A stretch of 21,433 bases of DNA from a virus, in IMG/VR virus record IMGVR_UViG_3300008952_000345, positions 1-21,433 of that record. One strand, written 5' to 3'. Position numbers and translations under genes: made by a program. The notes under the pieces were generated by a model. That model made no database searches. It was not told the origin of the DNA and saw only the letters and a list, made by a program, of their open reading frames with translations. How positions within the stretch are numbered: the stretch's first letter is position 1; each line of letters opens with the position of its first letter. Of the stretch, positions 1 to 21,433 are shown piece by piece.

Positions 1-516
1 ACCATTATTGCCAGCGTCAGTTGAATATCCACCCCCCGAACCACCACCATAAGCTGTAGAACTAAACGCAGCAGAATTTGAACCATCACTATCAGATGAT
101 CCGCCAGTACCACCAGCCCCAACAACCATTGAATAAGTTCCAGCAGCAACAGATAATCCTTGCAAATGCACAACACCACCCCCACCGCCACCTCCGCCTA
201 GGGCGTAGCCACCACTTCCACCACCACCAACAATTAAAACATCAGCAGTTAAAGCGACATCAGTGACAAAATTTGTAGATCCAGTACTAGTAAAAGTATG
301 GATTATATATTCTCCATCATTAGTTATTGTACCACCAGAAACAGAATTTTTAGTATTTTCACTAGCAAAAGTTGAATCGTAAAGAGTTCCATCAATAGCA
401 TTACCTATTAAATCACTCCAAGCAGTACCAGTTTGAGGATAACTCTCCTTATTACCTGCATCAAAATAAAAATCTAAATTATCAGTAATAATATTTGGGC
501 CGTATCTACCTGCCAT
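1..516 (-). CDS. Glycine-rich tail-fibre/adhesin-like virion protein (partial, C-terminus beyond window)
   Basis: The reading frame starts with ATG at 516 and stays open for 172 codons to base 1, so the C-terminus is missing. The first 30 residues (MAGRYGPNIITDNLDFYFDA...) match in pattern the start of the upstream neighbour: both have GP, then TD-L, then D--N--SY. This suggests a shared virion-attachment or folding module. From about residue 90 the sequence turns to beta-strand and glycine-rich stretches (VLIVGGGGSGG, then an almost pure Gly run, then VVGAGGTGG). That is the style of the glycine-rich domains found in phage tail fibres and adhesins. The start overlaps the stop of the upstream gene by one base (TAATG), so translation is probably coupled. 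Likely a late structural gene for host-surface recognition; the exact position in the particle cannot be told. Confidence 0.8.
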   Translation of the reverse strand, partial: MAGRYGPNIITDNLDFYFDAGNKESYPQTGTAWSDLIGNAIDGTLYDSTFASENTKNSVSGGTITNDGEYIIHTFTSTGSTNFVTDVALTADVLIVGGGGSGGYALGGGGGGGGVVHLQGLSVAAGTYSMVVGAGGTGGSSDSDGSNSAAFSSTAYGGGSGGGYSTDAGNNG

Positions 517-1703
517 TAAAGTCCGAACCTTCCCTTATGTGCATTGTAGTTTTGTAATATTTCTGTGGCTGATAAATTCCTATTATATACCATATAATTA
601 GAAATTTTTCCTTGGAACCATCTATTTGATTGCCCCATACCAATATGGTTAAACCTCATCCAAGTATCGTTAGATCCCCCACCATGACTTACTCCATTAA
701 CATAAAAATGGATATTTGTACCATCTGATCTAACAACTATATTAACCCATCTATTAGCATAATTTGAAGACATTGCATCGGAATATATTTGATCTCCACT
801 ATTGCCCCTAAAGTATATTCTGAAATCTGAATGAAGCATAATAAATCCATCTGCTGAATCACTACCTGTTAAAGCTTCCCAAGTAGGATTTGAATCACCA
901 CTTGTACAATAAGCCCAAGCAGTAAATGTCCATGATTGTCCATCACTATAAGTTATATATGGAGATATTACAGCCTTATCATTAGTACCATCAAAACTAA
1001 AATCATTGACAAGTGTGCCTGGAACTTTTGTTGCACTATATGTTAAAGATGTCAAATCTGCATGATTGTTATTCCCACTTAAATCACGCCAGCCATCAGT
1101 GGCACTACGAGTGGTGGTAGTACCATTGTCATTAGATTTTATGTATTTTGTGGCATGTGGGTTTGCTTCCATTTGTGGGGCGCAAAGCCATAATTTTTCT
1201 GTCACTCCTGACCACCAAAAACTTAAACTGTCTGATTCTGCATTACTTGCACTTGTAAAATTCCATTCTAAACGCTTCCATCCATCACTCGCTGTTAGAG
1301 TTTGTGCATTACTCCAATATCTCCCCGCCTCACTATTATCAGCAGTATAAGTATGCACAGTTACAGTACTAGTAACATCTGTTTTAACATACAATGAAAT
1401 GGAATATTGTGTACTAGGGTCTTGCGGACAATAATCACCATATGAGTACCAATAACCAGCACCATCTTCACTAGATGGATATCCTGCATCATTAAACCCT
1501 ACAACAGGAGAATCTATTCCATCTGGTGGGTCAATATCATTCCACACAATATTCGTATTATAACCTTTTGACCAACCAGTATCCAAACCAGTATAATATA
1601 CAAGGTTAGTAGACGGCTCACCTTGATAACTTTCTTCATTGTACTTATCCAAGTGCAGTATCAGTCCATCTGTGGTAACTTTTGGGCCACTATATACAGC
1701 CAT
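516..1703 (-). CDS. LamG/concanavalin-like virion structural protein (tail-fibre type)
   Basis: A 395-residue protein. Its N-terminus (MAVYSGPKVTTDGLILHLD) resembles that of the next gene downstream. Residues about 210-395 look like a LamG/concanavalin-type jelly-roll domain: WRDLSGNNNHADL, FDGTNDKAVI, WTFTAWAYC, WVNIVVRSDGTNIHFYVNG and a C-terminal LSATEILQNYNAHKGRF, all typical of phage and bacterial LamG-like carbohydrate-binding modules. The middle part (about 30-200) has the W/Y/T/S-rich beta pattern of a carbohydrate-binding module. Probably a tail-fibre or decoration protein that binds surface glycans. An AAGGAA-type ribosome site and a GATAAATA box lie just upstream. Function is inferred from domain style; no catalytic residues are visible. 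Confidence 0.8.
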   Translation of the reverse strand: MAVYSGPKVTTDGLILHLDKYNEESYQGEPSTNLVYYTGLDTGWSKGYNTNIVWNDIDPPDGIDSPVVGFNDAGYPSSEDGAGYWYSYGDYCPQDPSTQYSISLYVKTDVTSTVTVHTYTADNSEAGRYWSNAQTLTASDGWKRLEWNFTSASNAESDSLSFWWSGVTEKLWLCAPQMEANPHATKYIKSNDNGTTTTRSATDGWRDLSGNNNHADLTSLTYSATKVPGTLVNDFSFDGTNDKAVISPYITYSDGQSWTFTAWAYCTSGDSNPTWEALTGSDSADGFIMLHSDFRIYFRGNSGDQIYSDAMSSNYANRWVNIVVRSDGTNIHFYVNGVSHGGGSNDTWMRFNHIGMGQSNRWFQGKISNYMVYNRNLSATEILQNYNAHKGRFGL

Positions 1704-1726
1704 ATTTTATCTTTCCTTTATACTAT

Positions 1727-1734
1727 TATTTATC
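1727..1734 (-). promoter_or_regulatory. Possible T4-type late promoter box
   Basis: On the minus strand the sequence reads GATAAATA. It fits the NATAAATA late-promoter motif known from T4-like cyanophages, and T4 itself uses TATAAATA. It lies about 25 bases before the ATG of the LamG-type virion gene, the right distance and gene class for a late promoter. It overlaps the thyX stop codon (TGATAAATAA), and in AT-rich DNA such a match can arise by chance. Confidence 0.35.
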
Positions 1735-2383
1735 ATTCTCTTAATGCACTCCAAGAAACAGGAAATTCTTCTTTACCTATAGCATCAATTTTATCTGCTA
1801 CAAGCCTAGTTTCCCTTTGTGCATCTGGCTTGCATCTCAGTCCACAAACTCTGGCAAATGCCATCAATGTGCCTGACCAATACCACTCTGTCATCATGCT
1901 TTGTGGTAATACCATCCGAGCCTGCTCTGGACAAATATTCAATTCTTTAATCAAATAATTATACTGCTTCTTGGCTGAATTGCATATATATTGATAACCA
2001 ACAGAAGGATCATTCAATACATTATGTTCATCTGAACTTTTCCATATTTCATCACTGCTACCTTGCTTTTTATTCTCAGCTGACAATCGCCATTCCTCTG
2101 GATGATAAAATTCTGGTTCACTATCAACATATCTCCTAGAAATTTCATTCCATACCAAGCCCACCTGATGTTTTACCAGTTGCCTAGCAACAAAAATCGG
2201 AGCCACAATGTGAAACTGCAAACTGCAATGGCCAAAAGGAGTCCAATGATTATGCCCAGCAAGATACTGGATAAGCTTCTCATCTTGTTTACTAAATTTA
2301 GTTTTCTTTTTACCAAAACTCACCCTCGCTGCATTGACCACTGTTAGATCAGTGCCCATTTTATCAATTAATGTTACATCCAC
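1733..2383 (-). CDS. thyX: Flavin-dependent thymidylate synthase ThyX
   Basis: Makes dTMP from dUMP using FAD, NADPH and methylenetetrahydrofolate, so it supplies thymidine for phage DNA synthesis. The 216 residues match the family from end to end: LIDKMGTDLTVVNAARVSF at the start, HNHWTPFGHCSLQF (44-57), ARQLVKHQVGLVWNEISRRY (66-85) and LRCKPDAQRETR (182-193). The ThyX signature RHR-x7-S appears here as KHQ-x8-S (K71 H72 Q73 ... S82), a variant I know from phage and cyanobacterial-type ThyX. The start is GTG at 2383-2381, overlapping the ligase stop by one base (TAGTG). The alternative ATG at codon 9 would remove the conserved first strand. It sits directly behind the DNA ligase gene, and the two are probably co-translated. 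Confidence 0.95.
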   Translation of the reverse strand: MDVTLIDKMGTDLTVVNAARVSFGKKKTKFSKQDEKLIQYLAGHNHWTPFGHCSLQFHIVAPIFVARQLVKHQVGLVWNEISRRYVDSEPEFYHPEEWRLSAENKKQGSSDEIWKSSDEHNVLNDPSVGYQYICNSAKKQYNYLIKELNICPEQARMVLPQSMMTEWYWSGTLMAFARVCGLRCKPDAQRETRLVADKIDAIGKEEFPVSWSALRE

Positions 2384-3564
2384 TATTCATAATCCCTAAA
2401 AGTAGTAGCAAATGGAAATCTTGGTATACCATCTGGTGTCAAATTTGAAAATTGCACCGTGACCATTTTGCCTATATAATCATATTTATTATCAAGTAAT
2501 TCTTTATACCATTTAAAATTACCTTTAATATTACTATTGAAAATTTTACCAGTTTCTTCATCCTTACATACTAAATGCTTAGCAGTACCAGTACGATTGC
2601 CACTGCCTTCATCTATATCAATAACTAAATATTCAGCATCGGAAAATTCTTTATACTTAAGCAACGATTTTGATCGTTTAGATTCATATCCTTTATTTAG
2701 GCGAATCATTGAACCTTCGTATCCATGACTGACATGAGTATTATACAACTGAGATATCATGTCAAATTTCCCACACCACCATGTCTGAATCTGACGGACA
2801 CAATCAGGCCATAGTTCTGTTTCTTTAAGTTTATATATAAATTCAGAAGTTCTTTCATAATAAGGAATATCCATATCTTCAGGGCCATTTACCTGTGGTA
2901 CATCATATACCCAATATAGAATTTTCTCCTTGGTTTCTTCTAATATATCCATCCAAGCTTTGCTCATATTAGCAGGCTTTTTCTTTCTGACTAATGAGAT
3001 GATTTTATTGAAATCGTCTTTCCAATCATGATTGTACAATTCACCATCTAATATCAAATTAGGATATTTATCAAACAATGGAATCAAATCATCTAAAATC
3101 AATTTCAGTGTATCAAATTCTTTACCATTGCGGGAACGTGCTACAAGCTTATCATTTTCTTTTTGTACGATACATCTTATCCCATCCAATTTAGGCTGTA
3201 CCATCAAAGGAAAATTATCTTTAACTAATTTTTCAGTATACTTTTCAGCTAGCATTGGAGCAAAATATGGTTTTTTATTATTTGCCTTTACTGCTTCTTC
3301 AATAGTGCCATAAAATCCTTCGGTTTTTCTAGCTATCCATTTTCTCATGGCTTCTTCTTCAGCCTGATCTTCAGCTGAAACATAATTTTTCTTGTCTACA
3401 TTTTTTTCTACTGTTTTTGTAGCTTTGGATTTCATCACTTTATATTCATCGCCTAATAACCCAGCTTCAGTATAAAAAGATGCACCCTTTGTAGCCACTG
3501 TCCAATGCCTGATTTTTCCCTTAATATCTACTTTGTATAAAGTAGGGAATTTCTTTTCCTTCAA
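2383..3564 (-). CDS. ATP-dependent DNA ligase with N-terminal WGR-like domain
   Basis: Seals nicks in phage DNA through an enzyme-AMP intermediate. Residues 8-85 (LYKVDIKGKIRHWTV ... AEDQAEEEAMRKW) form the WGR-like domain seen in many phage and giant-virus ligases. The nucleotidyltransferase core follows: motif I KLDGIR with the AMP-accepting K125 and R130, SRNG at 144-147, LDGELY with E175, EGSMIR with E283, and LLKYK with K303 and K305. An OB fold follows to the C-terminus (GKMVTVQFSNLTPDGIPRFP). The start is TTG at 3564-3562, overlapping the TGA stop of the upstream small gene (TTGA). It is supported by GGAGAA eight bases upstream, and no ATG lies close by. It shares a transcript with thyX. 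T4 ligase (gene 30) is of a different subfamily, so I do not assign that symbol. Confidence 0.93.
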   Translation of the reverse strand: MKEKKFPTLYKVDIKGKIRHWTVATKGASFYTEAGLLGDEYKVMKSKATKTVEKNVDKKNYVSAEDQAEEEAMRKWIARKTEGFYGTIEEAVKANNKKPYFAPMLAEKYTEKLVKDNFPLMVQPKLDGIRCIVQKENDKLVARSRNGKEFDTLKLILDDLIPLFDKYPNLILDGELYNHDWKDDFNKIISLVRKKKPANMSKAWMDILEETKEKILYWVYDVPQVNGPEDMDIPYYERTSEFIYKLKETELWPDCVRQIQTWWCGKFDMISQLYNTHVSHGYEGSMIRLNKGYESKRSKSLLKYKEFSDAEYLVIDIDEGSGNRTGTAKHLVCKDEETGKIFNSNIKGNFKWYKELLDNKYDYIGKMVTVQFSNLTPDGIPRFPFATTFRDYE

Positions 3565-3746
3565 TTACAGAGTTCTCCTTTAGCCCATTTTACTGTCAAA
3601 TCATGATTATGATTAATAACTTCAATTTCCTGCTTTAATGATTTATTTTCTTTTTCTAATTCATCAACCCGAGCTCCATATTTAACAATTCTTTTCTCCA
3701 AGAGTTCTACGTATACTCGATTAGTTATGTCTACACTATCAGCCAT
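3561..3746 (-). CDS. Small coiled-coil protein, function unknown
   Basis: A 61-residue protein. Residues 12-45 (LLEKRIVKYGARVDELEKENKSLKQEIEV) have the leucine/charged heptad pattern of a coiled coil. No catalytic motif is visible. Its TGA stop contains the start of the ligase gene (TTGA overlap), and its start lies inside the 3' end of the upstream membrane peptide gene. It is part of the small-gene operon leading into ligase and thyX. Several other coiled-coil proteins of this size occur in the window (7005-7250, 16534-16716). Confidence 0.7.
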   Translation of the reverse strand: MADSVDITNRVYVELLEKRIVKYGARVDELEKENKSLKQEIEVINHNHDLTVKWAKGELCN

Positions 3747-3844
3747 AATAAAATCCCCACTATAAATGCTATTGGTACTACAACAAATACCAAAATAAAT
3801 AAACTTAAAAATATATAAACCTTAGGCCAAACAAACTTTTTCAT
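3731..3844 (-). CDS. Single-span membrane peptide (37 aa)
   Basis: Encodes MKKFVWPKVYIFLSLFILVF followed by VVVPIAFIVGILLWLIV. Two lysines and a KVY precede a long hydrophobic span with a central proline, typical of phage inner-membrane peptides oriented N-in. It starts five bases after the stop of the upstream gene and overlaps the next gene by 16 bases, which fits the packed operon. The ribosome site is weak. Function unknown; it could act on the membrane during takeover or lysis, but nothing in the sequence decides this. Confidence 0.6.
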   Translation of the reverse strand: MKKFVWPKVYIFLSLFILVFVVVPIAFIVGILLWLIV

Positions 3845-3849
3845 TTTGC

Positions 3850-4113
3850 TTAAAACAGCTTAAGCTGATTTGGATTTTCTCTTTCTTTCTCTGGATTAAC
3901 CATAAATTCAACGTACCTACCTTTATGGATAACAAAAATATCGGGCCAATGCATTGGCCCAATGTTTTCTTTGTAGCATTTAGCTAGATCTTTTTTAGCC
4001 ATGTTTTCATAATACTTACTTATTATATATTTAATCTGGCTTTCACGATCAATATAATCATAATGCTTGTCGGTCAACTTCTTAATCATCTTCTTGCGTT
4101 TAATCTTTTTCAT
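3850..4113 (-). CDS. Small basic protein of unknown function
   Basis: An 87-residue protein with a very lysine-rich start (MKKIKRKKMIKKLTDKHYDYIDRES) and a C-terminal part with IGPMHWPDIFVIHKGRYVEFMVNPEKE. I do not recognise the family. The start is uncertain. The ATG at 4113 has an AGGTG ribosome site, but that site overlaps the expected transcription start of the promoter at 4126-4155. The ATG at codon 9 (4089) would give a normal leader of about 30 bases but has a poor ribosome site. Both starts may be used, one from read-through transcripts and one from the promoter's own transcript. Confidence 0.65.
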   Translation of the reverse strand: MKKIKRKKMIKKLTDKHYDYIDRESQIKYIISKYYENMAKKDLAKCYKENIGPMHWPDIFVIHKGRYVEFMVNPEKERENPNQLKLF

Positions 4114-4125
4114 AATAACACCTAT

Positions 4126-4155
4126 ATTATACCATATTCAGCTAGCCTTTGTCAA
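4126..4155 (-). promoter_or_regulatory. Sigma70-type promoter P1 (TTGACA-18-TATAAT)
   Basis: On the minus strand TTGACA at 4155-4150 and TATAAT at 4131-4126 are separated by 18 bases, with ATATGG directly before the -10 box. It is one of six such promoters in the window. Its -35 half lies inside the last codons of the upstream gene (4138-4398). It drives the 3850-4113 gene and those beyond. Confidence 0.85.
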
Positions 4156-4398
4156 GGCTAATTTCATCCATTTCGTACCTGAAGCAATATTTATCAAATA
4201 AAGTTTTTTCAAATCTCTATTCGATAATGGATTCAAGTAATCAGTTGCTTCATAAATTTTACTATTCATATCATCTTTCATTTTTTTATGAACCAAATCA
4301 AGTATCAATCGCTCTCTTTTCATTTTAATAATTTTACGTAAAACAGAAAAATTAATTTCAACACTTTGATCTGTCATTAGCATTTCTTTAAGCGTCAT
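4138..4398 (-). CDS. Unknown small phage protein, 3' end overlaps a promoter
   Basis: An 86-residue, mostly helical and basic protein (LRKIIKMKRERLILDLVHKKMKDDM ... SNRDLKKLYLINIASGTKWMKLALTKAS). No known motif is seen. It overlaps the upstream gene by 11 bases. The last residues (ALTKAS) are encoded by the -35 region of promoter P1, so this gene end and the promoter constrain each other. Function unknown. Confidence 0.6.
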   Translation of the reverse strand: MTLKEMLMTDQSVEINFSVLRKIIKMKRERLILDLVHKKMKDDMNSKIYEATDYLNPLSNRDLKKLYLINIASGTKWMKLALTKAS

Positions 4399-4594
4399 TT
4401 TCTTTCCTTGGATAATAAGCGTCTCTTTGTCGTAACTGTCTTTCCATGTCAGTATAATTATTCAATCTTCTACATAAATAATCCCACCTTAGTTTCCAAT
4501 AATCATAAGGATGATCATTGTACCTCTTAACCCATTCTTTCTTTTCGGCTACTATTTCTTTAATTTTCACAAGCTTATGTCTTGTATATACCAT
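4388..4594 (-). CDS. Unknown small basic protein
   Basis: A 68-residue protein rich in Tyr, Arg, Lys and Trp (VAEKKEWVKRYNDHPYDYWKLRWDYLCRRLNNYTDMERQLRQRD), probably helical. Family not recognised. It overlaps the downstream gene by 11 bases and the upstream 44-aa gene by 28 bases. The latter is long for this genome, so the start could be slightly further in. No strong ribosome site lies before the ATG at 4594; AAGGAT about 13 bases upstream is the best candidate. Confidence 0.55.
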   Translation of the reverse strand: MVYTRHKLVKIKEIVAEKKEWVKRYNDHPYDYWKLRWDYLCRRLNNYTDMERQLRQRDAYYPRKENDA

Positions 4595-4701
4595 ATAAAT
4601 GCATTATCCTTGTATTTTATACAAGGGATGCAAGTATTGTTATATACCTCGGCTTTACCATGATTGAACAACACAGAGTTCTTATTACTTACGCCAATCA
4701 T
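4567..4701 (-). CDS. 44-residue protein with CxxC, strong ribosome site
   Basis: Encodes MIGVSNKNSVLFNHGKAEVY, then NNTCIPCIKYKDNAFIWYIQDISL. The TCIPC pair could bind metal or form a disulphide. The main support is AAGGAGGGG placed six to seven bases before the ATG, among the best ribosome sites in the window. A perfect 8-bp hairpin with a 3-base loop (CCTTGTAT/ATACAAGG, 4608-4626) lies within the gene. It overlaps the downstream gene by 28 bases. Function unknown. Confidence 0.5.
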   Translation of the reverse strand: MIGVSNKNSVLFNHGKAEVYNNTCIPCIKYKDNAFIWYIQDISL

Positions 4702-4802
4702 ACAGCCCCTCCTTTTCATCCTCATGCGGATGTATGCTAGTTTCAACCTAGCTTATAGTATCTAAAATATTTTACACCATACTATAGGTGATATAAAAAA
4801 AT
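4702..4802 (-). promoter_or_regulatory. Leader with three inverted repeats before a strong ribosome site
   Basis: About 100 bases without a gene. In transcription order it holds an 8-bp inverted repeat (TATAGTAT/ATACTATA, arms 4754-4761 and 4779-4786), a 5-bp hairpin (GCTAG/CTAGC, 4736-4752) and another (CATCC/GGATG, 4717-4732), followed at once by AAGGAGGGG and the ATG at 4701. No good TTGACA/TATAAT pair is seen. It could terminate the upstream unit, bind a regulator, or shape the messenger leader. Confidence 0.4.
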
Positions 4803-5135
4803 CTATTGTACTCGATATAAATGCAATTTATTAATATTGTTAAAATTTTCTGGTAAACAATATTCAATCTTAGTATAAGGATCATGATAATGCTTATTCT
4901 TACATAATGCATGTGCATTATCAGGAATTAGTATATCATCACCATATGCTGTTTTTTCCACACTGTCCACTCTGACTTCTTTATTCTTCCAAATTAGTTT
5001 AGTAGATTCCATTCCATCTTCCGTCACCACTCCCCATGCCCAACCCTTATCATATTCAGTTCCACAACTCACAGAGAGTAATAACAATACAGTTGAGGAA
5101 CCTTGTAATAATGCTTTAATCAAACCTACCATCAT
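4803..5135 (-). CDS. Exported protein, possible lipoprotein
   Basis: A 110-residue protein that starts with a signal sequence: MMVGLIKALLQGSSTVLLLLSVSC, then GTEYDKGWAWGV. The single Cys after LLSVS resembles a lipobox, though Ser at -3 is not ideal. If processed there, the rest would be an outer-membrane-anchored or periplasmic domain of about 85 residues with two further Cys (ALCKNKHYHD, IEYCLPENF) that could pair. No family recognised. Phage lipoproteins often act in superinfection exclusion or as outer spanins, but this one lacks the proline-rich makeup of Rz1-type spanins. The start overlaps the upstream membrane peptide gene by 20 bases. Confidence 0.6.
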   Translation of the reverse strand: MMVGLIKALLQGSSTVLLLLSVSCGTEYDKGWAWGVVTEDGMESTKLIWKNKEVRVDSVEKTAYGDDILIPDNAHALCKNKHYHDPYTKIEYCLPENFNNINKLHLYRVQ

Positions 5136-5226
5136 TTCCTGATTTAACAGATTTATAAATCATAACGGCGCCCCAAGTTAATCCAATTGCCCAAAATACA
5201 CAGGCAACTATAACTACTACATCCAT
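5116..5226 (-). CDS. Single-span membrane peptide (36 aa)
   Basis: Encodes MDVVVIVACVFWAIGLTWGA followed by VMIYKSVKSGNDGRFD: one hydrophobic span and a short basic tail, so probably a C-in inner-membrane peptide. AGAGG six bases before the ATG supports translation. It lies between two genes for exported proteins and overlaps the downstream one by 20 bases. Its place in this cluster hints at an envelope role; the exact function is unknown. Confidence 0.6.
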   Translation of the reverse strand: MDVVVIVACVFWAIGLTWGAVMIYKSVKSGNDGRFD

Positions 5227-5240
5227 AACAAACCTCTTTT

Positions 5241-5891
5241 TTACCTACCTCTACGGCCACCACGTTGACTGCGAAATTGCTCAATCATGCGTAACCGCTC
5301 TTCTGGCGAGGCACTTTCAAATTGTCTCGCTCTTTCCTGCCATCTTTCTCTTTGAGCAGACGACGCATTTCGTCGGCCATTTCTACCTGACGTTTCAGCT
5401 GTTCTACGATTTGTACGTTCAGATTGACCACTTTGGCGTACCGTATCTTGACTGCGTCCAGCTCGGCTTGAAGTTCTTTCACTAGAACCTCTAGTTGTTC
5501 CCTTTTCATCCCCCAAAAATTCAACTGCTTTTTGCTCATAAATATCTCCATTTTCCAATACTACTTTTCTATTGGTAATTTCTGTAACTACACTCCCTGC
5601 GAATTCTACTCCTTCTTTGATTACAGTTATTGCGCCACCCCGTACTGGTGAATTAGAACGTGACATATATGCCCAAGTTCCTGTTAATGCATCTTTTCCT
5701 ACTACTTTTGTACCCAACAAATTCCATTTTGGAGTTCGATCAGGAGCTTTCCAGCCCAACGGTCGAAATAAATGGCCTTGTGCAACTACAGGTGCATAAT
5801 GCTTTTCATCTGATTCTGTCATTTCTGCCCCAACTGCAGGTGCAGTCGAAACTGTCAATGCTACTGTTAATGCTACTAATTTACTTTTCAT
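5241..5891 (-). CDS. Exported protein with arginine-rich C-terminal tail
   Basis: A 216-residue protein. Residues 1-22 (MKSKLVALTVALTVSTAPAV, GA) are a classical signal peptide ending in VGA, so it is exported to the periplasm. Residues 35-125 (HLFRPLGWKAP ... WNLLGTKVVG ... GGAITVIKEGVEFAGSVVTEITNRKVVLENG) resemble in pattern the small beta domains of GspC/PilP/MshK-type secretion and pilus proteins. This is an analogy I cannot prove. Residues 130-216 are Arg/Ser/Gly/Glu-rich and end in SPEERLRMIEQFRSQRGGRRGR. In this tail roughly four in five codons end in A or T by hand count, as expected for real coding in this genome. A second open frame runs inside the tail (see 5285-5539). A phage protein that binds envelope machinery is an attractive but unproven reading. 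Confidence 0.7.
   Translation of the reverse strand: MKSKLVALTVALTVSTAPAVGAEMTESDEKHYAPVVAQGHLFRPLGWKAPDRTPKWNLLGTKVVGKDALTGTWAYMSRSNSPVRGGAITVIKEGVEFAGSVVTEITNRKVVLENGDIYEQKAVEFLGDEKGTTRGSSERTSSRAGRSQDTVRQSGQSERTNRRTAETSGRNGRRNASSAQRERWQERARQFESASPEERLRMIEQFRSQRGGRRGR
5285..5539 (-). CDS. Possible nested coiled-coil gene in another frame
   Basis: Inside the arginine-rich tail of the exported protein, another minus frame is open for 84 codons from ATG at 5539: MSKKQLNFWGMKREQLEVLV, then KELQAELDAVKIRYAKVVNLNVQIVEQ and on. It reads as a regular coiled coil. GGAG sits six bases before this ATG, which is good spacing. Against it, its codons end in G or C about half the time, unlike other genes here, while the overlapping frame shows the normal A/T bias. 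It may be a shadow of the arginine codons or a true overprinted gene. Confidence 0.3.
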   Translation of the reverse strand: MSKKQLNFWGMKREQLEVLVKELQAELDAVKIRYAKVVNLNVQIVEQLKRQVEMADEMRRLLKEKDGRKERDNLKVPRQKSGYA

Positions 5892-6036
5892 TTTTTATCC
5901 ACCTTAAAAATTTCTCCCATAGTGTCAAATCTTTAATCAATACACGCTTTTTACCTCTATCCTTTAGCTTGATTTTAGTGGGCAAGGGTGCCTCTTGAAT
6001 TTTTTGATCAAATGTTTTTTTACGTTGAAAACTCAT
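5881..6036 (-). CDS. Small basic protein, 51 aa
   Basis: Encodes MSFQRKKTFDQKIQEAPLPT, then KIKLKDRGKKRVLIKDLTLWEKFLRWIKNEK. The frame is open further upstream to an ATG at 6123, but the start at 6036 is chosen because GGGAGAAG lies seven bases before it and because the extra 29 residues would run through the upstream gene. Strongly basic, with an amphipathic C-terminal helix (LWEKFLRWIK). It overlaps the start of the exported-protein gene by 11 bases. Function unknown. Confidence 0.6.
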   Translation of the reverse strand: MSFQRKKTFDQKIQEAPLPTKIKLKDRGKKRVLIKDLTLWEKFLRWIKNEK

Positions 6037-6052
6037 GGCTGTACTTCTCCCT

Positions 6053-6202
6053 TTAATAGTCGCGCTCGCTCCATTCCCTGAGTCTATCGAACAGTTCATC
6101 TGAATAATCAGGATTGAAAACACTAATCAATCCTAATCCTGACATTGTAACAACTCCAACAATGGTGCCAAAAATTCCTGCTACAATAGCTAATATTTGC
6201 AT
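6053..6202 (-). CDS. Single-span membrane peptide (49 aa)
   Basis: Encodes MQILAIVAGIFGTIVGVVTM, then SGLGLISVFNPDYSDELFDRLREWSERDY. The first 28 residues form a glycine-rich membrane span and the rest is an acidic soluble tail. AGAGG seven bases before the ATG supports it, and the ATG directly follows the stop of the upstream gene (TAAATG). Function unknown; part of the envelope-protein cluster 4803-6202. Confidence 0.65.
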   Translation of the reverse strand: MQILAIVAGIFGTIVGVVTMSGLGLISVFNPDYSDELFDRLREWSERDY

Positions 6203-7003
6203 TTATAACCTCTTTAAGTTAGAATCCAGATTAGCTTGTGTAGAAGCTATGTCTAACTTTTTCTTGCCTAACTTCTTGCCTAACTTTTGTCCAGATATTT
6301 TCTTGCCTAACTTCTTGCCTAACTTTTGTCCAGATATTTTCTTGCCTAAAGTTCGTCTAGGTTTCCGTCTACTGCTGGCGTAGGTTTCACAGTCCTGTAT
6401 AACTTTTTCCAGAAACTTAACATATTTATTCAATTGGCGCTTTCCAGCGAATGAATAACCCTCTTTCAGTTGTCTACATTTTTTGTCAAATGATTCTAAT
6501 ACTTCATTCAAATATTTCTGATAGAATTTTCCATACCTTTTAGCAATATTAACTCCAACACTATTGCCGACTAAAAACTCTATCATGCTAAAATCACTGG
6601 AAAAATCTTCTAAAAAATCATCGATTTCGTGCTCAACTAAACCTAAAGTCAAATCGACTTTTGGGCCGTTGTCAACAATTTTTGCCCTAGTTTTATCCTT
6701 GGAATTATATTTTTCTATCATGCTATTAATAGTTTCTTGAATATTCCGATTGAAATATATCAAAGAACTATGCGGAATACTAAAACCTTGACTAAGTAAA
6801 CTAGAAACAAATCCATCTGTGGCTACAAAATCAAAGTCTTGCTTTAAGTATTTATCATCACAAAGTTTGTTAGATTTTATATAGTTGACAAATTCTTTTT
6901 TTGCAAATCTAGTTGTTCTATTCAGGTTAAACCAATTTAAAGATCTTATCAACCCTAATTCATCTAAATCAACTGCCCAATCTGGTTGCTTTACTATGGC
7001 CAT
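6203..7003 (-). CDS. Conserved T4-like phage protein with lysine-rich tandem-repeat tail
   Basis: A 266-residue protein. The start (DWAVDLDELGLIRSLNWFNLNRTTRFAK) has the look of a conserved family of T4-like phage proteins of unknown role that I have seen in marine myoviruses; I cannot name its domain. The middle is mixed helix. From residue about 210 the tail is very basic: RRKPRRTLGKKISGQKLGKK, then the 13-residue unit again. The repeat is exact at DNA level (39-bp unit, 6261-6349). Such a tail could bind nucleic acid or act as a flexible tether. The gene precedes the envelope cluster and is followed directly by a membrane peptide gene. Confidence 0.7.
   Translation of the reverse strand: MAIVKQPDWAVDLDELGLIRSLNWFNLNRTTRFAKKEFVNYIKSNKLCDDKYLKQDFDFVATDGFVSSLLSQGFSIPHSSLIYFNRNIQETINSMIEKYNSKDKTRAKIVDNGPKVDLTLGLVEHEIDDFLEDFSSDFSMIEFLVGNSVGVNIAKRYGKFYQKYLNEVLESFDKKCRQLKEGYSFAGKRQLNKYVKFLEKVIQDCETYASSRRKPRRTLGKKISGQKLGKKLGKKISGQKLGKKLGKKKLDIASTQANLDSNLKRL
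6261..6349 (-). repeat. 39-bp in-frame tandem repeat (2.3 copies)
   Basis: Two identical 39-bp units at 6261-6299 and 6300-6338, and an 11-base partial copy at 6339-6349. Each unit encodes 13 residues (LGKKISGQKLGKK in one phase) and contains its own small KLGKK sub-repeat. Exact identity, including silent positions, points to recent expansion by slippage. Confidence 0.9.
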
Positions 7004-7004
7004 A

Positions 7005-7250
7005 TTACTGCTCTTTTTTCCCTACTAAATGCTTGATTAGTATGTTTAAATTATTATTTTCATCTTCTAAATCTTCATTTTCTTGCTGTAGTAAATCGAC
7101 TTCAACTTTTAAATTTTCAACTTCAACCTCTAGCTCTTCTATCTTTTCTTCCAATTCATTACACATTATCTCATATCCAGTACTGGTTTTGACTAAAACT
7201 TCAAACTGCTCTAGCCAAATATCTTTTTCTTCACCTGCTATTGTTTGCAT
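7005..7250 (-). CDS. Acidic coiled-coil protein
   Basis: An 81-residue protein. Residues 30-70 (MCNELEEKIEELEVEVENLKVEVDLLQQENEDLEDENNNL) form an unbroken acidic heptad series, so it very likely dimerises through a coiled coil. No DNA-binding basic region is seen. It is placed between a basic repeat protein (7231-7452, overlapping by 20 bases) and the 266-residue protein. Function unknown. Confidence 0.7.
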   Translation of the reverse strand: MQTIAGEEKDIWLEQFEVLVKTSTGYEIMCNELEEKIEELEVEVENLKVEVDLLQQENEDLEDENNNLNILIKHLVGKKEQ

Positions 7251-7452
7251 ATCGTTCCTTTGATCTAGCGATCATTTTTTCTTTGTTTTTCAAATAATAC
7301 TCTTTTTTATACTGAATTCTAGCTGGATCTTTTTCCTTAGCCAATACTTTTTGCTTATTCCTTTGATACCACTGTCGCTTATACTCTTTTCTGCTCTGTT
7401 CTTTATCCTGTTGCTCATTCTTTCTAAATGGATGTTGTATGTGAATTGACAT
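7231..7452 (-). CDS. Basic KEYYxxNKEK-repeat protein, resembles the front part of phage HNH endonucleases
   Basis: A 73-residue protein with RKEYKRQWYQRNKQKVLAKE, then KKEYYLKNKEKMIARSKERYANN. This Lys/Tyr/Asn repeat is common as the N-terminal part of phage endonuclease VII/HNH proteins, where it probably binds DNA. No HNH or zinc residues follow here. It is either an independent small DNA-binding protein or the remnant of a former nuclease gene. Confidence 0.65.
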   Translation of the reverse strand: MSIHIQHPFRKNEQQDKEQSRKEYKRQWYQRNKQKVLAKEKDPARIQYKKEYYLKNKEKMIARSKERYANNSR

Positions 7453-7454
7453 TA

Positions 7455-7550
7455 TTATTCCTTCCCTTTTTTCTGTGATTTCTTGAATTTCTGTACATGT
7501 TTTTGTAAACGAATTCTATTTTTTCTATTTCTAATTTTATTCTGCTTCAT
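7455..7550 (-). CDS. 31-residue basic peptide
   Basis: Encodes MKQNKIRNRKNRIRLQKHVQ then KFKKSQKKGKE, with 15 Lys/Arg residues. AGGAG lies about ten bases before the ATG, and the ATG follows the upstream stop directly (TAAATG). The stop is followed by the ATG of the next gene within a few bases. Probably RNA- or DNA-binding by charge; otherwise unknown. Confidence 0.5.
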   Translation of the reverse strand: MKQNKIRNRKNRIRLQKHVQKFKKSQKKGKE

Positions 7551-7715
7551 TTATGTAAGCTCCTGAGCTTTTTCAATTTCTAATAATTCTGCATCTGTCG
7601 GTTCATCTAATTCATCTAAAAATTCTGCTGTTGTCAACATATTGGCTAACACAATTTCAACTCCAAAATCGTCATCAAAAAAGTTAGCTAAAATTTCTTC
7701 AATACTTTTCTTCAT
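7551..7715 (-). CDS. 54-residue acidic protein
   Basis: Encodes MKKSIEEILANFFDDDFGVE, then IVLANMLTTAEFLDELDEPTDAELLEIEKAQELT. It is strongly acidic and helical. GGTGG sits four bases before the ATG. It overlaps the upstream gene by 17 bases and directly abuts a very basic 31-residue peptide gene; opposite charges suggest the two could interact, but this is only a guess. Confidence 0.6.
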   Translation of the reverse strand: MKKSIEEILANFFDDDFGVEIVLANMLTTAEFLDELDEPTDAELLEIEKAQELT

Positions 7716-7887
7716 TTTCCCACCTTTGTAAAATTAATAATGCGGTTAAAGGTTCAACATGGTTTACAAAATTGTATACAATTTTCGATTCCAATTTTGT
7801 AGTTTCTTGTAAAATTGGAAGTAGACGTTTACAAAAAATTGTAAACACTTCTGTTTCCAAATCATCCATTAGGTCTATAAAATTCAT
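7699..7887 (-). CDS. Unknown small protein, gene rich in inverted repeats
   Basis: Encodes 62 residues (MNFIDLMDDLETEVFTIFCK ... FVNHVEPLTALLILQRWENEEKY), probably helical. It begins three bases after the stop of the CobT-like gene, so it is likely co-transcribed with it. Three perfect inverted repeats lie within its codons at 7768-7846, described separately. Function unknown. Confidence 0.6.
   Translation of the reverse strand: MNFIDLMDDLETEVFTIFCKRLLPILQETTKLESKIVYNFVNHVEPLTALLILQRWENEEKY
7768..7846. repeat. Cluster of three perfect inverted repeats
   Basis: An 18-bp perfect palindrome AAAATTGTATACAATTTT (7768-7785); arms CCAATTTT/AAAATTGG (7791-7798, 7811-7818); arms GTTTACAA/TTGTAAAC with a 4-base loop (7827-7834, 7839-7846). 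They share AAAATTG and GTTTACAA words. They lie inside a gene, so the strand of action is unclear. Possible binding sites or RNA hairpins. Confidence 0.6.
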
Positions 7888-7889
7888 TA

Positions 7890-10106
7890 TTAAGCAATGG
7901 CCTCAATAAATTTATTCAAGATTACTCTATTAGTAACTTTACCTTTGGTATGTTTTTTAAATGCTGTTGTCAACTTGGCTTTTGTCATATCACCATCTGG
8001 ACTGAATTTTTCACTACCTTCAATCTCCAGATGTTTTCCACCCCTTATCAGGAAAAACTGATCATATCCAAACTGTTCTACCATAATATATCCATCTTTT
8101 CTATATACTTTAGTAGCATCTTTGAGATCGATTCCTCTGGTATCGATCTGAGTTTGGATTGCATATTTGAAATCATTATTATTGTTTACAATATAATAAC
8201 CGATTACATTCACGTCATAACAATCACCTACACTTTTCAATAATGCTTTTGTTAAATCATACTGACTATCAATACCATATTCTTTTTTAGTTATTGGGTC
8301 AACCACATATCCATTATTGTAATCATCTTGATTTTCTCTATGATACCATGGCGCACTATAGCGAATTCCAGCATTTCTGACATTACCATCTTTGGTACTA
8401 TCCCAAATTAAATCACTAGAATTACTAGCCCCGTCTGTTAGATATATTGCATTTACTTTTGAAATATTATTATCAGTCTTAAACTTTTTAATTATATCCC
8501 TACTTATCACAATAGCATCATTTAATGGTGTACCACTGAGTGCCCATTGATAAGGAAATCTTTGACTAGATCGCCAGCAATAGGTATTGGAACCAATACT
8601 TGAACCAACACAATAAAGATAATAACTGGACTGTTCGTATTCTCTGTTGTTCATTTTACTTGACAATAAATTACGTAATTCAAAATCACTTATCAATAAA
8701 TCACCATCTTGATAATCTCTGTATTTTCTATCTATATTATCAGACAGTGTTAAATCATTAAAACTATAGACTTCAAATGGAATTCCAACTTTTTTACAAA
8801 ACATAGTCAGATTCAATAATTGTTTAATAGTTTCAAAAATACTATTGCTAAATGATCCGCTCCAATCCAGAAATAATATTAAACCATGATTCTTTCCGCC
8901 GGGTATTTCAGTTATAGATGAAAAGATATCTTCAGTATACCTGTAGCTATGAAGTTTATTAACGTCTATTCGACCAGTTTTAGAAACTTTAGCTCTTGAC
9001 AGCTGTTCTGCGTTTTTCTTTAATTCAAACTCTTTGACTAGGTAATTAACAGTTTTAGTAGAATCTTTGCGAAATGTCTTATACAATTCTTTATGATTAG
9101 TTTCAATTTCATCCATTTCAAAAAGAGTTTCTATATTTTGAACCCAATCTTCAACCGACCATGATGTATTACTATCACTGGATATATACACATCTTTATA
9201 ATTAACGACATATCCTTTATTATCAAGATTTGGTATATTTAAATATTCAATTTCTTTGCGATCCTTGTCTACTAAATCCTCGCTATTTTCTTCAAAATTT
9301 TCTTGGGTTTCACTCTTTTCTGGTGTACCGCCATTAGCACCTTTTCTACCAGTTTTACTGGATTTTGTGTCACCATCTTTATCTGAATTTTTATCAGAAT
9401 CGCCAGACTTGTCACCATCTGAATCTTGATCAGATTTTTGCCCCTGTTCTGAATCACCTTTCACTTGACCATCGCTAGGATCGCCATCACCTTCAGAAGC
9501 ATATTCCATATCATCTGGTAACTGAAAATCATTTCTATCGCCACCAGAAGCTTCATATACATCTCTAGTCAATTTTACAACTTGCTCAAAAGTTTCTGCA
9601 TCTTCAATCTTTTCTACTAAAACTTTTTCATCAGCTGTAAATGGTACATCTATCAAATTTCCAATTTTAAAGTATAGATTGATTCTATCAATAAATGAAC
9701 ATTCAGATACTTTTTTATCTGACAGTCCAAAAAAATCTTGGTCTACTAATTCTTGATAGCCAATACGAAAATTCTTACGTAATCCATTAAACTTTCGTTT
9801 GATTTTCTTTTCGATTCTAGCATCTTCAATTACATTCAAATAGGATTTTATAACAGTAGAGTGCTCTTTTGATATACTTTCACAAACATCTTTTAAATCC
9901 TGTTGCGGAGTAAAAAGTGCATGTCCTACTTCATGCCCTACCAACAAGTCATAGGTATCACTTGATATATTTTCCCATGTTGGAAGTATCAGCCGTCGAT
10001 TCAAAATATCAAAAGCTGCTGTTGATACATTTCTATGTTCAACTATAAGATTTTCAGTAGCTAACAATTTTGCTAGATTATTTTTTGAAAGTTTATTAAC
10101 TGTCAT
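7890..10106 (-). CDS. CobT-like protein: HExxH metalloprotease region plus VWA domain
   Basis: A 738-residue protein. Residues 54-64 (LLVGHEVGHAL) hold an HExxH zinc motif (H58, E59, H62). NVIEDARIEKKIKRKF at 91-106 offers the third ligand (E94 or E99), as in gluzincin-type proteins. Residues 205-280 are an acidic, low-complexity linker as in CobT. Residues 405-600 form a VWA domain with a complete MIDAS: D414-W-S416-G-S418, T526 (SGTPLND) and D558 (YLTDG). The C-terminus is helical. In bacteria CobT and CobS with CobN insert cobalt into the corrin ring, but phage versions are not linked to such a pathway. The pairing with the adjacent CobS-like AAA+ protein suggests a MoxR/VWA-type remodelling machine. 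AAGGA before the ATG supports the start. Confidence 0.9.
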   Translation of the reverse strand: MTVNKLSKNNLAKLLATENLIVEHRNVSTAAFDILNRRLILPTWENISSDTYDLLVGHEVGHALFTPQQDLKDVCESISKEHSTVIKSYLNVIEDARIEKKIKRKFNGLRKNFRIGYQELVDQDFFGLSDKKVSECSFIDRINLYFKIGNLIDVPFTADEKVLVEKIEDAETFEQVVKLTRDVYEASGGDRNDFQLPDDMEYASEGDGDPSDGQVKGDSEQGQKSDQDSDGDKSGDSDKNSDKDGDTKSSKTGRKGANGGTPEKSETQENFEENSEDLVDKDRKEIEYLNIPNLDNKGYVVNYKDVYISSDSNTSWSVEDWVQNIETLFEMDEIETNHKELYKTFRKDSTKTVNYLVKEFELKKNAEQLSRAKVSKTGRIDVNKLHSYRYTEDIFSSITEIPGGKNHGLILFLDWSGSFSNSIFETIKQLLNLTMFCKKVGIPFEVYSFNDLTLSDNIDRKYRDYQDGDLLISDFELRNLLSSKMNNREYEQSSYYLYCVGSSIGSNTYCWRSSQRFPYQWALSGTPLNDAIVISRDIIKKFKTDNNISKVNAIYLTDGASNSSDLIWDSTKDGNVRNAGIRYSAPWYHRENQDDYNNGYVVDPITKKEYGIDSQYDLTKALLKSVGDCYDVNVIGYYIVNNNNDFKYAIQTQIDTRGIDLKDATKVYRKDGYIMVEQFGYDQFFLIRGGKHLEIEGSEKFSPDGDMTKAKLTTAFKKHTKGKVTNRVILNKFIEAIA

Positions 10107-10165
10107 GTCTATCCTTGTATCTGATTTTTCCTGTATAATTTTCTACGATTGTAATCTTCAACTGT

Positions 10166-11326
10166 TCAGAACGGTTGTTGTTCTGAAGTTTCTTCCAAAT
10201 CACCATCTATTTTTTCATATAATTCTTTGAAAGAAATTTTGGTTTCTTCATCAAATCTTGCGATACACAAATTAATAGATTTTATTCTATCTTTGAAAAT
10301 TGCAAATGCTTTAGCGATATGTACTAGACGCCGTGTTGATATAATTTCATCAACACCACCATCAAAATAGGTCTTACGGATAATATCAGCCCAACGTACC
10401 AATTTATCACCAAATTCTTGCGATTCCTTTTCATCAATTTTTGCACTTTCAAATACACCTTTGACTATTCTTAATTCTACACTATTTTTAGGATATTCCT
10501 GCTCAAGTGTAATGGCGAATCTTTCTAAAAATGCTTCATTTAAGATGTTAGTACCAATGAAAGCCCCACTATCACTGCCTTTACCTTTAGTATTAGCTGT
10601 AGCTACTACTGTAAATCCAGCAGCTGGTTTGACCCATTGATTGATTTTTTTCAGGTATACACCTTTGCCCTCAAGCACTGGTTGTAGACATAAAATTTTA
10701 TTTGAAGCTAAATCTACTTCATCTAATAACAGTACAGCTCCACGTTCCATCGCATCTACTACCGGCCCTTTATGGAATACTGTTTCACCATCAACTAGTC
10801 TAAAACCGCCCAATAGATCATCTTCGTCTGTTTCGACTGTTATATTTACTCTGACACATTCTTTGTTCAATTTAGCACATACTTGCTCAACCATGTATGT
10901 TTTTCCATTGCCAGAAAGTCCAGTAATAAAGATGGGATAGAATACACCAGATTTAATGATACTAGATAAATCTTTATGATGGCCCCACGGCACATAACTT
11001 TCTTCAACTTCTGGTATAAAGCTAATTTCTTTAGCTACTATACTTTCAGCTGAAATTTCACTAGCCACAGATGGTGTACCTTTGACTGCAGTTTGAGATA
11101 TTTCAGTCGAAATATCTTTTTGGTTCATTTCATCACCATCAACAGGTAATCTGAATTGACCTCTTTTAACTCTATAGTTATCAGTGAACCAACGGAAGCT
11201 TTTTAGTGGTAATTCAGTTTTTAGGTCAACTAATGCACTATCTAATTCTGCTTTTGTGATGATAACTTTGCCAAGATGGCCGTGAAGTAATTCAACTGAT
11301 TTTGCTCTTTTTTCTGCACTTGTCAT
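10166..11326 (-). CDS. CobS/MoxR-like AAA+ ATPase
   Basis: A 386-residue protein. Walker A GLSGNGKT at 136-143 (K142), Walker B VLLLDEVD at 198-205 (E203), sensor-1 VATANT (N245) and an arginine finger in NEAFLERF (R269) show an intact ATPase of the CobS/MoxR group. Residues 40-62 (LPLKSFRWFTDNYRVKRGQFRLP) and a Ser/Glu-rich linker precede the core. ATP hydrolysis probably drives remodelling of a protein partner together with the CobT-like VWA protein encoded 59 bases downstream; the same pair occurs in many marine T4-like phages. AGGAT before the ATG fits translation. Substrate unknown. Confidence 0.92.
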   Translation of the reverse strand: MTSAEKRAKSVELLHGHLGKVIITKAELDSALVDLKTELPLKSFRWFTDNYRVKRGQFRLPVDGDEMNQKDISTEISQTAVKGTPSVASEISAESIVAKEISFIPEVEESYVPWGHHKDLSSIIKSGVFYPIFITGLSGNGKTYMVEQVCAKLNKECVRVNITVETDEDDLLGGFRLVDGETVFHKGPVVDAMERGAVLLLDEVDLASNKILCLQPVLEGKGVYLKKINQWVKPAAGFTVVATANTKGKGSDSGAFIGTNILNEAFLERFAITLEQEYPKNSVELRIVKGVFESAKIDEKESQEFGDKLVRWADIIRKTYFDGGVDEIISTRRLVHIAKAFAIFKDRIKSINLCIARFDEETKISFKELYEKIDGDLEETSEQQPF

Positions 11327-11342
11327 TATATATATCCTATCC

Positions 11343-11525
11343 TTAACTATTGTTTCCTAATGTGGTAAAATTATCATCATCTTGATGATATTTGCTATTT
11401 GATACTAATCTTTCTACATTTTCAACATTTTTGTTTTTGATCAAAATGTCAAATTCAACGTCAACATCTTTACCATGTATGGTAGCTAATTCCTGTAAAT
11501 CTTCGATTAGGTCTGATAATTTCAT
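11343..11525 (-). CDS. Small unknown protein headed by promoter P2
   Basis: A 60-residue protein. The start MKLSDLIEDLQELATIHGKD followed by VDVEFDILI has the pattern of small phage proteins with a helix followed by a strand (LI--L------G--VDV). Family unsure. It is the first gene behind promoter P2, with an AAGGAA-type ribosome site shared exactly with the leader of the 12248-12400 gene. It lies just before the CobS-like gene, so P2 probably expresses the CobS/CobT pair as well. Confidence 0.65.
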   Translation of the reverse strand: MKLSDLIEDLQELATIHGKDVDVEFDILIKNKNVENVERLVSNSKYHQDDDNFTTLGNNS

Positions 11526-11560
11526 ATCTGTTTCTTTTTTCCTTAATTGTCTAATAGTAT

Positions 11561-11590
11561 ATTATACCATATTTCAGGGGTCGTTGTCAA
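11561..11590 (-). promoter_or_regulatory. Sigma70-type promoter P2
   Basis: TTGACA (11590-11585), 18-bp spacer ending in ATATGG, TATAAT (11566-11561) on the minus strand, with GTGAAAATAACC before the -35 box. It is 36-bp identical to P4 over its upstream half (11558-11593) and 34-bp identical to P3 over its downstream half (11541-11574). Confidence 0.9.
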
Positions 11591-11628
11591 GGTTATTTTC
11601 ACTTTTTTTCGATTTTTCTTTAGTTTCT

Positions 11629-11649
11629 TGTAAACACTAAATGTTTACA
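11629..11649 (-). repeat. Hairpin at a gene end
   Basis: Arms TGTAAAC and GTTTACA (7 bp, loop of 7) enclose the TAG stop of the 11637-11828 gene. No T-run follows on the minus strand, so it is a weak terminator candidate. The GTAAAC word recurs in the inverted-repeat cluster at 7768-7846. Confidence 0.4.
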
Positions 11650-11828
11650 GCTTGTAGTCGAAATTTAATAGTGTCACTACTAGTCAGAGCCACAAATTCT
11701 TTACCAGTAGAATATTGTATTCTGCCCCATCCATCTTCAATCTGATATAATTCCAGATGATGTAAAACTTTTTTAATCCAGAAGGTTTTACCTTCAAATT
11801 CAACAAATTGACCATTGACAAATTTCAT
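11637..11828 (-). CDS. Small unknown protein (63 aa)
   Basis: Encodes MKFVNGQFVEFEGKTFWIKK, then VLHHLELYQIEDGWGRIQYSTGKEFVALTSSDTIKFRLQAVNI. Alternating hydrophobic residues suggest a small beta barrel of SH3 type. The start is supported by AGGAAAA within the 27-bp repeat that also precedes 11833-12243. Function unknown. Confidence 0.65.
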   Translation of the reverse strand: MKFVNGQFVEFEGKTFWIKKVLHHLELYQIEDGWGRIQYSTGKEFVALTSSDTIKFRLQAVNI

Positions 11829-11852
11829 ATTATTATATTTTTCCTACTTTTT
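11826..11852 (-). repeat. 27-bp gene-junction repeat, copy A
   Basis: Identical over 27 bases to 12241-12267. In both places the minus-strand repeat encodes the end of one gene (KVGKI stop), carries the AGGAAAA ribosome site and contains the ATG of the next gene. It therefore works as a transferable stop/restart cassette. Confidence 0.85.
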
Positions 11853-12243
11853 GAGAATTTCTTTTGACTAATATATCTGACTGTTGGTATAATCGGCGAA
11901 TCATACTGTGATTGAATTTTTTACCAGTAGCAGTATGCCAACCCATTTCAAACAATATATCAGTTATTTCACGATACTTATATCTATTTTCACGTAATTC
12001 ACGTACTTTCATGACTAATTTTGGATCACTTTCCAAGTATGATCTACGACCAGATTTTTTTTCTTTTTCTTTAAGATCTATACCTGAATTATCATAACCT
12101 TTAGCCCAATCAATACCATTTAAGGCAAATGGTGGTAATTTATCTAATTGAACGTGAGAAGCCAACTCTAAAATTACTTTTTTAATTTCAAAATTATTCT
12201 TTACTGTACTTTGCAACATCCCATGCTTGCCGTAAGTTTCCAT
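11833..12243 (-). CDS. Probable DNA-binding protein with recombinase-like helix-turn-helix
   Basis: A 136-residue protein. Residues 75-120 (PKLVMKVRELRENRYKYREITDILFEMGWHTATGKKFNHSMIRRLYQQ) match in pattern the HTH segment that ends serine recombinases and related regulators (LR--G-S-REIA--L---G--T--G--W-----R-L). There is no catalytic recombinase domain, so a small regulator or DNA-binding protein is more likely. The N-terminal 60 residues are not recognised. Ends in KVGKI, the same last five residues as the next gene upstream, because of the shared 27-bp repeat. Confidence 0.65.
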   Translation of the reverse strand: METYGKHGMLQSTVKNNFEIKKVILELASHVQLDKLPPFALNGIDWAKGYDNSGIDLKEKEKKSGRRSYLESDPKLVMKVRELRENRYKYREITDILFEMGWHTATGKKFNHSMIRRLYQQSDILVKRNSQKVGKI

Positions 12244-12267
12244 ATTATTATATTTTTCCTACTTTTT
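12241..12267 (-). repeat. 27-bp gene-junction repeat, copy B
   Basis: Second copy of the stop/ribosome-site/start cassette also found at 11826-11852. It joins the 12248-12400 gene to the 11833-12243 gene. Confidence 0.85.
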
Positions 12268-12400
12268 TAGTCCAAGCTTGAATTCTACTGATTTCTCGCC
12301 GTGCTGATCTTCTGAGTCTATATTCCCAGCTATTTGAATTTTTCTTAGAAAATTCCTTTTTTCTACGATCTCGATAATTTTCTGAAGTTAGTTGTTTCAT
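12248..12400 (-). CDS. 50-residue arginine/lysine-rich protein headed by promoter P3
   Basis: Encodes MKQLTSENYRDRRKKEFSKK, then NSNSWEYRLRRSARREISRIQAWTKKVGKI. AAGGAAA six bases before the ATG and promoter P3 about 20 bases further up support expression. About one residue in three is Lys or Arg, so nucleic-acid binding is likely. Too short for common gene-calling limits. Function unknown. Confidence 0.65.
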   Translation of the reverse strand: MKQLTSENYRDRRKKEFSKKNSNSWEYRLRRSARREISRIQAWTKKVGKI

Positions 12401-12427
12401 CTGATTTCCTTAATTGTCTAATAGTAT

Positions 12428-12457
12428 ATTATACCATATTTCCTTGACCATTGTCAA
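12428..12457 (-). promoter_or_regulatory. Sigma70-type promoter P3
   Basis: TTGACA (12457-12452), 18-bp spacer ending in ATATGG, TATAAT (12433-12428), preceded by GTGAAAACAGCC. Leader of about 21 bases to the ATG at 12400. The promoter overlaps the last codons of the 12429-12617 frame. Confidence 0.9.
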
Positions 12458-12617
12458 GGCTGTTTTCACTTTTTACAAAGTTTTTTCGTAGGGTCTGGTA
12501 TACTCTTTTCAGGAATTCTTCACGATTTTTCTGGTAGATTTCTTTTTGGGTTGAATTTTGAATTTTCTTTTGAATGTCCAAATGTAAATTAGTGGCAATG
12601 GTTGGAATGATTTTCAT
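12429..12617 (-). CDS. Small unknown protein headed by promoter P4
   Basis: Encodes 62 residues (MKIIPTIATNLHLDIQKKIQ ... KNREEFLKRVYQTLRKNFVKSENSLDNGQGNMV), helical and basic. AAAAGGAAAAG lies directly before the ATG, and promoter P4 is about 25 bases upstream. The last ten residues are encoded by the P3 promoter sequence, so this tail is probably under little protein-level constraint. Function unknown. Confidence 0.6.
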   Translation of the reverse strand: MKIIPTIATNLHLDIQKKIQNSTQKEIYQKNREEFLKRVYQTLRKNFVKSENSLDNGQGNMV

Positions 12618-13236
12618 TTCTTTTCCTTTTCCCTTTTCCTATATTATACCATATTTCAGGGGTCGTTGTCAAGGTAAAAGAGCTCTTTTTGACCATTTTT
12701 ATAAAAAAAAATTTTAAAAAATTTTTCTGAGGGTTTTTTGAAAATCTCTGCTCGTGTTTGTGCGTGTCTAGCCGAACTTCACCCTCGATTTTCACAGATA
12801 CCCTATATGACTGTCCTTTTCGACTTTCCCCAAAATCGAAAAACTTTTCATAACTGCTCAAAAAGCTCAAAAAACCACTTTTTTGACTAAAAAGCGCTTT
12901 TGTATGAATTTTTGATTTTTCGTCGAAAAGCTCAAAATCGATCAAAAAGCTACTTTTTAGTGCATTTTCATGAATCACAAACCGTGCCAAGTCAAAAAAC
13001 CACTTTTTTGAGCTTTTTTGTAAACATTTTGTAAAATTCTGTGATTCACAATCCGTGCCAAGTTTTTTCAGCTTTTCAATATCAATTTTCAGCTGCTTTT
13101 TAGTCCATTTTCCCAATTCACAAACTGTGCCAACTTTTTTGTTGAAACTGAGCTGTTTTTGAGCTGAAATTTCACTATGGACTGAAATACAGCTGTTTTG
13201 GTCTGTTTTTGGTACTTTTAGCTCAATATTTGTCAT
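12589..13236 (-). CDS. Dubious 215-codon frame across a repeat-rich region
   Basis: The frame is open from ATG at 13236 and lies behind promoter P5. For it: a 215-codon open frame is unlikely by chance in AT-rich DNA, and the first 75 residues (LKVPKTDQNSCISVHSEISA, then KKVGTVCELGKWTKKQLKIDIEKLKKLGTDCES) look protein-like. Against it: no ribosome site is clear; identical DNA repeats are read in different frames (SSKKWFFD versus SQKSGFLS from the same hairpin); the last third contains long A/T runs; and it reads through promoter P4 and 29 bases into the next gene. Possibly only the N-terminal half is meaningful, or the region works as DNA or RNA. No family recognised. Confidence 0.35.
   Translation of the reverse strand: MTNIELKVPKTDQNSCISVHSEISAQKQLSFNKKVGTVCELGKWTKKQLKIDIEKLKKLGTDCESQNFTKCLQKSSKKWFFDLARFVIHENALKSSFLIDFELFDEKSKIHTKALFSQKSGFLSFLSSYEKFFDFGESRKGQSYRVSVKIEGEVRLDTHKHEQRFSKNPQKNFLKFFFIKMVKKSSFTLTTTPEIWYNIGKGKRKRNENHSNHCH
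12643..12672 (-). promoter_or_regulatory. Sigma70-type promoter P4
   Basis: TTGACA (12672-12667), 18-bp spacer, TATAAT (12648-12643), identical to P2 over 36 bases (12640-12675) but without the GTGAAAATAGCC flank. About 19 bases of leader precede the ATG at 12617. Confidence 0.9.
12867..13011. repeat. Pair of identical A/T hairpins
   Basis: TCAAAAAACCACTTTTTTGA occurs at 12867-12886 and again at 12992-13011. Each is an 8-bp perfect stem with a CCAC (minus strand GTGG) loop. A palindrome AAAAGCGCTTTT and a hairpin AAAAAG-CTA-CTTTTT lie between them. Within the open frame the two copies fall in different phases. Confidence 0.75.
12973..13133. repeat. Three 18-bp motifs at 71-72 bp spacing
   Basis: Copies at 12973-12990, 13044-13061 and 13116-13133 follow the consensus ATTCACAAACCGTGCCAA with one to three differences. 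Starts are 71 and 72 bases apart. Each is followed on the plus strand by a short link and an A/T tract. The first two steps differ in reading phase, so the conservation is at DNA or RNA level. Confidence 0.7.
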
Positions 13237-13580
13237 TTTTGGTCGCTTTTGATCAAATCTCTATCTCAAATGCTTAACAGATATATTATACCATACGGCG
13301 CTACCCAAAGTCAAGGCTATTTTCAGATTTCGACCAACTTTCTTTGAGATACTGTAAAATAGGAAACTGTCAAGCTATGACTGGATTTTTGGTGGGCGCA
13401 GAAAAAAGTTGACACGACTTTAATGTTATGTCAACTTCTCTGAAATGTATGTCAAGTATATCTGAAATCCAGTGGTGGCGTGTGTTTGAAGGTGTCAACA
13501 AAAATTTTCCTGAGTGTTGGGAACATCAAAGGTACTCGCCAAGAAACGCAACGACACTCAAAACCACAAAAACACGTTTT
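13237..13580. other. Gene-free stretch with promoter and TTGACA-box array
   Basis: No credible gene. It holds promoter P5 (13285-13314); four TGTCAA words on the plus strand (13368, 13429, 13450, 13493) and one TTGACA (13409), that is TTGACA boxes on the minus and plus strands; a 9-bp inverted repeat AAGTTGACA/TGTCAACTT (13406-13414, 13429-13437); and an outer pair ACTGGATTT/AAATCCAGT (13380-13388, 13465-13473) that could enclose it. Only P5 has a matching -10 box, so the other boxes are not simple promoters. Confidence 0.55.
13285..13314 (-). promoter_or_regulatory. Sigma70-type promoter P5
   Basis: TTGACT (13314-13309), 18-bp spacer ending in GTATGG, TATAAT (13290-13285), preceded by CTGAAAATAGCC as in the other members. 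Transcription would enter the repeat-rich 12690-13236 region about 40 bases before the ATG at 13236. Confidence 0.85.
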
Positions 13581-13979
13581 TTAAGACTTTTTTAATATTC
13601 CGTCTTTACTATAGACAGATACACTTTTATCTGGTTTTCTTAAAAATATATCACCTGGCTCCCAATTGTGATATTTAGACAAACCCTTATTTCTTTCTAC
13701 ATTCAACGAATATGCTGTCTGCTTTCCTGTAGGCTTAATATCATTTATCAATATTCTTTCATCATTGCCTAAATTATACAATATCATGTCATACTCTATA
13801 CCATGTTTAGCTAAAGCTTCTTCTGTAGACTTACTTTCCGTATCATGTCTAGCAGTTGTCAAGATTATCATATCATCATTTTCATAGATATTGTCTAAAA
13901 ACTCTTTAGCTCCATCAAGTAGCTGATTTGTCAAATGTTTGAATATAGTTCCGTCTATGTCTATAAAATAAGTCTTCAT
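13581..13979 (-). CDS. HAD-superfamily phosphatase
   Basis: A 132-residue protein with the HAD signature: DIDGTIF with D7 and D9 (motif I, nucleophile and acid), ILTTAR (motif II, T41/T42) and INDIKPTG with D80 (metal-binding motif IV). The short length means no large cap domain, similar to small phosphatases in T4-like phage genomes that may act on nucleotides or sugars. The 3' part (LSKYHNWEPGDIFLRKPDKSVSV) is not recognised. Substrate cannot be read from sequence. It is followed by the gene-free stretch, so it probably ends its transcription unit. Confidence 0.85.
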   Translation of the reverse strand: MKTYFIDIDGTIFKHLTNQLLDGAKEFLDNIYENDDMIILTTARHDTESKSTEEALAKHGIEYDMILYNLGNDERILINDIKPTGKQTAYSLNVERNKGLSKYHNWEPGDIFLRKPDKSVSVYSKDGILKKS

Positions 13980-13992
13980 ATATTTGTATACA

Positions 13993-14460
13993 CTACTTTC
14001 TAGCTAATGCATCCTTTTCTGGTAATAGGTCAGGAAATGCTTGATTTACTAATCTACTAGTCAGCCCCTTATAGGGCAATTTCTTTTTAACTACATTTAG
14101 TAGCAACGTTGCTTCTGTTGGGTGTAAACCCTCTAGTAATTGAATAAATTGATTTTCTGCTTGTACTTGTGTAATGTTTTGTGATTGATTTGTAGGTCGA
14201 TTATCAAAATTGGCAAAACGGCCGATTCTTAGTGCTTCTCGTTCTAAGTGTAAATCAGCCAGATCCCAATCTGGCGCATCATGTGGTTCATATGGCGGTG
14301 GTGTTGATGGAATGTTCCATTGTACCCTTGAGTCATATGCTCCCCGCAGAACGGCTTTTAGTCCATCACTTTCATGCTGTTGTAAAATTTCTGCTTTTGT
14401 GGCTACTTTTTGTGCTTCCTCTACTTTGGTAAAAATTTCGTGTAATGATATATCGCTCAT
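13993..14460 (-). CDS. DUF6433-like conserved T4-like phage protein
   Basis: A 155-residue protein: LHEIFTKVEEAQKVATKAEILQQHESDGLKAVLRGAYDS at the start, then VQWNIPSTPPPYEPHDAPDW, and a C-terminal LLEGLHPTEATLLLNVVKKKLPYKGLTSRLVNQAFPDLLP. From memory this matches a family widespread in T4-like phages, labelled DUF6433; function unknown. It follows RNase H, a neighbourhood shared with other T4-like genomes. AAGGAG lies eleven bases before the ATG, flanked by two copies of AAAGTTAGACA (14460-14470 and 14480-14490). Confidence 0.8.
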   Translation of the reverse strand: MSDISLHEIFTKVEEAQKVATKAEILQQHESDGLKAVLRGAYDSRVQWNIPSTPPPYEPHDAPDWDLADLHLEREALRIGRFANFDNRPTNQSQNITQVQAENQFIQLLEGLHPTEATLLLNVVKKKLPYKGLTSRLVNQAFPDLLPEKDALARK

Positions 14461-14493
14461 GTCTAACTTTTCTCCTTTGTGTCTAACTTTATT

Positions 14494-15345
14494 TTAGAAT
14501 TCTCCTAAATGCTCGGTTAGATTTTTCAAATTGAATTTTGTAAAATACTTCAATAAGTACTTTCTGTTCTTGTCTAATTTTTGCTTAGATAATTGTTCTA
14601 AGCACTCCTTTTTTAATACAGAGGGCGTTTTTGATAAATCGATCAATGTTTCATTTCGACGATACTTAGACAGTGTATCATGATCGCAAAAAATTTCTGG
14701 TTCTAAGTCCAACCACTGCTTGACTTTGGTCAGTGATAATGGTGTTTGTCTAACTCCATTCACAAATGACTCATCTGCAGATAGGATGTTGGGAATACCA
14801 TCGCCTCGATCTCCACGTAGAATTTGCTCTTTTAGGAAATCGATGGGTTTGGGTTGTCTAATAAATTCTTTTCGCATTGGGTTATATTGGTGCACATTGT
14901 CATATTGCTGCAATTGTTGAAAATCTTTGTCACCTGACAAAATCAGGTTGTCTAGTTTTTCATTTTTTTCTTCATGACAGATGGTGCCAATTAGATCATC
15001 GGCTTCTGCTCCTTCTACTTCGATTACTGGATATGGAAAATAAATTTCTAGCTCTTCTTTGATTTGATTCAAATTTTGAAATAGTAAATTCCAATCTACA
15101 TCGGTGCGTTGACGGGTAATTTTACGATTAGCCTTATAGTGCTTGAAATATGACTTTCTCCAATTTTGTCTGGAGTCGCAGCATATCACTAATTCACCAT
15201 ATTCGGAATTAAATTTTTGTCTATGACTGCGTAAAGAATTTAACACCATATGTCGGATTAGGTCGGTTTCAATATCTCGGTTATGTGACGGTTGAGCCAT
15301 GATGTTAGATATGAACACCTGACTATAGTCAACTAATATACTCAT
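14494..15345 (-). CDS. rnh: T4-type RNase H (5'-3' FEN/PIN exonuclease)
   Basis: Removes RNA primers from lagging-strand DNA during phage replication, acting with ligase. The 283 residues carry the metal-binding acids of the T4 RNase H/FEN family: D6 (LVDYSQ), D57 (CCDSRQNWRKSYFKHYKANR), the E111-GAEADDLIG stretch with D116 and D117, SGDKDF with D139 and D141, and RGDRGDGIPNI with D179 and D182 in the helix-hairpin-helix start. T4 RNase H has 305 residues, so the length fits. Next to the DUF6433-like gene and a conserved small gene, as in other T4-like phages. Confidence is high. Confidence 0.93.
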   Translation of the reverse strand: MSILVDYSQVFISNIMAQPSHNRDIETDLIRHMVLNSLRSHRQKFNSEYGELVICCDSRQNWRKSYFKHYKANRKITRQRTDVDWNLLFQNLNQIKEELEIYFPYPVIEVEGAEADDLIGTICHEEKNEKLDNLILSGDKDFQQLQQYDNVHQYNPMRKEFIRQPKPIDFLKEQILRGDRGDGIPNILSADESFVNGVRQTPLSLTKVKQWLDLEPEIFCDHDTLSKYRRNETLIDLSKTPSVLKKECLEQLSKQKLDKNRKYLLKYFTKFNLKNLTEHLGEF

Positions 15346-15349
15346 AATT

Positions 15350-15610
15350 TTATTTTTTAATTAATGGATGATCAAGTCCAGTTTCACGATACATTATAGC
15401 TCTGAGGAAATCCACTAGTGCATTGAAATCTTTCATGAAAGCTTCACTTTCTATATCAAAATTGTTCTCTTTGAGTATGACCAAAACATGGGTACAACAT
15501 TCAGCTAAAACTTGCTCAATATAGGGTTCGGGCTCATCCGGCAGTACTATTGGAATTTCAACTTCTTCATAATTGCAGCTCGGATGGATTATAATTTTAT
15601 CATCATCCAT
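15350..15610 (-). CDS. Conserved T4-like phage small protein
   Basis: An 86-residue protein from MDDDKIIIHPSCNYEEVEIP to the C-terminal AFMKDFNALVDFLRAIMYRE, then TGLDHPLIKK. The last part (F-KD---LV-FLR---YR--GL-HPL) matches a small protein I know from T4-like phages near RNase H; no function is known. The frame also has an ATG at 15622, but GGAG lies six bases before the ATG at 15610, so I prefer the shorter form. Confidence 0.75.
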   Translation of the reverse strand: MDDDKIIIHPSCNYEEVEIPIVLPDEPEPYIEQVLAECCTHVLVILKENNFDIESEAFMKDFNALVDFLRAIMYRETGLDHPLIKK

Positions 15611-15633
15611 ATAATTCTCCATTCATAAATTAT

Positions 15634-15996
15634 TTATCCAAGTTCATATAAAGTATAGCTACACGTTACTTCATGGCCGCATTTTATATCTTGAATTGTA
15701 AACAATCGTTTTACGGTAAGGTAATTGGAAGAAGCTTTGGCCTGTGGTTCTGGCCAATATTCCAAATAGTCATGCTGAAATATGGAACTACCTTCAATTA
15801 GTATACAGTTGGGTTCATCACTATGATTGTAAAACCCGCCTAATGGTGTTCTACAATATCCTTGAGGAAAACTAGGCAGCTTGACATGAGCAATGCCTAA
15901 ATCACATCCTGCGTATATATTGGATGTGGCGAATACGCCCAAACCATGAATTTCGGATTTTTTAATTGTTAGACAGGGTGGCAGAGGTTTGTACAT
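15634..15996 (-). CDS. SET-domain protein (putative lysine methyltransferase)
   Basis: A 120-residue compact SET domain. IHGLGVFATSNIYAG (16-30) is the opening strand and turn. GGFYNHSDEPNC (53-64) contains the NHS motif that binds S-adenosylmethionine. I-D-IKCGHEVTCSYTLY (101-117) holds the conserved Tyr. Such proteins move a methyl group to lysine, here perhaps of a host or phage protein. It lacks pre- and post-SET zinc motifs, as do other viral SET proteins. It overlaps the upstream GIY-YIG gene by 35 bases. No strong ribosome site, so expression may depend on coupling. Target unknown. Confidence 0.85.
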   Translation of the reverse strand: MYKPLPPCLTIKKSEIHGLGVFATSNIYAGCDLGIAHVKLPSFPQGYCRTPLGGFYNHSDEPNCILIEGSSIFQHDYLEYWPEPQAKASSNYLTVKRLFTIQDIKCGHEVTCSYTLYELG

Positions 15997-16531
15997 TTTT
16001 ATTTAAAATCCATTTCTGATGATTTAAATCTAAATGAAAATTTTCGTCAACTCTAATTTCTTCTTTAAAATATTCTAAACTTTCCATCCATTTTCCAAAA
16101 TATTCCTCAAAAACATGACTACTTTCATTATATATGCGCGGGCGATAGGATAAATCATATCTGTATTTTCTTTTAGGGCGAATCCAATATATTGGATTCG
16201 TAATCCTAAATGGTTCTAAATCCGTCAAGGAAATAGGTTTCTCCAAAAGCTTTTCCATACACCAGCCTGATCCTCTTACATTTTCCCATCCATATAAACT
16301 CATATATTCTAAAGTTTTTTGTTTTTCAATTTCGCCTGGATGATCTCCATTATGGATAAGAATACATTCTTCTATCCTAATTGGTGGATACTTTTTAGTC
16401 CAGACAGCACCTCCGCCGTTGAAATGTTTCTTTATTCTGCTCACAATTTTGCTTGTCATACCACAATAATACTTATCTTCTGATAACTTTAACACATAAA
16501 CATGATTTCCATAAGTAACATCATAGTTCAT
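15962..16531 (-). CDS. GIY-YIG nuclease family protein
   Basis: A 189-residue protein. VYVLKLSEDKYYCGMT (11-26) carries the two beta-strand halves of the GIY-YIG fold (VYV and YCG). R32 in SRIKKHF and the E69/E75 helix supply catalytic-type residues, and GWENVRGSGWC (81-91) is typical of one branch of this family. The C-terminal 90 residues are not recognised. In T4-like phages such genes are often free-standing homing endonucleases. It lies between conserved phage genes (SET, zinc ribbon), a usual insertion setting. Confidence 0.8.
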   Translation of the reverse strand: MNYDVTYGNHVYVLKLSEDKYYCGMTSKIVSRIKKHFNGGGAVWTKKYPPIRIEECILIHNGDHPGEIEKQKTLEYMSLYGWENVRGSGWCMEKLLEKPISLTDLEPFRITNPIYWIRPKRKYRYDLSYRPRIYNESSHVFEEYFGKWMESLEYFKEEIRVDENFHLDLNHQKWILNKNVQTSATLSNN

Positions 16532-16533
16532 AA

Positions 16534-16716
16534 TTATAATTTGTCTATCTTCAAATTTAAAATTTTGATAGTATGTAATAATGAAGTAATATTTTCCTTC
16601 AATTGTTGATTTTCATTCTTTAGTCTATGGACTTCACCTCGTAGTTGAGCAGATGATTTTGAATCTGATCTTTGGAGCAATCCTTTTATACCCGTATCTG
16701 GTTTTCTTTTTTGCAT
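16534..16716 (-). CDS. Small coiled-coil protein
   Basis: A 60-residue protein from MQKRKPDTGIKGLLQRSDSK to a C-terminal coiled coil (LRGEVHRLKNENQQLKENITSLLHTIKILNLKIDKL). The frame can also start at TTG 16731, but ATG 16716 with GGAG nine bases upstream is better placed. It ends two bases before the GIY-YIG gene. Function unknown. Confidence 0.65.
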   Translation of the reverse strand: MQKRKPDTGIKGLLQRSDSKSSAQLRGEVHRLKNENQQLKENITSLLHTIKILNLKIDKL

Positions 16717-16720
16717 TTTC

Positions 16721-16804
16721 TCAAGCTCCAAAAATAGTTATACACAGTCCTAATATTATAATAAGGCCGATTCCAACAATCCAATAATAGCTTTCAGTTA
16801 CCAT
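16721..16804 (-). CDS. 27-residue membrane peptide
   Basis: Encodes MVTESYYWIVGIGLIIILGL then CITIFGA: one membrane span, no charged tail. AAGGAT lies eight bases before the ATG, which overlaps the TGA of the zinc-ribbon gene by one base (TGATG). Function unknown. Confidence 0.5.
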   Translation of the reverse strand: MVTESYYWIVGIGLIIILGLCITIFGA

Positions 16805-17052
16805 CACTTTTTATCCTTATAGTCCGTTTCATAGAATCCTGATCCTTTGAATCTAACGCCAAATGTTGACAACACTTTTTTAACCACGCCTTTTCCTCGA
16901 TTTTCTCGTAATGGTGTATACAAATGATTTGACCCAATATATTTTTCTAGTTGACAATCCTGTCCACAAAATTCTAATGGTGCATCTTTGATATCTTGTA
17001 AAATCTCAAACGTCCTTATACAGAGTAAACATCGATAATTGATTAATGGCAT
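16804..17052 (-). CDS. FmdB-like zinc-ribbon protein
   Basis: An 82-residue protein. MPLINYRCLLCIRTFEILQD carries C8-x2-C11, and FCGQDC supplies C29 and C33, together a zinc ribbon. GVRFKGSGFYETDYKDKK at the end is characteristic of the FmdB family of putative regulatory proteins. The start has no Shine-Dalgarno sequence; instead a perfect 10-bp hairpin (17061-17084) lies nine bases before the ATG. Role in phage unknown; regulation of transcription is the family's supposed function but has little proof. Confidence 0.8.
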   Translation of the reverse strand: MPLINYRCLLCIRTFEILQDIKDAPLEFCGQDCQLEKYIGSNHLYTPLRENRGKGVVKKVLSTFGVRFKGSGFYETDYKDKK

Positions 17053-17060
17053 CTTGGGGA

Positions 17061-17084
17061 AATGGGCGCTTACCAGCGCCCATT
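17061..17084 (-). terminator. 10-bp GC-rich hairpin between hsp20 and the zinc-ribbon gene
   Basis: AATGGGCGCT and AGCGCCCATT pair perfectly around a 4-base loop (GGTA on the minus strand). It is the most stable hairpin seen in the window and follows the hsp20 stop by a few bases. After it the minus strand reads TTTCCCC, a poor T-run, so termination would be partial or the hairpin may instead protect RNA ends or control the next gene. Confidence 0.55.
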
Positions 17085-17091
17085 ATTTCCT

Positions 17092-17535
17092 TTATCCATT
17101 TAGCAGCTCTTTATTTGTACTAATTGGAATTTCTTGCGGTTTCTTAGATTCAGGAATGGCATTGAGTAAATTAATTGTCAACACCCCATCAGTAAAAATC
17201 GCATCTTTGATTTCTATAGTATCAGCTAACTTCCATTCATTTTCAAAAGTGCGCGACGCTATGCCTTTGTGTAGATATTCACCCTCATGTCTATCTTTGC
17301 TGCCTCTGACCGTTAGTTTACCTACCTCATATAGGACACTGATTTCGGATTCGCTAAATCCAGCCAAAGCAATCTCAATGATGATTTGACCGTCATCAGA
17401 TTTGATGACATTATATGGCGGATAACTCGGTTTTGAACCTGGCTTGAAAGTTTCTAATTCCTTGAATAAGCGATTGAAACCTAAGAAAAACGGATCGTAT
17501 TTTTGATGGATAGAATCCATATTGAAAATTGTCAT
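17092..17535 (-). CDS. hsp20: Small heat-shock protein (Hsp20/alpha-crystallin)
   Basis: A 147-residue protein. A short N-terminal arm (DPFFLGFNRLFKELE) precedes an alpha-crystallin domain at about 40-135: YPPYNVIKSDDGQIIIEIALAGFSESEISVLYEVGKLTVRGSK, then GIASRTFENEWKLADTIEIKDAIFTDGVLTINL. The A-G-F and G-L-I/N-L positions are conserved as in IbpA-type chaperones. It holds unfolded proteins. Hsp20 is a core gene in marine T4-like phages. AAGGAGAT before the ATG is strong. Confidence 0.93.
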   Translation of the reverse strand: MTIFNMDSIHQKYDPFFLGFNRLFKELETFKPGSKPSYPPYNVIKSDDGQIIIEIALAGFSESEISVLYEVGKLTVRGSKDRHEGEYLHKGIASRTFENEWKLADTIEIKDAIFTDGVLTINLLNAIPESKKPQEIPISTNKELLNG

Positions 17536-17592
17536 TTTGTTATCTCCTTAAAAAGCAAGATATTGCGAATGTCTATATTAGACCATTCTTGT

Positions 17593-17772
17593 TTATAATT
17601 TTTTTGACAGTCGAATCATCGTACCGTCAAATACAGGGGCACCCATTAACATGAGGCCCACGATTCCGAGCAGAAATGCTGGCATATATGCTAAATTGCC
17701 CAACTCTACTCCACCCGTTACACCTAAACATAATAAAAATCCAGTTACATATCTAATCATCAATCTACCCAT
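17593..17772 (-). CDS. Two-span membrane protein (59 aa)
   Basis: Encodes MGRLMIRYVTGFLLCLGVTG, then GVELGNLAYMPAFLLGIVGLMLMGAPVFDGTMIRLSKKL. Two hydrophobic spans joined by a short loop. The look (RYVTGFLLCLGV-GG-E) recalls a small conserved protein of T4-like marine phages. The first ATG overlaps the upstream gene by 13 bases; the ATG at 17760 would overlap by one (TGATG) and is also plausible. Function unknown. Confidence 0.65.
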   Translation of the reverse strand: MGRLMIRYVTGFLLCLGVTGGVELGNLAYMPAFLLGIVGLMLMGAPVFDGTMIRLSKKL

Positions 17773-17906
17773 TGTCCATCTTTTATCAAATGGTATAATC
17801 TATGTCTAAAAATTTCAATCAATAATCCCATCAATGTATCAGATTCATACATAGCGCCTGTTGTGCCAAGTATCAATCTATATTTAGTTGTCGATTTATT
17901 CTCCAT
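17760..17906 (-). CDS. Conserved small phage protein (48 aa)
   Basis: Encodes MENKSTTKYRLILGTTGAMY, then ESDTLMGLLIEIFRHRLYHLIKDGQWVD. I recall similar short proteins (YRLI-GTT-AMYESD-L-GL--E-F-HR-YHLIKDG-W) in marine T4-like phages, but no function. It overlaps its neighbours by 11 and 13 bases. Confidence 0.65.
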   Translation of the reverse strand: MENKSTTKYRLILGTTGAMYESDTLMGLLIEIFRHRLYHLIKDGQWVD

Positions 17907-18036
17907 TCTTTGACCTATCTATGGCTTCTAAAATAAATACCCACAATGCGCTGGCCATCATAACGAATACTGATATGACCACGGCCGTAAATACTGTTCC
18001 TGAATTTTCTAATAATTCTTGCAAAGTTTTTAGCAT
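17896..18036 (-). CDS. Single-span membrane peptide (46 aa)
   Basis: Encodes MLKTLQELLENSGTVFTAVV, then ISVFVMMASALWVFILEAIDRSKNGE. A hydrophobic span sits at about 14-36. The ATG overlaps the TGA of the upstream gene (TGATG). Function unknown. Confidence 0.6.
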   Translation of the reverse strand: MLKTLQELLENSGTVFTAVVISVFVMMASALWVFILEAIDRSKNGE

Positions 18037-18266
18037 CAGTCATCCCATTCATTCAATTCTTTTAATTTCTCAGTATAGTGATCTACACGTTTTTGATAAT
18101 AGTCTACCTTTTCTTTGCCCTTTTCTTTATCTGGATATATACCCTGTTCTATTGCTTCTTTGATTTTACGTAAAAATCCACGTGCCAATACTAACTCATA
18201 TTTATCACTATTAATCATACTGAAGAATTTCTCTGTTTCTTTCTTGGATTTGTTTAAGTTTTTCAT
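18036..18266 (-). CDS. Small charged helical protein
   Basis: A 76-residue protein (MKNLNKSKKETEKFFSMINS, then KYELVLARGFLRKIKEAIEQGIYPDKEKGKEKVDYYQKRVDHYTEKLKELNEWDD), helical. AGGAAA about eight bases before the ATG at 18266 supports this start although it overlaps the upstream gene by 56 bases. The ATG at 18218 would cut the overlap to eight bases but has a poorer ribosome site. Function unknown. Confidence 0.6.
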   Translation of the reverse strand: MKNLNKSKKETEKFFSMINSDKYELVLARGFLRKIKEAIEQGIYPDKEKGKEKVDYYQKRVDHYTEKLKELNEWDD

Positions 18267-18513
18267 CTGTACTATTTCCTATTGCGCATCCTAAATGCAA
18301 ATTTGCTGCTAATAAGTAATCATAATCTGTTTCCCAAGTCGATTTTTTACAAACGTTACAAACCCAATTACTACGTACTCGCTGGATTGATAGATCTTCT
18401 CTGAATTTTTGAATTCGTAGATTCAAAATAGTTTCCAAGCTCGATCTTTCTTTTTCAGTCAATTCCCAAATAAAATCAAGATCTAATTTCATGTCTAAAT
18501 TGTCCATAATCAT
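18211..18513 (-). CDS. Unknown protein with a CxxC-HxxC pattern
   Basis: A 100-residue protein. Helical N-terminus (LTEKERSSLETILNLRIQKFRED), then VCNVCKKSTWETDYDYLLAANLHLGC, where C52, C55, H73 and C76 could bind zinc. Family not recognised. It starts directly after the stop of the upstream gene (TAAATG). Confidence 0.65.
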   Translation of the reverse strand: MIMDNLDMKLDLDFIWELTEKERSSLETILNLRIQKFREDLSIQRVRSNWVCNVCKKSTWETDYDYLLAANLHLGCAIGNSTDEKLKQIQERNREILQYD

Positions 18514-18732
18514 TTACCTATGTTGTAAGTGTACAAGCCATTTTCCAAACCCCCAAACGTCATGTGCTATTTTTCGGATTGGGGGAAGTTGACTAAATTG
18601 GAAATTATCAGCTGGAATTCCATATATAGTCTCAATTCGCCAAAGGAGCCAACTCTTTTGGAATCGGCCCTTGGCGAATAAAAACCTACTATACCATAAT
18701 AACTCTATAGCTATTTTAAAATTTTTAGTCAC
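18514..18732 (-). CDS. Unknown small basic protein
   Basis: A 72-residue protein rich in Trp, Phe, Arg and Lys (MTKNFKIAIELLWYSRFLFA ... FQKSWLLWRIETIYGIPADN ... WGFGKWLVHLQHR). It could be membrane-associated by its aromatic, basic makeup. Overlaps the upstream gene by eight bases. Function unknown. Confidence 0.6.
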   Translation of the reverse strand: MTKNFKIAIELLWYSRFLFAKGRFQKSWLLWRIETIYGIPADNFQFSQLPPIRKIAHDVWGFGKWLVHLQHR

Positions 18733-18937
18733 GTAGTAGTGTTCTCACTGTATCTAGTACATCCTCTTTGTGGGCGATACCGTCAACTAATTTGTAAACG
18801 TCAGCTACTAGATCTGTATGTTCACCAATACCAACTGGATTTTCTAAGAGAATACTCAAATTGGCCCTATCCTTCTGTATTTCTGATTCCACCATCGAAT
18901 TGGTAGCTTCCAATAAATTACGTCCTAGTTCTTTCAT
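18725..18937 (-). CDS. Unknown small acidic protein headed by promoter P6
   Basis: A 70-residue helical protein (MKELGRNLLEATNSMVESEI ... HTDLVADVYKLVDGIAHKEDVLDTVRTLLRD). First gene behind promoter P6, with AAGGAAA about nine bases before the ATG. Function unknown. Confidence 0.65.
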   Translation of the reverse strand: MKELGRNLLEATNSMVESEIQKDRANLSILLENPVGIGEHTDLVADVYKLVDGIAHKEDVLDTVRTLLRD

Positions 18938-18968
18938 GCTTAAACTTTCCTTTTCTTGATTATGGTAT

Positions 18969-18998
18969 ATTATACCATATCTAGCTAGCGTTTGTCAA
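18969..18998 (-). promoter_or_regulatory. Sigma70-type promoter P6 with palindromic -10 region
   Basis: TTGACA (18998-18993), 18-bp spacer ending in ATATGG, TATAAT (18974-18969), preceded by GTGAAAATAGCC. The -10 region forms a perfect 9-bp inverted repeat TATGGTATA/TATACCATA around one base (18961-18979), not found in the other five. A repressor could bind it, or it may be chance. Confidence 0.9.
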
Positions 18999-19012
18999 GG
19001 CTATTTTCACCT

Positions 19013-19459
19013 TTAATCAGTATCTTTCATATTACTTTTCGGCGGTGGGCCATTAGCTCCATTTTTGTTACCATTTGAGCTAATAGTGAAATTCCGAATA
19101 TCGAAAAAGCTACTGACTGCACCACCTACTATGCCTATTAGCACAAGCAGGATTCTTTCAAAAAATGCCATTTCTCTTTCTATTGTTGTCTGGCCTGTTT
19201 GCCAGCCAAAAACGACTAATATACCCATCATCACAACCAAGCCCACAACACCAAAAAACACTGATCTCAATATCCCATGCTGAGCAGAGAGCTTTTCGTG
19301 CATTGCTAATTGCTCAGTAGAATCTCGATAATTTTCTTGGGAAACTTCTAGTCTATTTTCAACTTCTATGGTGTGAGAAGTCAATTCCTCAATTTGTTGT
19401 TTAAGGAGAAGAATTAACTCATGGTCGGTTGTGGCTTCATTTTGTAAATCATCTGTCAT
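19013..19459 (-). CDS. Coiled-coil protein with two membrane spans
   Basis: A 148-residue protein. Residues 14-60 (ELILLLKQQIEELTSHTIEVENRLEVSQENYRDSTEQLAMHEK) form a coiled coil; spans lie at about 63-86 (ILRSVFFGVVGLVVMMGILV) and 101-119 (ERILLVLIGIVGGAVSSFF); a Gly/Asn/Pro/Lys-rich tail follows. Probably an inner-membrane protein with both ends in the cytoplasm. Its ATG overlaps the upstream HNH gene stop (ATGA). Function unknown; the promoter P6 follows its stop. Confidence 0.7.
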   Translation of the reverse strand: MTDDLQNEATTDHELILLLKQQIEELTSHTIEVENRLEVSQENYRDSTEQLAMHEKLSAQHGILRSVFFGVVGLVVMMGILVVFGWQTGQTTIEREMAFFERILLVLIGIVGGAVSSFFDIRNFTISSNGNKNGANGPPPKSNMKDTD

Positions 19460-19995
19460 TCTGTAAAATCACTCACTTTCGGCTTATGAATATAAAATTT
19501 AGAATTTGGATTTAATACATCCGACCTATTACAGGATTGGCATAATAATCCTCTTACCATTTCTTTACATTTTCCATGCTTTTCTTCATAATCATGATCG
19601 TGATCTATAGTACAATATCTATAATCTACCCCTTCAATTAAATTTGGATCATTATAATACTGGGATCTTTCTTTAAAAAAAATAGGATCTACTAATTTTA
19701 TATTACAATGAGGATTAGCACAATGGCCGTTCTGTTTTTCCCACATTTCAATAAAATCAGATTTTGTAAAATTGTAACGATACTTCATCATGGCTATTCG
19801 TTGTGCGCCTGGGTGTTTGAGACGGTGAAGTTTAGTGCTTTTATTGTTCGATTCACGCCATTTTTCTGGATATTTCGCACGATGTCTTAAAGCTGCAGCC
19901 GCAGCAAATTTTGGATCACGATTTTTATCATATTCTTTTTGCCACTCATTGCGTGCTTCTCTATTTGACCAATCAACTTTATTCATCATCATCAT
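19456..19995 (-). CDS. Endonuclease VII-like HNH nuclease
   Basis: A 179-residue protein. The zinc/HNH core is complete: C92-x4-C97 (HCANPHC), IDHDHD at 130-135 with the catalytic-type DHDH, and VRGLLCQSCNR (148-157) with C152, C155 and N156. This is the recombination endonuclease VII pattern. The N-terminal 70 residues are basic (KFAAAAALRHRAKYPEKWRE) and probably bind DNA. It could resolve branched DNA or be a free-standing homing nuclease. The first four codons are repeated ATG (MMMM), arising from the GAT-rich tail of the upstream gene. Confidence 0.85.
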   Translation of the reverse strand: MMMMNKVDWSNREARNEWQKEYDKNRDPKFAAAAALRHRAKYPEKWRESNNKSTKLHRLKHPGAQRIAMMKYRYNFTKSDFIEMWEKQNGHCANPHCNIKLVDPIFFKERSQYYNDPNLIEGVDYRYCTIDHDHDYEEKHGKCKEMVRGLLCQSCNRSDVLNPNSKFYIHKPKVSDFTE

Positions 19996-20173
19996 CTTTG
20001 AACTTCAAACTTTTCTTAGAAAAATCACGATGCTTCTTTGGCTTTTTACCTTTGGCCTTTCTATATGGATCTTTGAATTTCATTACTTGTTTCTTCTTGC
20101 TATTTCTCTGATTCTCATAAAACGTATCTTCAAGATCTTCTATGTCTAATTGGTTAAGGTTCAATTTTGCCAT
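19979..20173 (-). CDS. Small charged protein with basic middle and acidic tail
   Basis: A 64-residue protein (MAKLNLNQLDIEDLEDTFYE, then KKKQVMKFKDPYRKAKGKKPKKHRDFSKKSLKFKDDDDE). AAAGGAG six bases before the ATG is strong. The GAT codon run of the acidic tail doubles as the start of the downstream nuclease gene. Function unknown. Confidence 0.65.
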   Translation of the reverse strand: MAKLNLNQLDIEDLEDTFYENQRNSKKKQVMKFKDPYRKAKGKKPKKHRDFSKKSLKFKDDDDE

Positions 20174-20606
20174 TAGCTACTCCTTTTGTATGCCATCTGT
20201 TCATTATATTGGAATTATAATATTTTCTTGTACCATCTGAGAATTTCTCATCCAGTACATTTTCGTTAAATTGATACATTGTTTCTGTATATCCCAAATC
20301 TCGTTTATTCAAACAAAATTTCAGAATCTTAAATTCAAACTTATCCTTGCCTAATTCTTCTATCTCTTTGTTTAACTCATTGCATGATCCTGTGTAGATT
20401 TTCCAATCTGACTCCTTTTTGATATGCTTTCTATTGACTCTACCTTTGACTTTTCTTCGTTCAGTAAATACAATTTGCTTTTTGCCTATATATGACCTAC
20501 CTGAATCTTTGCGAGTTATGCGATATACAAAACCAAAGAAATCCATCGGATTGAAATCTTCGCCAAGCAGATTTAAATCAGGTTTCCAATGGCCAATGTC
20601 AATCAT
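20154..20606 (-). CDS. GIY-YIG-like (Seg-type) nuclease
   Basis: A 150-residue protein. FGFVYRITRKDSGRSYIGKK (24-43) is the GIY-YIG core (FVY and YIG). The rest, SDWKIYTGSCNELNKEIEEL and LKFCLNKRDLGYTETMYQFNENVL, matches a branch common in T4-like phages with YTGS and an E in LGYTE. It is probably a homing-type or structural nuclease. ATG overlaps the upstream stop (ATGA). Confidence 0.75.
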   Translation of the reverse strand: MIDIGHWKPDLNLLGEDFNPMDFFGFVYRITRKDSGRSYIGKKQIVFTERRKVKGRVNRKHIKKESDWKIYTGSCNELNKEIEELGKDKFEFKILKFCLNKRDLGYTETMYQFNENVLDEKFSDGTRKYYNSNIMNRWHTKGVANGKIEP

Positions 20607-21040
20607 GATGTAATGTTAGCACCTGCCAGAACAGATTTAATTGCACGTTCCTCGCCATCTTCATATGGCTTAGTATTCAAGGCCATAAAAATATCTCCAT
20701 CAAGAAATTCTTCAGGCATCATAACTTCAAAAATATGATGTGGACTATGAAAGGGTTTGTCTCGATTTTCTGCGGTTGGATGAACTTCAATTTTCCATGC
20801 ATTATAAACATTCTGTTCGGTATACAATATAGTTCGCATATAGGTATACCAAGAATTTTGAGATCCAAAATTTGTGATGTTTCTGGTTAGATGTCTATAC
20901 CCATAACAAGGATCATAATTATGAGCAATGGATATCAATTCTGTTCTTAATATTGGGTTATCTCTATCCCATCTTTGTCTATATTTATACATATCACCGT
21001 CAAACAATGTAAAGCTCCAAAATGGCTGAGATGTTTTCAT
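20603..21040 (-). CDS. Unknown phage protein
   Basis: A 145-residue protein rich in aromatic residues (FWSFTLFDGDMYKYRQRWDRDN ... YRHLTRNITNFGSQNSWYTYMRTILYTEQNVYNAWKIEV ... FMALNTKPYEDGEERAIKSVLAGANITS). Family not recognised. It overlaps both neighbours by four bases (ATGA), so all three are probably translated together. Confidence 0.65.
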   Translation of the reverse strand: MKTSQPFWSFTLFDGDMYKYRQRWDRDNPILRTELISIAHNYDPCYGYRHLTRNITNFGSQNSWYTYMRTILYTEQNVYNAWKIEVHPTAENRDKPFHSPHHIFEVMMPEEFLDGDIFMALNTKPYEDGEERAIKSVLAGANITS

Positions 21041-21433
21041 CTTCTAAACGATCTTTTATGAGTCCTCTGTGGTAATTCAACTAATATCATTTTTGAATGT
21101 TTTTCCATATCTTCAATATCAATCACTTCTAATCTTCTCTTTTCTTCACCTTCTGGAAACAATTTTATTTCCTGTTCATCCTCTATATGCTCTATCAATT
21201 CTCTGGCCATTATTACCTGATCTTGAATAATGGTAATATCCAAATCTTGATTTTTCTTTAAATCCCATACTCCAACATGAATACCCAATAGATTATCATC
21301 TTCATTGAAATATAATACTGCATTATGAGTAGGTCTAAGAGTTATTTCTCTAATCAAACTGCTACTAAAAATAATATTTCCCAGCTCATTAATATATATA
21401 TGATGAGAACCAGATGATTTTTTGACCTGCTTG
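21037..21433 (-). CDS. Unknown phage protein (partial, N-terminus beyond window)
   Basis: The frame is open from the right edge of the window to the TGA at 21037, with no ATG in the visible part, so the start lies outside. A TTG at 21357 has no ribosome site and is not needed. Visible residues run KQVKKSSGSHHIYINELGNI, then IFSSSLIREITLRPTHNAVLYFNEDDNLLGIHVGVWDLKKNQDLDI, and end in MILVELPQRTHKRSFRR: mixed strand and helix. Family not recognised. Confidence 0.65.
   Translation of the reverse strand, partial: KQVKKSSGSHHIYINELGNIIFSSSLIREITLRPTHNAVLYFNEDDNLLGIHVGVWDLKKNQDLDITIIQDQVIMARELIEHIEDEQEIKLFPEGEEKRRLEVIDIEDMEKHSKMILVELPQRTHKRSFRR

Follow-up and report, generated by a model that had tools for sequence, protein, structure and literature searches.

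A CobS/CobT-like gene pair of a marine phage fragment probably encodes a two-component AAA+/VWA machine with a zinc metallopeptidase-type domain

Do phage genes of the CobS/CobT type supply subunits of a cobaltochelatase, or do they encode a machine of another kind? The question is raised by the window analysed here, the whole 21,433-nt IMG/VR record IMGVR_UViG_3300008952_000345, itself a fragment, in which gene S encodes a CobS-like AAA+ ATPase and gene T a CobT-like protein (Table 1). Phage cobS and cobT genes are commonly taken as B12 genes. In the literature cobS serves as a marker for marine T4-like cyanophages, and cobST is listed among the core genes of cyanophages. Two published readings are available. 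Liu et al. 2021 (PMC8651126) describe phage CobT as "mistakenly annotated as a peptidase" and propose that B12 is made with the help of host CobN. In jumbo phages, Iyer et al. 2021 (PMC7824862) describe a MoxR ATPase paired with a vWA protein that bears an N-terminal metallopeptidase; the metallopeptidase idea for a phage pair is thus already published. The data presented here favour a pair of the type described by Iyer et al. We think it probable that S and T constitute a two-component MoxR-type AAA+/VWA machine of a phage and plasmid family, that T contributes a zinc metallopeptidase-type domain, and that the machine acts in the infected cell on a protein substrate and is not a cobalt chelatase partner.

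Table 1. Features of S and T in the window. Residue counts for S come from an alignment of 49 S proteins, window S among them; rows are alignment rows with a letter at the position.
Feature	Coordinates	Strand	Basis or conservation
S, CobS-like MoxR-clade AAA+ ATPase, 386 aa	10166..11326	-	profile and sequence matches
S Walker A GLSGNGKT, residues 136-143	10898..10921	-	G136, G139, G141, K142 identical 49/49
S Walker B VLLLDE, residues 198-203	10718..10735	-	D202, E203 identical 49/49
S N245 (sensor 1, by position)	10592..10594	-	identical 49/49
S R269 (putative arginine finger)	10520..10522	-	identical 49/49
S R332 (putative sensor 2)	10331..10333	-	R in 47/47 rows
T, CobT-like protein, 738 aa: zincin-like domain, acidic linker, helical region, VWA domain	7890..10106	-	PHROG 459, structure models
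T zincin-like metallopeptidase domain (predicted), residues 1-193	9528..10106	-	AlphaFold2 pLDDT 94.5, pTM 0.90
T HEVGH zinc motif, residues 58-62	9921..9935	-	sequence, homologue alignments
T N91-V-I-E94-D95-A-R-I-E99, probable third-ligand helix	9810..9836	-	homologue alignment
T acidic low-confidence linker, residues 194-265	9312..9527	-	pLDDT <50 at 196-259; D/E/S/G-rich
T VWA domain, residues 404-738	7893..8897	-	structural matches NorD, midasin
T MIDAS DWSGS, residues 414-418	8853..8867	-	D414, S416, S418 in 83/83 rows
T MIDAS T526	8529..8531	-	T in 81/85 rows, N in 4/85
T MIDAS D558	8433..8435	-	85/85 rows

The sequence-only reading had called both partners intact, with Walker A and B, a sensor and an arginine finger in one and HExxH plus a full MIDAS in the other. 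Both reading frames are indeed unbroken on the minus strand, and alignment of the motifs bears the description out. S lies upstream of T, with 59 nt between them. The order S then T recurs in contigs L002-L006; it is the opposite of that in cyanophage S-SM1, OC and HTVC008M, where T comes first. The PHROG 249 profile ("porphyrin biosynthesis", phage CobS) matches S at 9.9e-116, and PHROG 459 ("peptidase") covers T at full length (5.6e-211, positions 3-736 of 736). Given these two matches and the conservation of the motifs across distant homologues, the motifs of S and T are more than chance occurrences. The CobS and gp150 "peptidase" of cyanophages, which belong to the same two PHROGs and are the cobST of Liu et al. 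2021, are direct homologues of S and T.

Beyond a variable N-terminal extension of about 90 residues, S is a MoxR-type ATPase. Pfam models AAA_5 (5.3e-19) and CbbQ_C (7.6e-5) match it, as do the PDB sequences of midasin (5.2e-44), CobS 9ujv (1.3e-28), CbbQ 5c3c (9e-12) and NorQ 9qh4 (1.1e-10). From their positions we take N245, R269 and R332 to be sensor 1, the arginine finger and sensor 2, respectively. Walker A and B, the sensors and the arginine finger in S, with a MIDAS-bearing VWA domain in the co-encoded T, place the two among MoxR AAA+/VWA pairs.

Pfam searches of window T, including the CobT and VWA models, return no match up to E 0.1. In a Foldseek search with the model of full-length T, the 50 rows listed are mostly VWA-domain entries, and the N-terminal domain was therefore folded separately. 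In the structure search with residues 1-193, the 13 entries listed with Z 5 or more (5.0-7.4) are without exception of zincin type: BepA (7.4 and 6.8), jannalysin (7.1), abylysin (6.9), selecase (6.5), BlaR1 (5.8) and ZMPSTE24 (5.6) are among the proteins matched. ArdC of plasmid R388 matches at Z 6.3 (rmsd 3.8, 117 aligned), and Wss1 and IrrE/PprI match weakly (Z 4.3-4.8). Foldseek with the same residues matches nothing in the PDB at an E-value of 0.001 or lower. The predicted model of residues 1-193 has the zincin fold, and among T homologues the HExxH motif and a downstream acidic residue, the candidate third ligand, are both conserved. The assignment to the zincins rests on fold class and motif, all Z scores being below 8. 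The minimal zincins selecase, jannalysin and abylysin, like the M48 peptidase BepA, contain HExxH and have the zincin fold that is predicted for the T domain; unlike T, they are, to our knowledge, not joined to a VWA or AAA+ partner.

Conservation of the putative metal site was followed in viral, bacterial and named elements. The viral set consists of 79 loci retained of 148 found, and HExxH is present in all 78 readable T homologues, one locus cut at a contig end (L074) being omitted from this count; in L004-L006 the motif is visible in the full frames, upstream of the ATG-only choice of start. It is present in 67 of 70 bacterial-contig loci, the remaining three having HEGVGH (HExxxH). Among named phages and plasmids it is kept in 11 of 13. 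Viral loci were fetched with six patterns, including EKKIKRKF, none of which contains HExxH or MIDAS, and bacterial loci with an N-x-E-D-x-R-I-E motif, likewise without HExxH; conservation of the stretches covered by these patterns is partly a product of selection. Alignment A3, of 91 rows, has bacterial rows picked for HExxH and the E-D motif, so that its invariant HExxH is not evidence. E59 is kept in 82/82 alignment rows with letters and in 70/70 bacterial loci. Downstream of HExxH the most constrained acids are E94 and D95, within N-x-x-E-D-x-R-I-[ED]: N91 occurs in 81/81 rows with letters, E94 in 80/81 (V in one) and D95 in 80/81 (S in one), and E99 is replaced by D in two of 81. The change of E94 to V, with D95 unchanged, is seen in Vibrio phages ICP2 and Saratov-15, which are close relatives and do not count as independent among the named elements. 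The sequence-only reading had named H58, E59, H62 and the acids E94/E99 as the residues to be conserved. The first three are so in the viral-contig homologues, and E94 in all but one of the alignment rows; for the third zinc ligand, E94/D95 appear from the alignment to be better candidates than E94/E99. With HExxH in 78/78 homologues, D414, S416 and S418 in 83/83 rows and D558 in 85/85, neither motif is lost in most phage homologues.

In the T proteins of nickie and BUCTxx99, two of the 13 named elements, both histidines are gone, and MIDAS and E59 are retained. The metal site is thus dispensable in some lineages, and E59 may have another role too; this loss lowered our confidence in the proposed pair slightly, from a level only a little higher. 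It also speaks for a machine that is a pure remodeller resembling NorQD, its metal site structural or regulatory, since E59 stays in these two proteins without the histidines and its conservation need not mean catalysis. The three HExxxH loci among 70 and the ability of true CobT to work without the motif point the same way. In zincins, however, the equivalent glutamate activates water and is not a metal ligand; a purely structural site has no need of E59, which is nonetheless kept in every row with letters and every bacterial locus. We regard a pure remodeller as rather unlikely.

The C-terminal VWA domain of T is matched best by that of NorD (9qh6_G; VIA-align Z 16.3, rmsd 7.5, 250 aligned), followed by the MIDAS domain of midasin (8ql1_A; Z 14.4, rmsd 3.6, 223 aligned). 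T526 and D558 of the MIDAS were identified from the homologue alignment. NorQ/NorD (PDB 9qh6; PMC13036017) resembles S and T in joining a MoxR ATPase to a VWA partner, and we use it as mechanistic template. It differs from what is proposed for S and T in that it inserts iron into nitric oxide reductase, and a HExxH peptidase role is not described in the relevant passages of that source. By analogy, we infer proteolysis, contact between S and T, and a protein substrate. An S hexamer would dock onto the VWA domain of T, and the MIDAS site would hold the substrate by an acidic side chain. Hydrolysis of ATP might then rotate the VWA domain, stretching the acidic linker, and the remodelled substrate could reach the HExxH domain, at the opposite end of T, and there undergo limited cleavage, all inside the infected cell.

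Aerobic cobaltochelatase CobS/CobT (TIGR01650, PF06213/PF11775) is likewise composed of an AAA+ protein and a VWA protein with an acidic linker, and under the proposal of Liu et al. 2021 phage CobST would work with host CobN to raise B12 output. Several results accord with this: the PDB sequence matches put S in the CobS/midasin neighbourhood, CobT_C matches T relatives of Rhizobium phage B1VFA (124 bits) and ICP2 (101 bits), and the T relative of plasmid pYR1 scores 27.6 against the CobT N-terminal model (cut-off 26.1). Some hosts have a PF02514 (CobN) protein, among them Synechococcus elongatus and the Pseudomonas genome of locus L142. The zinc motif retained in phage T is nevertheless missing from true CobT: HExxH precedes the E-x-A-R motif in 0 of the 30 best-scoring PF06213 loci (30 of 93 genomes matching), and the position of D95 is Q, T, S, N or R in those 30. 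One of these CobT loci (L191) has a HExxH in its stop-to-stop frame, outside the 60 residues that precede E-x-A-R and absent from the ATG-started reading, and it was rejected as an aligned site. Window S scores 94.8 bits against the CobS equivalog model TIGR01650 (PD_CobS), far below the cut-off of 558.55. In the S tree, true CobS (matches in 26 CobT loci, reduced to five rows at 85% identity) forms a separate branch with 100/100 support, and window S groups with phage S.

No CobN (PF02514) is found in the window record, in agreement with the initial remark that none was visible, nor in any of 19 records from phages or plasmids (T is present in 18; JD007 lacks it). PF02514 is also not found in the genomes of L090 (Desulfallas) and L128 (Vibrio hepatarius). 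It occurs in five of 14 control genomes, E. coli not among them, yet Escherichia accounts for 163 of the 1178 plasmid records in which a T relative occurs. SAR11, the host of HTVC008M, presumably lacks B12 synthesis. On this evidence a cobaltochelatase role is very unlikely, and the preference of the sequence-only reading for proteolytic or ATP-driven remodelling over metal chelation is supported by the retention of HExxH and MIDAS, the lack of HExxH in the 30 best-scoring CobT and the predicted zincin-like fold. If T belongs to no chelatase but is a conserved protein of zinc-protease type, the ecological inference of B12 production fails for the S-T pair.

T and CobT are related all the same, apparently by remote homology through intermediate proteins. 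Direct BLASTP of window T against one CobT gives no match, and solved CobT structures (9uka, 21vu) are not among the matches in the T fold searches. Alignment of the T domain with CobT N-termini by hhalign is weak (P 0.0014, probability 17%) and places the histidines unlike the reading by eye. Ten lower-scoring PF06213 matches were fetched as well: L212, L213 and L215 have the T-type HExxH and N-x-x-E-D, L214 has HEIVCH, L211 has HExxH elsewhere, and the others have none. The low-scoring end of PF06213 therefore spans both T-type and CobT-type proteins. The T family also offers a possible evolutionary origin for the N-terminal domain of CobT.

The pair was said to be known in marine T4-like phages. 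It is found there, but is not confined to them, occurring in other phages and plasmids also. Records with both T and S are named for Synechococcus (365), Cyanophage (61) and Prochlorococcus (24). Window S is 53.3% identical to its HTVC008M counterpart over 98% of the length, phage homologues reaching up to 65% over the AAA core, and window T is 28-39% identical to cyanophage homologues. S shares locus and strand with T in 39 of 79 viral loci, and an S-type ATPase (E 1e-5) accompanies T at 60 of 70 bacterial loci. Loci from bacterial contigs are labelled MGE in the tree, their mobility being presumed. Nine records without a neighbouring S were searched whole; five have S elsewhere, and the other four, contigs of 20-92 kb, yield no convincing S. 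With T of L142, itself 99.3% identical to a Pseudomonas plasmid protein, as query, T relatives were found in plasmid records numbering 1178, of which 972 are predicted to be conjugative, and plasmid pYR1 carries an S homologue as well.

This spread bears on the proposal that the pair serves virion assembly as a chaperone, remodelling structural proteins and maturing them by proteolytic trimming. Such a role was proposed for the jumbo-phage pair by Iyer et al. 2021, by analogy with an archaeal virus (PMC7824862), and the core status of cobS in T4-like cyanophages (PMC3037559) fits a structural need. Relatives on plasmids mean, however, that virion assembly is not the only use of the family. In ICP2 the pair lies on the strand of the replication genes, with annotated virion genes on the opposite strand. 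Distances from the pair to the closest annotated virion gene, 6.8 kb in S-SM1, 16.4 kb in SSU5 and 9.6 kb in ICP2, are not unusual under random placement (P 0.13, 0.42 and 0.38, respectively). We judge virion assembly rather unlikely as the role of the pair.

Gene neighbourhoods bring in DNA metabolism. The pair lies between gp46/gp47 and gp45/gp44/gp62 in phage neighbourhoods, near primase, helicase and polymerase in ICP2, and around ssb/bet/exo in plasmid pYR1; in phages of the SSU5, nickie, Rhizobium and BUCTxx99 types its neighbours include ligase, primase or PolIII alpha. S and T could accordingly be thought to strip or cleave proteins on replicating or recombining DNA in the manner of SPRTN/Wss1, a reading with which the weak structural matches to Wss1 and IrrE/PprI are consistent. 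The random-placement test, which used annotated gene positions in three genomes (SSU5 minus its last 3.3 kb), puts the pair no closer to replication genes than chance in S-SM1, SSU5 and ICP2 (P 0.24, 0.50 and 0.29; outside annotated virion genes, P 0.47, 0.66 and 0.36). In Gordonia phage Anamika no annotated replication gene is found within 5 kb, most genes there being unannotated. The replication-gene neighbourhood is suggestive only, and a role in DNA metabolism seems to us rather unlikely.

The match to ArdC, whose relatives Iyer et al. 2021 (PMC7824862) term zincin-like metallopeptidases, and the spread over phages and plasmids would also suit a zincin domain directed at host proteins such as defence factors, as ArdC-type antirestriction may be, with S as unfoldase. 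We consider this quite unlikely: the gene neighbourhoods that were read contain no annotated defence gene, PADLOC gives no match for T and weak ones for S (best E 0.0061), and core status in cyanophages suggests a core over an accessory role.

Returning to the two-component AAA+/VWA machine, its nearest described counterpart is the jumbo-phage pair (group 2.2) of Iyer et al. 2021 (PMC7824862), a MoxR ATPase and a vWA protein fused to an N-terminal metallopeptidase. Going by the published description of that pair (ASV44729.1 and ASV44728.2), it is probably of one family with S and T. The jumbo-phage pair was described in connection with virion assembly, whereas S and T come from a marine T4-like phage fragment and have relatives in plasmids too. 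A broader proposition, which we hold tentatively at somewhat short of even confidence, is that a family of two-component ATP-driven metalloproteases has been misfiled as cobaltochelatase, its carriers being mobile elements that include marine T4-like phages, phage-plasmids, vibriophages, actinophages and conjugative IncC plasmids. Should T prove to be a conserved protein of zinc-protease type, and not part of a chelatase, a protein-remodelling or proteolytic step shared by phages and conjugative plasmids would be open to direct test.

At the edges of the family, Mycobacterium phage Aegeus has no recognisable T-like neighbour. The large neighbour in Staphylococcus phage JD007 was rejected as a T: it has HEAFH and DISKS, but lacks DxSGS and the T layout. 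With ICP2 S as query for further phage S genes, matches are dominated by cyanophages, and S weakly matches 236 Staphylococcus phage records.

The window is a virus record of 21,433 bases. The first two genes of the table encode a CobS-like, MoxR-type AAA+ protein, here S, and its CobT-like neighbor, here T, in which a domain with HEVGH is followed by an acidic linker and a VWA domain with a MIDAS site. All motifs that the sequence-only reading had claimed for the two proteins were found; the pair is real and was correctly described. S matches AAA_5 (5.3e-19), CbbQ_C (7.6e-5) and PHROG 249 (9.9e-116). T has a full-length match to PHROG 459, "peptidase" (5.6e-211), and none in Pfam. Genes around the pair (Thy1-type ThyX, DNA ligase, T4-type RNase H, Hsp20, a SegE-like GIY-YIG enzyme and an endonuclease VII-like gene) make up a set of T4-like phage type.

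S, T and the T homologs that lack the HExxH histidines
Feature	Location	Strand	Remarks
S	window, 10166-11326	minus	386 aa; T downstream after 59 nt
T	window, 7890-10106	minus	738 aa
T homolog, Pseudomonas phage nickie	L085, 2358-4442		reads SEISK
T homolog, Stenotrophomonas phage BUCTxx99	L172, 5983-7968		reads REVST

The window pair belongs to an already known kind of system, which has two published readings. Liu 2021 (PMC8651126) treats phage cobST as serving B12 synthesis through host CobN and deems the peptidase label "mistaken"; Iyer 2021 (PMC7824862) describes a MoxR/vWA-metallopeptidase pair. Other literature cited comprises PMC7159879, PMC9503304, PMC11288001, PMC11705849, PMC3037559, PMC7029224 and PMC9983427. 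Searches of an open-access library yielded no published statement that true CobT is without HExxH, and no published report of a metallopeptidase-bearing pair on conjugative plasmids.

The key new point is the predicted zinc motif, which by sequence comparison sets phage T apart from its namesake cobaltochelatase subunit. True CobT was sampled with PF06213, the CobT N-terminal model, in 299 genomes from a single phylum; 93 had a match, and in none of the 30 best-scoring true CobT sequences do the 60 residues preceding the E-x-A-R motif contain HExxH. One true CobT reads RGHADSIALKLACHD...EAVEQARVE, whereas phage T reads VGHEVGHALFTP...NVIEDARIE, and because of this difference D95 (window T numbering throughout) is also not kept in true CobT. 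The T-type HExxH occurs in three of ten lower-scoring PF06213 matches, so that low scores on this model include both kinds. The T N-terminal domain and the CobT domain are probably related, since T of the IncC plasmid pYR1 (HEAAH) matches PF06213, at 27.6 bits barely above the 26.1 cut-off, and T of Rhizobium phage B1VFA (HEVGH) matches the C-terminal model CobT_C at 124 bits; direct T-CobT comparisons are weak. S scores 94.8 bits against the CobS equivalog model, which has a cut-off of 558.55, and true CobS forms a separate branch (100/100) in a tree of 68 rows.

The full T model has a mean pLDDT of 68.1, with values below 50 at residues 196-259. The best alignments of its C-terminal part are to the NorD VWA region of NorQD (9qh6_G; Z 16.3, rmsd 7.5, 250 aligned) and to the midasin MIDAS domain (8ql1_A; Z 14.4, rmsd 3.6, 223 aligned). 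Residues 1-193, folded on their own using 91 sequences, reached a pLDDT of 94.5 and a pTM of 0.90. For this part a second structural aligner returned BepA (Z 7.4, rmsd 3.5, 124 aligned), jannalysin (7.1), abylysin (6.9), selecase (6.5), ArdC (6.3), BlaR1 (5.8) and ZMPSTE24 (5.6), and all 13 listed entries with Z of at least 5 are zincin-type. Foldseek found nothing at E 0.001, its top five rows being the same minimal zincins, and Pfam MPTase-PolyVal is matched by one of 33 T proteins (E 0.0053). The modeled N-terminal part appears to be a zincin-like domain, a call that, the Z values being modest, leans on the unanimity of the matches and on the motif.

An IMG/VR scan with T gave 148 relatives, from which 79 distinct loci were kept. 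Loss of HExxH or MIDAS residues in most phage homologs, named in the sequence-only reading as an outcome that would count against it, is not seen: HExxH is present in all 78 readable loci (L074, ended by a contig edge, is not counted), and in a viral alignment of the 79 loci plus seven named phages, D414, S416 and S418 of the MIDAS are identical in 83/83 rows with letters. By the same count D558 is found in 85/85, E59 in 82/82, N91 in 81/81, and E94 and D95 each in 80/81. HExxH is kept in 11 of the 13 named elements examined (S-SM1, OC, HTVC008M, nickie, B1VFA, Saratov-15, Kp4727, SSU5, RHph_N1_10, BUCTxx99, ICP2, Anamika and pYR1). In nickie and BUCTxx99, which are natural metal-site losses in one phage group, both histidines are gone; the MIDAS and E59 remain. 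Bacterial genomes, scanned by the motif N-x-E-D-x-R-I-E, of which HExxH is not part, gave 77 loci. Where the T frame is readable, 67 of 70 have HExxH; the other three (L149, L151 and L153, on bacterial contigs) read HEGVGH, one residue longer, with N-x-x-E-D intact. H58, E59, H62, N91, E94, D95, R97, I98 and G108 are invariant in the 91-domain alignment used for folding, in which the bacterial rows were selected for these motifs.

In zincins the glutamate at the position of E59 does not coordinate the metal, and the conservation of E59 therefore favors hydrolysis over a structural zinc, an argument weakened by its persistence in the two phages without histidines. Because of this point and the motif-selected bacterial rows we lowered our confidence slightly, and consider it reasonably probable that S-T is an AAA+/VWA machine with a zinc-metallopeptidase-type domain, not a cobalt chelatase partner.

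CobN, reported as not visible in the window, was indeed not found there, nor in any of the 19 phage and plasmid records searched, 18 of them with T. Such a result is no bar to a phage pair working with host CobN, which could be the case: a protein matching PF02514, the CobN model, is present in Synechococcus elongatus and in the L142 Pseudomonas genome. The L090 and L128 genomes have none, and E. coli is not one of the 5 control genomes, out of 14, with such a protein. The proteolytic or remodeling role preferred to chelation in the sequence-only reading is the better supported of the two published readings.

NorQD (PMC13036017) inserts a VWA finger into the AAA+ pore, and ATP hydrolysis rotates the VWA domain, stretching the linker that leads to the N-terminal domain. 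The parts of T follow in this order too, its N-terminal part being the zincin-like domain. By analogy, S-T would use the MIDAS site to hold a protein substrate, strain it, and hand it to the T zinc site; from this likeness we infer both S-T contact and cleavage. A replication gene lies 181-867 nt from the pair in three genomes, where random placement is equally close in 24-50% of cases.

In a set of 50,697 phage records, those with T and those with S are equally numerous under the names Synechococcus (365), Cyanophage (61) and Prochlorococcus (24). S shares locus and strand with T in 39 of the 79 IMG/VR loci, preceding T in L002-L006, which is the window order, and following it in the remaining 34; whole-record searches found S elsewhere in five of nine records without adjacent S. 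On bacterial contigs an S-type ATPase (S profile, E 1e-5) lies within the T locus in 60/70. In pYR1 (L167, L224), the one plasmid record in which the S partner was looked at, the S homolog is followed by ssb, bet, a lambda-type exonuclease gene (exo), DUF3150 and then T. The S homolog at 66477-67345 in the record of L042 is matched over two consecutive frames and may be split or frame-shifted.

The pair is present in Kyanoviridae phages, in nickie-, SSU5-, BUCTxx99- and Rhizobium-type phages, in ICP2-type vibriophages and in Gordonia phage Anamika. With T of L142 as query, relatives of T were found in 1178 plasmid records; 972 of these are predicted to be conjugative, so a role in virion assembly only cannot explain the family; the phage members could be specialized for that role.

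Other window genes, on the minus strand, include a 266-aa ORF (6203-7003) with a C-terminal repeated lysine-rich stretch (LGKKISGQKLGKK), a PHROG 11903 match and a weak SAM_LFY match under its cut-off. A 215-aa K/F/S-rich ORF (12589-13236) has no match in Pfam (E 0.1) or PHROG (E 0.01) searches. A small SET-domain protein (15634-15996; PF00856, 29.9 bits) would not be expected in a phage. At the record end, a protein with a Laminin_G_3 (concanavalin-like) domain (516-1703) lies next to an ORF (1-516) that starts similarly and has a stretch rich in Gly; the two are perhaps adhesin or tail-fiber related.
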